A stretch of DNA of 64,000 nt from Bdellovibrionales bacterium (GTDB lineage: Bacteria > Bdellovibrionota > UBA1018 > CAIMNF01). Numbering within the stretch: position 1 is the first letter of the stretch; each line of letters starts with the position of its first letter. Shown one piece after another: positions 1-64,000 of this stretch. The translations under genes and the position numbers were made by a program. The notes below the pieces were generated by a model. It worked only from the letters and a program-made list of their open reading frames with translations. It was not told the origin of the DNA and did not search any database. The stretch covers positions 124,001 through 188,000 of the forward strand of contig CANNBJ010000006.1 in assembly GCA_947502835.1 (NCBI GenBank), read 5' to 3'.

Positions 1-11
1 TACACACTTTT

Positions 12-677
12 TTAAGGAGTCGTGAACTCGGTCCAATCCCGGATCACCTTCAAGGACCGCGGATCGGGAATGCGGGCATGGTTTTCGTGGCTCACCTGAA
101 TCCAACCAAGACCCGCCCGATAGGCCGACTCCATCCCTGCTGAGGAATCTTCGAACACGAGCACATCCGCAGGATCTGCTCCGATTTCCGCCAGTGCGGT
201 GAGGTACGGCGAAGGATGGGGCTTACTCTCGGCATAATCCCCGAACCCCCAAATCCGGTCGAAAACCCCGTTGATTTGATGGGCCCCCAGGATGGCCTCC
301 ACCTCGGACCTGTCGGAGCCTGTGACGATACCCATGAAACGGGCCCGTTTTCTGAATTCCGGAAGCCATTTCTCAAACCCGGGAATGAGGTTCACACCGC
401 GATGGAATCTCTCCTGGTAGCGCGCCTTGAACTCGCGGATCAGAACATCGCTTGCCCCGAGGTGCAATCCGATTTGTGTGGCCTCCCGCTGCATTTCCTC
501 AACGGCCAACTTCCATGTTTTTCCGACGATCAGATTCGCAAAGCGACTCCCTTCCGTGGAGTTCCGCTCCCGGAAATAGGTTTCGATCACTTCTCTTGCC
601 AGGACTTCCGTTTCCACAATGGTCCCGTCAAAATCGAAAAGGAGGATTTTATCGTCAATCTGCACTGGTTTTTTCAT
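12..677 (-). CDS. HAD-superfamily phosphatase (beta-phosphoglucomutase-like)
   Basis: This is a 221-residue cytosolic phosphatase or phosphomutase of HAD subfamily I. Motif I is DFDGT, with the nucleophile and general-acid aspartates at D15 and D17. Motif II is the Thr in VTGSD, the lysine motif is in SKPHPSPY, and motif IV is VFEDSSAG. A helical cap lies between motifs I and II, as in the beta-phosphoglucomutase/phosphoglycolate phosphatase group. The length is normal and all key residues are present, so it should be active. The substrate cannot be read from the sequence. It is divergent from the HU-like gene, with about 100 bases between them. Confidence 0.85.
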   Translation of the reverse strand: MKKPVQIDDKILLFDFDGTIVETEVLAREVIETYFRERNSTEGSRFANLIVGKTWKLAVEEMQREATQIGLHLGASDVLIREFKARYQERFHRGVNLIPGFEKWLPEFRKRARFMGIVTGSDRSEVEAILGAHQINGVFDRIWGFGDYAESKPHPSPYLTALAEIGADPADVLVFEDSSAGMESAYRAGLGWIQVSHENHARIPDPRSLKVIRDWTEFTTP

Positions 678-778
678 GGTTTCCTGGAAATTCTGACAAA
701 TTCTGGCCTTTTTTACGAATTTTTTCTTGCCGAATTCGGATTTAATTTATTAAGAAAGTATCCAAAGGAGATTTTCAA

Positions 779-1138
779 ATGGCAAAGAAAACTGCAAAGA
801 AGAAGTATTCATTCATCAATGAACTCTACGAAGGCGTGATGGGAATCACTGAAGTGGCCAAGAACGGCAGCGTCAAGCTGAAGCGCTCCGACCTGAAAGA
901 GCTGATCGAAACCACCTTCAACCGTGGTGCCAAACTCGCTGCAGGCGGCGAGCGCGTTCGCTTTCCGGTAATCGGTGCGCTGGTGCGCCGTGAAGTGAAG
1001 GCCCGCAAGGCCGGCAAAGGCGTCAATCCGTTCACCGGAGAGGCAATCGAAGTAAAGGCGCGTCCTGCTTCAAAGAAGCCTCGCTGGTCCTTCCCGAAGT
1101 CCTTGAAGGACACCTTCTCTGACAAGAAAAACTGGTAA
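779..1138 (+). CDS. HU/IHF-family DNA-binding protein
   Basis: This 119-residue basic protein belongs to the HU/IHF histone-like family, which bends and compacts DNA as a dimer. The C-terminal half has the family beta-arm: FPVIGALVRREVKARKAG, then NPFTGE with the conserved Asn-Pro, then a basic tail. The N-terminal half is longer than classical HU (about 90 residues) and starts with a lysine-rich stretch, so this is a divergent HU-like protein. The start is well supported by AAAGGAG at 763-769. It is monocistronic, with a strong terminator behind it. Confidence 0.85.
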   Translation: MAKKTAKKKYSFINELYEGVMGITEVAKNGSVKLKRSDLKELIETTFNRGAKLAAGGERVRFPVIGALVRREVKARKAGKGVNPFTGEAIEVKARPASKKPRWSFPKSLKDTFSDKKNW

Positions 1139-1167
1139 TTCCAGTTCAAGATACAAATCAATCCTTG

Positions 1168-1198
1168 AAAAAGGAGCGGAAGATTTCCGCTCCTTTTT
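1168..1198 (+). terminator. Rho-independent terminator of the HU-like gene
   Basis: A perfect stem GGAGCGGAA / TTCCGCTCC with a GAT loop is flanked by A-rich sequence on the left and five T on the right. It lies 30 bases after the stop codon. Confidence 0.9.
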
Positions 1199-1238
1199 CT
1201 TTTGATGCCGCCCCTCCCCCGAGTTAAGGTCATGGCCT

Positions 1239-2219
1239 ATGAAATTGGTAAGCCTCATTGCAAAAGACCGCTCCATCCATGTGGGTGCCCTTCTCGAGGG
1301 AGCCACCCCGCTCGACAATTTGATTCTTGATTTTCATGTTCTTGATCCAAAGCCCCTGCACGAAACCATGAATGACTTCATCGCTGCCCAAAAGGAGACA
1401 CTTCCATGGGCGAGCGCCATGATGGAAAAAGCCCGGGCGGGCCTTGTTCCCAAGGAAGCGCTGTGCCGGGAGAGCGATGCGCTTCTGATTTCCCCTGTTC
1501 CCCACCCGGTTTCCTGCCGCGACGGCTATGCGTTCCGTCAGCACGTAGAGAGCGCACGAAAGGGCCGGGGCCTTCCCATGATCCCGGAGTTCGACCACTT
1601 TCCGATTTTTTATTTTACCAATCACCTTGCGATCACCGGACCGGGCGAGATCTATGTCAGGGAAAAGGCGCTTGAACGACTTGATTTCGAGCTCGAGGTG
1701 GCGATCGTGATCGGCAAGGAGGGACGCAACATCAAGGCAAGTGAGGCCGATGATCATATTTTCGGCTACATGATCATGAACGACTGGTCGGCACGCGAGC
1801 TTCAAACCCAGGAAATGAAGTTGAACCTGGGGCCTGCCAAAGGCAAAGACTTCGCGACCTCGCTTGGGCCCTACCTTGTGACCCGGGACGAGCTTGCATC
1901 CCGCAGGATTCCCGGTGCAGAAGGGGAACGATACGACCTGCGAATGACCGCATTCCACAATGGAAAACAGGTTTCCGACGGGAATCTCAAAGACATGAAC
2001 TGGACCTTCGGGCAGATCCTCGAGCGCGCGTCCTATGGCGTCACCCTCAGACCCGGCGAAGTGATCGGATCCGGAACCGTGGGCACCGGTTGCTACATGG
2101 AACTGAACCTCACCACACTCAAGGACAACCCCGTGTGGCTGAAGCCGGGGGATGAATTCACCTTGGAGGTGGAAAAGCTCGGTCGTCTTCAAAACCGGAT
2201 CGAACGAGAGAACGCGTGA
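1239..2219 (+). CDS. Fumarylacetoacetate hydrolase family protein
   Basis: This 326-residue FAH-fold enzyme probably splits fumarylacetoacetate to fumarate and acetoacetate, the last step of tyrosine/homogentisate breakdown. The metal and active-site region is recognisable: LDFELEVAIVIG around residues 146-158, MNDWSAREL near 180, GKDFATSLGPYLVT near 205, and GTVGTGC near 285. The N-terminal 100 residues look like the bipartite form of the family. The next gene is a maleylacetoacetate isomerase overlapping its stop codon, which supports the homogentisate assignment. Homogentisate dioxygenase is not in the window. Another beta-diketone or acylpyruvate substrate remains possible. Confidence 0.85.
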   Translation: MKLVSLIAKDRSIHVGALLEGATPLDNLILDFHVLDPKPLHETMNDFIAAQKETLPWASAMMEKARAGLVPKEALCRESDALLISPVPHPVSCRDGYAFRQHVESARKGRGLPMIPEFDHFPIFYFTNHLAITGPGEIYVREKALERLDFELEVAIVIGKEGRNIKASEADDHIFGYMIMNDWSARELQTQEMKLNLGPAKGKDFATSLGPYLVTRDELASRRIPGAEGERYDLRMTAFHNGKQVSDGNLKDMNWTFGQILERASYGVTLRPGEVIGSGTVGTGCYMELNLTTLKDNPVWLKPGDEFTLEVEKLGRLQNRIERENA

Positions 2220-2233
2220 ACGCAGGGACCGGA

Positions 2234-2878
2234 ATGTACCGCCTTTTCCACTACTGGCGATCCTCGAGTTCCTGGAGGGTCCGCTTTGCCCTTGATTTCA
2301 AGGGCATTCCCTATGAGCCCGTGGCGGTAAGCCTCCTGAACGGAGAGTCGGAGAGCCCGGAGCATCTCTCCCGAAACCCGCTTGGAACGGTTCCTGTTTT
2401 GGAGATTCCGGGGACTCCCGCATCCCTCCTGAGTGAGAGCCTTGCGATCCTGCATTTTCTTGAGGAGGCCCACCCTGACCTCCCCTGCCTCCTTCCGGGC
2501 ACTCCGCTTGAGCGGGCCCGGATCCGAATGCTTGCGGAACTGATCAACTCCGGCATCCAACCCTTCCACAATCCTCCAGTCCTGGCACAACACTCTGCGG
2601 ACCCGGTGGAGCAGAAATCCTGGGCTGCCGGATTCATTGAAAAAGGCCTCCATGCATACGAGTCCCATTGCAAGAAAACCCATGGCCTTTACTCGGTGGG
2701 TGATGCTCCCTCGATTGCGGATGCGTGCCTGATTCCCCAGCTCTACAGCGCAGAGCGCTTTGAGGTCGACTGGAGGGCTTTTCCGGTGATCTCCGGGGTC
2801 GAAACCAACCTGCGCGCCCTTCCCGCCTATCAGAGTTCCCATGCGGAACGCTTTAAACCTCTTGATTTCAAAGGCTGA
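2234..2878 (+). CDS. maiA: Maleylacetoacetate isomerase (zeta-class glutathione transferase)
   Basis: This 214-residue zeta-class GST isomerises maleylacetoacetate to fumarylacetoacetate, feeding the hydrolase encoded just upstream. The glutathione site SSSSWRVR, the zeta-class signature with the catalytic serine, sits about ten residues from the start. An N-terminal thioredoxin fold (NPLGTVPVLEI, then SLAILHFLEE) precedes an all-helical C-terminal domain with SIADACLIPQLYSAERF. I chose ATG at 2234 because AGGGA lies six bases before it. A GTG at 2216 overlapping the upstream stop as GTGA is the alternative and would add six residues. Confidence 0.88.
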   Translation: MYRLFHYWRSSSSWRVRFALDFKGIPYEPVAVSLLNGESESPEHLSRNPLGTVPVLEIPGTPASLLSESLAILHFLEEAHPDLPCLLPGTPLERARIRMLAELINSGIQPFHNPPVLAQHSADPVEQKSWAAGFIEKGLHAYESHCKKTHGLYSVGDAPSIADACLIPQLYSAERFEVDWRAFPVISGVETNLRALPAYQSSHAERFKPLDFKG

Positions 2879-2935
2879 ATAAACCCTTGCCGGCGCTCTT
2901 GATCTTTGCAAAACTCCCATAGGGAGGCCGGTTTC

Positions 2936-3343
2936 ATGGCTAAAAACACTTACCTTCGACCGCTGCTCGTGTTTTTGATTTGTTCCGCAGCGATGTCCTG
3001 TTCAAAACCCGGCAAAGAATCCCCCGCGGGCGGGCAGGTGCCCATTCCCGACACCTTCCCCATTGCAAATTCGAAGTTCAAGAATTGCCGATTCGAAAAT
3101 GAGAATCCCGAATACTCTTATGGCACCCGGATTGCTCCGAACCGGATTCTCTGCGATGAGGGAGTGGCTCGGGCAGTAAGCCTTCTTTCGCCGAATCCTC
3201 TTCCGGCCGGCCTTTCCTTTTCACTGGCCGAGCTGGCCCTCGTGGGAACCGCTTCCGAGAAAATGACTGCAGCACCCTATCAGTTCTACATGGAGAATGA
3301 GGCAGGATACCTGATCCTGAAAATGCGGATCACCGTGAAGTAA
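2936..3343 (+). CDS. Small predicted lipoprotein
   Basis: This 135-residue protein has a lipoprotein signal: MAKN, a basic R, the hydrophobic run PLLVFLICS, and the lipobox AAMSC. The mature protein should be anchored in a membrane. I recognise no family. It contains two further cysteines (FKNCRFE, RILCDE) that could form a disulfide. ATG at 2936 is chosen over an ATG ten codons earlier because AGGGAGG at 2921-2927 is correctly spaced and the signal peptide then starts at its n-region. Confidence 0.7.
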   Translation: MAKNTYLRPLLVFLICSAAMSCSKPGKESPAGGQVPIPDTFPIANSKFKNCRFENENPEYSYGTRIAPNRILCDEGVARAVSLLSPNPLPAGLSFSLAELALVGTASEKMTAAPYQFYMENEAGYLILKMRITVK

Positions 3344-3383
3344 GCATTGCAAAGCCCCTGATTTGCGCTATCACTAGGTCCAA

Positions 3384-4892
3384 ATGAAACCATACGGCTG
3401 GCGCTCCCGCGTGGTCCTATCTTTGATTTTCCTTTCTTCTTTTGTTTGCGGAATGGCAACGGCCGAGCCCGAGCTTCGGTGGGCCGCGGATGCCAAATCC
3501 GGGGCTCCCTATGTGTTTGTGGATCCAAAGGACCCGAAGAACTTTCAGGGGTTCGAGTTCGATATCCTGAGCCGTCTTGCAGAAGTCCTCAATCGAAAAC
3601 CGGTGCTTGTGCAAAACGAATGGGACTCTCTGATTCCAGGCCTGAATCGGGGGGATTATGATGTTGCGGCCAATGGCATCGAAATCACACCCGAGCGTGA
3701 GACCGAGGTCCTGTTCTCCGAGCCCTACTATGCAACCTATGAACAGCTGATTGTTCGTGCGGATGAAGTCCGGATCAAGGGCCTCGCCGATGTCGGGCAG
3801 AAGCGAATCGGCACACTCAAGGCCTCGCTCGGTCATGCCATCCTCGAGAGGGAAACCCGCGCCGAGGTGGTGTTCTACGAAGAGGAGTCCTCGGGGTACC
3901 ATGATGTGGAGATCGGTAGACTCGATGGCTTTTTCATCGATCACCCGATTGCCCTCTACTACGCACTCTCAAACCCGAAGCTGAAGGCCGTGGGGGGTGA
4001 AATCGGAAACATGCGGTATGGAATTGCGGTTTCCAAGAAACGCCCGGAATTGAAAGCAGCGCTCGATCGGGGGCTCGAGGAGATGAAACGCTCGGGCGAG
4101 CTCGAAAGAATCCTCTCGAAGTGGTCACTCCTCGATCCGTTCGTCACGAAGGAACTCGGGCTTGGCGCGGGGGTCGCAAATCAAGGTGAACAGCTCGCCG
4201 CCGTACGCGATGTCCGGAATGCGTCCATCACCTTCTCCGAGCGAATGGCGCGGTATTGGAAGCTTCTTCCTCTCCTCGGGAAAGGCGCTCTGAAATCGCT
4301 CGGAATCTCGATCCTTGCCATGATCATCGCCATAGGATTCGGACTGATCCTGGCCATCTCCCGTCTGTACGGCACTGCGGTTCTCCGGATTTCCGCCCAG
4401 GCAATCATCGAGGTCCTGAGAGGCACCCCCCTTTTGATCCAATTGTACCTGATTTTTTTCGGGCTTCCCTATCTTGGAATCCACCTGAGCCCCTTCGTTG
4501 CCGCAGTCATCGGCCTGGGCTTGAACTATGGCGCCTATGAAGCCGAAAACTATCGCGCCGGCATTGAGGCAGTCCCGAAAAGCCAGGTCGAGGCCGCACA
4601 TGCCTTGGCGCTGAGCCCCTCTCAGCGATTCATCTACGTCATTTTCCCGCAGGCGTACCGGATCATCCTTCCTCCGATGACAAATGATTTCATCTCTCTC
4701 ATCAAGGACTCCTCGCTTGTGTCGGTGATCACCATGGTTGAACTCACTACGATCTACTCACAACTTGCATCCACCTATTTTGACCATCTTGGACTCGGGA
4801 TCGTGGTTGCGATTCTCTATTTCGGGCTCGGGTATCCTTTTGTCCGTCTTGCCAGAAGATTTGAAAAGAACCTAAAGAAGAAGTTGGCATGA
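3384..4892 (+). CDS. Polar amino-acid ABC transporter: substrate-binding/permease fusion
   Basis: This 502-residue fusion protein has a signal peptide at residues 1-27, then a family-3 solute-binding domain (about 30-250; FEFDILSRLAEVLNR, FSEPYYATYEQLIVR, GTLKASLGHAILE). It ends in a HisM/GlnP-type permease domain (about 290-500) with several membrane spans and the EAA loop around residue 402 that docks the ATPase. The same SBD-TMD fusion is known in GlnP-type importers. The cognate ATPase is neither adjacent nor elsewhere in the window, so it must be encoded elsewhere. The stop overlaps the next start as ATGA. Confidence 0.88.
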   Translation: MKPYGWRSRVVLSLIFLSSFVCGMATAEPELRWAADAKSGAPYVFVDPKDPKNFQGFEFDILSRLAEVLNRKPVLVQNEWDSLIPGLNRGDYDVAANGIEITPERETEVLFSEPYYATYEQLIVRADEVRIKGLADVGQKRIGTLKASLGHAILERETRAEVVFYEEESSGYHDVEIGRLDGFFIDHPIALYYALSNPKLKAVGGEIGNMRYGIAVSKKRPELKAALDRGLEEMKRSGELERILSKWSLLDPFVTKELGLGAGVANQGEQLAAVRDVRNASITFSERMARYWKLLPLLGKGALKSLGISILAMIIAIGFGLILAISRLYGTAVLRISAQAIIEVLRGTPLLIQLYLIFFGLPYLGIHLSPFVAAVIGLGLNYGAYEAENYRAGIEAVPKSQVEAAHALALSPSQRFIYVIFPQAYRIILPPMTNDFISLIKDSSLVSVITMVELTTIYSQLASTYFDHLGLGIVVAILYFGLGYPFVRLARRFEKNLKKKLA

Positions 4893-6157
4893 GATTCTCC
4901 ATCAACATCCTGGCCCTGTACGCCGTCCTCTCCCTCACCTCCATGGCAGGGATGAACCTCGGGTTCCTTCTGGTTTTTTTATGGTTTCTCGCAGCACTGC
5001 TAGGCATGCGAGGCGCGATCCTCGACCCCGTTCGGAGCACGCTTGGGTACCGTCCATATCGAAACAGTGCACTTTTTCTTTTCTCAAGCTGCCTTTTGAG
5101 CTTGCTCATGGCAAAGGTGCAGCCCTTCTCGTATGCAGGGCATGCACCTGAGGTCACTTTCCACGGGGTCCTCAAGATCTGGTACCTCATCTGCCCCTTG
5201 GTACTGTCCGTGGTTTTCAGCACGCATGTCCAAAGCTCACTTGAGGGACTCAAATTCATTACGCGAGCATGGTGGTCGATGACCATTCTTCTTGGCCTCA
5301 TTGCGATCATCCAGTTCAACACCGGCTGGCCTCATCGGCAAGTGATTCCCACAAATCCGACCCACTTTCATGCCACTCTTTTCCTGGGGCATCATCTCTC
5401 CACTTCCAGCATCCTCGTCTTTCCCGCCTTCACCGCGCTCGCTGTGGCACTTGGAACCCTTCTTCGTGAGGGACGGTGGCGATTTCTGGAATGGACCGCG
5501 GGATGCGCCGGACTCTTGATCCTGTTCCTCAGCTATGCACGAACGGCGTGGCTCGCACTTCCGATCGGAATCGTTCTTTTGTTTGCACGCTATTTGAAAC
5601 CGAGAACCTTTTGGGCAAGCACGGGCGCACTTTTGGTGATGATTCTTGTTGGATCCCAGACCCCCGCGATGAAGGAACGAATCCGGAACTCCATGGGAAT
5701 CCACGACCGGATCCTTCTGTGGGAGGCGAATCTTGATTATTTCAAGCACAGGCCTCTGACCGGGATCGGCTGGCTCAAGACCCAGGAAATGTCGGAATTC
5801 TATTTCAAGGAAAAGGATCCTGAAAACTACAAGAGCTACTTCTGGGGCCACGCCCACAACAACTTCTTTGAGATGCTGGGTGGCACCGGGGTCTTGGGAA
5901 CCCTCGCATTCCTGATTTGGAGCGTCTTCACCCTTCGATTCGCGCACCGAACGCGGATCATGTCGGATGAAATCCGCAATCCATTCCTGTCCGACCTCTC
6001 CTCTGGAATCCTCGCGGGCTTGATTCTGCTTCACTTCAATGGGCTGACGAACGTGACGTTCTGGGAGGGAAAAGTCATGCACCAGCAGATGTTCGCGATC
6101 GGTCTGCTTTTCATGATTCAAATATTGATCAAAAGCGGGGCAAAAAAAATCGGGTGA
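4889..6157 (+). CDS. O-antigen ligase family (Wzy_C) membrane protein
   Basis: This 422-residue polytopic inner-membrane protein has about ten to twelve hydrophobic segments. The periplasmic Wzy_C-type loop is visible: FLSYARTAWLALP near 212, RILLWEANLDYFKHRPLTG near 275, and HAHNNFFEMLGGTGVLG near 322. Members ligate O-antigen to the lipid A core or polymerise glycans. The two roles cannot be separated by sequence alone. It overlaps the amino-acid transporter gene by four bases, which suggests co-transcription rather than a shared pathway. Its stop codon lies inside the hairpin at 6147-6187. Confidence 0.8.
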   Translation: MRFSINILALYAVLSLTSMAGMNLGFLLVFLWFLAALLGMRGAILDPVRSTLGYRPYRNSALFLFSSCLLSLLMAKVQPFSYAGHAPEVTFHGVLKIWYLICPLVLSVVFSTHVQSSLEGLKFITRAWWSMTILLGLIAIIQFNTGWPHRQVIPTNPTHFHATLFLGHHLSTSSILVFPAFTALAVALGTLLREGRWRFLEWTAGCAGLLILFLSYARTAWLALPIGIVLLFARYLKPRTFWASTGALLVMILVGSQTPAMKERIRNSMGIHDRILLWEANLDYFKHRPLTGIGWLKTQEMSEFYFKEKDPENYKSYFWGHAHNNFFEMLGGTGVLGTLAFLIWSVFTLRFAHRTRIMSDEIRNPFLSDLSSGILAGLILLHFNGLTNVTFWEGKVMHQQMFAIGLLFMIQILIKSGAKKIG

Positions 6158-6187
6158 GCCCGATCATGAATCAAGCCCACCCGATTT
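6142..6187 (-). terminator. Bidirectional-looking terminator between the ligase gene and slyD
   Basis: Perfect 10-bp arms AAATCGGGTG / CACCCGATTT (6147-6156 and 6178-6187) enclose about 21 bases. On the minus strand the stem is followed by eight T (complement of 6142-6149), the layout of an intrinsic terminator for the convergent slyD-like gene. On the plus strand only three T follow, so termination there would be weaker. Confidence 0.7.
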
Positions 6188-6233
6188 GATAAGTCATTCA
6201 GGTCTCGTTTGGAGATCCTTTTTCAATACCTGA

Positions 6234-6719
6234 TTAGTGGTGGTGTCCGCCCTCGCCGTGAGCATGACCATGGGCCATTTCTTCCGGCGTGGCATCGCGA
6301 ACCGCCATCATCTCCACATCGAAGGTAAGGTCTTCGCCTGCAAGGGGATGATTTCCATCAAGCGCCACTTCTGCACCCTCAATTCCGATCACCCGGAACA
6401 AAAGCACTTCCCCGTTCGGGCCTGTGGCTTGAAATTGATCGCCTTCCTGAAGCTCGGCTGAGTTTGGCAGCTTCTCGCGGGGAACCTTCACCATCAATTG
6501 CTCATCCACGGTCCCGTAGGCATCCGCCGCTGCAACCTCGACCTTGCGGGTGTCACCCACACTCAAAAGAGCGAGCGCCTTCTCGAGGCCGGGAATGATT
6601 TGGCCTGAGCCCTCAAGGAAGGAAAACGGAACATTTTGATCCCGGGAGGTATCAATCACTTCCCCGGAAGAATCGGTAAGCGTATAGTGGAACGAAATCA
6701 CGCGTTTTTGAGTTGCCAT
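6234..6719 (-). CDS. slyD: SlyD-type FKBP peptidyl-prolyl isomerase
   Basis: This 161-residue cytosolic chaperone and proline isomerase has a split FKBP domain: YTLTDSSGEVIDTS, FLEGSGQIIPGLEKAL, then an insert-in-flap segment (VKVPREKLPN to GIEGAEVALDGNHPLAGEDL). The NHPLAGEDLTFDVE motif is diagnostic of SlyD. The C-terminus is a short histidine-rich tail, HGHAHGEGGHHH, suggesting nickel or other metal binding as in E. coli SlyD, though without its cysteines. I chose ATG at 6719. Reading further upstream would run antisense through the asparaginase gene. The promoter region is shared with the divergent asparaginase gene. Confidence 0.9.
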   Translation of the reverse strand: MATQKRVISFHYTLTDSSGEVIDTSRDQNVPFSFLEGSGQIIPGLEKALALLSVGDTRKVEVAAADAYGTVDEQLMVKVPREKLPNSAELQEGDQFQATGPNGEVLLFRVIGIEGAEVALDGNHPLAGEDLTFDVEMMAVRDATPEEMAHGHAHGEGGHHH

Positions 6720-6779
6720 GAGGGTACTGCCTTTCTTTGAATGAGGGCTGAGAAGACCACAAAAAGCGGGGAATGTCAT

Positions 6780-7883
6780 ATGAAATCGGTACAATATCGC
6801 GGGAAACCCAAGAAAATCCTCGTCATTTACACCGGAGGAACCTTCGGAATGTCCGAGCAGCTCGAGATCCCGAAACTCTCGGAACGCGAGTTGAAGGCCC
6901 GATTGGAGCGCGGGGTTCCCGAAATGAAACGCATTGCGGACTGCACTGTCCGGATCGCGTTCAACATGGATAGTTGTCAGATGGGACTTGACCACTGGAT
7001 CAGGATTGCGTCTCTCCTTCACCAAGGAGCGCGTGAGGTTGACGGAGCCGTGGTTCTCCATGGAACCGACACCCTTGCCTACACTGCAAGCGCGCTTTCG
7101 TTTCTTCTCGGAAAACCCCCGATCCCGATCGTCCTTACGGGCGCTCAAAAACCCTTGAGCGCGCTCCGGAACGATGCGCGGGGAAACCTTCTCACCGCGC
7201 TCGAAGTTGCGGCCCATCCCCCTCGGGAACTCAGGAACCGCGTGATGGTGGCGTTTCATGATGAATTGTTTTTGGGCACGCGGGTACGGAAGTTGAGTGC
7301 ACTCCGTTTTTCCGCATTCGAGAGTCCAAGGTTCCCGATCCTCGCCAAGGTGGGAGGCTTGATTCAGTACCGGAACTCCATTTTTCATCTTCCCCCGCTT
7401 CCACCCAAGACAGGTCGCGTCCCGGGCCTACCCCCCGCGACCTTGAACCAGAGCAAGGCTGCCTCGATTTTAAAACTCGAGGTGACGCCGGAATTCCCGG
7501 GATCGGTTTTCGATTCCCGGATTCTCGAATCGCTGGATGGAATCCTCCTGACCCTTTACACCTCGGGAACGGCACCCACGGAAATCCCCGGCTTCCTCCC
7601 TTTCTTGCGTGCAGCACGAAAGGCCTCTGTTCCGGTGTTTGCGATCACAGAGCGGGAGGACGCTCCTGCGGCCTTGAGTTCTTATGCGGCGGGAAAAACC
7701 CTCATCCGTGAGGGCGTACTCTGGTGTCGTGACCTGACTCCCGAGGCTGCATTTGTGAAGGCGCAAGTTCTGCACCTGAGACAACGAATTGGCCAAGGAC
7801 AGTCAAAACACGCCTACCTGCAGTGGCTCGGAAAATCCTGGCATGAAAACTTGAGCGATGAGTCCTCTAGCGGACTCCTTTGA
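6780..7883 (+). CDS. ansA: L-asparaginase, type I
   Basis: This 367-residue enzyme hydrolyses asparagine to aspartate and ammonia. Both catalytic threonine motifs are present: VIYTGGTFGM near residue 14, and HGTDTLAYTASAL near 94 (Thr-Asp pair). The conserved lysine is in LTGAQKPLSALRNDA. There is no signal peptide, which fits the cytosolic type I enzyme. An in-frame ATG at 6741 exists, but ATG at 6780 puts the family's first beta strand at the usual position. The last 17 bases overlap the convergent rnhB gene. Confidence 0.88.
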   Translation: MKSVQYRGKPKKILVIYTGGTFGMSEQLEIPKLSERELKARLERGVPEMKRIADCTVRIAFNMDSCQMGLDHWIRIASLLHQGAREVDGAVVLHGTDTLAYTASALSFLLGKPPIPIVLTGAQKPLSALRNDARGNLLTALEVAAHPPRELRNRVMVAFHDELFLGTRVRKLSALRFSAFESPRFPILAKVGGLIQYRNSIFHLPPLPPKTGRVPGLPPATLNQSKAASILKLEVTPEFPGSVFDSRILESLDGILLTLYTSGTAPTEIPGFLPFLRAARKASVPVFAITEREDAPAALSSYAAGKTLIREGVLWCRDLTPEAAFVKAQVLHLRQRIGQGQSKHAYLQWLGKSWHENLSDESSSGLL

Positions 7884-8580
7884 ATCCCTCACGGTGAACG
7901 GGAGTCGACCCAAGAGCGCGAATCCGTTCCTTGTGAAACGGCGTGGGATAGCCTTTGTGCTTTGAAAGTCCGTAGCCGGGATATCTTGCCTCTAATTTCT
8001 CCATGAGCCCGTCACGATGTACTTTTGCAAAAATCGAGGCACAGGCGATGGAGAGTGATTTCTGATCCCCTTTCACAATCGCGCGGCCCCGATCCAGAAG
8101 TCCCCGGGGAACCCGATTCCCGTCGACCAAGACCACATCAGCCCGTCGTTTCAATGACTCCTCGACCAAAGCAACTGCGCGTTCCATGGCAAGCATCGAT
8201 GCGTGAAGAATGTTCAAACGTGCAATTTCGCCGACGTCGGCCTCCGAAACCGCTGAGGCAAGAATGCCATTGCCTTGAAGGCCGAGCGCCAGGGGTTCAC
8301 GGTCTTTCTCGGGAATCAACTTGCTGTCTCTCACATGAAACAGAGGATGAATGGGCTCCGCAGTCGACTCGCGCCCCTGCGGCCTGAGCCCATCCGGGCG
8401 GTATCCAAGAGTGGCAAGGAAACCCGGATCCAGTGCGGCGGCACCCGCAACCACGGGACCTGCAAGGCACCCGCGTCCGACTTCATCCACTCCGATGATG
8501 AGAGCCCCGGAACGAAAAAACCCGAGGGCGGCCTCCGAACTCAAATCGGGAAACAGCGCCTCGGGCTTTTTGATTATCAT
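7867..8580 (-). CDS. rnhB: Ribonuclease HII
   Basis: This 237-residue endonuclease nicks RNA/DNA hybrids and starts ribonucleotide excision. The signature GVDEVGRGCLAGPVVAGA supplies the first catalytic Asp-Glu pair, followed by the aspartates in VRDSKLI and VLVDGN. The C-terminal motif is YPGYGLSKHKGYPTPFH. It is the last gene of the rpsP-KH-trmD-SPOUT-rplS operon, eleven bases after rplS, a common position for rnhB. Confidence 0.93.
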   Translation of the reverse strand: MIIKKPEALFPDLSSEAALGFFRSGALIIGVDEVGRGCLAGPVVAGAAALDPGFLATLGYRPDGLRPQGRESTAEPIHPLFHVRDSKLIPEKDREPLALGLQGNGILASAVSEADVGEIARLNILHASMLAMERAVALVEESLKRRADVVLVDGNRVPRGLLDRGRAIVKGDQKSLSIACASIFAKVHRDGLMEKLEARYPGYGLSKHKGYPTPFHKERIRALGSTPVHREGFKGVR

Positions 8581-8591
8581 GAAATCTTAAA

Positions 8592-9047
8592 TCAGTTCTT
8601 GGACTTCGCAGCGGCAGAGGCAGCAGCGGATTCACGAGATTGAACATCGCTTTCGATCTTGGCAGCTTTTCCTTCAAGACCGCGGATGTAGTACAGCTTC
8701 GAGCGACGAACCTTACCACGGCTCACCACTTCAACCTCGGCAACACTCGGGGAGCTCTCGAGGAAAATACGTTCAACGCCGACTCCATGGGAGATCTTGC
8801 GCACGATGAAGGACTTGCCCGCACCGTGGTTTCCACGCTTGATCACGGTTCCTTCGAAAAGCTGAATCCGCTCTTTTTCACCCTCTTTGATTTTCACGTG
8901 AACTTTCACGGTATCGCCGGCTGCGAATTCAGGGAGATTCGAACGAATCACACCTGCGTCCACTTTTGCCACCGTGGAGGACAGCCCTGCGGAATTGTCA
9001 TACTGGGCTTTTCTTCTGCTTTTACGTTTGATTACTTTTTGTGCCAT
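8592..9047 (-). CDS. rplS: Ribosomal protein bL19
   Basis: This is 50S subunit protein L19, at the interface with the 30S subunit. The conserved core is clear: [52 protein letters not shown], and [15 protein letters not shown]. It has an unusual N-terminal extension of about 25 lysine/arginine-rich residues and a C-terminal tail rich in Ala, Ser and Lys, giving 151 residues against about 115 in E. coli. It is preceded by a 134-base spacer within the operon that holds a hairpin. Confidence 0.95.
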
Positions 9048-9120
9048 GGTCCTAACTCCAAAACTTTCCCGTACCGGTATCGATCACGGTGTTGATAACG
9101 GCCTTCAACCGCATTTGACT

Positions 9121-9157
9121 CAGAACCTCAAGTCTTATCAGGACTTCGGGACTCTGA
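9121..9157 (-). promoter_or_regulatory. Candidate leader hairpin of rplS
   Basis: In the 134-base gap before rplS, the minus strand can fold with CAGA/TCTG as outer pairs and AAGTC/GACTT as inner stem around a CTGATAA loop. No poly-T follows, so it is not a simple terminator. It could be an L19 autoregulatory leader or a processing site. The only evidence is position and self-complementarity. Confidence 0.3.
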
Positions 9158-9181
9158 CAAGAAGGTTTTTATTGGGGAAAA

Positions 9182-9769
9182 TCAAGGAATTCCAAACAAA
9201 CGATCCAGGATTACGGCTCCCGCGGCACGGACCGAGAGGTGATTGTATCCCTCCCTTCCCAAAGGACCGTACACGGGTCCAAGAAACGTGTTCACCTCAC
9301 TGAAAAACGGCTCCGCAATTCCCCACCCTGTTCCGAGGACGATCACCTTGATCCCCGGCTCGGTTTCTCCGCTCCAGCGGGCGCGAACCTCGGCGTAGGA
9401 CTTTTGATCCGGAATCGGCCTTGCATCCGGCATCGCCACCTCGAGCTTTTTTCCGGGATACTTCTCAACGAGTTCCGTTTTCACAGACGCGAAGCTTGGA
9501 AGGCACTTTACACGGGAAAGCGCTTCAGCCCGATCCGGATGCCACTCAAGGCTCCGGCCTCGATTCCAATGTGAGAGGATTCGCTCGAGCAGCTCTTTTT
9601 GTTCCACAATCGGGGTCACAAGATAGTAGTGATCCACCTCATAGGTACGCGCGCTTCGCGCAAGGTCGTGGATGTCGAGGTTGGTGACCGAGGTTGTGAT
9701 GAGTTCGCCCGCACGATTGGTAACCGGGGTATGCAGCAGAACGAGCGCGGTGTGATGAATCGACTTCAT
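9182..9769 (-). CDS. SPOUT-type RNA methyltransferase linked to trmD
   Basis: This 195-residue protein is of the predicted SAM-dependent RNA methyltransferase family (PF09936 type) commonly found between trmD and rplS in deltaproteobacterial-type genomes. The knot region is the C-terminal half: KVIVLGTGWGIAEPFF, then LGPVYGPLGREGYNHLSVRAAGAVILDRL, which carries the glycine-rich SAM pocket and the NHLSVR motif. The RNA target is not established from the sequence. Its start overlaps the trmD stop by four bases. Confidence 0.82.
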   Translation of the reverse strand: MKSIHHTALVLLHTPVTNRAGELITTSVTNLDIHDLARSARTYEVDHYYLVTPIVEQKELLERILSHWNRGRSLEWHPDRAEALSRVKCLPSFASVKTELVEKYPGKKLEVAMPDARPIPDQKSYAEVRARWSGETEPGIKVIVLGTGWGIAEPFFSEVNTFLGPVYGPLGREGYNHLSVRAAGAVILDRLFGIP

Positions 9770-10503
9770 GACCGAAGCTTCTTTCCTGCTTCATATTTCG
9801 CATACAGGTCGGGTCGCTTGAGCTTCGTGCGACGTTCGGACTCATCTTTTCGCCACGCTTCGATTTTTGCGTGATTTCCGCTGAGAAGAACGTCAGGAAC
9901 CTTCTTGCCCAGGAATTCGGAGGGCCGCGTGTACTGGGGGGATTTCAGGAGATTTCCCTCAAGGCTGTCCCTCGAGACGGATTCGGAATTTCCGACAACT
10001 CCCGGAATCAGCCGGATCAAGACGTCACTTGCAACCACTGCGGCGAATTCCCCGCCCGTAAGCACATAATCCCCGATGGAAAGCTCCTCATCCACGCACG
10101 CTTCGATGAAACGCTCATCCACTCCTTCATAGTGACCGCAGACAAAAATCAGATGCTCATGAGTCAGCACCCAATCCCGCGCAAGATCCTGGGTCAGTGG
10201 CCGCCCCTGAGGGGAAAGAAGCACGGTGTACGGCCGGGAGGGAGATGCTGAGCTTTTTTCTTCAAGTGAAGTGAGCGAATTCCAAGCCTGAAACAAGACA
10301 TCCGCACGCAAAAGCATCCCGGCACCTCCCCCATAGGGAGTGTCGTCGACGGAGCGGTGTTTGTCGGTTGCAAAATCCCGGACTTGAACAAAATGAAGAT
10401 CAATGGCCCCGGCAGCACGGGCCTTCCCCACGAGACTGTGGGCAAGCCCCTGATCAATCATCCCCGGAAAGAGACTGAGGTAGGAGATTTTTTTCAAAGA
10501 CAT
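9766..10503 (-). CDS. trmD: tRNA (guanine-37-N1)-methyltransferase
   Basis: This 245-residue SPOUT-class enzyme makes m1G37 in tRNA and keeps the reading frame. Characteristic segments are ISYLSLFPGMI, DDTPYGGGAGMLLRADVLFQAW, the knot LIFVCGHYEGVDERFIE, SIGDYVLTGGEFAA, and the C-terminal PQYTRPSEF with VPDVLLSGNH. All are intact. Only about 30 bases separate it from the KH gene upstream, where rimM normally stands. Confidence 0.96.
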   Translation of the reverse strand: MSLKKISYLSLFPGMIDQGLAHSLVGKARAAGAIDLHFVQVRDFATDKHRSVDDTPYGGGAGMLLRADVLFQAWNSLTSLEEKSSASPSRPYTVLLSPQGRPLTQDLARDWVLTHEHLIFVCGHYEGVDERFIEACVDEELSIGDYVLTGGEFAAVVASDVLIRLIPGVVGNSESVSRDSLEGNLLKSPQYTRPSEFLGKKVPDVLLSGNHAKIEAWRKDESERRTKLKRPDLYAKYEAGKKLRS

Positions 10504-10533
10504 GCGGGCCGCACCTCCGCCTGGGTCCGGCGC

Positions 10534-10791
10534 TTACTCGGCGATTTCAAGAACCGTGCGGCGCTTTAACTTGGTCGCCGCACCCAGCAGGATGGTTCGG
10601 ATCGCGTTTGCGGTCTTCCCTTCCTTGCCAATGATCTTGCCAATATCGGTCTTTGCCACGCGAAGCTCGATCACCGTGGTGTTCTCACCGATGATTTCCG
10701 TAACGGCAACCTGATCCGGAAGATCGACCAGCGACTTTGCAATCACTTCGACCATCCGGCAAAGTTCACCCGGAGTTTGGGATTGAGTCAT
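10534..10791 (-). CDS. khpA: KH-domain RNA-binding protein (KhpA family)
   Basis: This 85-residue single KH-domain protein has the GxxG loop in [20 protein letters not shown]. The family (YlqC/KhpA) binds RNA and is typically encoded next to rpsP. It lies 14 bases downstream of rpsP. The usual next gene, rimM, is missing here. Confidence 0.9.
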
Positions 10792-10805
10792 TTTGCTCTT
10801 TCGCC

Positions 10806-11048
10806 TTATGCCTTCGAGGCCTTGACGATTTGCTCAACGGTCAGGGTCATTTGGGCACCCTTCTTGATCCATGCATCGAACTTGTCGGTATCGAGCTTGA
10901 GCTTGTCTTTGGCGTTCGCCGCTTTCGGATAGTAAAACCCGACTTTGTCGAAAAACTTGCCATTGCGGGCAGCGGTTTCGTTTGCAGCTACAAGAACATA
11001 CTGTGGATTTTTCTTAGCGCCCATGCGCTGAAGACGAATCTTAACCAT
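10806..11048 (-). CDS. rpsP: Ribosomal protein bS16
   Basis: This 80-residue 30S protein opens the operon. [32 protein letters not shown] and the C-terminal [15 protein letters not shown] match the S16 family at its usual length. AAGGATTC before the start is a plausible ribosome-binding site. The 61-base gap to the hydroxylase gene upstream probably holds the operon promoter. Confidence 0.95.
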
Positions 11049-11109
11049 AAATTGAGAATCCTTTCGAAAGATCTATCGATACCAAACAGTGGGCATTGAA
11101 GTCAACCAT

Positions 11110-11703
11110 TCACTCGCCCTTGAAAGTGCCAAATACATGATCCCAAAGCGGGGTGCTTACCCCCCATTTTCCACCCTTTTTCAGGTAGTGGTGTTTCATG
11201 TGGTTTTCCTTGATCCGCTTTCCCCAAGAGGTTTTGGGACGAAAATGGTGGGTGGCGTAGTGAATGTAATCGTAAACGAGATACCCTGATATGAATCCCG
11301 AGAAGAATGCCGGCGTCGGTGCCGCTCCGAGGGTCAGGCGAAATCCGTAGAAGAACAAAATCCCGAGCGAAATCGAAACCACTGGGGGCATGACCAAACG
11401 GGTGGGATCCTCGGGATCATCGTGGTGAATGCCATGAAACAAAAAGACGAGGTATTTGCCGGCCCTTGTCGTGGCGTTGTAATGGAACACATACCGATGC
11501 ATGGAGTACTCGGTCAGGGTCCAAAACAGCACCCCCAAAGCATAGGTGAGCGCCAAAACCCCTGGAGTTTGCAGAGAAACAGACTGAATCATCTGATAGG
11601 CCACCACCGGCACCCAGACCAAAAAGGGGACACTGGGGTGAACATGGGTCAGGGCTTCCAAGAGAGGGCTTTTGAAGAGACGGATGGATTCGTGGGTTTT
11701 CAT
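11110..11703 (-). CDS. Fatty-acid hydroxylase / sterol desaturase family protein
   Basis: This 197-residue membrane enzyme has the di-iron histidine clusters of the fatty-acid hydroxylase superfamily: EYSMHRYVFH, HGIHHDDP, DYIHYATHH, and NHMKHHYL. Hydrophobic spans surround them. The spacing and the HRYVFH/HGIHHD pair resemble FA2H/Scs7-type 2-hydroxylases without the cytochrome b5 domain. Its likely role is hydroxylation of an acyl chain in a membrane lipid, as inferred from the family. It is divergent from the exonuclease gene, with 68 bases between. Confidence 0.82.
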   Translation of the reverse strand: MKTHESIRLFKSPLLEALTHVHPSVPFLVWVPVVAYQMIQSVSLQTPGVLALTYALGVLFWTLTEYSMHRYVFHYNATTRAGKYLVFLFHGIHHDDPEDPTRLVMPPVVSISLGILFFYGFRLTLGAAPTPAFFSGFISGYLVYDYIHYATHHFRPKTSWGKRIKENHMKHHYLKKGGKWGVSTPLWDHVFGTFKGE

Positions 11704-11786
11704 AAAATTCAGTGTTGATTTTTAGCGAATTTCGGATCAATTTACAATAGTTTTCAACCAAAACACTTCCTGTGGAGGGCGTCCCC

Positions 11787-12428
11787 TTGGCCGAAACCGA
11801 TCGTCTGAGAATCCGTTTGAACTCAAGCTACTGGAAGCATCTGAACGCCGTCCCCTTTTCGGAGGACGTGGTGCCCTCGAGCCTTTTCCTTCGAAACAAG
11901 CACTTTTTGGTGGTCGATCTTGAAACCCAGAACCTGGTTCAGGATGTCGGCGGATGGGGCAACATCGACAAGCTGAAGATCTCGGTCGCCTGCGCGTACG
12001 ATTCCAAGACGGACCAGTTCCTCACATTCCGGGAAAATGAAATTTCAAAATTAAACGATCTTTGTGAAGAGCGCCTGGTGGTCGGCTACAACATCCGGGG
12101 ATTCGACCTGATCATTTTGAAGGCCTATGGCCTGTACCTCGAAAGGCTCGATGTGTTTGACATCATGTACGATGTGCAGACCCTCACCCGTCAGAAGTTC
12201 CTGAAACTCGAGGTTCTGGCTCAAGGAACACTGAATGCCGGGAAATCCGCGGACGGTCTCATGGCGGTCGAGTGGTGGAAAACAGGAGAGATCGACAAGA
12301 TCATCCAGTATTGCCAGCAGGACGTGCAGGTCACCCGCGATATTTTTGAATTCGGTCGCAAAAACGGCGTCGTAAAACTTCGTCGCGCCGATGGCAGCGA
12401 TTCAGAAGTAAAGGTGAACTGGAACTGA
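11787..12428 (+). CDS. DEDD-family 3'-5' exonuclease (RNase H fold)
   Basis: This 213-residue stand-alone exonuclease domain has Exo I FLVVDLETQN with the Asp-Glu pair, Exo II GYNIRGFDLIIL with its aspartate, and Exo III YCQQDVQVTRDIF with Tyr/Asp spacing. It resembles predicted exonucleases of the YprB/helicase-associated group. Whether it acts on DNA or RNA is unknown. The start is probably TTG at 11787 because GGAGGG at 11774-11779 is ideally placed for it. A GTG at 11772 overlaps that Shine-Dalgarno and is unlikely. Confidence 0.78.
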   Translation: MAETDRLRIRLNSSYWKHLNAVPFSEDVVPSSLFLRNKHFLVVDLETQNLVQDVGGWGNIDKLKISVACAYDSKTDQFLTFRENEISKLNDLCEERLVVGYNIRGFDLIILKAYGLYLERLDVFDIMYDVQTLTRQKFLKLEVLAQGTLNAGKSADGLMAVEWWKTGEIDKIIQYCQQDVQVTRDIFEFGRKNGVVKLRRADGSDSEVKVNWN

Positions 12429-12456
12429 CGGGCGTTAAGAGCCCTGCCAAGCCACC

Positions 12457-13107
12457 CTATCCGCTTCGATAAATGCTAAAGTTCCCATAATGGGCAGGAT
12501 TCACCACTTGCGAGAGCCAGGGAGCCTCGCGTTCAATCCATTGGCGTGAAGAGAGTCCACGAGCCACAACTCGGATCGGGCGCATCAGCGCCACACGTCG
12601 AAGTGCTTCCACCACTTGAACACTGGCTTCGATCTTTGAGCTGAGATCATACAGAAAATACACATCGCCCAAGGGAAAACCGACTGGGCCAAACAAATCC
12701 CCCTGCCGAACACTTGCACTCCTAAGATTCCGGGATCGAATCACCCGGATCGCCTCCTGCGCCCGCTCCGGCACCATCTCGATCCCCTCATACAAAACGC
12801 CCTGATGATGGGCCTCCAGTACATGGGCCAAACGGGAGTATCCTGAACCAAGCTCCACCAACTTCATCCCGGGAGACGGATTGACTCGTGCAAGCATGAA
12901 CCTGAGTTCCGTGTAGGGGGTTTGCAATACATCAGAATCGAGTCCGAACCAGGGAGCTGTTGGATCGGTGATGCTCTTTTCAGTTTTTTCAATCTCAAAT
13001 CCAAGCAGTGCATCCACTTGCCTCGAATGGGCTTTCGCGGCCTCGTAGGTCCCCTCAATCGAAGAGAGAAGCGGAAACAGGTCTTCAGAATCTGGCTTTA
13101 AGTTCAC
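12457..13107 (-). CDS. Class I SAM-dependent methyltransferase-like protein
   Basis: This 216-residue protein has a Rossmann-type SAM motif, KLVELGSGYSRLAHVLE, followed by YEGIEMVPERA (acidic end of strand 2) and QGDLFGPVGFPLGDVYFLYDL (motif IV region). The N-terminal 70 residues are not recognisable. The substrate is unknown. It overlaps the end of hldD by 23 bases and starts with GTG, so the two are co-expressed. A role in LPS or cell-surface chemistry is only a context-based guess. Confidence 0.65.
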   Translation of the reverse strand: MNLKPDSEDLFPLLSSIEGTYEAAKAHSRQVDALLGFEIEKTEKSITDPTAPWFGLDSDVLQTPYTELRFMLARVNPSPGMKLVELGSGYSRLAHVLEAHHQGVLYEGIEMVPERAQEAIRVIRSRNLRSASVRQGDLFGPVGFPLGDVYFLYDLSSKIEASVQVVEALRRVALMRPIRVVARGLSSRQWIEREAPWLSQVVNPAHYGNFSIYRSG

Positions 13108-14062
13108 GAATGGTTTCCATCACACCGTCTTCAAGAGAGGCAAACTCGCGAGAATATCCCTCCGCGCGGAGTTTTTGCATCGGGGCCTCGGTGAAGTACT
13201 GATAGCGATCCCGGATTTCAAGCGGCGTATCGATGAACTCGACATTGGGAGAAATTCCAAGCGCTGCAAAAGTCGACTTTGCAAGATCCAAAAAAGATCG
13301 GGCTTTTCCTGTTCCAAGATTGAAGATGCCCCGACGAATCGGTCGATCGAGTGCGTAAAGCACGACATCGACCACATCGTTCACATGGATGAAATCCCGC
13401 TTTTGCTCACCGTCTGCGATTCCGGGTTTGTGGCTCTTGAAAAGCTTCAATTTCCCGGTGGAGAGAATCTGATCAAAACCCTGAAGCACAACCGATGACT
13501 GCCGGCCTTTGTGTCGCTCGCCAAAACCATACACATTGAAGAACTTGAATCCGCTCCAGACGGGAGGCTCGTGGCCGGCTTTGGATTGCTGAAGAGCCCA
13601 AAGGTCAAAGTCGAGCTTTGATTGCCCGTAGGGGTTTAGTGGTTTCAAGCGCCCCATCGTGGACTCGTCATCGGCATACCCTTCCTCGCCTGCCCCATAG
13701 GTGGCGGCAGAGGACGCATAAATGAAGGGAATCTGGAATTCCGTGCAAAGATCCCAAAGCTCTTTTGAATAATCGACATTCACCCGCTTCAGATAATCAA
13801 CCCGCATCTCGGTGGTGTCGGAACTTGCACCCATGTGGAATACGGCTTTCACTTGGGTCCCCGCGTTTGCCAGCTCTTCGAAAGATCCGCGATCAAGAAT
13901 GGCATCGGGGGCAAGTTTTTGCGAAAGCTGAAGATCCTGGTGTTCGGGCCTGGTTTCAAAGAACAAGGGCTCATCGACACCGATGACTTGATGACCGCGA
14001 CCTGCCAGCGTTTTTGCGACTCGATACCCGATAAAGCCTGCGGCACCTGTTACGATAATCAT
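13085..14062 (-). CDS. hldD: ADP-L-glycero-D-manno-heptose 6-epimerase
   Basis: This 325-residue NADP-dependent epimerase converts ADP-D-glycero-heptose to the L-glycero form for the LPS inner core. The N-terminal MIIVTGAAGFIGYRVAKTL binds NADP. FHMGASSDTTE and SSAATYGAGEEGY carry the Ser/Thr catalytic region, and NPYGQSKLDFD gives the YxxxK pair. ATG at 14062 is chosen because AGGAAAG at 14071-14077 is correctly spaced and the dinucleotide fold then begins at residue 1. gmhA, an earlier step of the same pathway, is at 32.3 kb. Confidence 0.92.
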   Translation of the reverse strand: MIIVTGAAGFIGYRVAKTLAGRGHQVIGVDEPLFFETRPEHQDLQLSQKLAPDAILDRGSFEELANAGTQVKAVFHMGASSDTTEMRVDYLKRVNVDYSKELWDLCTEFQIPFIYASSAATYGAGEEGYADDESTMGRLKPLNPYGQSKLDFDLWALQQSKAGHEPPVWSGFKFFNVYGFGERHKGRQSSVVLQGFDQILSTGKLKLFKSHKPGIADGEQKRDFIHVNDVVDVVLYALDRPIRRGIFNLGTGKARSFLDLAKSTFAALGISPNVEFIDTPLEIRDRYQYFTEAPMQKLRAEGYSREFASLEDGVMETIRELKARF

Positions 14063-14226
14063 GTGAATGCCTTTCCTCAGAACCATACATGATTTTCAGC
14101 TCCCAGACTACCCTCGCCTAAACGGTCAGGTCACGTTTCTCCGAGTGATCAACCCAACCTTTTTTCGCAATGCGCTGTGCTGAACTCATTGGGCACCTCT
14201 CAATTCCGGCGGTTGATAGGTAAAAA

Positions 14227-14249
14227 AAAATTCTCCATAGGAGAAATTT
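14227..14249. promoter_or_regulatory. Palindrome upstream of katG, candidate operator
   Basis: TTCTCC-ATA-GGAGAA is a perfect 6-3-6 inverted repeat, extended by three A/T pairs after one mismatch. It lies about 105 bases before katG, in the 293-base gap shared with the divergent hldD gene. No poly-T of a terminator follows. It could bind a peroxide or metal regulator. It does not match the PerR, Fur or OxyR consensus as I know them. The rest of the gap shows no gene. Confidence 0.4.
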
Positions 14250-14322
14250 ATTTGTACGGAGGTGGAATCCAAACATAGGCTCGGAGGCACGACCAAAATC
14301 AGGGTCCAAACGTGCTCCCTGA

Positions 14323-16593
<2,271 letters not shown>

Positions 16594-16618
16594 TCGAGAA
16601 GACTAATTGTAGAGATTC

Positions 16619-16660
16619 AAGGCCCGGAGCGCAGCTTGTGTTTCGGGCTTTTTCTTTTTT
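16619..16660 (+). terminator. Rho-independent terminator of katG
   Basis: An A/G-rich 5' arm containing GGCCCGGA pairs with TTTCGGGCTT (nine pairs with two wobbles), followed by a T-rich run (TTTTTCTTTTTT). It lies 26 bases after the stop and just outside the left end of the IS element. Confidence 0.8.
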
Positions 16661-16686
16661 AACCGGCCCCTTTGAATGGGCATGAG

Positions 16687-17598
16687 TCATGGTCCCGACT
16701 TCACCAAGACAGTGTTATGGTACCTGACGTAAATCCAAAGGTGATCTACAAGTCTTTCGATTTTTTTGGTTGTGTTCCAGGTTTTTCGAAAGAGTCTGCT
16801 GATGTTTGCCCGTAGCATGGCGCAGGTATGATTCAGCGAGAATAGAGGGTCAAACTTTTGTTTTTTCAGTTCTCCTTGGCCCGTGACCGCGCCGCGTGCT
16901 CCCTTGTGGCGAATATGCTTTGCGTTCGGAAGGTGCTTCTTCAAATATTTCGGATAGTGGGGATTCTCATCTGACTCGCACACCGATTCAGGGTGAAGGA
17001 TCGCCTTCAGGTTATTGAAAAGTTGATCCCAACCCTCGGGGCGCTCATCTTTTCTTTTTCCATATTTTCTTCGCGCGACCTTCGCAAGTACCCCCTTTGG
17101 AGGCATCCGTTTCACCTGAAAATCAAGGATTTCGCGGCTCTTGTTCTTAACAGCCAAAGTCACGCTCACGGGTTTGCATTTTGTGTGTTCGGAGGTCTCC
17201 AAATCATCGAACTGAATGTGCCGGAGTTTCGACTCTGAGAACCGCTCCTCCAACCATTCCTCATGATCTACCTTGGCCCGAGCCCCGAGAACCTTGAGTT
17301 TTCGACCGATGGTCTTGCGATTCGAATCAAGCAGTATCGCGGCCCTTCTTAGTGTGACACCCGAGGCAAGAAACAAAAAAAGCCGCTGATTGATCTCGCG
17401 CCGGTGTTGTCGATAGTCGGGATCAAAGGTGGCGTTTGAGAATTGGATCTTGCAAACCCGGCATTTGAAACGCTGGATATAGCGGCGATCGCAGAGCCGG
17501 TAGAAGGTCCCTTTTTTGGAGACTCGTCCGGAAACCATACCTTCAAGATGCCTCGATTGATGCTCAGAACAGTCCAAATTCACGCAATAACGTTTCAT
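16687..17598 (-). CDS. IS1-like transposase
   Basis: This 303-residue transposase-like protein opens with a zinc-finger region (C5, C10, then FKCRVCKIQF), followed by a helix-turn-helix (LFLFLASGVTLRRAAILLDSNRKTIGRKL). The RNase-H-type core has FDDLE as the first acidic site and SDENPHYPKYLKKHLPNAKHIRHKG as the second. The C-terminal LNHTCAMLRANISRLF with KTWNTTKKIERL aligns in style with the last block of IS1 InsB. The reading frame is intact and uninterrupted, so the element may be functional. The third catalytic acid is uncertain. A hairpin covers its start codon. Confidence 0.72.
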   Translation of the reverse strand: MKRYCVNLDCSEHQSRHLEGMVSGRVSKKGTFYRLCDRRYIQRFKCRVCKIQFSNATFDPDYRQHRREINQRLFLFLASGVTLRRAAILLDSNRKTIGRKLKVLGARAKVDHEEWLEERFSESKLRHIQFDDLETSEHTKCKPVSVTLAVKNKSREILDFQVKRMPPKGVLAKVARRKYGKRKDERPEGWDQLFNNLKAILHPESVCESDENPHYPKYLKKHLPNAKHIRHKGARGAVTGQGELKKQKFDPLFSLNHTCAMLRANISRLFRKTWNTTKKIERLVDHLWIYVRYHNTVLVKSGP

Positions 17599-17614
17599 GC
17601 ACCGAGATGGTGCA
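17598..17614 (-). promoter_or_regulatory. Hairpin at the transposase start codon
   Basis: TGCACC-GAGAT-GGTGCA is a perfect 6-5-6 inverted repeat lying immediately upstream of, and touching, the ATG. Such structures can limit transposase translation. There is no good Shine-Dalgarno sequence in the region, and the stem would occupy the ribosome-binding window. Confidence 0.4.
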
Positions 17615-17693
17615 GAAAAAGTGCCGCGAATTCAGAAAATAGGCTGATTTGGGAAAATGTGTGTGCCCACTCAACGGGACCATTTTGCTGAAA

Positions 17694-18806
17694 TCAAAAC
17701 GCCCCGATTTCGAGGGATGGCGCGCCCGATGCTGTTTGCGAACGAATCGCAACCTCTTGTGCAACCTTGCGGGAAAGCTCTCTAAAGAGACGTGCCGATT
17801 CGGTGGATGGCTCCTTCAGGACGATCGGCTTTCCTTCATCCCCCCCCTCCCGGATCTTCGGCAGAAGAGGCATCTGAGTGAGAAGAGTCGTATTGAACTT
17901 GCGAGCGAGCATCTCGCCCCCACCCTCACCAAAAATTCGGTACTGCTTTCCATCATCCCCTGTGAAATAACTCATGTTCTCGACCACGCCGAGTGCAGGA
18001 ACTTTCACCTTTTCCCACATGTTGAGGGCTTTTCGAACATCTTGAAGCGCGACTTCCTGGGGGGTGGTCACGATCACGGCACCCGTCATGGGGAGCATCT
18101 GTGCAAGCGAGAGCTGCACATCTCCGGTGCCTGGAGGCAAATCAAGCACGAGATAATCGAGCTCTCCCCAGTTCACCTTCGTACAAAACTGATTGAGAAT
18201 ATTATGGAGCATGGGGCCGCGCCAGATCACCGGCTGATCGCCTTGGATCAGAAAGCCCATCGACATCACTTTCACGTTGTGACTGACGGGCGGCATGAAC
18301 ATCTCGCCCTTCTCAGGATCGACATAAAGCTTTGGATTTTCGGTCACACCCATCATGGTTGGGATGTTCGGACCATAAATGTCGGCATCCAAAAGCCCAA
18401 CGCGCGCGCCTTCGAGTGCAAGCGAGGTCGCAAGATTCACGGACACGGTGGATTTACCGACTCCGCCCTTGCCGCTTGAAACGGCGATGATGTGGGTCAC
18501 GCCGGGGATTCCGTTTGCGGCAGTCGCTCCTGCACCCACCGATCCCCCACGCCTCACTTCAGCATCCATGGTGATCTCAACCAAACCCACTCCGGAAACC
18601 GATTTCACGGCACGGGTGGCGTCATCTTTGATCTGTTCCTTCAGGGGGCACGCAGGAGTGGTGAGAACAATTCGAAACGTGACCTTGCCATCCTCAAAAA
18701 CCTTGAGGTCGCGAACCATGTTCAGGGTGACCAGATCCTTCTTCAGGTCAGGGTCATTCACGGTGCGAAGGGCGGCAAGGACTGCATCAAAATCAGGCTT
18801 TTTCAT
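17694..18806 (-). CDS. mrp: Mrp/ApbC-type iron-sulfur carrier ATPase
   Basis: This 370-residue cytosolic P-loop ATPase carries or loads Fe-S clusters. An N-terminal DUF59/MIP18 domain (about 1-90) precedes the deviant Walker A SSGKGGVGKSTVSVNLA near 112, then LLDADIYGPNIPTMMG and LVLDLPPGTGDVQLSLAQ. The C-terminal CxxC of many Mrp proteins is not evident; the corresponding region reads VVENMSYFTGDDGKQYRIFGEGGG, with no cysteine pair. That may mean a different mode of cluster binding. It ends 13 bases from the IS element. Confidence 0.9.
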   Translation of the reverse strand: MKKPDFDAVLAALRTVNDPDLKKDLVTLNMVRDLKVFEDGKVTFRIVLTTPACPLKEQIKDDATRAVKSVSGVGLVEITMDAEVRRGGSVGAGATAANGIPGVTHIIAVSSGKGGVGKSTVSVNLATSLALEGARVGLLDADIYGPNIPTMMGVTENPKLYVDPEKGEMFMPPVSHNVKVMSMGFLIQGDQPVIWRGPMLHNILNQFCTKVNWGELDYLVLDLPPGTGDVQLSLAQMLPMTGAVIVTTPQEVALQDVRKALNMWEKVKVPALGVVENMSYFTGDDGKQYRIFGEGGGEMLARKFNTTLLTQMPLLPKIREGGDEGKPIVLKEPSTESARLFRELSRKVAQEVAIRSQTASGAPSLEIGAF

Positions 18807-18868
18807 GATGGAGTCACTCTAGCAGAGGTGCAGGGGCCCGACAAGGCGGGACAAGAGCAAGTGACCGG

Positions 18869-18978
18869 GGAGTCTTTGGATTGAGGCGGTCTTGGTCGAC
18901 TCTCGCGGGTCAGGATAGACGAAAGCTAGGCCGCAGGGTGCGGCTCGGAGACCAAAACCGCTTCAATCCGAAGAGTGT
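18869..18978. repeat. Palindromic element with conserved 52-nt core (copy C)
   Basis: A core at 18898-18949 is bounded by GGTC/GACC and contains the perfect hairpin GCCGCA-GGG-TGCGGC. It is flanked by 29-base arms that pair in 23 positions. The same 52-nt core, with 45 of 52 identical and no length change, is the centre of the element at 47164-47355. Here the arms have mostly different sequence but remain complementary, and the IS-type ends are absent. It occupies most of the 209-base gap between the lipocalin gene and mrp. Confidence 0.7.
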
Positions 18979-19015
18979 CTTGGTCGCCCGCAGATTGGCC
19001 CTTTTCGGCAGTCAG

Positions 19016-19567
19016 CTACGGTAGAAGCTGGCTCGTAAGCTGAAGGTTGTTTACATCGAAGTACTGGGAGGAGGCTCTTTTCACAAGATCCTGGTACAGA
19101 GAATTGGTGATCTGGGGAGTGCGGGAAAGAATCCAAAGGTACTTGCGATCCGGTGAGCCGACAACCGCATACTCATAATTCGAGCCCAGATCGATGATCC
19201 AATAATCACCTGCAGGAGCAAACCAGAAGAATTTAACCTTGAGTTTCGCATTGCTATCGCGATCCACGATTTTGGCAGAACCGCTGATGGACTTGGTTTT
19301 ACCGGAGGGCTTCTTGCACTCATTGAAAACGCTTACCCGCCCGTCATCCATGATTCCATACGTGGCAGTAGTATCGATCGTGCAGGATCCTTGGAAGCGG
19401 GTTGGAAAGAAGGCAATCTGGTACCACTTCCCGACATAGCGGGTCAGGTCGACGTAATCCACGGTTTGAACCGAAGGGAGGTCCGCTCCAGGATTCGATG
19501 CCGATCCTGCAGCAAAGGCGGATGTAAAGAACGCAAACCCCAAAAATGCGAAAAGCCCTGACTTCAT
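19016..19567 (-). CDS. Bacterial lipocalin (Blc-like)
   Basis: This 183-residue exported lipocalin has a signal peptide MKSGLFAFLGFAFFTSAFA. The lipocalin motif follows: VDLTRYVGKWYQIAFFPTRFQGSC, with the GxW signature. Later conserved blocks include the tetrapeptide-rich beta strands FFWFAPAGDYWIIDLGSNYEYAVVG and ILSRTP. There is no lipobox cysteine at the signal cleavage site, so it is probably soluble in the periplasm, unlike E. coli Blc. Lipid binding is inferred from the family. A GTG six codons upstream is an alternative start. Confidence 0.88.
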   Translation of the reverse strand: MKSGLFAFLGFAFFTSAFAAGSASNPGADLPSVQTVDYVDLTRYVGKWYQIAFFPTRFQGSCTIDTTATYGIMDDGRVSVFNECKKPSGKTKSISGSAKIVDRDSNAKLKVKFFWFAPAGDYWIIDLGSNYEYAVVGSPDRKYLWILSRTPQITNSLYQDLVKRASSQYFDVNNLQLTSQLLP

Positions 19568-19611
19568 AGAAGCAGGGCTTAACACGAATTCAACTTTTTA
19601 GATACCGGATG

Positions 19612-20679
19612 TTAGGGCTGTTCCTGAACAATCTCGCGACAGGCGTTCATGATGTCCTGCATTTGGGGGACTGATGCGCTTTCTAGGTTATCCGCAAGCC
19701 CGATCCCTGGAATGAAGGCACCGGCCAGAAGCCTCGGACGCGCATGAAGCTCATAGAAATGCTCCTCGATCGTACGACGAAGGAGATGCTCTCCGAAGTT
19801 GGTCACCTCGGTGTCTTCGTTTACAAAAATCACGCGCTTGGTCTTCTTGATTGATTCGGAAATCATCGCCCAGTCATACGGCCAAAGGGTTCTCATATCG
19901 ATCACTTCAACCGAGATGCCCTCTTCACGAAGCTTGTCCGCAACATCGCGGGCAATCAGTACGTGACGACCATAAGTAACAATCGTCACTTGATGACCTT
20001 CACGAACAATCTTACCCTTGCCAATCTCGACGGTATAGTCCTGAAGTTCCGGCCACTTGGCCTTCCACTTCGAGCGGTCTCCGAGTGGAGCATCGATCAT
20101 TTCTTTCAGCTGTTTCTTTCCTTCGGCCGTGAGCGGCGGCTCGCCCGGGATCTGCTCTTCTCCTTCCACGCGAAGAAGCGCTTTTGGCTTCAGGTACATG
20201 GTCGGGTTTTGATCCTTCAGACAAGCAAGCATGAGGCCATAGGCATCGAGTGGATTTGACGGCATCACAATCTTGAAGCCAGGGATGTGGGTCATCATCG
20301 CATCAAAAGAGTGCGAATGATAAATCGAACCGCGGATCCCGGCTCCTACCGGAGTCATGATGGTAAACGGAGATGGCCAATCGCCATTCGTCGCCCAAGT
20401 CGACATTCCGCCAAGCTTCAAAAGATCGATCGTGTTGTAGACGTAATCGCAGAACTGGATCTCGGCGACAGAACGGACATTGGCAAAGCCAAGTCCGATC
20501 GCAGCACCCACGATTCCGCGCTCATCAAGCGGAGAGTTCCAGGTTTTCGTCAAACCCTGGGTGCAGGTGAACACTCCGCCGAGCGGAGGACCCACGTCCT
20601 CGCCAAAGATGTGTTCAAGTCCGAGATTCTTTTCGCCATAATGAAGGGCCATACGAATGGCCTGTGCCATACTTGCCAT
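19612..20679 (-). CDS. 2-oxoacid dehydrogenase E1 beta subunit (branched-chain type)
   Basis: This 355-residue transketolase-like beta subunit pairs with the alpha subunit upstream to decarboxylate a 2-oxoacid. Landmarks are GEDVGPPLGGVF, TWNSPLDERGIVGAAIGLGFAN, EIQFCDYVYNTIDLL, and the C-terminal half with VTIVTYG, VIDMRTLWPYD and the FVNEDTEVTNFGEHLL block. ATG at 20679 overlaps the alpha stop as TAATG. The best match by eye is 2-oxoisovalerate dehydrogenase, but a pyruvate substrate is possible. No E2 or E3 gene is in the window. Confidence 0.85.
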   Translation of the reverse strand: MASMAQAIRMALHYGEKNLGLEHIFGEDVGPPLGGVFTCTQGLTKTWNSPLDERGIVGAAIGLGFANVRSVAEIQFCDYVYNTIDLLKLGGMSTWATNGDWPSPFTIMTPVGAGIRGSIYHSHSFDAMMTHIPGFKIVMPSNPLDAYGLMLACLKDQNPTMYLKPKALLRVEGEEQIPGEPPLTAEGKKQLKEMIDAPLGDRSKWKAKWPELQDYTVEIGKGKIVREGHQVTIVTYGRHVLIARDVADKLREEGISVEVIDMRTLWPYDWAMISESIKKTKRVIFVNEDTEVTNFGEHLLRRTIEEHFYELHARPRLLAGAFIPGIGLADNLESASVPQMQDIMNACREIVQEQP

Positions 20680-21665
20680 TACCAATACCTCCCTTTTTGA
20701 CCATAATAGACATGGTCATAGATGGTGTCTCCGCTTGGAGCAGGCTCGGTTTTCACCTGCTTGCTCTGCTCGAGCATGGTTGCAGTGTATTCTTCGCGAA
20801 GCTTGTCCATTTGGGCGCGAGTCATGATGCCCTCTTTTTCAAGCCGCTTTTCAAAGGTGGTCAAACAATCCTCTTCATCAGGCACGAAGTTCGCACCGCT
20901 TGCAGAGGAGTGCCCGTAAAGACGGGAAACACGTGCCTCGAGGAGAAACGGTTTCCGCTCTTCACGGACATAAGTGATCGCGTCTTCGAGGGCGGTCCAG
21001 CTTTCTTCCACATCATTGCCATTGATCACGGCATTTCGGATTCCAAAGGCGGTTCCGCGGGCAGCAATGCTCTTCCCGCCGAACTGGTTGCAGTGCGGAG
21101 TCGAGATCCCGACACCGTTGTTGGTCACAATCATGAGCATGGGAAGCGGCATCACGGGACGGGACGCCCACACAAGCGCGGATGCAAAATCACCCTCAGC
21201 AGTTCCGGAGTCGCCACCGTTTACGATGGTGATGCCCTTGCAGCCTTTTTTAGTCTGCCCGATCGCAGTTCCGATCGCGGTCAAATACTGGGTTTCAATG
21301 GTCGAGGAAACAGGCACCACATTCCAATTCCTCATGGAGTAATGGTTTCCGAAGTTCCGGCCACCCGAGTAAGGATCGGTCGCAGTGTTTTTCATCTGCC
21401 TCATGGAATCGATGGGTTCTGCGCCCATGGCAAGAACGATGGGGCTGGAACGATAGTGGAGGTGAAGGAAGTCATGGTCGAGACCAAACCCTTTCTTGAC
21501 CTGGAGTCCGAGAGGAACACTGAATGCTTCCTCTCCCGGACCACCGATCCAGAAATAACCATCGTTTTGTTTGTACATACGGATCAACCGCTCCTCCAGA
21601 ACGCGCGACTTCACCATCACGTCGTGAATCTGGACGAGCTTCTTACGCTCGAGCTTGAATTTCAT
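20679..21665 (-). CDS. 2-oxoacid dehydrogenase E1 alpha subunit (branched-chain type)
   Basis: This 328-residue thiamine-diphosphate-binding alpha subunit starts with LVQIHDVMVKSRVLEERL. It has the GPGEEAFSVPLGL and LHYRSSPIVLAMG blocks and the ThDP motif GGDSGTAEGDFASALVWAS with NNGVGISTP. The phosphorylation-loop region of the family (RLYGHSSASGANFVPDEED) follows. I chose the ATG at 21665, which starts MKFKLER; the reading frame stays open 14 codons further but with no family similarity. It is translationally coupled to the beta subunit. Confidence 0.86.
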   Translation of the reverse strand: MKFKLERKKLVQIHDVMVKSRVLEERLIRMYKQNDGYFWIGGPGEEAFSVPLGLQVKKGFGLDHDFLHLHYRSSPIVLAMGAEPIDSMRQMKNTATDPYSGGRNFGNHYSMRNWNVVPVSSTIETQYLTAIGTAIGQTKKGCKGITIVNGGDSGTAEGDFASALVWASRPVMPLPMLMIVTNNGVGISTPHCNQFGGKSIAARGTAFGIRNAVINGNDVEESWTALEDAITYVREERKPFLLEARVSRLYGHSSASGANFVPDEEDCLTTFEKRLEKEGIMTRAQMDKLREEYTATMLEQSKQVKTEPAPSGDTIYDHVYYGQKGRYW

Positions 21666-21699
21666 AGGCGCGCAGAATAGCTGATTTTTATGGTCGGCA

Positions 21700-21755
21700 C
21701 AATTCAATTCAAGCCGGAAGAGCTTCCCGAGGGCAAATCAAAACGAATTGAATTG
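21700..21755. promoter_or_regulatory. Long-range inverted repeat upstream of the E1 operon
   Basis: CAATTCAATTC (21700-21710) and GAATTGAATTG (21745-21755) are perfect 11-bp arms 34 bases apart, in the gap between the receiver-protein stop and the E1 alpha start. Each arm itself holds a tandem AATTC. It may be an operator pair for a regulator dimer or an mRNA hairpin. Confidence 0.4.
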
Positions 21756-21777
21756 AGGGGATCCGCTGAAATGAAAT

Positions 21778-22155
21778 TCAAATCATCGAAAGACTTCTCA
21801 AGACGCTCTTTCGAACCTGGTCGAGCTGAAAGGGCTTTTCAATATAATCCACCACGCCTTGATCCCAAGCCTCGACTCTGAGTTCACGGGTGGAGCGCCC
21901 GGTGATCCAAATCACACCCATATGCACACCAAGCTCGTTCAAACGCTTCAGCAAGCTCATCCCGTTCATTTCAGGCATATTGTAGTCGGTGATCAGAAGG
22001 TGATAGGTGCGGCGGCCGAGTTCATTCAGGGCCTGAACCCCGTTCTCAACACAAGTCACCTCACCCAGATCCTCAAGGAGATCCTTCAAAATCTCGCGGA
22101 TCTCAATTTCGTCATCAGCAATCAGGATTCGTTTTTTGGACTCGGACATGTTCAT
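21778..22155 (-). CDS. Single-domain response regulator
   Basis: This 125-residue CheY-like receiver has the acidic pair in LIADDEIE, the phosphoacceptor aspartate in LLITDYNMPEMNG, the Thr in WITGRS, and the lysine in IEKPFQ. There is no output domain. No kinase lies next to it. It is upstream of, and on the same strand as, the E1 alpha/beta genes, but separated from them by the 21700-21755 inverted repeat. Its partner and output cannot be read from the sequence. Confidence 0.88.
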   Translation of the reverse strand: MNMSESKKRILIADDEIEIREILKDLLEDLGEVTCVENGVQALNELGRRTYHLLITDYNMPEMNGMSLLKRLNELGVHMGVIWITGRSTRELRVEAWDQGVVDYIEKPFQLDQVRKSVLRSLSMI

Positions 22156-22240
22156 AGATTAGCTCACACGGGGTGAATCTTGGCAATGGATAGTGACAAG
22201 AACTCTTGGCAAGCCCCGCATTCAATGAAAAACTCGCCCC

Positions 22241-23362
22241 ATGAACTACAAGCGGATGCCGATCGAAATCGAAGCCCCTGAACAGCTCGGATACCACACC
22301 ATCGACTGCAATCTGACCGAAAGCTCGTATACGGATTTCCGGTTTCGGGATCTGGGCCTTGATCTGAACGAGCTCCTGATCTCGTATGTGGACCATCGGG
22401 GACACCCTGGCCTGAGGATGCTCTTGTCTGAAGAAACGAGAGGAATCATTTCTCCCGATCAGGTGCTCTTGACCTCGGGTGCCGCACAAGCTCTTTTTAT
22501 CATCTCCTCTTCCCTCTTGAATCCTGGAGATGAAATCATCGTCGTCCGGCCAAACTACGCCACGAATCTGGAAACCCCTCGAGCCTTGGGTGCCCGACTC
22601 AGGATCGTCGACCTCGATTTCGAATCAGGGTATCGGACCCATCCTGAGGCCATTGCCGCCCTTCTCACCCCGAAGACCAAGCTTGTCAGCATCACGGTTC
22701 CTCACAATCCGACCGGCACGGTGATGACCGAGCGGGATCTTGATGCCATCATCGAACTCACCGGAAAGGCCGGGTGCATGCTTCTTGTGGATGAAACCTA
22801 TCGGGAAATGAACTTTGAAGGAGTTCTGCCCCATGCTGCGACACGCGCGCCCCATGTGATTTCGGTCGCGAGCTTTTCGAAGACGTTTGGGCTTCCCGGG
22901 ATCCGGGTCGGTTGGCTCATGACGGGGCACGCAGCCGCATTCGAGAGTTTTTTTGCCGCCAAAGAGCAGATCCAGATTTGCGGATCGGCACTCGATGAGG
23001 AGATTGCCTACCAGTTTTACAAAAAGAAAAACTACTTTTTGCCCGCGATTCTATCGAACCTGAAACGAAAATTCACCATTGTGAAGGATTGGTATGAGAA
23101 CCAAAACCATTTTGAGTGGGTGGAACCGAGGGGCGGCTGCGTTGCATTTCCACGATTCAAAAAAGCGGTTTCTGAACGAATCGACCTTGAGGGATTCTAT
23201 CGCACCCTCAATCAAGACCTCAACACCCACGTAGGACCGGGACACTGGTTTGAGCAAAGCAAAACCTCGATGCGAATCGGCTATGGTTGGCCCGGGGAGG
23301 ATGAACTCAAACGCGGTTTGGAGAATCTTTCAAAAGCGATCGAAGTGAACCTGAAGAGCTGA
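22241..23362 (+). CDS. PLP-dependent class I/II aminotransferase
   Basis: This 373-residue fold-type I aminotransferase has LTSGAAQALFIISSSLL in the PLP phosphate region, TVPHNPTGTV with the conserved Asn, LLVDETYREM with the ring-contacting Asp, and SFSKTFGLPGIRVGW with the Schiff-base lysine. Near the C-terminus, TSMRIGYGWP supplies the carboxylate-binding arginine. The amino donor and acceptor are not deducible. It is divergent from the receiver gene. Confidence 0.86.
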   Translation: MNYKRMPIEIEAPEQLGYHTIDCNLTESSYTDFRFRDLGLDLNELLISYVDHRGHPGLRMLLSEETRGIISPDQVLLTSGAAQALFIISSSLLNPGDEIIVVRPNYATNLETPRALGARLRIVDLDFESGYRTHPEAIAALLTPKTKLVSITVPHNPTGTVMTERDLDAIIELTGKAGCMLLVDETYREMNFEGVLPHAATRAPHVISVASFSKTFGLPGIRVGWLMTGHAAAFESFFAAKEQIQICGSALDEEIAYQFYKKKNYFLPAILSNLKRKFTIVKDWYENQNHFEWVEPRGGCVAFPRFKKAVSERIDLEGFYRTLNQDLNTHVGPGHWFEQSKTSMRIGYGWPGEDELKRGLENLSKAIEVNLKS

Positions 23363-23620
23363 GATCAATCAGGTCCCCCTTCATGAAATTCGCAGGTGGA
23401 AACTCAAGGCTCGCGCCTTGAATGCAGGCCTCATTAAGCCTCACGGGACACATGTGCCTTGGGTGACACAACCCTTTGGAGCTTCACTCTCCCGCGCCAG
23501 ATCGTTTTTACGAGGCCCCCGCAGCTCGGAGCCATGCTTCACAAAGAATGTTTAAAAAAACAAAAAATCTCTGTTTTTCGGCATAAAAACACCGATAAGG
23601 CCTATAATGAAGGAGTGGGC

Positions 23621-26600
23621 TTGAGGGCGTTTTTTCTCAAAAAAATCCATACGGGAATGATCCACCTGCGGGCGATCCCACTCGCCTCGCTTGGGATTGT
23701 TTTGTTTTCTCTTTCTGCCTGCACTCCCCAGATCCTGGGTGAGCGCCCCTCTCAAAAAGCCGCACGGCTTGCGAGAGAAAACGCCAAGGCGATCGCCCTT
23801 TCCTGGAGCCCGGGTGCCTCGATCACGAGTGTCTCCACATTGGGTGCTGAATGGAGCCTCTCCCATCCCTCCATCACCGGCGTTCGCGTCGAGTACTTCT
23901 CCGGCCCGGGTTGCGATACTTCACTGAATCTCGATCAAAGCTTTTCATCGGCCGAGACCAGCGCGACACTCGTTGCCCCCTCGGACGGTGTGTACTCGTT
24001 TCGGGTCGTCACACAAACTTTGAATGGAGCCGAAAACCCATCCTCCTGCTCGGCTCCGATCGAGGTGGACACGACTGCACCCTCCCCCGCCTCCACCCTC
24101 GCGTGGCAGGAAGGGGCGAGCGCAAATGTTCTCTCCCTCACTCCCCAGTGGACCGCAAGTGCGGATAGCGATCTGAGCTCACAAACCATCACCTACTACT
24201 CAGGGGCAGGGTGCACGGGGAGTGCTTTGTCTTTGGCAGACCTTGCACCGACATTGCAGAACGCTTCATTCACAGGGACCGATGGTGGTGTCTATTCCTT
24301 CACTGTGACATCGACCGATGCGGCAGGAAATGGATCCATTTCCGCTTGCTCGTCCGTGGTGACCGTGAGCCTGATCGACACTCCGCCTTCTCCATCGCCT
24401 TCGATCGCGTCTTTTGCAATCACCACCTCAAGTCCCGGAAACACGAAAACCCTTGCCCTCTCCTACGGTGCAGTCACAGGCTCCTTTAGCTCCTATTGCA
24501 TCCAAGTCAACTCCACCCTTTCCACTGGCTGCTCATGGGTCGACTCAACCTCACTCCCTGCCTCCCACTCACTCGGGGTCGGGGCCACGGATGGAAATTA
24601 TGTCCTCACACTCCTCCTAAAGACCCCGGAAGGCGACATCAGCAGTCCCGCTTCCACCGGAACTTACACACTCGACCAAACTGCGCCAGCTCGCCCGATC
24701 GTGGTTTCGAGAACCGTTCCGGCCAACAGCTACCACTACAACGCGCTCTCGATTCCAAATACGGGTTACATCCAGTCCAACTCCCCTTCGATCCTTGTCA
24801 CCGGACTCACGATCGGGAACACCGTAAAACTTTACAATGTTTCGGGAAACAACGACCCTTGCACTCCTGCAAACCTCCTGATAATCTTCACAACTCCCAT
24901 TACTTCGGCGACCCAGTCCTTCAGTCTGAGTTCACTCAGCAATGCCGCCTACTTCAGAATCGCCGCATCCCAAGTGGATCCCGCAGGAAATGAAAGCCGC
25001 TGCACGAGCCTGAGTCCAATCGCTGGAGAGTCAGCGATCAGCCTTGCAAGTTTTGGTGTGCAAAACCAAAACCCCGCAGCCGTAACTGGGGCCGCAATCA
25101 CCGGAACCCCAACACAAACCGCGGGGGTAAGTGCTACCTTCACCAATCCTGAACGCGTTTTAGCATACTTGGTCTCGGGGGTAAGCTGCATTGGATCTCC
25201 CTACCCGATCGAACCCGATCTCATCACTGGTTCCAGTATCACCATCGGGGCTGGCAACATCGGATACGGTGCACACTCGCTCCTTCTCCGAAGCATCGGG
25301 ATCTCGGGTCTCACCACCGACACCTGCCTTGCGAATTTCAATATCGTCAAGACCATCGGCACTGTGGATGTGTCGCAACCTACTGATTTGTCCGACAGGC
25401 CTCTCCCATCGGCAAGTCCCTCTGGAACCCCCGGGGCAGGTGAACCCTATGCGGCCTCCACTCTTGACTTCAGATGGCCTGTGAGGTTCTCGGAAACCGT
25501 GGATCCCGCGACAGTGAGTGCCACTGCGATTGTGAATTGCAACAAACCTGGGTGTGCGTTGAATGTTGAATTCTCGCTTGCGCCAAGGAATCCGGACCGT
25601 CCCAATTTCACGGATTACTATCTTCGTGTGACCTCAATTGGTGGTCAGGGCAGGATTGCTCCTGTGTGGGATCTTTCCGCAATCGAGAGTCAGGATCCAC
25701 AAATTCTTACCTATTCGGGGGGAATTGCACAGAGCATCCTGTACTCAGGCCAGGCCACGGGTGGTTCGGAAGGTACTGCAACCTCCATTCCAAAGCTTGC
25801 GTATCATGCGGCAGCCCAGGACTCGGCAAACGATTTGATTTATTCATTTGGAGGAGTCACCACAACGGGGCTGAATGGGGATCTCTACCGGTTTTCGACC
25901 TCTTCGCCAAGTGGAACCTGGGCAAAAATCACAACTCCCAGAAACGGTCCGCAAGCCCGCATGGGTGCGGCTCTCGCCTATTTCAGCGGACATTTGTTTC
26001 TGTACGGTGGAAAGAACGAGGATGGATCCGAGTATTTTTCTGATTTCTGGAAGTACGAGATCTCCACCAATACATGGACCAAACTTGAGGACTCCATTGT
26101 AGACACACTCGGAGCCGCATTGCCTCGCGCTCATGCAGCTGTGATCAAAAAGGGGGATATTCTAGAGATCCGGGGAGGCCAAGTAGATGACCTAACGGTT
26201 TCAACCCGGACTCTCTCCCTGCGTCTCGAAAAGGTTCTTAACGATTCCTCGCTTACTCACTACTCATACGTTGGTACGGCATCTGACTTTGCGTTTTCCG
26301 CAAGCTTGATTGAGGAGGAGTTTGAACACCCCTACTTTGGGATCAGCGCGGAGGATCGAGGTGGACCCGCAACGGCGCTTCCCAGTATTTATTGGCTCAA
26401 GACTTCTACCGGCTACGCAGAAGCGGATCCAAACCTGACCCCTTCAAATCCCACGGAACTCTTTGGCGGGGCACTGGCAGAGCCCTATCAAAATCAATTC
26501 TATTACATGGGCGGAAGTGCTGACGGCGGGCAGGCATCAAGCGGAATTGTCCATCGATTCACCTTTGATTCATCGACCTCAATGGTCACAAGTGCTGATG

Positions 26601-27943
26601 AAATCCTCACTGATCCGCTGCTTGCACGCTTTGGTGCCATCAGTTTTGTAAGGAACGGAAGCGTTTATCTTCACGGGGGCTACACCGACCAAGGGGGGAG
26701 TGTACAAGTGTCCTCAGACCTGATTGAGTACCGACCAGGCCTGAACCTTTCAGTCAACCTGAATGCCTCGGGCGCCGGAATCCTCCCCTGCTCCTGCGAT
26801 CCGTCCCTTTTGGCCGTAACCTTCGGGAATCCGGCCGGCAACGGGACAGAATCGAACCCATATGAAATTTGCAGCAAGGAGCAAATCACCCAACTTGCAA
26901 CAAACGTCGGAAGTCCAGGATACCAATCGGCGCATTTCCGGCAGTGTGCGAACATTGACTATGAAGGCTCAACTCATACGCCAATCGGGGATGAAGGGAG
27001 CACGTTTGCGGGAACCTTTGATGGGAACGGCTACCAGATCTCAAATGTGCAAATCAACGGCTCTGCCAAGCACCTTGGATTTTTTGGAGCGGTATCGGGG
27101 GCGACGCTCAAAAACCTGAACTTTGTATCTCCTTTGATGACGGTGACTGAGGGGACTACGATCTCTGCCGGTGTATTGGCAGGCGTAGCAGGACATACAA
27201 GCATCACGAGCGTTATCATCTCAAATGGAACCTTATCGGGAAGTACGGGATTAGATTCACTTGCACTCGGAGGTCTTCTGGGTGCAGGTTCCGCTGTTAC
27301 GATTCAAAACTCGAAAATCGAAGTGGATATCACGGCTCAAAGCTCTTTTGCGGGGGGAGTTGCAGGGCATGCTGTAACCTGTACACTCACGGGGGTAACG
27401 GTAATGGGCAATATTGTAGGGAATGTCGCTGGAGGTCTCATTGGACTATCCAAGGGCTCAACCATCTCAAGTTCTCTTGTGACCGGAAGAATCACAGGGA
27501 ACGAAAGCGCAGGTGGTTTGATTTCCAACATGCAAGGTACAACCATATCCGACTCAGCCGTCTATGCAGAATATATCGAAGCCGGGGGCGCAAGCCCTGC
27601 TGGAGGAATCATGGGTCAATGCCCATTAAATTGCACCCTCTCAAGAGTAATCTCGGGCTCGATCTCCATCATGGGAGGTGCAATCCACCCATTCTCGGCA
27701 GAGGGTCCCTTTTCGGGGAATGATTATGTGTTCTGGTCAAATGGAAGCAATCCGAACTGGAACAATGCGACTCCCACTGTTCCAAACCAACAGTTTTTGC
27801 CCGGGGTTGCACTCCCCTACACAGACCTGATTGACCTGGAAGCTGTGAATCCGCACTTCGACTTTACAAACACTTGGAAATATTGGACCACGGGCACAGG
27901 GGCAAACGGATTCCCGATTCCAAGGAATGCCCCATCTCCCTAA
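23621..27943 (+). CDS. Very large surface lipoprotein with Ig-like, kelch and GLUG repeats
   Basis: This protein of about 1440 residues has a lipoprotein signal ending in LFSLSAC. The N-terminal third has repeated Ig/fibronectin-like modules, each with YYSGAGC- and GVYSFTVTSTDAAGN-like segments and paired cysteines. A kelch-type beta-propeller follows near 740-1040 (SFGGVTTTGLNGDLYRF, LFLYGGKNEDGSEYFSDFW). The C-terminal part has GLUG-type repeats near 1236-1313 (GNVAGGLIGLSKGSTISSS). It is probably a cell-surface adhesin. Two starts compete: TTG at 23621, with AAGGAG at 23609-23614, and ATG at 23657, which gives a more typical 22-residue signal. A TATAAT lies at 23603. Confidence 0.8.
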   Translation: MRAFFLKKIHTGMIHLRAIPLASLGIVLFSLSACTPQILGERPSQKAARLARENAKAIALSWSPGASITSVSTLGAEWSLSHPSITGVRVEYFSGPGCDTSLNLDQSFSSAETSATLVAPSDGVYSFRVVTQTLNGAENPSSCSAPIEVDTTAPSPASTLAWQEGASANVLSLTPQWTASADSDLSSQTITYYSGAGCTGSALSLADLAPTLQNASFTGTDGGVYSFTVTSTDAAGNGSISACSSVVTVSLIDTPPSPSPSIASFAITTSSPGNTKTLALSYGAVTGSFSSYCIQVNSTLSTGCSWVDSTSLPASHSLGVGATDGNYVLTLLLKTPEGDISSPASTGTYTLDQTAPARPIVVSRTVPANSYHYNALSIPNTGYIQSNSPSILVTGLTIGNTVKLYNVSGNNDPCTPANLLIIFTTPITSATQSFSLSSLSNAAYFRIAASQVDPAGNESRCTSLSPIAGESAISLASFGVQNQNPAAVTGAAITGTPTQTAGVSATFTNPERVLAYLVSGVSCIGSPYPIEPDLITGSSITIGAGNIGYGAHSLLLRSIGISGLTTDTCLANFNIVKTIGTVDVSQPTDLSDRPLPSASPSGTPGAGEPYAASTLDFRWPVRFSETVDPATVSATAIVNCNKPGCALNVEFSLAPRNPDRPNFTDYYLRVTSIGGQGRIAPVWDLSAIESQDPQILTYSGGIAQSILYSGQATGGSEGTATSIPKLAYHAAAQDSANDLIYSFGGVTTTGLNGDLYRFSTSSPSGTWAKITTPRNGPQARMGAALAYFSGHLFLYGGKNEDGSEYFSDFWKYEISTNTWTKLEDSIVDTLGAALPRAHAAVIKKGDILEIRGGQVDDLTVSTRTLSLRLEKVLNDSSLTHYSYVGTASDFAFSASLIEEEFEHPYFGISAEDRGGPATALPSIYWLKTSTGYAEADPNLTPSNPTELFGGALAEPYQNQFYYMGGSADGGQASSGIVHRFTFDSSTSMVTSADEILTDPLLARFGAISFVRNGSVYLHGGYTDQGGSVQVSSDLIEYRPGLNLSVNLNASGAGILPCSCDPSLLAVTFGNPAGNGTESNPYEICSKEQITQLATNVGSPGYQSAHFRQCANIDYEGSTHTPIGDEGSTFAGTFDGNGYQISNVQINGSAKHLGFFGAVSGATLKNLNFVSPLMTVTEGTTISAGVLAGVAGHTSITSVIISNGTLSGSTGLDSLALGGLLGAGSAVTIQNSKIEVDITAQSSFAGGVAGHAVTCTLTGVTVMGNIVGNVAGGLIGLSKGSTISSSLVTGRITGNESAGGLISNMQGTTISDSAVYAEYIEAGGASPAGGIMGQCPLNCTLSRVISGSISIMGGAIHPFSAEGPFSGNDYVFWSNGSNPNWNNATPTVPNQQFLPGVALPYTDLIDLEAVNPHFDFTNTWKYWTTGTGANGFPIPRNAPSP

Positions 27944-29091
27944 GTCAAGGCATGCCTGAGCTTCGTTACCCACTTCCGTTCGAACTCCTGCTTTCCAACA
28001 TTCATCAAGGTACGAAGACCAGATTCCTCAAGGTCTCGCCGAAGCACCGGAGGAACAACTCCAAAAAGCGCTTCCTGGCCCCCGAGCGCCTCACGGATTC
28101 CAACCAAGGCTCTTGAGTAGCCCTGGGATGTGTAGATCGACTTCGGATTGAGTTTCTTCCAACCCGTAACGAGTGCTTCGATAATTTCGCGCACGTCACC
28201 CTCATTTAAAATGCCCTGATGAAATCCTCTCTCAACAAGGAGCGTGCCCCAATCATCGAGAAACAAGCCAAAGGGCAGGAGAAACAGGGTTGATCGCCTG
28301 AGCCCCTTTGGCGCCCGAAGAGCGAAATTCCGGTGATTCTCACTTGCGATCAGCGTCTGGTAGATTCTCCCGGCTTCCTGAAAAACGGGCCGCACGTTTC
28401 TGGAATCCTCATGCCCGCTCCGATAGACCCTGCGCTTTAAGACATCCGTATCCTCGATGAAAAACGCATCAAACATGCGGTCAAGATCCCCAAGATTGTG
28501 GGCAACCGCGGCAGCACCTGCGAGATAGGCCTTCATGGATTCCGGATTCGGGTCCTGAAGAAATCCATCTTTCAGGACCAGGAGTGCCGCTTCCTCACGC
28601 TTGATTTCATTTTCGATCGCAACCCGGACATCCGGCAGAAGAGTTGAATTGATCCTGAGGGCCGCTGCATAGGCACCCATGGCAACTGTAAGCCATTCGC
28701 CTTGATGACCCGACAGCTTAAGCCTCCCCTCGCCGACAAAGCGTTTTGAAACAGGGCTTTCATCCCACCCGAGCATCGAAACCACCCGCTCCCACATCGG
28801 GAGAAACGTGGACTCCTCATGGACTCCAGCCCAAAGCTTCTCCCGGATCGCAAGGTCCACGTCGGTCGGCACGAAAGTCCCGACGCTTGCAAAGTGGCTC
28901 GCAAGGCAAAGATCAAAATACGAAAAAAGATCGGATTCATCCGGTGGACTTGCCTTCGCACTCCGAAGAATGGAAACATAGGGAAAACCCGAAACCCCGG
29001 GATCCTCAAAAACAAAGGGTGCGGTGTTGTACACAAGCTCCACTAGAGCCTGTGAGCGGATGCCAGAGTGCCGGAACCTCGGACTTTTCAA
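27940..29091 (-). CDS. Hypothetical protein coupled to polA
   Basis: This protein of about 383 residues belongs to no family I recognise. It is mostly helical, without signal peptide, membrane span or cysteine motif, and is acidic and hydrophobic in alternation. The likely start is TTG at 29091, overlapping the polA stop (TTGA). A GTG a little inside is an alternative, and the frame also stays open into polA. Immediate coupling to polA suggests joint expression, not necessarily a repair role. Its 3' end overlaps the convergent lipoprotein gene by four bases. Confidence 0.65.
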   Translation of the reverse strand: MKSPRFRHSGIRSQALVELVYNTAPFVFEDPGVSGFPYVSILRSAKASPPDESDLFSYFDLCLASHFASVGTFVPTDVDLAIREKLWAGVHEESTFLPMWERVVSMLGWDESPVSKRFVGEGRLKLSGHQGEWLTVAMGAYAAALRINSTLLPDVRVAIENEIKREEAALLVLKDGFLQDPNPESMKAYLAGAAAVAHNLGDLDRMFDAFFIEDTDVLKRRVYRSGHEDSRNVRPVFQEAGRIYQTLIASENHRNFALRAPKGLRRSTLFLLPFGLFLDDWGTLLVERGFHQGILNEGDVREIIEALVTGWKKLNPKSIYTSQGYSRALVGIREALGGQEALFGVVPPVLRRDLEESGLRTLMNVGKQEFERKWVTKLRHALT

Positions 29092-31820
29092 AGTGATGCC
29101 CAGTTCGGCCCGATGCCCACATTGACCTTGAGGGGAACCGCAAGCGCCATCGCTGATTCCATCACACGGATGGTGAGCGCGCGGACTTGATCGACCTCGC
29201 CTTCCGGACACTCGAGCACCAACTCATCATGTACCTGCAGGAGCAGCTTCGAGCGGAGTCCCTGTGTTTTCAACTCCTGATGCAAACGGACCATTGCCAT
29301 CTTGATGAGATCGGAGGCAGTCCCCTGGATCGGACTGTTCATTGCCATGCGTTCGGCATTTGCTCGAATGGCCGGGTTTGAGGATTTGATCTCAGGGAGC
29401 GCGCGCTTTCGTCCAAGGAGAGTCACAACAAATCCGCGCTCATGCGCCAAAGCGACCTGTTCATCGAGGAACTCCTTCACCCTCGCATACCGAGAAAAAT
29501 ATTGATCGATCATCTTCTTTGACTCACCCCTTGAGATCTTGAGCTCTTCTGCCAGGCCAAAGACGGTTTTTCCATACATGAGCCCGAAATTGATCGCCTT
29601 CGCAAACGAACGCTCCTGATCACTCACCTCGGCAGGGCTCTTGTGGAACATCTCGCCTGCCGTCCTTCGATGGACGTCCTCGCCCCGATTGAAGGAATCG
29701 ACAAGAACCGGATCCCCGCTCATGTGCGCAAGAATCCTGAGTTCAATTTGGCTGTAATCGGCAGAGAGAAGAACCGATCCCGGTTCGGCGACAAATGCCT
29801 CCCGGATCCTCTGCCCGCGCGCGCTTCTGACCGGAATGTTTTGCAGATTGGGATCCGAACTTGAAAGCCGGCCCGTGGCAGTGCCCGTCAGGTGAAAACT
29901 CGTCCGGATGCGCCCATCCGCCCGATCCCTCAGTTCTTGAAGCGGAATCACGTAGGTGCCCTTCAGTTTTGAGATTTCCCGGTACTCAAGAAGCAGTTTT
30001 GGCGCAGGATGCAGGGGTGAGAGGGCCTCCAGAACCGACGCATCCGTGGAAAGCCCCGTCCGTGTTTTTGATTGGGGCGGGAGATTCAGCTCTTCGAACA
30101 AAAAAGCCGCCAACTGTTTGGGGGAGTTCAAATTCAGGGAAGGATTCTTTGTGTAGGCTTGGATCTTGGTTTCAATTGCCCGAAGTTCACCTTCAAACTC
30201 CCCTTCGAGCTTTTTCAGGAACACTGGATCCACCTTGATGCCGGCATCCTCCATGTCTGCCACCACCCCCACCATCGGAAGATCCACTTCCTGATACAGC
30301 TTCTCAACGCCGGCGCGCTTCAGCTCCGGCTCGAGCTTCTTCCAAAGCGCCCACGCACACCAGGCATCCTCGGCAGAGTAGCGGGTGGCCTCTTCAATCG
30401 AGACCTCGGAAAACGGAATCTGCGATGCACCCTTCCCGGTCACGGACTCATAGGTTTTCACGTCATAATCAAGGTATTTTTTTGATAGAAAATCAAGATT
30501 GTGCCGGCCACTCGAATCAAGGGCATACGCCGCCACCATGGTATCAGCCCCGACCCCGCGCAAATCGATGCCCTGCCTCCGCATGACTCTCAGGTCATAT
30601 TTCAAATTCTGCCCGATCTTTCGGACCTCCGCCGACTCCAACACGGGTTTCAGCGCAGTCAGAACTTTTGATTCTTCGAGCTGCGGGATCTTCGATTCAA
30701 GGGTGAGCTCATGCCCGACCGGAACATAGAAACCCCCATCCTCCGAGACGGAAAAGGCAAGACCCACAAGCTTCGCATTTCTGGGATCGAGAGACGTGGT
30801 CTCGGTGTCAAAGGCGAATTCACCCGCCACTTTCAGACTCCGGATGAGCTCCTGAAGACCCTCGTCCGTGCTGATGGTTTTGAATTCAAGATTCCGGGGC
30901 TTCAGACTTGTGTGCACGAGGTCGATGGGCGGAGCATCCTGGGCCGAGCCCATCGAGGAATACTTCGACACGAGTGATTTGAAATTGTAGCGCTTCAAAA
31001 ACTCCAAAAGACCGGCATGGACCTTGAATTCGAATCGAGCACGATCTGCGGAAAGCTGCAGCTCGATGTCTTCCTTGAGCGTTGCCAGCTCCTGCGAGAG
31101 CTTTGCCATCGCCTCGCCTTGGACGATCTGCTCTCCCTTTTTTCCCTTGATCTTGCCTTCCTTTGCGGCCGCGATCACACCCTCCAGGGTTTCGTGTTCG
31201 TTCAAGAGTTGCTCGGCACCCTTTGGCCCGATTCCCGTGATTCCGGGAATGTTGTCGGAGGAGTCCCCAACCATGGCAAGATAGTCCCGCACCTGGGACG
31301 GTTTCACACCGAATTTTTCCATCACCTCATGAGGCGTGTAATGGACCTCTTTCATGGTGTCCCACACCTGGGTTTTCGAATCCACCAACGCCATCAGATC
31401 CTTGTCACCGCTGACAATCACAACCCGGTGTTTGGAATCTTCCGCCTTCCAGTTGCGATTGAGGGTTGCAATCAGGTCGTCGGCCTCCACACCGCTTTGA
31501 CGGAACGAGGGAATCCCCATCTGGTTTACGAGTTCTTCGATGATTTCGAATTGCGGGAGAAGCATCTCGGGAGGAGCCGAGCGGTTGGCTTTGTACTCCG
31601 GATACTGGATTTTGCGAAAGGACGGTTCCTTTGAATCGTACACCACCGCCAGAAACTGCGGATCCGCCTCATCCATGAGCCGCTGAAGCATGGTTGCAAC
31701 GCCGTAGACGGCGTTCACCGGGGTTCCATCGGGCGCTGTAAGCTCGCGGACTGCATAGAACGCGCGAAAGATGAAGGAACTGATGTCAATCAGATAGAGG
31801 GTATTGTAGGAGGGTTTCAT
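29088..31820 (-). CDS. polA: DNA polymerase I
   Basis: This 910-residue three-domain enzyme has a 5'-3' exonuclease (1 to about 300; AVYDSKEPSFRK, VEADDLIATL, MVGDSSDNIPG). A 3'-5' proofreading domain follows near 325-515, with an intact FAFDTETTSLDP, NLKYDLRVM and YSAEDAWC. The polymerase domain has LSADYSQIELRILAH near 688, RSFAKAINFGLMYG, and QVHDELVLE near 865. All catalytic acids are present, so both nuclease activities should work. It overlaps the RDD gene upstream as ATGA. Confidence 0.97.
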   Translation of the reverse strand: MKPSYNTLYLIDISSFIFRAFYAVRELTAPDGTPVNAVYGVATMLQRLMDEADPQFLAVVYDSKEPSFRKIQYPEYKANRSAPPEMLLPQFEIIEELVNQMGIPSFRQSGVEADDLIATLNRNWKAEDSKHRVVIVSGDKDLMALVDSKTQVWDTMKEVHYTPHEVMEKFGVKPSQVRDYLAMVGDSSDNIPGITGIGPKGAEQLLNEHETLEGVIAAAKEGKIKGKKGEQIVQGEAMAKLSQELATLKEDIELQLSADRARFEFKVHAGLLEFLKRYNFKSLVSKYSSMGSAQDAPPIDLVHTSLKPRNLEFKTISTDEGLQELIRSLKVAGEFAFDTETTSLDPRNAKLVGLAFSVSEDGGFYVPVGHELTLESKIPQLEESKVLTALKPVLESAEVRKIGQNLKYDLRVMRRQGIDLRGVGADTMVAAYALDSSGRHNLDFLSKKYLDYDVKTYESVTGKGASQIPFSEVSIEEATRYSAEDAWCAWALWKKLEPELKRAGVEKLYQEVDLPMVGVVADMEDAGIKVDPVFLKKLEGEFEGELRAIETKIQAYTKNPSLNLNSPKQLAAFLFEELNLPPQSKTRTGLSTDASVLEALSPLHPAPKLLLEYREISKLKGTYVIPLQELRDRADGRIRTSFHLTGTATGRLSSSDPNLQNIPVRSARGQRIREAFVAEPGSVLLSADYSQIELRILAHMSGDPVLVDSFNRGEDVHRRTAGEMFHKSPAEVSDQERSFAKAINFGLMYGKTVFGLAEELKISRGESKKMIDQYFSRYARVKEFLDEQVALAHERGFVVTLLGRKRALPEIKSSNPAIRANAERMAMNSPIQGTASDLIKMAMVRLHQELKTQGLRSKLLLQVHDELVLECPEGEVDQVRALTIRVMESAMALAVPLKVNVGIGPNWASL

Positions 31821-32257
31821 GTGTCTTTGGGTAAGTGGTTTTCGGCACGGACGACCAGGGTTTCCGCCATCACGTCACCAAGGCGCTGCCGTTCCTTCGC
31901 GCGTGCAATGAGGGTCAGTTCAATCAATCCAAGCGGAATTCCAACGAGAAAACTCAGGATCCAACCCCAAAAGGGAACCACCATCAGGAGCGTCACCAGC
32001 CCCACCGGGATGTTCCGGATGACAGATGCCTTGAGGCCCACCATCCCCTCCCCCTGGGATACCACGCGGATTCGAAGAAGCTTCTTTCCAATGCTCTGGC
32101 CCTGAAACGGGCGAAACGGAAGACCGTCCGCCACAAGTGAATAAAAAAACCCGACGAGTGCTCCCACACCTCCCTGAAGCACGAGCCCCAGAAGAATCAC
32201 AACGAGGAGATCCGTGAATTTTGCAAAAAGCCTCGATTGGAGATTGGCAAGCCTCAA
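31817..32257 (-). CDS. RDD-family membrane protein
   Basis: This 146-residue membrane protein has the RDD pattern: an Arg in the first helix region (LFAKFTDLLVVILLG, here with the first Asp), then GQSIGKKLLRIRVV, the family's most conserved block, and three or four hydrophobic segments. Its function is unknown. Some RDD members act as ion antiporters. It sits between gmhA and polA with almost no spacing. Confidence 0.75.
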   Translation of the reverse strand: MRLANLQSRLFAKFTDLLVVILLGLVLQGGVGALVGFFYSLVADGLPFRPFQGQSIGKKLLRIRVVSQGEGMVGLKASVIRNIPVGLVTLLMVVPFWGWILSFLVGIPLGLIELTLIARAKERQRLGDVMAETLVVRAENHLPKDT

Positions 32258-32261
32258 GAAC

Positions 32262-32870
32262 CTACTCCTTCAGGAAAAACCGGTCCATGAGATCCACAAG
32301 CGAGTGAACAATGAAAATATGGGTTTCCTGGATCCGGCTCGAATTCTTCCCCAGTGCCACGTTCAGATTCACATCCGAAAGCTCCCGAAGTTTTCCTCCG
32401 GTTCCGCCCGTCATGGATACGACTTTCATGCCTTTTGCCTTGGCAGCTTCCGCTGCCCTGATCACGTTCCTTGAATTTCCCGAGGTGGAGATTCCGAGCA
32501 GGACATCGCCCGGCCGACCAAGTCCTTGCACCTGTTTTTCAAAAACCACATCGAAGGAATAATCATTGGCGATCGCGGTCAGATTGGAGGTGTCTGTCGT
32601 AAGCGCCATGGCTGGGAGTGGATTCCGTTCAATGAGCATCCGTCCAACCATTTCGGCAGCCATATGCTGGGCATCCGCGGCAGACCCCCCATTTCCGCAA
32701 ATCAACAACTTGTGCCCTGCCTTCAAGGCGGCAGAAATGAGGGAACAAGCTCCAATCAGTGCCTCCTGGTTCTCCTCGAAGAACTTTTGCTTGGCCGCGA
32801 GTGATTCGTCGAACGTTGATTTCAGGTATGCGTGAATCGAATCCATTGCTTTTCTTGAAGCCTCCATCAA
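32262..32870 (-). CDS. gmhA: Phosphoheptose isomerase
   Basis: This 202-residue SIS-domain enzyme converts sedoheptulose 7-phosphate to D-glycero-D-manno-heptose 7-phosphate, the first step of LPS heptose synthesis. LLICGNGGSAADAQHMAAEMVGR is the signature, with LTTDTSNLTAIANDY, LLGISTSGNSRNV and ETHIFIVHSLVDLMD later. The His and Glu metal or catalytic residues are in place. hldD in the same window acts later in the same pathway. Confidence 0.94.
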   Translation of the reverse strand: MMEASRKAMDSIHAYLKSTFDESLAAKQKFFEENQEALIGACSLISAALKAGHKLLICGNGGSAADAQHMAAEMVGRMLIERNPLPAMALTTDTSNLTAIANDYSFDVVFEKQVQGLGRPGDVLLGISTSGNSRNVIRAAEAAKAKGMKVVSMTGGTGGKLRELSDVNLNVALGKNSSRIQETHIFIVHSLVDLMDRFFLKE

Positions 32871-32879
32871 GCCTCTCTA

Positions 32880-32908
32880 TTGGAACTGTGACCGATTAGT
32901 GGTACGCT
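32880..32908 (+). promoter_or_regulatory. Candidate sigma-70 promoter of trxA, possibly leaderless
   Basis: TTGGAA and TACGCT are separated by exactly 17 bases. The -10 box ends six bases before the trxA ATG and no Shine-Dalgarno is visible, so transcription would start at or next to the start codon. Confidence 0.4.
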
Positions 32909-32914
32909 AGTTCC

Positions 32915-33247
32915 ATGGCGAATTCAAAAAATGTTTTTACAGCAACCGACACCAACCTCGATTCCGAAGTGATGAAGAGTCCGGGCCTCACCCTCATTGA
33001 TTTCTGGGCAGAATGGTGTGGCCCATGCCGCGCACTTGCCCCGACACTCGATGCCTTGGCCGATCAATACGAGGGGAAGGTGAAGGTGTACAAACTCAAC
33101 GTGGATGAAAACCCGGAGTCAGCCCAAAAATTCAAGGTCCGCGGGATCCCGACCATTATGCTCGTGAAGAACGGTCAGGTAGTGGACCAGCTCGTTGGCA
33201 ATCAGCCAAAGGACAGTTTCATCACTGCAATCGAGAAGCATCTCTAA
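32915..33247 (+). CDS. trxA: Thioredoxin
   Basis: This 110-residue protein is a classical thioredoxin. The redox site WCGPC lies in DFWAEWCGPCRALAP near residue 34, with the cis-proline in VRGIPTIMLVKNGQ. Length and motif are standard, so it should be a general cytosolic disulfide reductase. It is divergent from gmhA with only 44 bases between the starts. An AT-rich palindrome and a strong terminator follow. Confidence 0.96.
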   Translation: MANSKNVFTATDTNLDSEVMKSPGLTLIDFWAEWCGPCRALAPTLDALADQYEGKVKVYKLNVDENPESAQKFKVRGIPTIMLVKNGQVVDQLVGNQPKDSFITAIEKHL

Positions 33248-33249
33248 AA

Positions 33250-33309
33250 TTTTAAACCTTTTCAGTTTAAAACTTCAGGCCTGGGGGCTTTCCCTCAGGC
33301 CTTTTGTCT
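33250..33309 (+). terminator. Terminator of trxA with adjacent AT palindrome
   Basis: The terminator is an 11-bp stem, AGGCCTGGGGG paired with CCCTCAGGCCT around CTTT (33277-33302), followed by T-rich sequence. Just before it, TTTTAAAC and GTTTAAAA form a separate perfect 8-bp inverted repeat (33250-33272). Confidence 0.88.
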
Positions 33310-33378
33310 TTTCCTCATTGATCTTTCTTGGGAATTCCTTGTATCTTCGCTTCCCTGAACCCGTAGGGAGAGACCCAA

Positions 33379-34041
33379 ATGGAAACACAAGCTCACAGCC
33401 TGAACATGATCACCGCACTCCAGAACGGTGGATTTTCCACTGCTTTGATCGCAGTCACAATGGCGGCCGCCATCGCATTCATCATTGAACGCTTTTATCG
33501 TTTGTTTCTGCAGCTCAGCATCAACGGGCGTTCCTTCATGGCCGAGATCCAAAGCTACCTCCTGAACAATGATCTCGACGGTGCGCTTCGGGTTTGCAAT
33601 GGTGCCCAAAAGGCTGCTCTGCCGAAAGTGATCAAGGCCGGCCTCATGCGTGCATCCCGATCGGAGGAGCAGATCCAAAACGCACTGGATGCAGCCTCCC
33701 TTGAGATGATTCCGCAACTCGAGCGAAATCTTCCCTATCTCGCCCTGATTGCAAACGTCGCAACCCTCCTTGGGCTTCTCGGTACGATCGCAGGTCTGAT
33801 TCGTTCCTTTGCCGCGATCGCAAATGCGGATCCAGCACAGCGCCAGGCATTGCTTTCTGCCGGGATTTCGGAAGCCATGTTCGCAACAGCATTCGGTCTC
33901 GTGGTTGCGATTGCCACCATGGTCTGCCATTCGGTCCTCTCCTCGAAAGCAGCCCGAATCGTGTCAGATATCGACGAGCACAGCGTGAAACTGCTTGATC
34001 TGCTTTCCGCCCGCAAGGTCGCCCACACGTCCGAAAAATAG
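33379..34041 (+). CDS. MotA/TolQ/ExbB-family proton channel protein
   Basis: This 220-residue inner-membrane protein has three spans. One lies near the N-terminus (ALIAVTMAAAIAFIIERFYRLF). The conserved pair follows: LPYLALIANVATLLGLLGTIAGLIRSF, then EAMFATAFGLVVAIATMV with the channel threonine. This is the TolQ/ExbB layout. It is the first gene of a three-gene set with two TolR/ExbD-like partners. No tonB, tolA or tolB is adjacent, resembling the AglRQS-type motors of gliding myxobacteria. The actual load driven is unknown. Confidence 0.86.
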   Translation: METQAHSLNMITALQNGGFSTALIAVTMAAAIAFIIERFYRLFLQLSINGRSFMAEIQSYLLNNDLDGALRVCNGAQKAALPKVIKAGLMRASRSEEQIQNALDAASLEMIPQLERNLPYLALIANVATLLGLLGTIAGLIRSFAAIANADPAQRQALLSAGISEAMFATAFGLVVAIATMVCHSVLSSKAARIVSDIDEHSVKLLDLLSARKVAHTSEK

Positions 34042-34054
34042 GACTTGAACCCAG

Positions 34055-34603
34055 ATGCTGAAACGGCCTTCCACGCGGAGACACTCCCAGCCCCATGAGA
34101 TCCAGATCAATCTGGTTCCCATGCTTGATGCCTTGGTGACGATGATTTCGTTCCTGATGTACACCATGGCCTTCATGTCGCTGACCATGATCGAGTCTCC
34201 TCTTCCCATCGTGAGCAATGAGGCCAATCAAATTCAGATCAAGGACCGGCCTCTTCAACTCACTCTCTCGATCGGTGAAAAAGATGTACTCCTTTGGAGT
34301 CCCTTTGATCTGATTTCCCAGGTTCCGGTGCCCCACCTTCCCGACGGGGCAATCGACATCCTGAGGCTTCACGAGAAGCTCATCGAGATCAAACAGAAGT
34401 TCCCGACCGAGGACAAGATCATCATCGTTCCCAAGGCCTCGACTTCCTATGACCAAATCGTGATGGTTTTGGATGCCGCACGAAACCTTGAAAAAACAGA
34501 TCCCGTGATTGCCGTAAAGAACGAAAAAACTGGAGTCCAGGAGCAAGTGCAGAAACTCTTTCCCGACACCATTTTCGGGAACCTGCTCGGGGGGGATGAA
34601 TAA
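34055..34603 (+). CDS. TolR/ExbD-like protein (first copy)
   Basis: This 182-residue protein has a single N-terminal span preceded by the family start INLVPMLDALVTMISFLM, which holds the conserved aspartate for proton transfer. A periplasmic domain follows (QLTLSIGEKDVLLW, then KIIIVPKASTSYDQIVMVLDAAR). It partners the TolQ-like channel 13 bases upstream and the second TolR-like protein, whose ATG overlaps its stop (TAATG). Confidence 0.82.
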   Translation: MLKRPSTRRHSQPHEIQINLVPMLDALVTMISFLMYTMAFMSLTMIESPLPIVSNEANQIQIKDRPLQLTLSIGEKDVLLWSPFDLISQVPVPHLPDGAIDILRLHEKLIEIKQKFPTEDKIIIVPKASTSYDQIVMVLDAARNLEKTDPVIAVKNEKTGVQEQVQKLFPDTIFGNLLGGDE

Positions 34604-35178
34604 TGCCCGCACATCGTTCCATCCGGCATCGCAGGGTCCGGCGCAAGATCCACAAGGATTTCGAACTCCAACTCACCTCGATGATGGACATCCTTGTCAT
34701 CATCCTCGTGTTCCTTCTCAAGAGCTATTCCACCAGCACGAACTCCTTTTCGTCGGTTGCCGGTCTGCAGTTGCCGATTTCAAAGAGCCAGGAATTGCCT
34801 CCGGATTCCCTTCACCTGATTGTGACCCCCGAGGCAATCACCTTCGAGGACGCTCGGGTGGTCGAGTTCCTTCAGACTCCTGATTCGCTCTCGAGCTCGC
34901 AGGCGACCTATTCCTTCAAGCCCGGAGACCTCACCGAGGGCAACATGCTGATCGCAGCACTCTTCGACTCCCTCAACAAAGCCCGTGAGAAGGCAGAGCT
35001 TCTCCGGCAAAAATCGCCGGCGCGCGATGAAAAGGGGAACCCCCTCCCCTTCGACGGGATTCTTGCCATTCAAGCGGACAAGCGAGTGAAATACGACACC
35101 CTTCGGAAAATCATGTACACCGCCGGAGCCGCACAATTCCGGACCTTCCGGCTTCTTGCCACCCGACAGGATCAATAG
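34603..35178 (+). CDS. TolR/ExbD-like protein (second copy)
   Basis: This 191-residue protein has a basic cytoplasmic tail, then FELQLTSMMDILVIILVFLLKSY with the proton-carrying aspartate, and a periplasmic domain (LHLIVTPEAITFEDARVV, ILAIQADKRVKYDTLRKIMYTAG) typical of ExbD/TolR. It differs clearly from the first copy, so the motor is probably a TolQ/TolR/TolR hetero-complex. It ends 29 bases before the convergent STAS-CheX gene. Confidence 0.82.
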   Translation: MPAHRSIRHRRVRRKIHKDFELQLTSMMDILVIILVFLLKSYSTSTNSFSSVAGLQLPISKSQELPPDSLHLIVTPEAITFEDARVVEFLQTPDSLSSSQATYSFKPGDLTEGNMLIAALFDSLNKAREKAELLRQKSPARDEKGNPLPFDGILAIQADKRVKYDTLRKIMYTAGAAQFRTFRLLATRQDQ

Positions 35179-35207
35179 ACTGGATCGTCAGGCACTTCGA
35201 GCACTGA

Positions 35208-36056
35208 TCAGGCAACACTGCGCTCGGATGCACTCGAGTGCGCCATGATCTCGGAATAGATCATTCCCCACTCTGTCTCGAAGGGCAGCACCATGCACTT
35301 TCCAGAACCGAAGTGCTTGATCTTGTGTTCCTTCCCCCAGACACAGGAGGGAAGCGCCATCTCGACCCGGTAGCCAAGGGAGGAGAGCTCCACCTTAGCC
35401 TGCCCGAGAATCATGTTTGCAAGCTCCCCAATCAGGTCCACATTGGTCTCATTGATCGCGGCTGCATCCTCTCCGAGCATGTTTTTCGCGATCCTCAGGA
35501 AAATCGTGTCCGACATGCTGATGGCAAGCGTGCCAGCGAAGGTCTCGGAGGTGATCGAAATGATGCCGCTCACATCACCCAGGAGAGCCGGGTCGGAAGT
35601 TGATTTCAGATATGGCTTTTTTGCTTTCAGCTCCACAAAACACTGGATCTTGAAAACCTTCACCGTGGCATTGAGAAAAGGGTTGATGAAGTTGACGTCA
35701 ATGTCCCTCGATTTCGCAAGACCGAAGTCGGCAAGCGCCCCCTTCATGCTGAGCTTGTGAATGAGAACGCGGTCCACTCCGTTGGATTTGAGGAATCCCT
35801 GAACAGATTCACTTGCTCCCACAAGCCGGATCTGCCCGTTCATTGATTTCAAAGACTTGTAGATCGCAAGAAGCTCTCGAAGAAAATTTCCCGAAATATG
35901 CCCGCAATCCACACATTGGACAATCACATGCTTTGCTCCGGTCTCCTTCTGGTGGGCCGCAAACGTGTCCGCAGGCGAGGGTTTCTCCTCCCCCGTGCAA
36001 TCCCCGGAAAGTTTCAAGACAAGGTGATCGCTTTGGCGAACCCACTCAAACGGCAC
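35208..36056 (-). CDS. STAS-CheX fusion protein
   Basis: This 282-residue cytosolic protein has an N-terminal STAS-like domain (about 1-105; HVIVQCVDCGHISGNFLRELLAIYKSLK, IRLVGASESVQGFLK) and a C-terminal CheX/CheC-like domain (about 120-275). The latter has INPFLNATVKVF, GDVSGIISITSETFAGTLAISM, and the phosphatase helix LIGELANMILGQAK near 210, with the Glu and Asn that catalyse CheY-P dephosphorylation. It starts with GTG and overlaps the CheY gene by 11 bases. It probably dephosphorylates the co-encoded receiver, as inferred from the family. Confidence 0.78.
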   Translation of the reverse strand: MPFEWVRQSDHLVLKLSGDCTGEEKPSPADTFAAHQKETGAKHVIVQCVDCGHISGNFLRELLAIYKSLKSMNGQIRLVGASESVQGFLKSNGVDRVLIHKLSMKGALADFGLAKSRDIDVNFINPFLNATVKVFKIQCFVELKAKKPYLKSTSDPALLGDVSGIISITSETFAGTLAISMSDTIFLRIAKNMLGEDAAAINETNVDLIGELANMILGQAKVELSSLGYRVEMALPSCVWGKEHKIKHFGSGKCMVLPFETEWGMIYSEIMAHSSASERSVA

Positions 36057-36459
36057 GTTTGCCCTCCTGATCCTGAAGAATCTGCTCGATCGCAGATTTG
36101 ATGTCTTCGTTCGAAAAGGGCTTGGTGATGTACTTGGCCACGCGGAACTTCATGCACGCCTCGATCTGATCGAAATAGGTCTCGGCAGTGAGCATCACTA
36201 CAGCAGGCTGCCTGAAGAAAGCCCCCGTTCCACGAATCCTCTTCAGGAGTCCATAACCCGAGAGCTTCGGCATCATCCAATCAAGAAATACGATATCAAT
36301 CGGCTCCATCATGGCATTTTTCTCCTGAAGAACCCGTTCCGCCTCTTCCCCGTCGGTTGCCTCGAACACCTCGGCTTCAAACTCCTCCTCGATGAAGGAC
36401 CGCACGAGGGAGCGAATGCTCCGGGAGTCGTCGACAAGGAGGATTCTCAGGTTTTTCAT
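36046..36459 (-). CDS. Single-domain response regulator (CheY-like)
   Basis: This 137-residue receiver has the acidic pair in LLVDDSRSIR, the phosphoacceptor in IVFLDWMMPKLSG, the Thr in VMLTAET, and the Lys in YITKPFSNED. It lies between a REC-HPt-histidine kinase (four-base ATGA overlap) and the STAS-CheX phosphatase (11-base overlap), so it should be phosphorylated by the former and dephosphorylated by the latter. There is no output domain. Confidence 0.9.
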   Translation of the reverse strand: MKNLRILLVDDSRSIRSLVRSFIEEEFEAEVFEATDGEEAERVLQEKNAMMEPIDIVFLDWMMPKLSGYGLLKRIRGTGAFFRQPAVVMLTAETYFDQIEACMKFRVAKYITKPFSNEDIKSAIEQILQDQEGKRAV

Positions 36460-38120
36460 AACTTGAAATACCTAGGTACTTCGATTTTGAACTCGGTGCC
36501 CCGACCCACCTCGCTCTTCACTTCAATGGAGCCACCGATGCGCGCAAGTTCGGATTTGACCGCTCCAAGACCCACACCGCGACCCGAGAACTCGGTGGCT
36601 TCCATCCGGGTCGACAAGCCATCCAGGAATACGAGTTGAAGCATTTGCTCCGGGGTCAGGTTGGAAAGCGACTGGGAATCGATGATTTTCTTTTTCAAAA
36701 CCGACTCCTTCAGCTTTTCAGGTTCGATTCCATGACCATTGTCCCGGATCACAATTTCGAAACGATCCGGGCGGATCCTCGAAATCCTGAATTCGATGTG
36801 GTTCCCGGTGGGTCTCCCCTCGAATCCGTGGTCAATGGAATTGCGAACCGTATGAACGAGCGCGGTTTCAACCCGGCTCAAGACCTCATGATCAATCGAA
36901 TCCTGCTCATCAAATTCGAGCGTATATTCCACTTCGCGCGAAAGTTTCTGGCTTGTCTCGGGGACAATGCGGGCAAGGAGGTCCTTCACCCTCGACAGAG
37001 GCACAACCCGAAGGGTGATGAAAAAATCCATCATGTGAGCCGAATGCTCGGAGAGCTCCTCATGAATGCGCCCAAGGTCCTCCGGAAACTTTTCATCCGG
37101 AAACTCCGCTCGTAATGCCCGGGCGAAGTTGGCAAGCCGGTTCTTTGTCTGGATGATTTTCTTCACCTGCTCCTGCAAATGATCGAGTTTTTCGTTCTGG
37201 ATTCGGGTCGAGATCCCGTCATTCATGACTCCAGCAGGATGATGAGTCTTCGATTCCGGCTTTCCCTGCTCCGGATTGCCGGGAGTTTCACTTCTCGAGG
37301 CCTCCGGAGGTTTTCCAAAATCACGTAGAATCTTGAAGAGTTCCGGATGCTCGATCTTCGCGGCACGGGCTTCAAAGATTCCAAGAGCCATCTCACGGAT
37401 GTACCCGAAGGAAAGAGTGAGAAAATTCAAGAGTGACGGGTCCGTGAACTTCACCGCCGGCGTTTTCTCAGTCCCACTCCCCCGTTCAAGCGCCCGCTCG
37501 AGCTCATGGATGAATTCCCCGAGTACCGGATACTGGTATGAAAATGCGTTTCCCTTGATCGTATGCAGATGACGTTTGATCTCCTGCATGCTTTCTTCAG
37601 TGAGCGAAGACAGGAGTGTTGAACACTCCGAAACTCGATCCATCACCTCTTCACTCAGGTGCACTTCCGCCTCACGGTCCTCCTTCAGCTGGGCGAGTTT
37701 ATGCTCCACAGCCTCGAGAGCCACCACCACGTGGTCCCCCTGCAGGGGCTTTTCAAGATATTGGAACACTCCAAGGGCCAGAGCCTTTTTCTTTCGGTGC
37801 TCTTCGCTTTCCGCCGACACCATGATCACGGGAATGAGATGGTAGCGGGGATGGCTCTTGAGCCAGCGCAAGAAGTCCATTCCATCCATCCCGGGCATGG
37901 CCTGGTCGGTGAAAATGACATCCGGGAGCTCGTCTCCCGACATCCCCTCAAGACGGGCAACGGCCTCCTTGGCCGAGGAGAAGCAACTGAGCTCCAAGGC
38001 AGGATCGACCAGATGGAGGGTGTCCTTTACAAACCTCTGGGAAATGCTCGAGTCATCCACATGAAAGGCCCGCTTGATCATAATTGGCGTATCGGCGAAA
38101 GGTGCGCATCCCTTAAACAT
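36456..38120 (-). CDS. REC-HPt-histidine kinase (CheA-like, no CheW domain)
   Basis: This 554-residue signalling kinase has a receiver domain (about 14-135; HVDDSS, VIFTDQAMPGMDG, YLEKPLQ) and an HPt domain with the phosphorylatable His in HLHTIKGNAFSYQY near 184. A Pro/Ser-rich linker is followed by a CheA-type dimerisation and ATPase core: HTVRNSIDHG near 421, DNGHGIE near 460, and GRGVGLGAVKSELARIGG near 512. It stops after the ATPase, lacking the CheW-like regulatory domain. ATG at 38120 is supported by GGAGG at 38129-38133. A later ATG at 38081 is weaker. Confidence 0.84.
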   Translation of the reverse strand: MFKGCAPFADTPIMIKRAFHVDDSSISQRFVKDTLHLVDPALELSCFSSAKEAVARLEGMSGDELPDVIFTDQAMPGMDGMDFLRWLKSHPRYHLIPVIMVSAESEEHRKKKALALGVFQYLEKPLQGDHVVVALEAVEHKLAQLKEDREAEVHLSEEVMDRVSECSTLLSSLTEESMQEIKRHLHTIKGNAFSYQYPVLGEFIHELERALERGSGTEKTPAVKFTDPSLLNFLTLSFGYIREMALGIFEARAAKIEHPELFKILRDFGKPPEASRSETPGNPEQGKPESKTHHPAGVMNDGISTRIQNEKLDHLQEQVKKIIQTKNRLANFARALRAEFPDEKFPEDLGRIHEELSEHSAHMMDFFITLRVVPLSRVKDLLARIVPETSQKLSREVEYTLEFDEQDSIDHEVLSRVETALVHTVRNSIDHGFEGRPTGNHIEFRISRIRPDRFEIVIRDNGHGIEPEKLKESVLKKKIIDSQSLSNLTPEQMLQLVFLDGLSTRMEATEFSGRGVGLGAVKSELARIGGSIEVKSEVGRGTEFKIEVPRYFKL

Positions 38121-38362
38121 CCAAACTGCCTCCGAAGATTGCGCCTAAAGGGAGGCTCAAGCTTGACTAAACACTCTAAACCATTGAGGTTTTTCGAAAA
38201 CCGCCTGCACTCAATCCCTGCAGCCCCGAATTCCTGGCACACCATAAGCAGAATCCTCAACCTTTTCGTATCCCGGGCTCCTCGATCTCAACCCCGCAGG
38301 CGCAATCTTCGGGGGCAGTTCCCATGGCAATCCTCACCATTTTTTGCCATACTTCCCCACCT

Positions 38363-39091
38363 ATGGGCGCACAATGGAAAGCCCCGCTCAAGGCGGCGGC
38401 TGCAGCAAAAAAAGGGGCCATCATTGGCAAACTCACCAAGGAACTGATCGTAGCGGCGAAGCTCGGTGGCGCGGACCCGGCCTCGAACTTCAGGCTTCGA
38501 GGTGCAATCGAAGACGCACGGCGTGCCTCGGTTCCGCGCGATACCATCGAGCGCTCCATCAAGCGAGGCGCGGGCCTCCTTGATGATCCCATCGTTTATG
38601 AAACCATTCTCTATGAGGGGTTTGCGCCCCACCAGGTGCCGATCATTGTCGAGTGCCTGACCGAAAACCGGAACCGTACTGCTGCAGACATGCGGGTGAA
38701 GTTTCGAAAAGGACAACTTGGATCCGCAGGCTCGGTGGCTTGGATGTTTGATCGGAAAGGTGTTGTGGAGGCCCATCACACCGATGCTTCGATCGATCCT
38801 GAGACCGCAGCCATTGAAGCGGGTGCGGATGAAGTGAGCAAGATCACTCCGGGCGAGGGGCAACCTGCGGGCGGAATGCTTGCGCGGTTCCTCTGCTCTC
38901 CTGCTGATTTCGATGCTGTGAACAAAGCGCTCACGGCACAAGGGTGGAATGTGCTGAACTCTGAACTCAGTTACCTTGCCAAGAACATGGTTGATCTGTC
39001 AGCGGATCAGCTGAAGGAAGTTTCCGAGTTCTTAGGCGAGATCGATGATCACGATGATGTGCATCGGATCTATGTGGCTTTGAATTCTTAA
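38363..39091 (+). CDS. YebC/PmpR-family protein (TACO1-like)
   Basis: This 242-residue protein starts MGAQWKAPLKAAAAAKKGAI, the usual YebC opening, followed by KLTKELIVAAKLGGADPASNFRL, VPRDTIERSIKRGAG and YEGFAPHQVPIIVE. The acidic C-terminal domain ends in DHDDVHRIYVALN. Family members were described as transcription regulators and more recently as translation factors for proline-rich stretches. The short N-terminus resembles the YeeN subgroup. I chose ATG at 38363 on family grounds. It overlaps the convergent nucleotidase gene by four bases. Confidence 0.88.
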   Translation: MGAQWKAPLKAAAAAKKGAIIGKLTKELIVAAKLGGADPASNFRLRGAIEDARRASVPRDTIERSIKRGAGLLDDPIVYETILYEGFAPHQVPIIVECLTENRNRTAADMRVKFRKGQLGSAGSVAWMFDRKGVVEAHHTDASIDPETAAIEAGADEVSKITPGEGQPAGGMLARFLCSPADFDAVNKALTAQGWNVLNSELSYLAKNMVDLSADQLKEVSEFLGEIDDHDDVHRIYVALNS

Positions 39092-40608
39092 AGGCACCGC
39101 ACCGGAGAATTCTCGCGCACGTAGCGCTCCATCACCGGCCACATGTATTGCCCGGAATACTCAAGACCCGGAAAGATCTGCTGCACCTTCGTGGGCAAAA
39201 GAGCTTTCACTGCAAAAGCCACCTCTGCCGGAAAGGCAAGCCGGTAGAAGCGTTCCTTGTCGATGGGCTTGCCTCCGATTCGAAGATCAAATGCAATCAC
39301 GATGGGTTTTTTAAGCGGAATTCGAATCGCACGATAGGTCAGTCCCTCGAAGTTCATCCCCATCTGACCCTCAAGGTTGATCAATGCTTGGAGGACAGTG
39401 CGCATCACCTTGCCCTTTACCCGGAAGCTTGCGACCTCCCAGCCCGGATCTCCGGCCTTTCTGATGTGCGGAAAATTATCGACAAGATTCCCGAAAGTGA
39501 CGGGGCCTGGCAGAAACGTCATCCCCTCGAAGCTCGCCACATGGAGTCCCACATCTGCGGCGGCGGCTTCTTTTGCCATCTTTGCCATGTGGGTTCCCCA
39601 ACAGGTCTTGGCAAGAACATGCCCCCCGTTCTCGTAGCCTGTGAGCTTGATCTCTGAAACTCCGATCACCTCGTCAAAACGCCCGCCAAACTCACGGTTT
39701 CTGAGATCAACGGCATCCGTCACCATCCGCTTCACTTCCGGATTCTCAGGAATCGGATCCGCAATCGTATGGAGGGTATATTCCAAAACAGTAACCCTTC
39801 CATCCTGCGCAACATCCAGAAGCATGCTTCCCACTGCAAGTCCGTGCGAATGTGCCTGAACGATCGGCACAAAACGGCCGGCCTTGTTCTTGACCAGAAC
39901 CGGCTTCTCAAGCTTGGTGTGGGAGTGCCCTCCGACAATCAGATCGATGTCATTTGATTTCTTCGCGAGGTTTTTGTCTGTTCCGATTCCAAGATGCGTG
40001 AGCGCGATGACAAGATCTGCGCCTTCCTTCCGCGCGCGTTCCGCTTCACTTTGTCCGCTGACCTCGGCTGGCATGAAGAACCCGTCCGGAAGAAGAGGAT
40101 ACAAAAAATGGGGCTCTGGCGTGGAAAGTCCCACCACTGAAATCCGAAGACCGTTTTTGATGAACTTCGCACTTTTCTGAATGGCATCTCCGATCTGAAG
40201 CTCGGGCCGAACCACCATGTTTGCGGACAAGAATCGGGTCGGGACGGAGGCAGCACGAATCTGATTTGCAAGAACAGGTCCGCCCATCATGTAATCATGA
40301 TTGCCGATCACCGATGCCTCGACCCCGAGGGCTCCAAGCATCTTGAGCGATGGCACCCCCCCTCCGGTCAGAAAGAACGAGGTACCCTCTCCGAAATCAC
40401 CACCATCAATGGTGAGGGTTGGAATCCCGCGAGCATCATATGCGGCACGGACTTCGTCCATTTTGGACTTGAGTCTGGCATATCCGCCCCGACCATCGGC
40501 ATATCCTGTGAAATAGGAATGGAGGTCGTTCGTGTGCAGGATGTGAACCGGTACTGCGAAACTTTGTGAGTAGATCAGGGTGAGGGAAAATAAGAAGAAA
40601 AAGCGCAT
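39088..40608 (-). CDS. 5'-nucleotidase/UshA-type metallophosphatase
   Basis: This 506-residue exported enzyme has a signal peptide MRFFFLFSLTLIYSQSFA. The calcineurin-like phosphatase domain carries the di-metal motifs HTNDLHSY, IDGGDFGEG, GNHDYMMG, ALTHLGIG and VGGHSHTK. The C-terminal 5'-nucleotidase domain (about 300-500) binds the base, with LVDNFPHIRK-type sequence. It probably frees phosphate and nucleosides from external nucleotides in the periplasm. The exact substrate is unknown. Confidence 0.88.
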   Translation of the reverse strand: MRFFFLFSLTLIYSQSFAVPVHILHTNDLHSYFTGYADGRGGYARLKSKMDEVRAAYDARGIPTLTIDGGDFGEGTSFFLTGGGVPSLKMLGALGVEASVIGNHDYMMGGPVLANQIRAASVPTRFLSANMVVRPELQIGDAIQKSAKFIKNGLRISVVGLSTPEPHFLYPLLPDGFFMPAEVSGQSEAERARKEGADLVIALTHLGIGTDKNLAKKSNDIDLIVGGHSHTKLEKPVLVKNKAGRFVPIVQAHSHGLAVGSMLLDVAQDGRVTVLEYTLHTIADPIPENPEVKRMVTDAVDLRNREFGGRFDEVIGVSEIKLTGYENGGHVLAKTCWGTHMAKMAKEAAAADVGLHVASFEGMTFLPGPVTFGNLVDNFPHIRKAGDPGWEVASFRVKGKVMRTVLQALINLEGQMGMNFEGLTYRAIRIPLKKPIVIAFDLRIGGKPIDKERFYRLAFPAEVAFAVKALLPTKVQQIFPGLEYSGQYMWPVMERYVRENSPVRCL

Positions 40609-40719
40609 GGATTGATTTAATCATAAGCCCGATCCCGCCTGCAATGCCGAAACCTGATGAAGATTTCTTGAAAAGGACCGGACAAACTCGTCAGATCCGT
40701 GGCAGACTGAAAAGCACAC

Positions 40720-42162
40720 ATGAATTCTTTTGAAAGCCTTTCTCTCTCAAAAAAACTGAAGAGCGTACTCTCGGAACTTGGTTTTCAAAAGCCAACCCCG
40801 ATCCAGGAACAAAGCCTGCCCATCCTCTTGCAAGGACGGGACCTGATTGGTCAATCCGCGACCGGCAGCGGCAAAACAGCGGCCTTCACCCTTCCGATTC
40901 TGGAGCGGCTTGACAAAGATTTTCCGGATCTTCAACGGAATCCACAACTTCAGGCGCTGATCCTTTGTCCGACCCGTGAACTCTCCCTTCAGGTCGTAAG
41001 TGAAATCCGGAAACTCGGAAAAAAACACATGGGCCTGAAAGTCCTGGCCCTTACCGGCGGGGTGCCTCTTGGACCCCAGATCGCTGCACTCGAAAAAGGA
41101 ATCCACATCGCGGTCGGAACTCCTGGACGGATCTGTGATCACCTTAGAAAAGGAACTCTGGCCACCGAGTCCGTCAAAACACTGGTACTGGATGAAGCGG
41201 ATCGGATGCTGGAGATGGGGTTTATTGAAGAAATGGATTTCATCTTCGAGCGCCTGCCCTCTGACCGGCACACCCTCCTTTTTTCGGCAACCTTTCCGGC
41301 CTCGATCGAAAAACTCAGTCGGAACATCCAACGGGATCCAGTGAGGATCACCATTCAAACCGAGCAAAAAAGCAACCCCGATATCGAGCAGCGAGCCTAT
41401 GTGGTGCTTCCTTTCCAGGAGGAAACCTTCGAGTTCACCGATCGTTTGAAACTCACGCTTCAACTCCTGAAAGAATTGCAACCCGTAAGCTGCATCGTCT
41501 TTGTGAACTTCAAGGCGGATGCCGCAGAACTTGCCCGAGAACTGGTGCGCTTCAAGGTAAGTGCCGCAGCTCTGCACGGCGACCTCGAACAGACGGATCG
41601 CGAACGGGTCATGGCAAAATTCAGAAACCAAAGCCTAAGGGTCCTCATCGCAACCGATGTTGCGGCACGGGGGATCGATGTTGATTCTGTGGATGCGGTA
41701 ATGAATTTTGATCTTCCCCAAAAGCCTGATGTCTATGTCCACCGGATCGGACGAACCGGACGCGCAGGCAGGTCTGGGATTTCAATCACCCTGATTCTTC
41801 CAAAGCAAAAGAACAAGCTTGAGCATCTTGAAAAATTGACCGGATCCAAAATCCATCTCCATGAGGAGCTTGATCTCAGGAACATTCCTCTCTCCGAAAT
41901 TGGAGCGAATCTGAACCTTGAATCAAACATGGAGACTCTCTTCATTGCTGCAGGCAGAAAGAACAAGATGCGACCGGGCGATATCCTGGGTGCACTTACG
42001 GGAGAGGCCGGCGGACTTCAGGGATCGGACATTGGAAAAATCGAGATCCAGGACTACTTCTCGTTTGTTGCCGTGTCGAAGACCGTCGCAAAACGGGCTT
42101 TAAAGAGCCTTCAAGAAGGCCGGATCAAGGGACGAAGAGTGAGAGCAGAGCTCGCACGCTGA
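40720..42162 (+). CDS. dbpA: DEAD-box RNA helicase, DbpA-like
   Basis: This 480-residue helicase has the Q motif GFQKPTPIQEQSLP, Walker A SATGSGKTAAF, PTREL, TPGR, DEAD as VLDEADRML, SAT, and the C-terminal HRIGRTGRAGR. The last 75 residues (MRPGDILGALTGEAGG, IGKIEIQDYFSFVAVS, IKGRRVRAEL) form the DbpA RNA-binding domain, which targets 23S rRNA helix 92 in E. coli. It should act in large-subunit assembly. The 213-base gap behind it holds a palindromic element. Confidence 0.9.
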   Translation: MNSFESLSLSKKLKSVLSELGFQKPTPIQEQSLPILLQGRDLIGQSATGSGKTAAFTLPILERLDKDFPDLQRNPQLQALILCPTRELSLQVVSEIRKLGKKHMGLKVLALTGGVPLGPQIAALEKGIHIAVGTPGRICDHLRKGTLATESVKTLVLDEADRMLEMGFIEEMDFIFERLPSDRHTLLFSATFPASIEKLSRNIQRDPVRITIQTEQKSNPDIEQRAYVVLPFQEETFEFTDRLKLTLQLLKELQPVSCIVFVNFKADAAELARELVRFKVSAAALHGDLEQTDRERVMAKFRNQSLRVLIATDVAARGIDVDSVDAVMNFDLPQKPDVYVHRIGRTGRAGRSGISITLILPKQKNKLEHLEKLTGSKIHLHEELDLRNIPLSEIGANLNLESNMETLFIAAGRKNKMRPGDILGALTGEAGGLQGSDIGKIEIQDYFSFVAVSKTVAKRALKSLQEGRIKGRRVRAELAR

Positions 42163-42180
42163 TCGAATCAACGCTCCAAT

Positions 42181-42333
42181 TGGCATCTTTGAATGGGCAT
42201 GGGCTTCGGGCTTGTGGATGCGAACCCCTTTGATTCTTTGAGGTTTTGCCGACTCTGCTCTGAGACTGAAACCACAAGAATCACAGTGAGTTACCTACCA
42301 AAATCAAAACGCCATACCCATACAAAGATGCCA
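42181..42333. repeat. MITE-like palindromic element A (153 bp), IS-type ends
   Basis: The 22-base ends match in 20 positions. The left end contains GGCATCTTTGAATGGGCA, which differs from the left end of the IS at 16.7 kb at only two of 18 bases. The whole element is a degenerate palindrome of two 68-base arms (44 of 68 pairs kept) around a 17-base centre. That centre keeps GACTCT and GCTCTGAGA, the two edges of the 52-nt core seen at 18.9 and 47.2 kb. It carries no gene. Confidence 0.68.
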
Positions 42334-42375
42334 TTTCGAGACTTGTTGCGTCAAAGTGTGCTAGCGTCCTGATCC

Positions 42376-43275
42376 ATGAATCTGAAAGCCATCCCAACAC
42401 TCCTTCTTCTCTGCCTGACTCCGATCGCTTCCGCGCAGGTTGCACAACCCAAACCGGATCACCACGAAGACCTGATGATTGAGGTGGTCGAAGAAGGTGA
42501 AGTCAAATCCCAGTTTCCGGTGCATGCGCGAGTGACGGAATCAAACGGAAAAAAGGAAGTCACGTTTTCAGAAAGCACCGTCCCTCAACCGGTAAAGAAA
42601 TTCCGGATTGATCTTGATCTCGGAATCACCAACATTCTGAAGAATGATGTGAGAATTCCTAACGAGGGAGGAACGCTGTTTTCCTTGAGGCAAACGCAAT
42701 TTGCTCCTGGAATTCGAGCCTACTTTACTTGGGCCATCAATGCCCACCACAGTATCCGACTCTTATACGCTCCCCTCTCCGTCACCCGAACGATCGTTCC
42801 CAATGAAGACATCGTTTTTAATGGCCTGACCTACCTTGCGGGCGCACCCGTTGAGGCCTACTACCAATTCAACTCTTATCGGATCGGATACATCTACACT
42901 TTTGACCGGGTCGGAAACACGGTATTTCGTCTGGGATTTACGAACAAGATCCGGGACGCACGAATCGGTCTTGGCCCGAACTCCGGAAGCACCGGCAATG
43001 GTTTTGATGATTTAGGATATGTTCCGCTCCTCCATTTTGGTGCCAATTACTCCTACTTGAAGGATAGAGCATTTGCCGACATCGAGCTCGAGGGACTGGC
43101 TGTGCCGGGCGCCCCCGGTCGTGCAATCGAGATCACCGCACAAACCGGAATTCGTTGGAATGAGCGCTTCGGATCAGCCGTAGGATATCGGTTTTTGGAA
43201 GGCGGAGCGGATGTGAACATCTACAACTTCGCATTCGTTCAATCGTTTTTTGCGAGATTGACCTACCAGTTCTAG
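42376..43275 (+). CDS. Predicted outer-membrane beta-barrel protein
   Basis: This 299-residue exported protein has a signal peptide MNLKAIPTLLLLCLTPIASA, then about 60 acidic, histidine-containing residues. The rest is alternating beta strands with many aromatic residues (FRIDLDLGITNIL, YRIGYIYTFDRVG, FFARLTYQF). The final residue is Phe, the usual signal for BAM-dependent insertion. I recognise no named family. It overlaps the convergent microprotein gene by four bases. Confidence 0.7.
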   Translation: MNLKAIPTLLLLCLTPIASAQVAQPKPDHHEDLMIEVVEEGEVKSQFPVHARVTESNGKKEVTFSESTVPQPVKKFRIDLDLGITNILKNDVRIPNEGGTLFSLRQTQFAPGIRAYFTWAINAHHSIRLLYAPLSVTRTIVPNEDIVFNGLTYLAGAPVEAYYQFNSYRIGYIYTFDRVGNTVFRLGFTNKIRDARIGLGPNSGSTGNGFDDLGYVPLLHFGANYSYLKDRAFADIELEGLAVPGAPGRAIEITAQTGIRWNERFGSAVGYRFLEGGADVNIYNFAFVQSFFARLTYQF

Positions 43276-43439
43276 AGTCTGCACCAGGTTACGTCCGCGT
43301 CCAAAACCAACGACTGCCACCTCCTCGGATAGCAATTGTGATTTCCCGAGCCGGAACACTGGATGCACACATTGCGCTTGCAGGTCTCACACTCATGATC
43401 CATGGGCGCTCTTTTGCAGAAATAACAATTTCCAGCCAT
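43272..43439 (-). CDS. Eight-cysteine zinc-ribbon-like microprotein
   Basis: This 55-residue protein has AAGGAG seven bases before its ATG. It contains CYFC, CETC, CIQC, a further CY pair within NHNCY, and a late CR, plus two His. Three CxxC knuckles in the first 30 residues suggest one or two bound zinc ions, like a B-box or double zinc ribbon. The ribosome-binding site overlaps the end of the secreted-protein gene just upstream, so it is the last gene of that operon. The function is unknown. Confidence 0.72.
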   Translation of the reverse strand: MAGNCYFCKRAPMDHECETCKRNVCIQCSGSGNHNCYPRRWQSLVLDADVTWCRL

Positions 43440-43449
43440 GATTTTCTCC

Positions 43450-44355
43450 TTACCTCGGCACCATCAGGCGATAGGCTTCGCCGGACACTTGCGGGCTGAT
43501 CGCAGCTCTCAGCTCCACCCCATCCAAAGTGGTCGCGTAGGGAACCACAAGGTAGTACCCGCCGACAAGCACTTCATTGATCTGATAATCAATCACTTGC
43601 TCAACGCCCGCCTCCAAGGTCTGACGGACCGACTCCCAGACTTTGCGGCCATAGGAATCATACACCCTTACCAGGAAGCTCACCCCTTCTTCTGCTGAAA
43701 CCTTCATCTTGAAAGCTCCTCCATTCAGGATGGTTGGATAAGGAATATCTGCAAACACCGGAGCAAGCTCGCCTCCCGCATCCACGCGAATCCGGATATC
43801 GTGAGGGGCCACTTGATTTCCGCCAAAATAAGGATGAAGCGCATAGCCCACGGCCTTTGCGTCCTCACACCCCCGCTCGACCTCCAGCCGAGTGCCATTC
43901 ATCTCGTAGATGTAATTCTTCCGATCCTCACTCAGTGAAATCGAACCGCGATTGAATTGATTCGTTTCCACAAATCCAAGGGATTCATAATAGAACTTCC
44001 CACTTCGGTGGGTGAATGCCATGACTTCGATTCTTCCCTGATTGCTTCGCCACCCGAAACGCGCGCTGTTCTCGCTGTGATGGGACTTGCAATCCGAAAA
44101 CCCGTAGAGCTTATTGGTATCGAGCTGATCGGAAGCGGCCGAACCCGTGAATACATAGTTTGCGGATTCATCAAACACAAAGCCAAGCTTCATGCTCGTT
44201 CCCGAGAAAAATCGGACCACCCGAGGGGAGCTTGCGTGATCCCCTTTTTTGATCGTGAAGTCCCGGGCATGAGTAAGTCCCGAAAAGAGCATCCCCGTCA
44301 CCAAAACCCCGAATCCCAGAACCCGAACGCTGAAAAACCCAGATGTTTGTTTCAT
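43450..44355 (-). CDS. Hypothetical secreted protein
   Basis: This 301-residue protein has a signal peptide MKQTSGFFSVRVLGFGVLVTGMLFSGLTHA, cleaved before RDFTIKKGD. The mature part is beta-rich. It contains a two-cysteine segment (FSDCKS, ERGCED) and a C-terminal Ig-like region (VSFLVRVYDSYGRKVWESV, VGGYYLVVPYATTLDGVEL). I recognise no family. It follows the ferritin-like/ATP-grasp gene by 47 bases and precedes the zinc microprotein by 10. The start at 44355 is chosen for the signal peptide. Confidence 0.65.
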   Translation of the reverse strand: MKQTSGFFSVRVLGFGVLVTGMLFSGLTHARDFTIKKGDHASSPRVVRFFSGTSMKLGFVFDESANYVFTGSAASDQLDTNKLYGFSDCKSHHSENSARFGWRSNQGRIEVMAFTHRSGKFYYESLGFVETNQFNRGSISLSEDRKNYIYEMNGTRLEVERGCEDAKAVGYALHPYFGGNQVAPHDIRIRVDAGGELAPVFADIPYPTILNGGAFKMKVSAEEGVSFLVRVYDSYGRKVWESVRQTLEAGVEQVIDYQINEVLVGGYYLVVPYATTLDGVELRAAISPQVSGEAYRLMVPR

Positions 44356-44402
44356 CGAAGGCAGTGGTAGCATGCCCAAAAAGGTTTTTAAATGATTTTT
44401 AT

Positions 44403-46433
44403 TTAAAACCCGAAATCCCCATAACCTTCCTGATTCATTAGGCAAAAAACGAAGCTTGCGTGTGCATCCTTGGCAACGGTCGCCGCCACGAAGTTTGCCC
44501 CGTGACGTGCCTTCATTTTGGTTTCAAACCCTAAAAACGAAGACACTCCGTGCCTGATCAGATCCGATTCCTTCAAGAATACAAAAATCCCATGGCGAAA
44601 TCCGCCGCGCTTTCGGAGTGCCGCCTCGATCTCGTGCGCAATCCTTCCCATGGTGTACCGCACATTCACCTCAATCACCGGCACAAGCTTGAACCCCCCA
44701 CCTGATTCCCGCGCAATCAAGCCATCCACTCCGAATGGTCCCGTGTACCGGTACTCCTTCAAAATGGAAATGATCTTTTCGTGCATCGAGCGGAGCACTT
44801 TGCGCTGTCCTGAAAGAAACCTTGTGGCCGCATCCATTTCCTCTGAAGACCCGGATCGCCCGAAACTCGAACCCAGATAAGAGCCCAAATAGGAGCCCAA
44901 GTACTGATGGGCCCCGTCTGTTCGAAAAAGCCCGGGCTCGAACTCACGAACGCTTTGATCGGGTCTGATCTCGTACTGAACCGAAAAATCTAGAACCTTG
45001 TCATGATAAGGCTCGATCACATAGACATGATCCGACTTGATTCTGCTTCTCAGTTTTGAGACGAGACCGGGATCACCAAATTGAGCCGCATCCACTCGAA
45101 GGTGCCCTCGTCCTGAGGTCCCTTTCCCGCTTTTGACAATATACTCTGAATTGTTTGTAGCGCTCTTCATCCAGGAGGTAAGATCATCCTCGTTTTCAAC
45201 CACAACTCCGTCGGTCTGAAGCGCCTTTTTCCAAAACGCTTTTGAAAAAAGATGGTCCTCGTGAATCCCCTCCTGAAATGCGGGAGGTTTTCGAAGACGG
45301 GATCGTACCGGAGCGATCCTTTTCCAAGCGGACGCACCAAAACCCCAGGGCTTGAATTCCTGGAATGCGGCATAGCGCTTCAGCTCCTCATCGGATGTAA
45401 TGATTTCGGGAAGCTCACCCCTCACTTCATGCACTTCTTCCAAAAATGAAAGCGGCGGACGCCGCCTCAGTTCAAGCACATCATCCTCGCCCGGAAGCCA
45501 GAGCATGAGCGGCTCGAGATCCTCGATTTTTTGGATTAGCCCCTTCGAAAGCGTCGGCAGGACGGACTCGATTTCACACTGTGGATTGAAGAAATACAGA
45601 TCCGGGACCCGGCCCCTCGAACCGCCGGAAACGCGGATCTCGCGGATGTAATCTTGCTCAAGCCCGGCACGAGCCCTCGATTCCGCAGCAAAGAGAGTTG
45701 ATCCGCGGGCTCGCCTTGCAGTCATGGGGAATGGAAGCAGGTCCTGATACACCTCAAAGTTCGTTCTTGAATCCTTCGGCCGCCATTCCTGAAACCATTT
45801 CCAACCGTGCTGCACATGTCGTACCTCATCCTCATGAACACGCCTAAGGAGTTCCGCGGTCTTCAGATCCTCGCACTGATTCTCGAAAAAAGTGGCATAC
45901 TCGAGGGCAAAATCCAGATTGGCCTGCTCAAAGGTGAGACTCATCTGGGTCACAAAATCGAGCGGCGAGCGCATGCCCTTCAAACTGTTCCAAAAATAAA
46001 GGTTGAGCGGCACCTCACCAAAGGAAACGCCGTATTCCTTCATTCGGGAAATGTATTCTCCAAAATGCTGTTGCTCTTCTTGCAGGACGCGAAACACCCC
46101 ACGCTTGAAATTTTCGGGAGCATCCGGAAAGCGGAGCAGGACATAGGCCATGGTTTCGATGGCAAGAAGTTCGTGGTTTGCAAAAAAATGAAGAAGTCGT
46201 CCTCGCGCAATTCCACTCTCTCGAATCTCGGCATGACGGGGAAACGCACTTTGGGATCTTTTTTGGGAATCAGTCGAGAGGAGCCCCTCCCGTCCCGGTG
46301 CCTCAATCGGTGGAATCCCCTCCACTCCATCAAAGTCAAGAGCAGCATACGGGAGCTTCCCGCCTGCAAGCTTGTCCTCGATCGTTCCTCCAAAGAGGAT
46401 TTGCTTTAGAACCTGATCCGCCCGTTCCATCAT
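44403..46433 (-). CDS. Ferritin-like (DUF455) - ATP-grasp fusion protein
   Basis: This 676-residue cytosolic protein joins two domains. The N-terminal part (about 60-250) is a ferritin-like helical bundle of the DUF455 type, with carboxylate/His metal motifs ANHELLAIE near 85, EEQQHFGEY near 122, and HEDEVRHVQHGW near 206. The C-terminal part (about 400-676) is an ATP-grasp fold: VKSGKGTSGRG near 434, EPYHDKVLDFS near 476, GPFGVDGL near 566, and EVNVRYTMGR near 590 with the Mg-binding Glu and Asn. A tandem YLGS triplet lies between. It starts in an ATGATG overlapping the SOUL stop. It probably oxidises and ligates an unknown, perhaps peptide-like, substrate. Confidence 0.72.
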   Translation of the reverse strand: MMERADQVLKQILFGGTIEDKLAGGKLPYAALDFDGVEGIPPIEAPGREGLLSTDSQKRSQSAFPRHAEIRESGIARGRLLHFFANHELLAIETMAYVLLRFPDAPENFKRGVFRVLQEEQQHFGEYISRMKEYGVSFGEVPLNLYFWNSLKGMRSPLDFVTQMSLTFEQANLDFALEYATFFENQCEDLKTAELLRRVHEDEVRHVQHGWKWFQEWRPKDSRTNFEVYQDLLPFPMTARRARGSTLFAAESRARAGLEQDYIREIRVSGGSRGRVPDLYFFNPQCEIESVLPTLSKGLIQKIEDLEPLMLWLPGEDDVLELRRRPPLSFLEEVHEVRGELPEIITSDEELKRYAAFQEFKPWGFGASAWKRIAPVRSRLRKPPAFQEGIHEDHLFSKAFWKKALQTDGVVVENEDDLTSWMKSATNNSEYIVKSGKGTSGRGHLRVDAAQFGDPGLVSKLRSRIKSDHVYVIEPYHDKVLDFSVQYEIRPDQSVREFEPGLFRTDGAHQYLGSYLGSYLGSSFGRSGSSEEMDAATRFLSGQRKVLRSMHEKIISILKEYRYTGPFGVDGLIARESGGGFKLVPVIEVNVRYTMGRIAHEIEAALRKRGGFRHGIFVFLKESDLIRHGVSSFLGFETKMKARHGANFVAATVAKDAHASFVFCLMNQEGYGDFGF
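44872..44906 (-). repeat. 12-bp tandem repeat (three copies) in the ATP-grasp fusion gene
   Basis: Three near-identical 12-base units in frame encode YLGS three times. Units differ by one to three bases. The length is a multiple of three, so copy-number change would keep the frame. Confidence 0.6.
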
Positions 46434-47050
46434 TCCACCGGAATATGAACCTCGTTGCGACGAAGAAACCAAGGGGTAAAGGGCGCATTGAAGCGTGCGA
46501 AGGTTGCAGGGCCAGACTCTTTCATGCCCTTTGATTTGATCCAATTCCGGAGCGTCTCCTCGCGCGTCCGATAGCGTTCCTCGGACCAGGTGCCGGAGTA
46601 GCGAAACACAGCGACCTTGTGGGAGGGAATCAAACGAAGCTTGACCCTCTCATCATTCGGAACAGGAAGTGTCTCGAGCGTGAATGATGACGGCATGGTG
46701 AAACTGACCAAGTATTTCCCGGATGTGGTCGCTGCAAGACCCACGGGAGCGGTCATCTCGATTTTCTGGCCTTTTGACAGACCCACCGGGGCTGTCATGT
46801 CGATTTTTGTTTTCTGCCGATTTCCCCCGAAAATGTAGCCCGCAAGGCGACGGAAGCCCTCATTGCCGGAACCTTCGAAATCGCCAGAAACTTCGGTCTC
46901 CGCGACGATGCCCGGCTCATATTCCCGAAGTTCGATCTCATCCTCTTTCAGGATGGATTTGAATTTAGGTTCTTCAATCGCCATGGCTACCTCCGGACTC
47001 AAACACAAAAGAGCTAATAAAAACAGGATCGGCTTTTTCACGGGCTTCAC
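46430..47050 (-). CDS. SOUL-family haem-binding protein
   Basis: This 206-residue protein has an N-terminal signal peptide MKPVKKPILFLLALLCLSPEVAMA. The SOUL/HBP domain follows: IELREYEPGIVAETEV, FRRLAGYIFGGN, and the doubled KIxMTAPVGL motif typical of the family, then SFTMPSSF and VAVFRYSGTWSEERY. It should bind haem or another tetrapyrrole in the periplasm, as inferred from the family. It overlaps the ferritin-like/ATP-grasp gene by four bases. Confidence 0.87.
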   Translation of the reverse strand: MKPVKKPILFLLALLCLSPEVAMAIEEPKFKSILKEDEIELREYEPGIVAETEVSGDFEGSGNEGFRRLAGYIFGGNRQKTKIDMTAPVGLSKGQKIEMTAPVGLAATTSGKYLVSFTMPSSFTLETLPVPNDERVKLRLIPSHKVAVFRYSGTWSEERYRTREETLRNWIKSKGMKESGPATFARFNAPFTPWFLRRNEVHIPVE

Positions 47051-47163
47051 TCTACCGCGTTTGCCATTTTCCGGAAACTATCCCTTCACGAATTGGCCGC
47101 GATCTTTGAGCGCGCCCAGGATGGGCTGCCGCGAAAAGTACCGGATGTTCGAGGGGAACTCAC

Positions 47164-47355
47164 TGGCATCTTTGAATGGGCACGGACCTAAGTGGATTAG
47201 CCAGGAGCTATTTGGAATGATTGAGTTTTGGTCGACTCTCGCGAGACAGGATTGGCGCAAGCGAGGCCGCAGGATGCGGCTCGGAGACCAAAATTCAATC
47301 ATTCCAAACAGCTTCTCGTGAGTCCATTGATGTCCATGCCCATTCAAAGATGCCA
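47164..47355. repeat. MITE-like palindromic element B (192 bp) with IS-type ends and 52-nt core
   Basis: Two 70-base arms (47164-47233 and 47286-47355) are inverted copies with 59 of 70 identical. Their outer ends contain GGCATCTTTGAATGGGCA, close to the IS end at 16665. The 52-nt centre (47234-47285) matches the core at 18898-18949 in 45 of 52 positions and holds the hairpin GCCGCA-GGA-TGCGGC. It sits seven bases after the VWA stop, between two minus-strand genes. The hairpin could form in DNA or RNA. Confidence 0.75.
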
Positions 47356-47361
47356 GCTGGC

Positions 47362-48264
47362 TCACTTCACCCAACTGCGAATCGCGTGCAACAAAAAGCG
47401 TGGAAGCTCGTGCATCTCTCGCACTTCGGCAAATCGTCCTTGGCCCGTATCGGCAATTTCGCGCATGACGGCCCGCCCGCCAGGATCCTTCCCGATCTTT
47501 ACCGGGTAAATCGCCCTGAATTTACGCGCCTCGATCACCGGATTTTTTCCTTCGGTATATCTTCCGTCACTGATCAAGATGACTCGTGATGCCGGGAGAC
47601 GCGAGGCTCCGATCCGCTCGAGCGCCGACCGAAGCCCCCGCTCAATATTGGTAAACCCTCCGGCCGGGATCGAGAGAGTGCGCTCAATGGCAAGGCCTGT
47701 ATCGATCTTCTCCCCGAACTCCTTGATGGCGTGAATCTCGGAATCAAATCCGAGGATACACAGCGCATCCGAAGGAACACTCTCGCAGGTGGCCGCAACG
47801 GTCACCCCGAGAAGCGCAAGTTTTTCGCCTTTCATTGAAAGCGAGGTATCGAGCAAAAGTACAAGTCCATGTTCCTTCTCGGAGCGGACTTGAAACATGG
47901 GTTCCGCCTGAAGAAGGGTTTCTTCCACATCCAGCTCCAACGATCCTCCACGAGCAGCCCATTCCCGGGCCGAATGCTGATCCACGGTCAGATATCGATA
48001 GGGCTTTTGAATCGGTCCCAAACTCTCACGGGCCTTTTCCAAAATCGAGAGAATGGCTTTTTCGCTCATCTCCTTTTTTTTCTTTGGTTCAAGGTAGCCG
48101 TATCGTTGAATGTCGCGGAACCTGACTGCAAGATCCCAATCGTCTTTCTTGTCATGTCCTTGCGGGTCGCTCTGGTCGCCTGCGCGTCCGGAGTCATCCG
48201 AGCTCTCGCCCGTCTGCTCCACCTCATCTTCATCCGATATTGAATCCGCATGAAAAATCAGCAT
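47362..48264 (-). CDS. VWA-domain protein (MoxR partner)
   Basis: This 300-residue cytosolic protein has a very acidic N-terminal 45 residues. A helical region follows, then a von Willebrand A domain with an intact MIDAS: LLDTSLSMKG, the Thr in GGFTNIERGL, and the Asp in ILISDGRYTEG. Such proteins work with MoxR AAA ATPases to remodel or metal-load partner proteins. The MoxR gene lies 38 bases upstream on the same strand. Confidence 0.82.
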   Translation of the reverse strand: MLIFHADSISDEDEVEQTGESSDDSGRAGDQSDPQGHDKKDDWDLAVRFRDIQRYGYLEPKKKKEMSEKAILSILEKARESLGPIQKPYRYLTVDQHSAREWAARGGSLELDVEETLLQAEPMFQVRSEKEHGLVLLLDTSLSMKGEKLALLGVTVAATCESVPSDALCILGFDSEIHAIKEFGEKIDTGLAIERTLSIPAGGFTNIERGLRSALERIGASRLPASRVILISDGRYTEGKNPVIEARKFRAIYPVKIGKDPGGRAVMREIADTGQGRFAEVREMHELPRFLLHAIRSWVK

Positions 48265-48302
48265 GCCTTCGGGAGCTGCCCCCGCGGACTCAGAGCGTGG
48301 GC

Positions 48303-49145
48303 CTAGAAACCGGGCTTTTTTTTTAACGAAGCCTTAAGCTCCGACATCAGTTCATCCAGAAGCTCGGCATAGTGACGATTGGAGAATTTGCCTGTTTGAA
48401 GCTCAATCCGATTGGCAAGCACGCTTCGAGCCGCAAGAAAGAATCGCTCCTCAGTGAGGGATCCTGGCTTTTCCGCACGCAGGATCTGGGCAAGGGCGAT
48501 TGCGGCCCTTACCGAGGCTCCCCGCTTCACCTTGGGATGCGTGCGCGTAAGCCGCACAAGCTCCACACAGGACTCGACCGGAACAGGCGCACCCTCCGGT
48601 TTCAGATGGCTTTTGACCACCTCAATCTCTTCGTCTTCGGTGAGCGGCGCAATCCCGATCCACTCAAGGCGGTCGAGCAGCGCCTCCGAGAGTGTGGATG
48701 TGGCGACAAACTCGCGCGGGTTCTGGGTTGCAATCACCGAAAACCCGGGCTGCGCCTTCAGCTCGCCCAAAACCGGAATCTGGATCTTCCCCTCGTCGAG
48801 CGCGGGAAGCAAGACATTCTGGACCATCTCCGGCATCCGGTTCAACTCATTGATGAGCAGGATCTCGCCCTCCTCCATCGCCTGATACAACGGGCCCGGA
48901 ATGAAACTTTCGCGCACAAAGCCCCGCTCCATGACGAGCTTTGGATCAAAGGAGCCTACCAACTTTTGCTCGGTGTAGCGACCATCCCCGTCCACCCGGA
49001 CCACAGGCCGACCGAGCTTTTCCGATACGGCCAAGGCAAGCGTGGTTTTCCCAACGCCCACAGCCCCCTCCAAGAGCACGTGACGGCCGGATTTCATCAT
49101 TTTTTCGATTTGATCCTGTTCGGATTTCCGTCCGACGAGCTTCAT
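48303..49145 (-). CDS. MoxR-family AAA+ ATPase (first copy)
   Basis: This 280-residue ATPase has Walker A GAVGVGKTTLALAVS near 29, the MoxR-specific VGSFDPKLVMERGF and GPLYQAMEEGEILLINELNRMPE (Walker B as LLINEL), sensor 1 in VIATQNPREF, and a C-terminal lid. It is paired with the VWA gene, the typical MoxR-VWA chaperone couple. A second, distinct MoxR gene is at 53.5 kb. Confidence 0.87.
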   Translation of the reverse strand: MKLVGRKSEQDQIEKMMKSGRHVLLEGAVGVGKTTLALAVSEKLGRPVVRVDGDGRYTEQKLVGSFDPKLVMERGFVRESFIPGPLYQAMEEGEILLINELNRMPEMVQNVLLPALDEGKIQIPVLGELKAQPGFSVIATQNPREFVATSTLSEALLDRLEWIGIAPLTEDEEIEVVKSHLKPEGAPVPVESCVELVRLTRTHPKVKRGASVRAAIALAQILRAEKPGSLTEERFFLAARSVLANRIELQTGKFSNRHYAELLDELMSELKASLKKKPGF

Positions 49146-49161
49146 CCGGAGTGTGTTTCCT

Positions 49162-49337
49162 TCAACTGAATTGGGTTTTGTAGAGAATATAGATCATGAT
49201 CACCATGAAGATCACGATTGGAATTTGCAACACTGCGTACAAAAAGAGGGGGCTCTTTTCGACCGGAACATCAAAGGAATCGGTGCTCTTTGGAACCTTT
49301 GTCTGCTGAACATCCCCATTTTTTCCATCTGAGTCAC

Positions 49338-49341
<4 letters not shown>
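49162..49341 (-). CDS. Small single-span membrane protein
   Basis: This 59-residue protein has a charged cytosolic N-terminus and one C-terminal hydrophobic helix (LFLYAVLQIPIVIFMVIMIYILY). Its ATG overlaps the stop of the amino-acid permease as ATGA, so it is translated with it and may be a regulatory or stabilising subunit. I recognise no family. Reading further upstream would overlap the permease out of frame and is rejected. Confidence 0.6.
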
Positions 49342-51113
<1,772 letters not shown>

Positions 51114-51184
51114 ATACTTGACGCACTCCTCTAAATGGGTATGATCGCGTCCGAGGATAAAACACCAACTGGGAGAAATAAACA

Positions 51185-52780
51185 ATGGCAAATCTTTTCC
51201 TGAAAAAGGATCTGAACAAGCTCATTTCGGACGCAGGCGACCCGAACGCAAGTGAACACTCGGGCGGCTTGAAGCGACACCTGAATGCGCTGAACCTCAC
51301 TCTCCTGGGAGTCGGCGGAATCATTGGCGCCGGAATTTTCTCGCTCACCGGAGTCGCTGCTGCGAACTATGCGGGGCCGGGGATTGTTTTCAGTTTTATC
51401 ATCGGTGGAATCCTGTGCGCCTTTGCAGGCCTGTGCTACGCCGAAATGGCCGCCATGGTTCCGGTATCGGGATCAGCCTATGCGTATTCCTATGCCACCT
51501 TGGGTGAATTCATTGCCTGGATCATTGGCTGGGACTTGATTCTGGAATACGCCTTCGGTTCAGTGACCGTGGCTGCGGCGTGGTCCGGATATTTTGTTTC
51601 GCTGTTTCAAAAAACGCTTGGGATTCCATTTACCGACACTCTATTGCAGTTCACCAAGGGCCCTTGGGAGCTCGTGACCCTGGCGGATGGTTCGCAAGTT
51701 CATGGAATCTGGAATCTTCCTGCTTCGATCGTTGCCCTTTTTGTCGGCATGGTCTTGTACCGGGGAATCAAAGAAAGCGCGACTCTGAACAATCTCATCG
51801 TCGCAATCAAGCTTACGATTATTCTTGCCTTCATCGCGGTTGGCTGGGGCGTGATCAATTCTGTGAACTGGCATGCAAACCCCGGAGCGGAAGGTCTTGC
51901 GGGCTTTGTTCCTGCGGTCGCCAAGTCGCTCAGAAACGGTGAGGAAATCATGAGCTTTGGCTGGCCCGGAGTCCTGACCGGTGCGGGAGTCGTATTTTTT
52001 GCCTACATCGGATTTGATGCGGTTTCGACCACGGCACAGGAGGCAAAGAACCCGCAGCGGGATCTTCCGATCGGGATTCTGGCTTCCCTCTTCATCTGTA
52101 CCGCGATCTACATCCTGATGGCGCTTGTGATGACCGGAGTGGTTCCTTATCAGGAACTGGGAGTTCCTGATCCAGTTGCGGTCGGTGTGGATCGCATCGT
52201 GAGCCTTCGTGGCTGGAGCGAGGGCGCTCAAAAAACCCTCTCCTTTGCAGTGAAGTTCGGGGCGCTTATGGGACTCACCTCGGTGATTCTCGTGCTGATG
52301 CTGGGACAAACCCGGATTTTCTACTCCATGGCAAAAGACGGACTTCTTCCCTGGTTTGATCAGCTCCATAAAACGTTTCAAACCCCCCACAAAGCAACCT
52401 CCATCACGGCGATCTTCGTTGCGTTTTGTGCGGGCTGCATGCCGATGAGCCTCGTGGGAGAACTCGTATCGATCGGGACACTCCTTGCGTTTGTTTTGGT
52501 GTGCGTGGGTGTGGTGATTCTCCGGGTGAAATCCCCGAATACCCCTCGCCCCTTCAAGGCCCCCCTCTTTTGGTTTGTAGGCCCGGCCGGTGCGCTCTCG
52601 TGCCTTTGGGTGATGAGTGGCTTGCCAAAAGACACCTGGATCAGGCTTTTTGTCTGGCTTGCGATCGGGTTTGTGATTTACTTCGTCTACGGGATCAAAC
52701 ACTCAAGACTCAGGCAAACTCAGCCCCCCCGAAAGACAACGAGCTCCAAGGGCGGAGAAGCTCCGGCAGTTCGAGTTTAA
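51185..52780 (+). CDS. APC-superfamily amino-acid permease (second copy)
   Basis: This 531-residue permease is closely related to the divergent one: LGVGGIIGAGIFSLTGVAA, CYAEMAAMVPVSGSAYAYSY, AWIIGWDLILEYAFGS, FFAYIGFDAVSTTAQEAKNPQRDLP, and SMAKDGLLPWF. It starts just after GGGAGAAATAAACA. The two permeases lie head to head with about 70 bases between, probably a duplication followed by inversion, sharing a promoter region. The substrate is unknown. Confidence 0.86.
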   Translation: MANLFLKKDLNKLISDAGDPNASEHSGGLKRHLNALNLTLLGVGGIIGAGIFSLTGVAAANYAGPGIVFSFIIGGILCAFAGLCYAEMAAMVPVSGSAYAYSYATLGEFIAWIIGWDLILEYAFGSVTVAAAWSGYFVSLFQKTLGIPFTDTLLQFTKGPWELVTLADGSQVHGIWNLPASIVALFVGMVLYRGIKESATLNNLIVAIKLTIILAFIAVGWGVINSVNWHANPGAEGLAGFVPAVAKSLRNGEEIMSFGWPGVLTGAGVVFFAYIGFDAVSTTAQEAKNPQRDLPIGILASLFICTAIYILMALVMTGVVPYQELGVPDPVAVGVDRIVSLRGWSEGAQKTLSFAVKFGALMGLTSVILVLMLGQTRIFYSMAKDGLLPWFDQLHKTFQTPHKATSITAIFVAFCAGCMPMSLVGELVSIGTLLAFVLVCVGVVILRVKSPNTPRPFKAPLFWFVGPAGALSCLWVMSGLPKDTWIRLFVWLAIGFVIYFVYGIKHSRLRQTQPPRKTTSSKGGEAPAVRV

Positions 52781-52795
52781 TTTAAGGGTAACCGA

Positions 52796-53140
52796 ATGGA
52801 AAACATCATTCCTGTTCTTCAAGTCTTGATTGCCGCTTCCATCTGGGTGGTCTGGGTCTTTCGTTTTGACAATATCGTGAAGGAGTTTGAGCAGTTCGGG
52901 TATCCCGTTTGGTTTCGAAGCCTGATCGGTGCTTTAAAGATCAGCCTTGCGACCTTGCTCGTTGCCGGGATTTGGTTTCCAACGCTTGTGTTTTATTCTG
53001 CAAGCTCGATGGCGCTCCTCATGATGGGGGCCCAAATCACCCATATCCGAGTCAGGAATCCACTGAAGAAGTTTTTTCCCTCGTTTGCACTCCTCGCATT
53101 GAGCCTCTTTGTCGCCTACTCGCACATGGGTCAATCCTAA
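52796..53140 (+). CDS. DoxX-like four-span membrane protein (first copy)
   Basis: This 114-residue protein has four hydrophobic segments and the DoxX-like pattern VFRFDNIVKEFEQFGYPVWFRSLIGALKISLATLLVAGIW. Its function is unknown; relatives are linked to redox or thiol homeostasis. It follows the second permease by 15 bases and is directly followed by a similar protein, so the pair may form one complex. Confidence 0.65.
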   Translation: MENIIPVLQVLIAASIWVVWVFRFDNIVKEFEQFGYPVWFRSLIGALKISLATLLVAGIWFPTLVFYSASSMALLMMGAQITHIRVRNPLKKFFPSFALLALSLFVAYSHMGQS

Positions 53141-53476
53141 GTGCTCCTGAATGCGGCATCGATCCTCTCGGGCATCGGGTTTCTTTTGTATGGCCTCCAG
53201 TGCCTGCGCTCCCCATTCATGAAACAAGAGTTTGAAAGGTTCAAAGTCCCGCAATTCCGGACGCTCACCGGGGTACTCGAAATCCTGGGCGGACTTGGAG
53301 TCATTCTCGGAATCTATTTTCCGCCCATTGGCATTCTTGCGTCACTCGGTCTTTGCCTTCTCATGGGGCTTGGTGTCGTCACGCGAGTCAAGATCAAGGA
53401 CACGTGGATTCAGTGCTTGCCCGCCCTGTTTTTTTGCCTGTTGAACGGCGTGATCGCGGCGCTGCATTTGAGATAA
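53141..53476 (+). CDS. DoxX-like four-span membrane protein (second copy)
   Basis: This 111-residue protein starts with GTG immediately after the previous stop codon. It repeats the layout of its neighbour: LLYGLQCLRSPFMKQEFERFKVPQFRTLTGVLEILGGLGVILGIYFPPIG, and four spans. The shared EFExF and RxLxGxLxI blocks suggest tandem duplication. Confidence 0.65.
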   Translation: MLLNAASILSGIGFLLYGLQCLRSPFMKQEFERFKVPQFRTLTGVLEILGGLGVILGIYFPPIGILASLGLCLLMGLGVVTRVKIKDTWIQCLPALFFCLLNGVIAALHLR

Positions 53477-53517
53477 TTCACTTGCGACAAGTCCCCCTTT
53501 GATCCAACTTTACTCAG

Positions 53518-54384
53518 GTGAATCGTCCTGAAATCCGCGCCCTTGACACCCTGAATTCAATCCTTCTTGGAAAGCCCCGCGAAGTGGAGCTTGCGCTTGC
53601 GACGTTCATTGCTCGCGGCTCGCTTCTGATCGAGGATCGTCCAGGCTTTGGAAAAACCACTCTTGCCAAGGGACTTGCCTCGGTGTTGGCGCTCTCCTTT
53701 GGCCGGATTCAATGCACAAATGATCTCCTCCCCATGGACATCCTGGGCCGAACGAGCCCGGATCGCGACGGACACTTGCAGTTCATAAAGGGTCCGATCT
53801 TTGCGCAAGTCGTATTGCTCGATGAACTCAATCGCGCGCCCGCGCGGACCCAAAGTGCGTTTTTGCAAGCCATGGAAGAGGGCGAAGTCACGGTGGATGG
53901 AGTTACAACAAGGCTTCCAATCCCCCAGATGTTCATCGCAACCCAAAATCCATCCGATCACATCGGCACATCCCTCCTTCCGGAGTCGGAGCTTGATCGC
54001 TTCATGGCACGCCTATCGATCGGTGCGCCGGAACCTTCGATTGAAAAAAAGATCCTGCTCGAAGGCCCTAGAGGAACCCCCTCGCCGCCACCTTGTCTCG
54101 ATTGGAACGAGTGCCTCGGGATCCAAGCACTTGCGGATGCGGTTCATGTCTCGGAAACACTGTTGGACCTCGTGGTCCGCTTCTTAAACCACGCAAGAGC
54201 AAAGGGTGCGATCTTGTCACCCAGGGCGGGAAAGGACATGATCCGACTGACCAGGGCACTTTCTCTTCTCCGGGGCCGGAACCACGCACTGCCCTCGGAC
54301 TTCAAGGACGCGCTCCTTCCGGTCATTTCCCATCGGGTAAAACATTCGCATGAAATTTCGGAATCCTTTTCGTTTCTGGCCTGA
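53518..54384 (+). CDS. MoxR-family AAA+ ATPase (second copy)
   Basis: This 288-residue ATPase has Walker A EDRPGFGKTTLAKGLA near 40, QCTNDLLPMDILGR, the MoxR block GPIFAQVVLLDELNRAPARTQSAFLQAMEEGEVTVDG, and FIATQNPSDHIGTSLLPESELDRF. It starts with GTG. It heads a MoxR-DUF58-transglutaminase set, overlapping the DUF58-like gene by 35 bases, a widespread arrangement of unknown client. Confidence 0.86.
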   Translation: MNRPEIRALDTLNSILLGKPREVELALATFIARGSLLIEDRPGFGKTTLAKGLASVLALSFGRIQCTNDLLPMDILGRTSPDRDGHLQFIKGPIFAQVVLLDELNRAPARTQSAFLQAMEEGEVTVDGVTTRLPIPQMFIATQNPSDHIGTSLLPESELDRFMARLSIGAPEPSIEKKILLEGPRGTPSPPPCLDWNECLGIQALADAVHVSETLLDLVVRFLNHARAKGAILSPRAGKDMIRLTRALSLLRGRNHALPSDFKDALLPVISHRVKHSHEISESFSFLA

Positions 54385-55198
54385 AAGAATCTATTCAGTC
54401 CCAACCCTTCGGGGACTGATTCCTCTCCTGATTACCCTGACTGCCGGATATTTTTCCTTCTTTCGCGGGTCAACGCCCCACCAATTGTTTGTGGTCACAA
54501 TGTCATTTTTCACGGTGATTCATTTGATCGAATCAAGCAAGGCGATGCGTTCGCTTGAGCTTTTGCCGGATCCGGATGCAAGCGTGTTTGCAGGCATTCC
54601 GACCTTGGTCAGGCTCATTGCCACTCCGGAAGACTCGATTTCTTCGCTTTCCTTGAACGCAGATTTTGCAAACCCGGGGCTTTTTTCGTATCCCAAAAAG
54701 CGCGTCGACCTTATCGCCCCGTCCGGGCTGTTCAGGTACTGGCGCTATTTCGAGTTCAAGGAGCGGGCGATTGTGCTTCCACCACCGCGGGATCATGGTG
54801 TGCCTTGCGGGATGGAGCAAGCAGGTGGAGCAGGAGATCCGGATGAACTGCATCCGATTCGAGATCCCCGCTTGCTTCACCTTCGGGACGAAAAGATTTT
54901 TCAAAAGACCGGAAAATCACTGCTTCGCTCCCGCACCAGTACCGAGGAGGTTCTGACGTACAAGCTCCACTGGGAGAATCTTCAGCACCTTTCCCGTAAA
55001 GAAGCGTATGAACAAATCTCTTTTTGGATCATGGAACTCGAAACAGGAACGAGCGCAATGAGATTTTCCCTTTCTGTTGATGTTCCGTTTTTCAGACCGA
55101 TCCCTCTCCGCTCCCGCGAGGAAATGAGGGAGTTCAAGAGAGCTTTGGCAAGGGTCGCAGGTGAAGAGGCCTTGCGGAGGGAACCCCATGCCCCATAA
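54350..55198 (+). CDS. DUF58-like membrane protein
   Basis: This 282-residue protein has two adjacent N-terminal spans (LRGLIPLLITLTAGYFSF, LFVVTMSFFTVIHLI). A soluble domain follows with a weak DUF58 core, DPDELHPIRDPRLLHLRDE, in the place of the usual RxYxPGDDxRxIxW motif. The motif is degenerate, so the assignment rests mostly on position between moxR and the transglutaminase gene. It overlaps both. Confidence 0.65.
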   Translation: MKFRNPFRFWPERIYSVPTLRGLIPLLITLTAGYFSFFRGSTPHQLFVVTMSFFTVIHLIESSKAMRSLELLPDPDASVFAGIPTLVRLIATPEDSISSLSLNADFANPGLFSYPKKRVDLIAPSGLFRYWRYFEFKERAIVLPPPRDHGVPCGMEQAGGAGDPDELHPIRDPRLLHLRDEKIFQKTGKSLLRSRTSTEEVLTYKLHWENLQHLSRKEAYEQISFWIMELETGTSAMRFSLSVDVPFFRPIPLRSREEMREFKRALARVAGEEALRREPHAP

Positions 55199-56405
55199 GG
55201 ACACTTCCATTCTTCTTTTGGGAATTGCGGTCTTAGGCGGGACCGCCAAGTGGCATCCCGGATTCGGAATCCTCATGAGCGTCCTCTCCGTGGTATATTT
55301 CTGGTGGGCCCACGGGTTCCGGTTTGTTGGCGCGAACCTTCGGATCCTCGGGTTGCTTCTCTCGGGTGTGACCCTATTTTGGTACCTGGGTGGAAACCTT
55401 GGATTCACAGGGATTCAGGGACTGGAGCCGCTCCCGAGCGAGTACGAGTTTGATCCAAGCGAGCTGAGACGCCTGAAAAAATCAAATCGAGTCGCCCTGC
55501 GACTCGCCCTTGACCACCCTCCCACCGAGGAAGAGCGATATCTCCGATTGGGAAGCCAAAAACCCGCTCAGCTTGTCTCGGGAACCGATCATACCTCAAT
55601 CTGGGCGAACAAACATTTGACCGGACTGCCTCTTGCACAAAAAATCCAAACGCTCAGGGAATGGTTTTCGGGGGAATTCCGGTATTCGCTCGACTCGGAG
55701 TGGAGCACCCTTGATTCATTCCTGTTTGAAACCAAACAGGGGTATTGTCAGCATTTTTCATTCTCCGCGCATCAGCTGCTGACCCTGTCCGGAGAAAGAG
55801 TCCAAATGGTGTTCGGGTATTCGGGAGGAAGCTGGAACCCGGTGTTCCGGACGCTTACCTACCTCGACTCGGATGCCCATTCCTGGCTTGAGGTTTGGGA
55901 CGGAAGTGTCAAAAGCATCCAAAGGATTGACCCGACCACTTGGGTCACCCGTATGGATCCGGAATCCCGGGGATTCCCCCATTCGGGAGCGCCCCTCAAG
56001 ATGAGCCTGGGCTTGATCATCGCGTTCGCATGCGGCGTTCTGTTTTTCCTTCTCAGGGACCCGAGGGGCGAGCTTGCCCGGATTCTTGCAACACGCGAAC
56101 CGATTTCAGAGGCCCTGAAACAGGAAGCACTCAAGGAACTCGATCGGGGGGACACGCGATCGGCGAACCGGATCGAGAACATCAGGAATGGGTATGAGAC
56201 GTTGTACTTTTCGGGGCGTTTCGGACGGAGTCCCGTTAGGGCATCGATTTTTTCCCTCCTTCTCCAAGCCCGGATTTTCAGATTTCAATCGAGGCTGCTG
56301 TGTGCACGATTTCGGGAACGGTTTCGGGACCATTTTCTTTCGATTTCCCGTAGCCCAAACCCGGTATTTTTCTTATGCTTGTTCCATGCCACGCTTGTTG
56401 CTTAG
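55188..56405 (+). CDS. Transglutaminase-like membrane protein (TgpA-type)
   Basis: This protein of about 405 residues has N-terminal spans (SILLLGIAVLGGTAKWHPGFGILMSVLSVVYFWW). A transglutaminase-like core follows with the catalytic triad: TKQGYCQHFSFSA (Cys), SDAHSWLEVWDG (His) and RIDPTTWV (Asp). A later span (GLIIAFACGVLFFLL) and a cytosolic tail follow. The start ATG at 55188 is set by GGAGG at 55176-55180. Together with MoxR and the DUF58-like protein it forms the typical three-gene unit. The substrate is unknown. Confidence 0.8.
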   Translation: MPHKDTSILLLGIAVLGGTAKWHPGFGILMSVLSVVYFWWAHGFRFVGANLRILGLLLSGVTLFWYLGGNLGFTGIQGLEPLPSEYEFDPSELRRLKKSNRVALRLALDHPPTEEERYLRLGSQKPAQLVSGTDHTSIWANKHLTGLPLAQKIQTLREWFSGEFRYSLDSEWSTLDSFLFETKQGYCQHFSFSAHQLLTLSGERVQMVFGYSGGSWNPVFRTLTYLDSDAHSWLEVWDGSVKSIQRIDPTTWVTRMDPESRGFPHSGAPLKMSLGLIIAFACGVLFFLLRDPRGELARILATREPISEALKQEALKELDRGDTRSANRIENIRNGYETLYFSGRFGRSPVRASIFSLLLQARIFRFQSRLLCARFRERFRDHFLSISRSPNPVFFLCLFHATLVA

Positions 56406-56922
56406 CTTTCTTGTTCTCTGCTTCTCCATGCTCACCCCTCCTTCCTTTGCTCTCGACTCGCGAGTCCCGGATCGCTTGAATTTTGATTTGCTCCCGGTCG
56501 TGGCGAGCGCCACCCATGTGCGCGGCGCCGGTTTCGGGCTTTCGCTTGAGAAAATCAACCTTGAGGCGGGAACGATCACGGCAATCCAGGGTGATCTTTC
56601 GTTTCCCTTCATGCAAAAGCGGCTTGGAAAAAACTCATTGTTCGGGAGTCCGCCCGACTGGAATGGATCCCTGAACCTTATGGCGGAGGTGAAGCCCACG
56701 GTTTACTTCGGTGGCAAGGTGGGGGCCTCGATGCTGGTTGAGGATGGGCCGGTGGCCTTCATGGCACTCTCGTTTCGGATGATCCCGAAGGATCCGGAAT
56801 CCTGGGGCTTCTTCAACTTCTGCACCAAGCAGCTCGACATGGGGATCTTTGCGAATCGGGAACTGTATGCTGTGATTCGGTTAGGGTTTCAGCTGTACCA
56901 CTATCGGGAGAATGCTCCCTAG
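56386..56922 (+). CDS. Hypothetical exported protein
   Basis: This 178-residue protein has a signal peptide MPRLLLSFLVLCFSMLTPPSFA, cleaved before LDSRV. The rest is beta-rich with no recognised family (FGLSLEKINLEAGTITAIQGDLSF, VKPTVYFGGKVGASMLVED). It overlaps the end of the transglutaminase gene by 20 bases in another frame. It may be a small periplasmic or outer-membrane protein. Confidence 0.55.
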   Translation: MPRLLLSFLVLCFSMLTPPSFALDSRVPDRLNFDLLPVVASATHVRGAGFGLSLEKINLEAGTITAIQGDLSFPFMQKRLGKNSLFGSPPDWNGSLNLMAEVKPTVYFGGKVGASMLVEDGPVAFMALSFRMIPKDPESWGFFNFCTKQLDMGIFANRELYAVIRLGFQLYHYRENAP

Positions 56923-56993
56923 GAATCAGAAACCCCCGGTGTCTGCATTCACAGGCCTCCGAGGGCTTCCCCTGAAAAGTTCAACAGCTTGAT

Positions 56994-57515
56994 TTAAAAC
57001 ACCCAACCAAAATAGAATCCGGGAACTCCGGTTCCGCTTGCGATGCCTTTACCGAACAAAAGGGCATACTCCACTCCAAGCAGAAACCCGATGCTGGTCT
57101 GCCAATCCACTCCGATCAGACCCGAAAAAAGAACCCCGGTTCCGGAAACACCAATTCCGCCCACATCACCAGTTCCAGTCACCGTTCCGCTGATCGAGGA
57201 AGCACCGGCTCCTACAAAGGGGGCAAAGTTCCAATCCAAAAGAAAATACTTGGCGTTCAAACCGATGGTCTTCACATCAATATTGAATCCGCTTCCGCTT
57301 GAACTCACGCTTCCATAACCCGCCGTTACCCTCAATCGGTTGTCAAGGTTGTAGGAGAGGTTGTACCCGAGCAAGGAAACTGCGGGCTCCGAAATCAACC
57401 CAAGGCTGAGCCCGATCTTGTCAACCGATCGGGAGCTGGCCTGGGCCGATGGCACCATTGACACAAGGATGGACGAAAAAATCACAAATGCCGCAACGAA
57501 TTGTTTTTTGTTCAT
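56994..57515 (-). CDS. Small outer-membrane beta-barrel protein
   Basis: This 173-residue protein has the signal peptide MNKKQFVAAFVIFSSILVSMVPSAQA. Eight-strand-like beta segments follow (LLGYNLSYNLDNRLRVTAGYGSV, NAKYFLLDWNFAPFVGAGASS, GFLLGVEYALLFGKG), ending in FYFGWVF with the terminal Phe. It resembles OmpA-type or porin-like small barrels. It is divergent from lexA, with under 100 bases between the start codons. Confidence 0.72.
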   Translation of the reverse strand: MNKKQFVAAFVIFSSILVSMVPSAQASSRSVDKIGLSLGLISEPAVSLLGYNLSYNLDNRLRVTAGYGSVSSSGSGFNIDVKTIGLNAKYFLLDWNFAPFVGAGASSISGTVTGTGDVGGIGVSGTGVLFSGLIGVDWQTSIGFLLGVEYALLFGKGIASGTGVPGFYFGWVF

Positions 57516-57576
57516 CCCTCGACTCTATCGGGAGCCCTGCCCGATCGGCAAGCGGGACGTAAAAAAAATCTTGCAT

Positions 57577-57591
57577 GTTCGTATTTTGTTC
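57577..57591 (+). promoter_or_regulatory. LexA operator, GTTC-N7-GTTC type
   Basis: GTTC-GTATTTT-GTTC is a direct repeat matching the alphaproteobacterial LexA box. It lies 19 bases upstream of the lexA ATG, where it would allow autoregulation. Confidence 0.7.
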
Positions 57592-57610
57592 GGTACCTTT
57601 GGTTCAGGAC

Positions 57611-58333
57611 ATGGAACGGTCGCTTACGCCAAAACAAAAACAGATTCTCGAATGGATTGAGAACTATCTCAAATCCCATCAAACGATGCCCTCACGAAGG
57701 GAAATCGCAAGCGGAATCGGCCTCTCCTCGCCTGCAACCATACAGCAGCACATTGAAGCGCTCGAAAAAAAAGGATTCTTAAAACGAGGGGAAACCCGTG
57801 AGAGCCGGGCGCTTCAATGGACTGCGCGTTCAAAAAAACATTTTTATGCCAAAATAAAAGCCAGCCCTGCGCGCGATGCCTCCACCCCTGAGGAAACCGA
57901 ATCCCTCTCCTTCAACGGAGAGACGATTCCCCTCATCGGGACCATCGCCGCAGGGTATCCCATCGAGGTCTATCCCGATCCAAGACCCGTTCGCATCCCG
58001 GGAGAATGGTTTCAAGGCTCAAACGGACGCAGTTCCGGAATCCGAGCCGAGGATCATTTTGTTCTCTCGGTCCGCGGGGACTCAATGATCGACGATGGCA
58101 TTTTCCCGAATGACTGGGTGGTTCTCAGGCGAACCCATCAAGCCAAACCCGGAGAAACCGTGGCCGCTCTTTTAAACGGTGAGGCCACCCTGAAGCGATT
58201 GCAAAAAACGAAAGTCGGGTACGCACTTCTGCCTGCCAACCCCAAATACCCAATCATTCAAGTCAATGAGGGGGATCGCTTTGAGATTCAAGGGGTTTTG
58301 GTGGGCCTGATCCGGAATTACTCGAAATCCTGA
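57611..58333 (+). CDS. lexA: LexA SOS repressor
   Basis: This 240-residue repressor has an N-terminal winged helix (LTPKQKQILEWIENYLKSH, MPSRREIASGIGLSSPATIQQHIEALEKKGFL). The self-cleavage Ala-Gly bond is in TIAAGYP near 112, the catalytic Ser is in RGDSMIDDGI near 156, and the catalytic Lys is in ATLKRL near 194. It is longer than E. coli LexA through a charged linker. ATG at 57611 follows AGGA and gives the family N-terminus. Confidence 0.95.
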   Translation: MERSLTPKQKQILEWIENYLKSHQTMPSRREIASGIGLSSPATIQQHIEALEKKGFLKRGETRESRALQWTARSKKHFYAKIKASPARDASTPEETESLSFNGETIPLIGTIAAGYPIEVYPDPRPVRIPGEWFQGSNGRSSGIRAEDHFVLSVRGDSMIDDGIFPNDWVVLRRTHQAKPGETVAALLNGEATLKRLQKTKVGYALLPANPKYPIIQVNEGDRFEIQGVLVGLIRNYSKS

Positions 58334-58402
58334 TCTGTTTTCTAGGTCGACATTCGAACCAATCCACATCATACTGCCGCTCACAAGGATCAGTCGGGAC
58401 GC

Positions 58403-59620
58403 ATGGCACAATCAAAGGCACTCATCGCGATTTTCTTCATCGTCTTCGTGGACATCCTGGCCTTCACTCTCGTCCTCCCGTACCTTCCTTTTTTTGCCGA
58501 ACACTTCGGAGCATCCCCCACCCAGGTGGGCCTGATCCTGACGAGCTTCTCTCTTTGCCAATTTCTTGCAGGCCCCGTGCTTGGACGCATGTCCGACACC
58601 ATGGGGCGAAAACCCATCCTGATCTTGAGCCAGATCGGAACCTGTTTTGGATTTGTGATCCTGGGCCTGGCCCAGAATCTTTGGATGGTCTACTTGGCAC
58701 GCGTTCTGGACGGGATTACGGCCGGAAATATCACCGTGGCCCAGGCCGCAATCTCGGACATCACAAAACCTGCCGAGCGGGCGAAGGCGTTTTCGCTGAT
58801 CGGCGTTTCTTTTGGCCTTGGGTTCTTTGTTGGTCCGGCAATCTCGGCATTCTTGTCACACTTTGGTCCCCAAGCTCCGGCCTGGGGTGCGGCCTTTCTT
58901 TCTTTTTGCAGCATCCTCTCCACCATCTTTCTCTTTCAGGAACCACCCCACATCCATGAAACCAAGCAGCCCTTCAAAATCAAAAGGAGCGATCTTGCAC
59001 TTGCCTTCGATTTCAAGCCGATCCTTCGCTATTTGAAGCACGAAAAGATCCGGCCGTTGATGGCTCAATTCTTCTTTTTCAATCTTTCCTTCTCGGCCCA
59101 CATCTCCTGCTTTGCCCTTTTTGCAGAGAGAAGGCTTTTGTGGAACGGGGAGCCTTTTGGCGCGAAGGAAGTCGGCTACCTCTACGCGTATCTTGGCTTC
59201 ATCGGAATTGCCGTGCGCAGCTGGGTGATCTCGGCCCTGATCAAGAAATTCGGGGAAAGAGGCACTTCCCGAATCGGATTCATCGCACAATCACTCGGGT
59301 TCGGCGGATATTTTTTCGTGGATTCCATTCAGGGCGCCCTCGTGGCCTCGACCATTTCGAGCATCGGCTCTGGACTGATCCGCCCCTCTCTTGCCGCCCT
59401 CATGTCGCACGCAGCAGACTCCAAGGAACAGGGAGTGGTCTTTGGTGTCGGTCAAAGCCTGGCATCGATCGCATCCATCATCGCGCCCTTCATTGCAGGA
59501 ATGATGATCGGCCATCTCCCCCTTGGCGCGTGGGCTCTTTTCTCGGGCGGTTCGATGCTCCTTGCATTTCTATTCCGCGAGCCGTTTTCGGAACCGAATG
59601 CCGAGCCAGAGCGCGGGTAA
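58403..59620 (+). CDS. MFS transporter, TetA/drug-exporter type
   Basis: This 405-residue 12-span transporter has the MFS motif A in the loop after helix 2 (GRMSDTMGRKPILI), DITKPAERAKAFSLIGVSFGLGFFVGPAI (antiporter motif C region), and a central cytosolic loop rich in charge (PPHIHETKQPFKIK). The family suggests proton-coupled export of a drug or metabolite. Its last 51 bases overlap the convergent anti-sigma gene. Confidence 0.85.
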   Translation: MAQSKALIAIFFIVFVDILAFTLVLPYLPFFAEHFGASPTQVGLILTSFSLCQFLAGPVLGRMSDTMGRKPILILSQIGTCFGFVILGLAQNLWMVYLARVLDGITAGNITVAQAAISDITKPAERAKAFSLIGVSFGLGFFVGPAISAFLSHFGPQAPAWGAAFLSFCSILSTIFLFQEPPHIHETKQPFKIKRSDLALAFDFKPILRYLKHEKIRPLMAQFFFFNLSFSAHISCFALFAERRLLWNGEPFGAKEVGYLYAYLGFIGIAVRSWVISALIKKFGERGTSRIGFIAQSLGFGGYFFVDSIQGALVASTISSIGSGLIRPSLAALMSHAADSKEQGVVFGVGQSLASIASIIAPFIAGMMIGHLPLGAWALFSGGSMLLAFLFREPFSEPNAEPERG

Positions 59621-60112
59621 ACCAACAAAAGCGCAGAACCAAGCCATGACAAACTCTGCATGAAGATGGGGCACACTTTTGTTCCACATGAAGGATCCGA
59701 GTACCAGAGTCGATAAAGATGCTGCGCCGAGGGCCGCATAGGGAAGAATCGGATTCGAACGAATCGCATGAAGATAATCGAGTCCAAGAAAAAAGCGGAC
59801 ATGGATCACATTCAGAAAAACAAAAACCGATCCACAATACGCCCCGCAAACCCAATGGCCGAACTCTGAAACCCAAGCCATGATTCCCTCTCCACCTCCA
59901 AGAGGTCCTATCCCGAACTGAGGACAGATCAAAAGTGTGAGTGCTCCGGAAATCACCTGAACCCTGAGCAGCTCACGCAAAACCTTGAAGAATCCGGGTT
60001 TCATCTGGCGGCGGATCTCAGACTCTGTTTTTGTAAACACATGGCTCGGGACCGATTCTACATTCCCCAAAAAATCGCCAAGCCCTTGCTCTTCCACTTT
60101 CGTTTTTTTCAC
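59570..60112 (-). CDS. Predicted membrane anti-sigma factor
   Basis: This 180-residue protein has a charged cytosolic N-terminus of about 45 residues, then four or five spans. The spans contain Cys and His: LLICPQFGIG, and EFGHWVCGAYCGSVFVFLNVIH. It starts with GTG overlapping the ECF sigma stop (GTGA), the classic sigma/anti-sigma coupling. I do not recognise the family, but context makes it the regulator of the sigma factor. The membrane Cys/His cluster could sense metal or redox state. Confidence 0.68.
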   Translation of the reverse strand: MKKTKVEEQGLGDFLGNVESVPSHVFTKTESEIRRQMKPGFFKVLRELLRVQVISGALTLLICPQFGIGPLGGGEGIMAWVSEFGHWVCGAYCGSVFVFLNVIHVRFFLGLDYLHAIRSNPILPYAALGAASLSTLVLGSFMWNKSVPHLHAEFVMAWFCAFVGLPALWLGIRFRKRLAE

Positions 60113-60657
60113 ACACGCCTCCTCAGCTTTTGCAACAATCGGCTCAACCGCTTCCGGATTGTTTCTTCCCTGACTCCTGCTGCCCTTGCCATTTCCTCAA
60201 AACTTAACTCTTGTTCGTAGCGCTGCTCCAACAACTCCCTCTGATCAGAGGGAAGCTCGGATAGGAACCTCTCCACATCTGAATCCTCCCTCTCCGAATG
60301 ATTCAAAGAAGTCATTGCAGGGGCGACATTTTCCCACTCAAGGGGATCTGTCGGGATCTCGGGGCGGGCCCCGAGCCTACGCATGCGATCCATCCACACT
60401 GACCGAGTGATGGTGTAGATCCATGCCAGGGGATGAAACTTAGGATCATACTGCTCGCGGGAACGGTGGATCTTAAGCCAAGCCTCTTGAAAAACCTCCT
60501 CCGCAATCGATGAATCCGAAATCCGCCGTTTCACAAAGGACCAAACCTTCGGAGACACCCGGGCATAGAATTTCCGAAAGGCTTCTTCGTCTCCCTCTAT
60601 GTAGAGGCGGAACAACTCCCGCTCATCGTTTTTCTGACTTAGCCCGGCCCTTTCCAT
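60109..60657 (-). CDS. ECF RNA polymerase sigma factor
   Basis: This 182-residue extracytoplasmic-function sigma factor has region 2 (DEEAFRKFYARVSPKVWSFVKRRI, SIAEEVFQEAWLKIHRSREQYD, LAWIYTITRSVWMDRMRR) and region 4 (FLSELPSDQRELLEQRYEQELSFEEMARAAGVREETIRKRLSRLLQKLRR). There is no C-terminal extension. It is co-transcribed with the predicted anti-sigma factor and divergent from the cysteine-rich peptide gene, sharing a palindromic promoter that it probably recognises. Confidence 0.92.
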   Translation of the reverse strand: MERAGLSQKNDERELFRLYIEGDEEAFRKFYARVSPKVWSFVKRRISDSSIAEEVFQEAWLKIHRSREQYDPKFHPLAWIYTITRSVWMDRMRRLGARPEIPTDPLEWENVAPAMTSLNHSEREDSDVERFLSELPSDQRELLEQRYEQELSFEEMARAAGVREETIRKRLSRLLQKLRRRV

Positions 60658-60663
60658 ATGGAT

Positions 60664-60720
60664 TTACGCATTCAAACAGAATTTTGTGACCCTGTCACAA
60701 AGAAGTAGCGGGCAACGTAA
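60664..60720. promoter_or_regulatory. Mirror-image divergent ECF promoters around a 19-bp palindrome
   Basis: TTTGTGAC-CCT-GTCACAAA (60683-60701) is a perfect 8-3-8 palindrome. On the plus strand GTCACAA (60694-60700) is followed after exactly 15 bases by CGTAA (60716-60720). On the minus strand GTCACAA (60690-60684) is followed after exactly 15 bases by CGTAA (60668-60664). Both fit an ECF-type -35/-10 pair, close to the known TGTCACA/CGTC class. One serves the cysteine-rich peptide, the other the sigma operon. Confidence 0.75.
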
Positions 60721-60745
60721 AGAAGAGTGAGAGGAGAATTTCATC

Positions 60746-60970
60746 ATGAAGAAATTCAATCAAAGCTGGGTTTACGGGATGATGTTTGCGAATCTATTGG
60801 CTTTTCAGCCGGCGGGAGCCCTTGCCGGGGACTGCGCCTGCGATGAAGCGTGCCAGAAGAAATGTGCGGAGGGAAAAGGCGACTCCTGCACATGCAAGGA
60901 ATGCGAGTGCGCAAAAGGGCACTGCAAACACGGGAAGTGCGCCCATCATCCGAAAAAAGATCAGGAATAG
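60746..60970 (+). CDS. Exported cysteine-rich metallothionein-like peptide
   Basis: This 74-residue protein has an export signal (MKKFNQSWVYGMMFANLLAFQPAGALA, cleaved before GDC). The mature part of about 47 residues has ten Cys and four His, in CAC, CTC, CEC and HCKHGKC patterns, plus many Lys and Glu. It should bind soft or borderline metal ions in the periplasm. It lacks the DUF2282 pattern of bufferins. GAGAGGAG precedes the ATG. It is read from an ECF-type promoter mirrored with that of the sigma/anti-sigma operon and has its own strong terminator. Confidence 0.82.
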   Translation: MKKFNQSWVYGMMFANLLAFQPAGALAGDCACDEACQKKCAEGKGDSCTCKECECAKGHCKHGKCAHHPKKDQE

Positions 60971-61022
60971 CGGCATTGGACAAAGCAGATTGGGCTTTTT
61001 CAGCGGTCTGAAGAAAATGGAG

Positions 61023-61077
61023 AAAGAGGATGGCGCGGAACGGATCTCTCGATCCGACGTTTCCATCCTCTTTTTTT
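61023..61077 (+). terminator. Two-stem terminator of the cysteine-rich peptide gene
   Basis: Outer arms AAAGAGGATGG / CCATCCTCTTT (11 bp, perfect) enclose a second perfect hairpin CGGATC-TCTC-GATCCG (61041-61056). Seven T follow. It starts about 50 bases after the stop codon. Confidence 0.9.
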
Positions 61078-61952
61078 ACCATTCCGTACGTCGGGATTTC
61101 CCCGATACGGCTGATCGGCTTGCATCTCAAAGGAGGCCTTCCCGCGTCCTGAACCGGCTTATCCAGCCTTGATGGTCCATCCGGACAGAACGGGTTTGCC
61201 TGCCTTCTTCGCACCGGTTGACATCAAACCGGCACCGCAACTGAAGTTGCTGCGGGCATGATTGGGGAGTCCGTTCCGTTTACCACTAAAACGAACCCTC
61301 CCACCACGTCCACCACAACTCACCGCAGAGGTCCTCGCGCAAATGCGCTTCACGACCTCATCCGCCACACTCGATCACCACGATCACCGTGTTTCCCGGG
61401 TTGATATACCAGGCTCACCCGAGATGATCAGAGTGCTTCCGTGCCTTGATTCTTCTTCTTCCAAACCGTGTTGTCCTCTCCCGCACCCGAAATCCGGAAG
61501 TCCCGTACCCTGCGGTTCTTGACTTCCAACCCTGGCCTTCGTCAAGTTTCACCCTGACTCGGCTTTTCGAACCGGCCCCTCTCGATCAACGTGGACCGGA
61601 AAGTGCATTCTTCGAGTTTCGCTTTCGCTACAACCCGGTTCTTCAGCTGCATCACGAACGATTCCGTAACGCGTTTCCCCTCCTGCACTCCCGAACCCCG
61701 TCACCGGGCCTCAGGAAAAAGAGGTGCTGCAGTGGCAACCGAAGGATTCCACCGATGGGACTTCAACCCACAAGAAGAAGAACGAGCATCGCTGCCTTCT
61801 CTCCACCACCGGATTTCTCCGGCAGCAAGAGCAGATAAAGCAGGGTTCATGCCACGTTCGTTTGCAGTTTTACTGGAGAAGAGCTGATCGAACATGCCCG
61901 CTCCGGGACGTTTTCGTACATCCGGGGGACAAATGCGGGGCAACGGACCGTT
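61078..61952 (-). other. 875-bp stretch without an intact gene; possible decayed gene
   Basis: No reading frame here has a start, a ribosome-binding site and family similarity. On the minus strand, short protein-like pieces follow one another in shifting frames: SFVMQLKNRVVAKAKLEE, then VKNRRVRDFRISGAGEDNTVW, then IISGEPG or NTVIVVIECGG, and finally an open piece ending GKPVLSGWTIKAG with a TAA at 61159. This looks like a gene broken by several frameshifts. The stretch also holds good hairpins, for example CCGGATTTCTCCGG (61809-61822, GAAA loop on the minus strand), so a structured RNA is the alternative. Confidence 0.35.
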
Positions 61953-62882
61953 TCAGGACTCCGACGAGTCGAGGTCTGCCTCTTCGTCAACCGCAGTCAT
62001 TTTCGCTTCCGGCACATAGTACAGGTAAAAGCCTGCGTAAATTTTGTTGGGATCGCGAATGAGACGTTTGTTGTTTTCCCAGATCATTTTCCACTTGCCC
62101 ATGCTTCCATACACCTTGCTTGAAATCTTTCCCAAGGTGTCACCGAACACGATCAAGTACTGCTCCCCGTTGTGCTCCGTGGCGGATGCGGGAGAGCGTC
62201 CCTGGCCTGCAATCTGAAGAACCGTTCCCGGGGGAACGTTGTTGGGATCCGCGATCTTCGCCTTGTTGAGCGCATAAATTTCGCGCCAACGAAACAAGTC
62301 ACCGTACTGCTCCCAGGAAATCCTCATGAGGGTATCCCCTTTTTGCACGGTGTACGTAGCACCATCGGCACTCGCCACCTCCTGCACCGGAGCGGGCGGA
62401 GCCGCAGGCTCACTGACTTCGGGAGTTGCTGTACCTGTTGCCGCTGCCACTTCGGTCTTCGCTTCAGGAGTGACCACCTTCGGAGTCACATCGACATCGG
62501 CAGGAGGCGGAAGTGCGGACTCGGTTGCCAAATCCAAGGGAGGAAGTTCCTCGACCGGCGGGGGCATTTCGCTTGCCTGGGATGAAGGGGATTCGGTGCT
62601 CGCTACCGGAGCGGCCTCGGTGGATCCTTCGGTTCCCCCGGCCTTGGCAAGCTCCAACTCGGGATTCGCCTCAGTCTCACCCGCAGGAGGAGTCTCGGCT
62701 GCGAGCTCTTCTCCCGGGACCGCATCTGCGGGAGCGGCCTCTTCGCCTTCCGTGGTCGCCACTGTTTCTTCTCCCGTATAATCCCCATCTTCAAGCTCCA
62801 TCGATGAGGTACAGGCACTCAGTGCCACCACAGCAAGGATCGCAAACGGAGTTCCAAAACGATTCGAAAGGTTCTTTTTCAT
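61953..62882 (-). CDS. LysM-domain lipoprotein
   Basis: This protein of about 309 residues has a lipoprotein signal ending in LAVVALSAC. A low-complexity, Pro/Ala/Glu-rich linker of roughly 150 residues follows. The C-terminus has two LysM-type modules: the first YTVQKGDTLMRISWEQYGD (near 187) with NNVPPGTVLQI, the second YLIVFGDTLGKISSKVYGS with DPNKIYAGFYLYYVP. LysM binds peptidoglycan, so it probably ties the outer membrane to the wall. ATG at 62882 is preferred to one three codons upstream. Confidence 0.85.
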   Translation of the reverse strand: MKKNLSNRFGTPFAILAVVALSACTSSMELEDGDYTGEETVATTEGEEAAPADAVPGEELAAETPPAGETEANPELELAKAGGTEGSTEAAPVASTESPSSQASEMPPPVEELPPLDLATESALPPPADVDVTPKVVTPEAKTEVAAATGTATPEVSEPAAPPAPVQEVASADGATYTVQKGDTLMRISWEQYGDLFRWREIYALNKAKIADPNNVPPGTVLQIAGQGRSPASATEHNGEQYLIVFGDTLGKISSKVYGSMGKWKMIWENNKRLIRDPNKIYAGFYLYYVPEAKMTAVDEEADLDSSES

Positions 62883-63098
62883 ACGATTCACCCATTGGCG
62901 TATCGGAAAGCGTCAAAAAAACTTGAGGGAATTTTTTACCCCCCGCTCCCCCCCCTTTGGGCTCAAGCACAGAAATAAACCCGTAAAAACATGGAATCAT
63001 TGGGAAATTGAACGAAAAACTTGCCGCTTGTTTTCCTGAATCAAAAAGGCAAGATTTCCAAGAACCAAACTCATCACCCTAAACCCAAAGGAGCAACC

Positions 63099-63413
63099 AT
63101 GAAGACTCTGCTACCAACACTCTCCCTTATCATCCTCACTGCGTGCGCGACCACCGGCATGAACTCCGGTACCGGAACCGCATTCATCAACATGGAAACC
63201 ACCGAAGCGGTTAGCGTAACCGCTCACAAGCTGGGCACGAAAACAGGAATGGCATGTTCCTCAAACATTCTTGGCGTCTACGCTTCCGGGGATGCCTCGG
63301 TCCACACTGCAGCCAAGGCCGGAGGGATCACCAACATCACCTCCATCGACAAACAATTCACGAACTATGCTTTCGTGTACGGAAAAATGTGCACGATTGT
63401 GACAGGAAACTGA
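63099..63413 (+). CDS. TRL-like family lipoprotein
   Basis: This 104-residue protein has a lipoprotein signal MKTLLPTLSLIILTAC. The TRL-like pattern follows: GTKTGMACSSNILGVYASGDASVHTAAKAGGITNITSID, then FVYGKMCTIVTG. The family is named from a tRNA-associated locus but has no known role. AAAGGAG stands eight bases before the ATG at 63099. The frame stays open 26 codons upstream, but without signal or similarity. Confidence 0.8.
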   Translation: MKTLLPTLSLIILTACATTGMNSGTGTAFINMETTEAVSVTAHKLGTKTGMACSSNILGVYASGDASVHTAAKAGGITNITSIDKQFTNYAFVYGKMCTIVTGN

Positions 63414-63414
63414 T

Positions 63415-64000
63415 CTACTTCGAGACCTTCTTCTTCAAAAGAAGGAAGTCTTGCAGCAAGGAATCCATATTGGCGAGCGCAGCACCGCGCTCGCCTTTTT
63501 CTTTTCCTGAATCCGGAAAGTCACCCGCGTACTGGAGAAGCGCAGAGAGAAGCGGCTGAACATTGAGAATCCAGGATTCCTGATTCTTGAAATAGGTGCG
63601 TTTTTCCTTCAGAAGGCTCATTCCGAGCATGTGGGTCACGCCCGCAAGATGGAAAAAGGGCGCCACGTTCCGGGGGTCGATCGCGATTTGCGAAAACAGA
63701 AGGTTCTGGGTCTCGATCCACTTCTGATATTTGAGCTTTGCATCCGGAATCGACGAAATCCGGGTCAGGTCCACGCCTTTCAATCGGGCTGAAATCCACT
63801 CGCGCGGGATTTTCAAGTCATCCCGGAGCGTGAATCCCTTCATGATCTTCCGGAACTCGGTCCGTGCAGCCTCCCCGATTTCATTCTTTGCGGATTTCAA
63901 AGTAAAGTTCTGCGTATTCCCGGAATCCGTAATCATCACAAAACGCTCAAGCCACTCGGATCCAAGGTCGATCCCCAGATGCAGCCCGCGACCAGCATCA
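63415..64000 (-). CDS. Hypothetical protein, N-terminus beyond the window
   Basis: The frame is open from the stop at 63415 to the right edge, so this is the C-terminal part (about 195 residues visible) of a longer protein. An internal GTG-ATG near 63939 looks like a start, but the preceding codons (GIDLGSEWLERF) read as continuous protein, so I treat the gene as partial. The visible part is helical and lysine-rich at its end, without membrane spans or recognisable motif. It ends two bases after the convergent TRL-like gene. Confidence 0.6.
   Translation of the reverse strand, partial: DAGRGLHLGIDLGSEWLERFVMITDSGNTQNFTLKSAKNEIGEAARTEFRKIMKGFTLRDDLKIPREWISARLKGVDLTRISSIPDAKLKYQKWIETQNLLFSQIAIDPRNVAPFFHLAGVTHMLGMSLLKEKRTYFKNQESWILNVQPLLSALLQYAGDFPDSGKEKGERGAALANMDSLLQDFLLLKKKVSK

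Follow-up and report, generated by a model that had tools for sequence, protein, structure and literature searches.

A 64,000-nt stretch of Bdellovibrionales DNA (hereafter, the window) contains two hairpin elements whose arms differ in sequence and still pair, and the question they raise is what keeps them complementary: selection on a folded RNA, or a process acting on the DNA itself. A preliminary description of the locus had favoured selection, given a conserved 52-nt core and arms that had changed while retaining their complementarity. Here, we take the core, the arms, and the outer ends of the element in turn and consider what may maintain each of them.

Element copies in the window

The two cores, at 18898-18949 (copy 1) and 47234-47285 (copy 2), share 45 of 52 bases in register, as had been claimed, and 9-16 of 52 when the same two segments are shifted by -3 to +3. 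The 112-nt units that hold them fold at -58.8 and -59.1 kcal/mol, respectively (z -6.0 and -8.7), and none of 200 shuffles folded as well as either unit; the minus strands of both units also fold better than shuffles. The observation that the arms differ and are nonetheless self-complementary holds for both copies, copy 1 being the less perfect, with 22 Watson-Crick and two G-U pairs among its innermost 26 arm pairs, and copy 2 consisting of a 52-nt centre between 71-nt arms that are 85% complementary. Both full copies do lie between minus-strand genes, copy 1 between an ApbC/Mrp-type NTPase gene and a lipocalin gene, and copy 2 between a SOUL protein gene and a VWA protein gene.

Copy 1 comprises inner arms and a core on the plus strand at 18868-18979 (93.2 bits and E 1.4e-19 with the broader covariance model R2; fold z -5.96), and the terminal-repeat scan of the window found no recognisable outer terminal repeat there. 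Its core (18898-18950, plus strand) contains the P2a hairpin (18909-18920), the P3 hairpin (18930-18944), and GGAG (18947-18950), with a P3 loop, AGGGT, that departs from AGGAY and a P2 helix with one C-T break. Copy 2 is a real element, but its extent had been drawn too small: the full MITE-like unit is 194 bp long (47163-47356, plus strand), is bounded by terminal inverted repeats with 0 mismatches (47163-47184 and 47335-47356), and has 93-95% identity with three other copies, on C3, C7, and C2 of this genome. Within this unit, the inner arms and core occupy 47204-47315 on the plus strand (R2, 106.3 bits, E 1.3e-22) and the core 47234-47286 on the same strand, with P2 at 47238-47242/47261-47265, P2a at 47245-47256, P3 at 47266-47280 (loop AGGAT), and GGAG at 47283-47286. 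A third copy, noted earlier at 42249-42265, proved to be a related element with its core deleted, but it reaches well beyond that segment, spanning 42180-42334 (plus strand) with both terminal repeats present, at 42180-42201 (one mismatch) and 42313-42334 (three mismatches). In all, the window holds five terminal-repeat matches against 0.02 expected.

The core plan recurs between other ends in a second family, type B, and a type B core relic (ends CACTGTTG) lies at 47105-47154 on the plus strand, adjoining the terminal repeat of copy 2, which is of type A. The orthologous place in G011, a genome of the same genus, holds an intact type B. A type A element directly beside a type B core, in place of the type B right arm, is seen at two loci, namely 47105-47163 of the window and L013 (G000:C4:344485-344565, where G000 is the window's genome), an arrangement that may be read as an insertion preference for such palindromes or as recombination at them.

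A dispersed repeat family

The copy 1 region matched 33 places in the 2.73-Mb genome (E<=1e-3), which is not chance, and the copy 2 region matched 52 in its own genome and 24 in each of the same-genus genomes G008 and G011. A covariance-model scan, proposed earlier as a check, recovered many intergenic copies in which pairing is kept via double changes. Model R1 gave 43 matches in G000, 24 in G011, 20 in G008, and 28 in G028, which belongs to another family, counts that include a few weak matches or opposite-strand duplicates; six other genomes of the genus gave 1-6 each, bringing the genus to 9 of 12 genomes and the order to 15 of 55. R2, built from 45 sequences, reached 25 of 368 genomes and 12 of 181 genera of the phylum, figures that are lower bounds because only 10 candidates per genome were scored, and the weak matches among them include three single-contig genomes of a distant family. 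Of 24 stretches with the core in named records, 23 come from the Bdellovibrionales MAGs RE-15aug16-115 and REEB465; the remaining one, in a Chromatiaceae MAG (L055), was rejected as a chance match in coding-like DNA with the arms missing.

No Rfam 15 family reaches its gathering score in the window, and a search relaxed to E 10 gave chance long-hairpin matches only, the best being to a family of miRNA hairpins that scored far under its cut-off; the core pattern had 0 matches in viral contigs. Near-identical copies are present at unrelated loci and, judged from sequence, the elements are a dispersed repeat family of Bdellovibrio-like bacteria.

The counts per copy given below refer to a curated set of 96 full-length matches of at least about 68 bits (36 from G000, 17 from G008, 16 from G011, and 27 from G028), which leaves out two 170-nt copies as well as partial and weaker matches; alignment A1 contains 27 of 32 copies, with identical, hybrid, and 170-nt copies excluded. 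The two 170-nt copies, L033 (G000:C1:170381-170550) and L182 (G011:C52:9881-10050), both have a P2a arm that is enlarged by the same 58 nt and carries extra hairpins, and their loci are non-orthologous as far as the flanks show. Elsewhere, the interval between two oppositely placed copies seems inverted between species (G000:C4:379161-379685 vs G008:C106:5079-5416), and a third copy within that interval (379387) is a hybrid whose left half comes from the neighbouring copy.

Outer ends and probable movement

Copy 2 and many other copies carry terminal inverted repeats of ~22 bp that are common to a 1,021-bp insertion sequence (IS) of the genome and the window. The outer-end pattern (three mismatches or fewer) has 57 matches in G000 and 0 in the reversed control, and two pairs of outer ends lie exactly 1,021 bp apart, each enclosing a 303-aa transposase gene. 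The IS copy of the window, also 1,021 bp, spans 16663-17683 (no strand assigned), with terminal repeats at 16663-16684 and 17662-17683 as in the elements, and its transposase gene (16693-17598, minus strand) encodes a protein that is 78% identical over 302 aligned residues to that between the C4:88354/89374 ends. These comparisons establish that, in the genome's main subfamily, the outer ends correspond in sequence to the inverted termini of the 1,021-bp IS. The transposase of this IS falls short of the NCBIfam IS1 model NF033558, scoring 28 bits (E 1.9e-6) against a cut-off of 100, and is best called distantly IS1-like; the transposase has no Pfam family above cut-off and no PDB match. Its protein has 12 matches in G000, the window IS among them, and the IS is found in 20 of the 55 genomes of the order.

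The type A unit (copy 2), at 194 bp, has no transposase gene of its own and may be called MITE-like because its outer ends are those of a resident IS; for the same reason, movement of the repeats in trans by the IS transposase is most likely. All three copies on C7 (L010) are missing from the orthologous G011 contig. No target-site duplication was seen by eye, the empty sites being too diverged to place the ends, and a transposase between clustered copies was likewise sought by eye among the ORFs there, with none seen. The core has no match inside the 12 IS loci; in G048, the transposase has 19 matches and the core none, and in G002, G003, G004, and G010 core matches are present and no match to the IS transposase was found. 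Since the IS lacks the core and the two do not track each other, we infer that the core is a separate module placed between different ends. Two palindromes consist of the ends only, without a core: L252 (G000:C1:134721-134805, 85 bp) and L253 (G000:C2:494068-494131, 64 bp).

In being short, intergenic, and without a gene, in having the ends of a resident IS, and in their presence or absence at orthologous loci, these elements resemble bacterial MITEs and other IS-derived non-autonomous repeats. They differ from MITEs in holding an asymmetric three-way-junction core that is missing from the IS and recurs with other ends, and in their long, nearly perfect arms.

The core

The core plan reads GAC, P2 (CTYGC/GCRAG), GA, the P2a hairpin, GAAA, the P3 hairpin, and a final ..GGAG. 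As aligned here, the 53-nt core is a three-way junction with two ANGAY-looped hairpins (mostly AGGAY), a conserved GCGAG..GAAAGC internal loop, and a GGAG joint. P2, P2a, and P3 covary between genera, the sequence changing between families with pairing kept; P3, for example, is GCCGC/GCGGC in the window's genus and AAAC/GTTT in G028.

The rate at which the core changes in place was taken from 10 orthologous pairs at 7 loci, which were chosen for alignable arms and exclude replaced or inverted pairs. In these, 21 of 534 core positions had changed (3.9%; 7 of the 21 fall in one pair), compared with 76 of 588 in the arms (12.9%) and 808 of 3931 in the flanks (20.6%), the right flank alone accounting for 303 changes in 1997. 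By Fisher's test, the core differs from the arms (p 6e-8) and from the flanks (p 3e-26), and the arms compare with the right flank at p 0.19. These alignments demonstrate that the core persists from genus to genus and that, at the same locus, it evolves several-fold more slowly than the sequence around it. Gene conversion between copies could also slow the core, but orthologues share locus-specific core variants, which argues against homogenisation; the core of G000:C3:320722, for instance, is equal to that of G011:C28 in 54 of 54 positions, while 11 of 59 arm positions have changed. Mismatches in the core helices (six of the 96 copies could not be parsed) are G-U in 30 cases and A-C in 5 (p 2e-5), a lean that speaks for RNA over DNA, although 19 of the 30 G-U cells come from a single position in related copies of one genus, without which the ratio is 11:5 (p 0.21). 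Selection on the core is well supported by the orthologous pairs.

The arms

Across the window's genus, the inner 26-28 arm pairs are nearly perfect, those at ~29-50 are poorly paired, and the ends are well paired again. In the 27-copy alignment, 93.2% of cells are paired and 30 of 43 pairs show double changes, a level reached by 0 of 500 shuffles, and pairing falls to 34-49% when the partner is slid. The arms evidently diverge between copies yet stay complementary, as aligned.

What this pairing means is less straightforward. If selection acted on an RNA strand, G-U should be favoured in every genome. Once the 10 of 96 copies with less than 80% Watson-Crick arms had been dropped, arm mismatches in the window's genus (61 of 69 copies) were G-U in 51 cases and A-C in 26 (p=0.006), so that some selection on a folded plus strand may act there; in G028 (25 of 27 copies) they were 29 and 30 (p 1.0), which favours neither strand. 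In the mixed alignment A3, 642 arm cells had changed on both sides and 31 on one, a ratio that leans because A3 was fitted to the structure. Furthermore, in the orthologous pair G008:C74 and G011:C172, the core is inverted, with 51 of 52 positions equal in the flipped frame, while the arms (28/30 and 29/30) and flanks (59/60 and 59/60) are unflipped; three other inverted pairs are ambiguous and were not counted as clean (G000:C4:288158/G008:C15, G008:C51/G011:C52, and G000:C5:32336/G008:C32). True paired changes in place also occur, in three pairs between G000:C2:503080 and G008:C58. Loss of arm complementarity with the core retained, named beforehand as the pattern that would speak against selection on structure, is seen in a few copies (G000:C4:379387 and G011:C30:11388), and most keep their pairing.

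Compensatory change and loop inversion are described as footprints of template switching during replication (PMC8794818). The hairpins treated there resemble ours in having perfect stems, compensatory changes of several bases at once, and inverted loops; ours differ in belonging to a mobile repeat with arms of 25-45 bp. The earlier argument that pairing maintained despite change marks selection on structure thus stands for the core, which changes slowly in place, and is not clear for the arms, where the equal G-U and A-C counts of G028, the 642:31 excess of double changes, and the core flip with the arms in place make it unsafe. DNA template switching would fit the arm pairing at least as well as selection does, and DNA copying probably accounts for at least part of it.

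The copies of G028 listed as L103-L122 and L188-L193 are palindromes of about 300 bp with copy-specific second arms. There, the palindrome continues past the conserved asymmetric segment, AAAGACGTCCTCGCC standing opposite AAAGACATTCCGCAGCC; the second arm pair is unlike between copies (median identity 0.40, ungapped), and in 18 of 19 anchored copies the second arms are at least 80% complementary (8 of the 27 copies could not be anchored). Insertion of the core into the loop of a pre-existing hairpin, which would account for unrelated arms, was considered as a general rule and rejected because the arms of most copies have a common consensus.

Genomic placement

All 96 curated copies are intergenic (gene overlap of 20 nt or less), at loci that are 77% coding by a crude gene caller. 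In G028, 17 of 26 copies have convergent neighbouring genes and one has divergent ones; in the window's genus the numbers are 17 and 11 of 62. The gene on the 3' side of the element is encoded on the opposite strand in 42 of 65 cases in the window's genus and 22 of 26 in G028, and the gene 5' of it is co-oriented in 42 of 82, a count made with earlier, less accurate G028 gene calls. These counts show a preference for the 3' ends of genes that is strong in G028 and weak in the window's genus, with no fixed sense orientation. REPs are known to stabilise mRNA 3' ends; plain 3'-end stabilisation needs only a hairpin and leaves the conserved loops unexplained.

Weighing the explanations

The elements might be purely selfish MITEs in which core and arms are movement signals only, with no benefit to the host, a reading that we find possible but doubtful. 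It would account for the ends held in common with the IS, for the dispersal and the empty sites, and for the decay of some copies, but not readily for the same core between other ends (type B, G028), the IS loci without a core, the genomes with one and not the other (the core in G002, G003, G004, and G010, the transposase in G048), or the conservation of the core in place. That selection on pairing maintains the entire 112-nt hairpin, with its arms, as a structured RNA, the view taken at the outset, seems unlikely to us: the covariation reached by no shuffle, the 51:26 lean of the window's genus, and the compensatory pairs in place (G000:C2:503080 vs G008:C58) argue for it, and against it stand the 29:30 count of G028, the preponderance of double-sided changes in A3, the core flip with the arms in place, and an arm rate close to that of the right flank. 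Movement as a REP-like element by a RAYT (Y1) transposase is very improbable. Y1_Tnp genes of RAYT size, up to 12 per genome, occur in 18 of 23 genomes of the order, all four many-copy genomes included, but none of 15 Y1 loci holds the core, copy number does not follow Y1 number, and another kind of IS has the same ends. REPs are 20-40 bp long with GTAG at one end (PMC3733652, PMC8266576); REP/BIME and RAYT systems are, like the elements here, intergenic and strand-asymmetric palindromes, but ours are 110-300 bp long, with no GTAG and no adjacent Y1 gene, and REP membership was rejected on the missing tag, the length, and the Y1 loci.

The core may instead be a CsrA/RsmA-binding RNA module, in which the two GGA-loop hairpins ~22 nt apart would hold one dimer and the copies would be either a sponge or binding sites within host transcripts. 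Among the 69 copies of the window's genus, 63 have a P3 of the form C-AGGAN-G (57 parsed by script and six read by eye), most loops of the far copies retain GGA (by eye), and the two 170-nt copies bear extra hairpins. One CsrA is found in each of 21 relatives, the G008 protein aligning well with E. coli CsrA, which we counted in favour of CsrA; being in 21 of 21, and also in genomes without the element, its presence is useless as a discriminator. The P3 loop of the genus equals the CsrB repeat, CAGGA(U/A/C)G, as given in PMC7652899, where very stable stems are described as possibly unfavourable. CsrB/RsmZ-type RNAs are alike in having CAGGAYG in hairpin loops, two close together (PMC7652899), and differ in that the elements here are dispersed DNA repeats, not one sRNA gene, with many G028 loops lacking GGA and CsrA binding putative. 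In G028, GGA is present in 13 of 27 P3 loops and 17 of 27 P2a loops, with at least one in 22 of 27 copies, and the constant part is A-N-G-A; in addition, one extra loop of the G011 170-nt copy is CATGAG, and the orientation of the elements to genes is not fixed. Because the G028 loops are so often without GGA, we regard CsrA binding as improbable, and we would give similarly low weight to the fuller version in which a two-loop core that binds a dimeric regulator, with CsrA as the candidate, has spread over Bdellovibrionota genomes between the ends of different IS, its dozens of intergenic copies making up a dispersed and evolvable sponge or regulated 3' ends on template-switched stems.

A proposed three-layered element

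The explanation to which we incline, with a little more confidence than doubt, is a non-autonomous, foldback MITE-like repeat of three layers, in which a useful core is flanked by arms kept paired largely by DNA copying. At the outer ends, an IS transposase would move the repeats in trans. Much of the arm pairing would be DNA-level correction, in which replication switches template at the palindrome and rewrites one arm from its partner; such switches would occasionally also flip the core. The core, being conserved across genera and slow to change at its locus, likely has a use where it sits in the form of a folded single strand, which is most likely RNA, within transcripts that extend across the 3' ends of genes. 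The likeness of the two loops and their spacing of about 22 nt point to a binder that is a dimer, and the core may present them to a dimeric RNA-binding protein or stabilise the 3' end. The orientation of the elements to genes and the core flips are not as expected from a fixed RNA role. We think, nonetheless, that the core is probably a folded RNA module, single-stranded DNA being less likely, which is useful in place and carried by IS ends.

The repeat family is apparently undescribed, as it is absent from Rfam 15 and literature searches turned up no paper on it. A single object here separates covariation that apparently comes from DNA copying, in the arms, from conservation that apparently comes from selection, in the core. 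Because covariation is commonly accepted as proving that an RNA is functional, a natural example that combines the two kinds, in dozens of copies, makes a useful test. If the core does bind CsrA, transposition would have spread a sponge for this regulator through the Bdellovibrio group.

Follow-up and report, generated by a model that had tools for sequence, protein, structure and literature searches.

Two outward-facing promoters, built on a single 19-bp palindrome in the genome of a member of the Bdellovibrionota, appear from sequence comparison to serve an ECF sigma/anti-sigma gene pair on one side and a gene for an exported cysteine-rich peptide on the other. As judged from its distribution in the phylum, this arrangement is one form of a widespread copper-stress control system that has apparently not been described so far; a search of the literature, the coverage of which is incomplete, found no published account of the anti-sigma/promoter system. 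The locus probably represents an ECF switch that controls its own expression, answers to envelope stress from copper-type (soft) metals, and is equipped with a periplasmic metal-buffer peptide.

The window, namely the whole stretch of 64,000 nucleotides that was analyzed (G000:C6:124001-188000), belongs to a 2.73-Mb, 98%-complete genome, and its nearest relatives among named records (genus-level alignment against contigs) are Bdellovibrionales, Bacteriovoracaceae, other Bdellovibrionota MAGs, and one record labelled Desulfuromonadales. The evidence for the locus as a whole consists of sequence comparison and one structure prediction; an AlphaFold2 model of a neighbouring beta-strand family was of low confidence.

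Organization of the locus

The three reading frames agree with a preliminary description of this DNA, which had listed an ECF sigma factor, a multi-span anti-sigma factor, and a 74-residue exported peptide containing ten Cys and four His; the sigma factor has 182 aa and the anti-sigma factor 180 aa. The sigma factor (60109..60657, minus strand) comprises sigma-70 regions 2 and 4 only, as is the case for ECF (group IV) factors (Pfam Sigma70_r2, 6e-15; Sigma70_r4, 5e-10; also TIGR02937). It contains no Cys and ends in region 4 with no C-terminal extension, which bears out the earlier remark that the ECF41 extension is lacking. A group number for this factor may already exist in the 2021 ECF reclassification. 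The gene of the putative anti-sigma factor (59570..60112, minus strand) starts at the GTG of a GTGA overlap with the sigma gene and is translationally coupled to it; the product is predicted to have a cytoplasmic N-terminus of ~40 aa with two helices, followed by four TM helices, with Cys on the periplasmic side. On the plus strand, a gene at 60746..60970 encodes the Sec-type exported peptide, the expected mature form of which has ~47 aa and keeps all 10 Cys and 4 His. The strong hairpin and T-run that follow this gene (61018..61078, plus strand; -32 kcal/mol) resemble an intrinsic terminator and indicate that it is monocistronic.

The palindrome, TTTGTGAC-CCT-GTCACAAA (60683..60701), is made of two outward -35 elements fused back to back, and it was found as first described, with one GTCACAA-N15-CGTAA pointing away from it on each strand at equal spacing. 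The peptide promoter (60694..60720, plus strand) consists of a -35 element (T)GTCACAA, 15 nt, and a -10 element CGTAA, and 26 nt separate the CGTA box from the ATG. In the promoter of the sigma operon (60664..60690, minus strand), GTCACAA, 15 nt, and CGTAA are followed directly by ATCCAT-ATG, and for this reason the sigma mRNA is probably leaderless or nearly so. Because the two -35 boxes are merged, the promoters would be co-regulated and probably never both occupied at once: at a distance of 3 bp, two holoenzymes would probably clash, and mutually exclusive firing of the two promoters is a reasonable expectation.

In the 2.73-Mb genome, GTCACAA-N14..16-CGTAA occurs three times, two of these at the window locus, and a reversed control pattern occurs nowhere. 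Perfect inverted repeats with 8-bp arms are unremarkable by themselves (18 in the window vs ~8 expected). For a repeat with 7-bp arms and the same 5-mer mirrored on either side at equal distance, ~0.05 occurrences per window would be expected; two were counted, most likely two registers of the one repeat described here. The question is decided by conservation within the phylum, which shows that the promoter pair is more than a chance arrangement. Another motif in the window, at 63378-63404 (minus strand), sits within an ORF and is most likely due to chance.

Families of the putative anti-sigma factor and the peptide

The membrane protein has no match in Pfam or NCBIfam and no homology to any known anti-sigma domain; its role as an anti-sigma factor, including the presumed binding of sigma, is suggested by gene order and topology. 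AlphaFold2 modeling with 22 sequences (pLDDT 84, pTM 0.70) placed helices 5-16 and 23-37 ahead of TM1 and the TM helices at 41-62, 86-108, 122-142, and 152-179, and a Foldseek search of the PDB with this model gave no match below E=2.6. The charges favour an N-in, C-in topology, which would bring C63 (CPQFG) together with C89 and C93 (CxxxCG) on the periplasmic side. Every one of 55 aligned sequences has C63, Q65, C93, and W158, and 54 of them also have C89. The preliminary description had placed Cys and His within the membrane spans: the Cys are invariant or nearly so, but they sit where TM1 and TM2 are predicted to end on the periplasmic side, and the His (H86, H149, H151) are not generally conserved, being kept mainly near the window's own genus. 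The three Cys could form a trigonal Cu(I) site. The family is present in 30 of 58 relatives and, in a sample of the phylum at large, in 141 of 241 genomes and 78 of 136 genera.

Homologs of the peptide were detected in 16 of the 58 relatives, and neither Pfam and NCBIfam families nor solved structures gave a match to it. The peptide has the Cys pattern CxC-x3-C-x3-C-x7-CxC-x2-CxC; 17 aligned members share CxC-x3-C-x3-C...G...C and usually contain ten Cys. The peptide may chelate metal in the periplasm. Plasmids were searched for homologs of both the anti-sigma factor and the peptide, and none was found. As a separate observation, the many Cys of such a peptide could form disulfides by oxidation once it is in the periplasm, which counts against a buffering role.

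The promoter box lies 12-79 nt 5' of the ATG in 15 of 18 peptide genes, including genes away from a sigma gene, namely that of locus L038, on a contig without a sigma gene, and a second peptide gene of the window's own genome (peptide2, G000:C1:603149; box at 603074-603100). Two of the unboxed genes (L033 and L035) belong to two genomes of the same genus in which the anti-sigma factor was not detected, and for the third (L027), which lies at a contig end, the sequence is truncated. Thus, box and regulator co-occur.

Metal-defence genes around the loci

Copper or heavy-metal genes lie beside 27 of 40 wide loci and beside none of 20 control regions of equal size drawn from other parts of genomes in this set (Fisher p=1.5e-7), and because the neighbourhood queries were drawn from the same loci, only this contrast with the control regions counts. 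A metal gene is absent from the other 13 loci, and no efflux gene adjoins the window locus itself. The divergent genes in other species encode an outer-membrane efflux protein (OEP), CusB with HMBD, a CusA-type RND protein, a cupredoxin, a P1B-ATPase with YHS and HMBD, an HMA protein, and a Haem_bd protein. When the scan for the box was extended to nine other genomes, it was found in four genomes ahead of genes for a YHS/HMBD Cu-type ATPase, an RND pump, a cupredoxin, and outer-membrane efflux. In addition, the window's genome contains a sister locus that comprises sigma2, anti-sigma2, OEP, Haem_bd, peptide2, a multicopper oxidase, and a P-type ATPase. Taken together, the metal-gene neighbours, the boxed targets, and the sister locus make copper (or silver) the most likely metal, with other soft metals possible.

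The locus had initially been taken for a metal- or thiol-stress circuit. The first half of this proposal fits the copper/silver-type defence genes of the neighbourhoods, whereas nothing points to thiol or oxidative stress. If the Cys of the anti-sigma factor sensed HOCl, ROS, or disulfide stress, the peptide would be a periplasmic redox buffer; the invariant Cys triad would suit such a role, and an ECF16-type sigma/anti-sigma system of Brucella is reported to respond to hypochlorous acid (PMC8315932). However, the neighbouring and boxed genes specify metal efflux and binding rather than redox repair, and this explanation is therefore unlikely. It is still less probable that the peptide is secreted to act as an antimicrobial or a signal and that the sigma/anti-sigma pair is only its expression switch: its small size, export, and richness in Cys might suggest this in a lineage of predators, but the locus lies in a metal-gene neighbourhood, and in relatives the divergent position of the peptide is taken by efflux and metal-binding genes.

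Conservation of the promoter pair

The pattern GTCAC-N16..19-CGT[ACT] was sought at the 54 loci in which a sigma gene lies next to that of the anti-sigma factor, with shuffled upstream regions as the control. A box faces the sigma gene in 41 of the 54 loci (mean of the shuffles, 0.35), and boxes face the divergent gene as well, in both directions, in 30 (shuffles, 0). This result supports the proposal that one ECF factor reads both promoters. The spacing from GTCAC to CGT is 17 nt in 36 of the 41 sigma-facing boxes, and the -10 element is CGTA in nearly all loci. Within the window's genus (five loci), the spacer sequence between -35 and -10 diverges but the boxes are conserved. No sigma-facing box was recognized in 13 of the 54 loci, which include most of those from Bdellovibrio proper.

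The preliminary description had proposed a search of related genomes for the palindrome beside homologous sigma genes; the promoter pair was indeed found there, but the palindromic form, in which the two -35 boxes are 2, 3, 5, or 6 bp apart, occurs in only 10 loci. The gap is 12-92 bp in most of the remaining loci, and the boxes overlap in one. Since the gap varies from 2 to 92 bp, the palindrome is best understood as two independent -35 elements and not as a dimer operator, and its status as a special unit has to be given up. A perfect dyad between divergent genes would be expected of an operator that lets one dimer, either CRP/FNR-like (TGTGA-N-TCACA) or a metalloregulator, control both genes, and TGTGA...TCACA does resemble a pair of CRP half-sites. 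However, CRP needs N6, and the conserved palindromes are of the form GTGAC-N2,3,5,6-GTCAC (that is, TGTGA-N4, N5, N7, or N8-TCACA) and never TGTGA-N6-TCACA, while in most loci the halves stand far apart, each with a CGT box at a fixed distance of 16-18 nt. An operator of this kind is thus highly improbable.

Comparison with known systems

In Caulobacter crescentus, substitution of two conserved Cys of NrsF raises the expression of the SigF regulon (PMC3511200), and bufferin binds copper (PMC12452194). The window locus resembles the SigF-NrsF/bufferin system in that an ECF gene and the gene of a multi-span, Cys-bearing anti-sigma factor stand beside an operon for a Sec-exported, Cys-rich (here, putatively metal-binding) peptide, with the same promoter on both units, and, if our reading holds, in its response to metal stress. 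On the other hand, the window anti-sigma factor has four predicted TM helices and NrsF has six; its three Cys lie in CxQF and Cx3CG motifs; the promoter is TGTCACA/CGTA; the peptide is unrelated to DUF2282; and MNIO is missing from the window's genome. The NrsF family (PF06532) gave no Pfam match in 22 anti-sigma members and none in the window's genome (the Caulobacter control was positive), and comparison of the anti-sigma and NrsF profiles gave an hhalign probability of 7%. The peptide matched neither DUF2282 nor any other bufferin precursor in Pfam/NCBIfam. The locus is therefore not assigned to the SigF-NrsF/bufferin system. True NrsF loci do exist elsewhere in the phylum (26 of 192 genomes), and four of eight that were examined have TGTAACC-type boxes in place of the TGTCACA/CGTA promoter. 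That the peptide is a RiPP matured by an MNIO enzyme into a thiooxazole copper chelator is hardly credible, because, for all the likeness of a Sec-exported Cys-rich precursor beside an ECF factor and a multi-span anti-sigma factor to Buf1 clusters (PMC12452194, PMC3511200), MNIO (PF05114) is missing from the 98%-complete window genome, just 2 of the 15 genomes that carry the peptide have it, and neither a bufferin, DUF2282, nor NrsF match supports it.

The -35 element TGTCACA is the only feature shared with ECF41. ECF41 factors use a TGTCACA/CGTC promoter consensus and carry a C-terminal SnoaL-like extension (~100 aa). In the window, the -10 element is CGTA rather than CGTC, the extension is lacking, and a membrane anti-sigma factor is present. 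Consequently, the likeness to the ECF41 class (PMC3426412) drawn in the preliminary description stands for the -35 element and fails for the -10 element, and membership is rejected. A copper-type response through an ECF factor, as is likely here, is also known for CorE/CorE2 of Myxococcus xanthus (ECF44, now ECF238). CorE senses copper through a Cys-rich extension of the sigma factor itself and is not known to have an anti-sigma factor. By contrast, the window sigma factor has neither a Cys-rich C-terminal domain nor a single Cys, and an anti-sigma factor is present, which excludes it from this group. CnrY, of the CnrYXH system, has one TM segment and works with a separate periplasmic sensor, CnrX. 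In this metal-responsive system of Cupriavidus metallidurans, a short two-helix N-terminal segment of the membrane protein binds the ECF factor (class II; PMC7406223). The predicted N-terminus of the window protein is similarly short and two-helical, but a single four-span protein carries the Cys. With bacterial metallothioneins (SmtA, MymT), the peptide shares small size, Cys richness, and CxC motifs; it differs in being exported by a signal peptide and matches no solved structure or Pfam family. Bd0743 and Bd0881 of Bdellovibrio are not equated with the window family, because no homologous anti-sigma factor is reported downstream of them (PMC3464611).

Proposed mechanism and its meaning

The most probable model is that, in the unstressed cell, the four-span anti-sigma factor would keep sigma at the inner membrane through its two-helix cytoplasmic N-terminus. 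Periplasmic metal, most likely Cu(I) or Ag(I), would bind the C63/C89/C93 site where TM1 and TM2 end on the outer face of the membrane, whereupon the anti-sigma factor would free sigma, and the holoenzyme would read TGTCACA-N15/16-CGTA promoters. One target would be the sigma operon itself, which would provide positive feedback together with fresh anti-sigma factor for shut-off; the second target in the window would be the peptide, which would be exported and chelate metal in the periplasm. It is also tempting to speculate, although we hold this only tentatively and think it rather less than an even chance, that the protein founds a new class of ECF anti-sigma factors, in which a four-span protein senses Cu(I) directly through the CxQF/Cx3CG triad and acts as the main copper switch of the Bdellovibrionota, and that the fused palindrome serves as a splitter in some lineages. 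Were the splitter real, each bound holoenzyme would fire either the sigma operon or the peptide gene, never both, and output would be tied to a limit on autoamplification.

The best reading of the comparisons is that the window circuit works like SigF-NrsF-bufferin and yet is not homologous to it, having neither NrsF nor the MNIO enzyme. It would be a second, independently built example, besides that of Caulobacter, of a design that combines an ECF factor, a Cys-bearing anti-sigma factor, and an exported buffer peptide, and the logic of this design becomes testable by comparison. The defined promoter sequence would allow regulons to be predicted in uncultured members of the phylum. The regulator is found in more than half of the sampled genomes of a phylum of predators, yet it has no name in protein-family libraries, and it would account for the handling of metal stress in a lineage that feeds inside or on other bacteria.

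A second copy of the sigma/anti-sigma system is located on another contig of the same genome (locus L090; G000:C1:599000-608500), together with genes for Haem_bd, multicopper oxidase, P-type ATPase and OEP proteins and for a second Cys-rich peptide that has a separate promoter of its own. Because the promoter class is common to the window locus and L090, cross-talk between the two sigma factors is likely.

In the window, the anti-sigma gene and an MFS transporter gene (58403-59620) overlap tail-to-tail by 51 bp (59570-59620), and a similar overlap occurs at locus L043. Beyond the terminator of the Cys-rich peptide gene, ~870 bp (61080-61950) contain no convincing gene. At a true NrsF locus of Bdellovibrionota (L161), too, two divergent promoters stand back to back (2751, minus strand, and 2827, plus strand); these belong to the TGTAACC type.

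Several loci encode exported, chiefly beta-strand proteins of ~215 aa with an N-terminal HPVSYKGA motif, a family without a Pfam entry (L096, 6746-7390, minus strand; L093, 3689-4315, plus strand; and, in the same alignment, L097, L110, L129 and L055). Downstream, under a TGTCACA/CGTA-type promoter, genes recur for an HMA protein and for a membrane protein of 128 aa ("ICCALPALLV") that is MerT-like as judged by eye. The family is a candidate for an undescribed metal-linked outer-membrane protein.

The majority of the Bdellovibrio-like loci inspected (L091, L092, L094 and L095) retain the sigma/anti-sigma pair without a recognizable TGTCACA/CGTA box, and three of these four carry a divergent gene that, by eye, resembles a membrane pyrophosphatase; the targets of their sigma factors may have changed. 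At L128, an unlike exported peptide with 12 Cys (6985-7323, minus strand) holds the divergent position, so the slot of the proposed metal buffer may have gained an occupant on more than one occasion.
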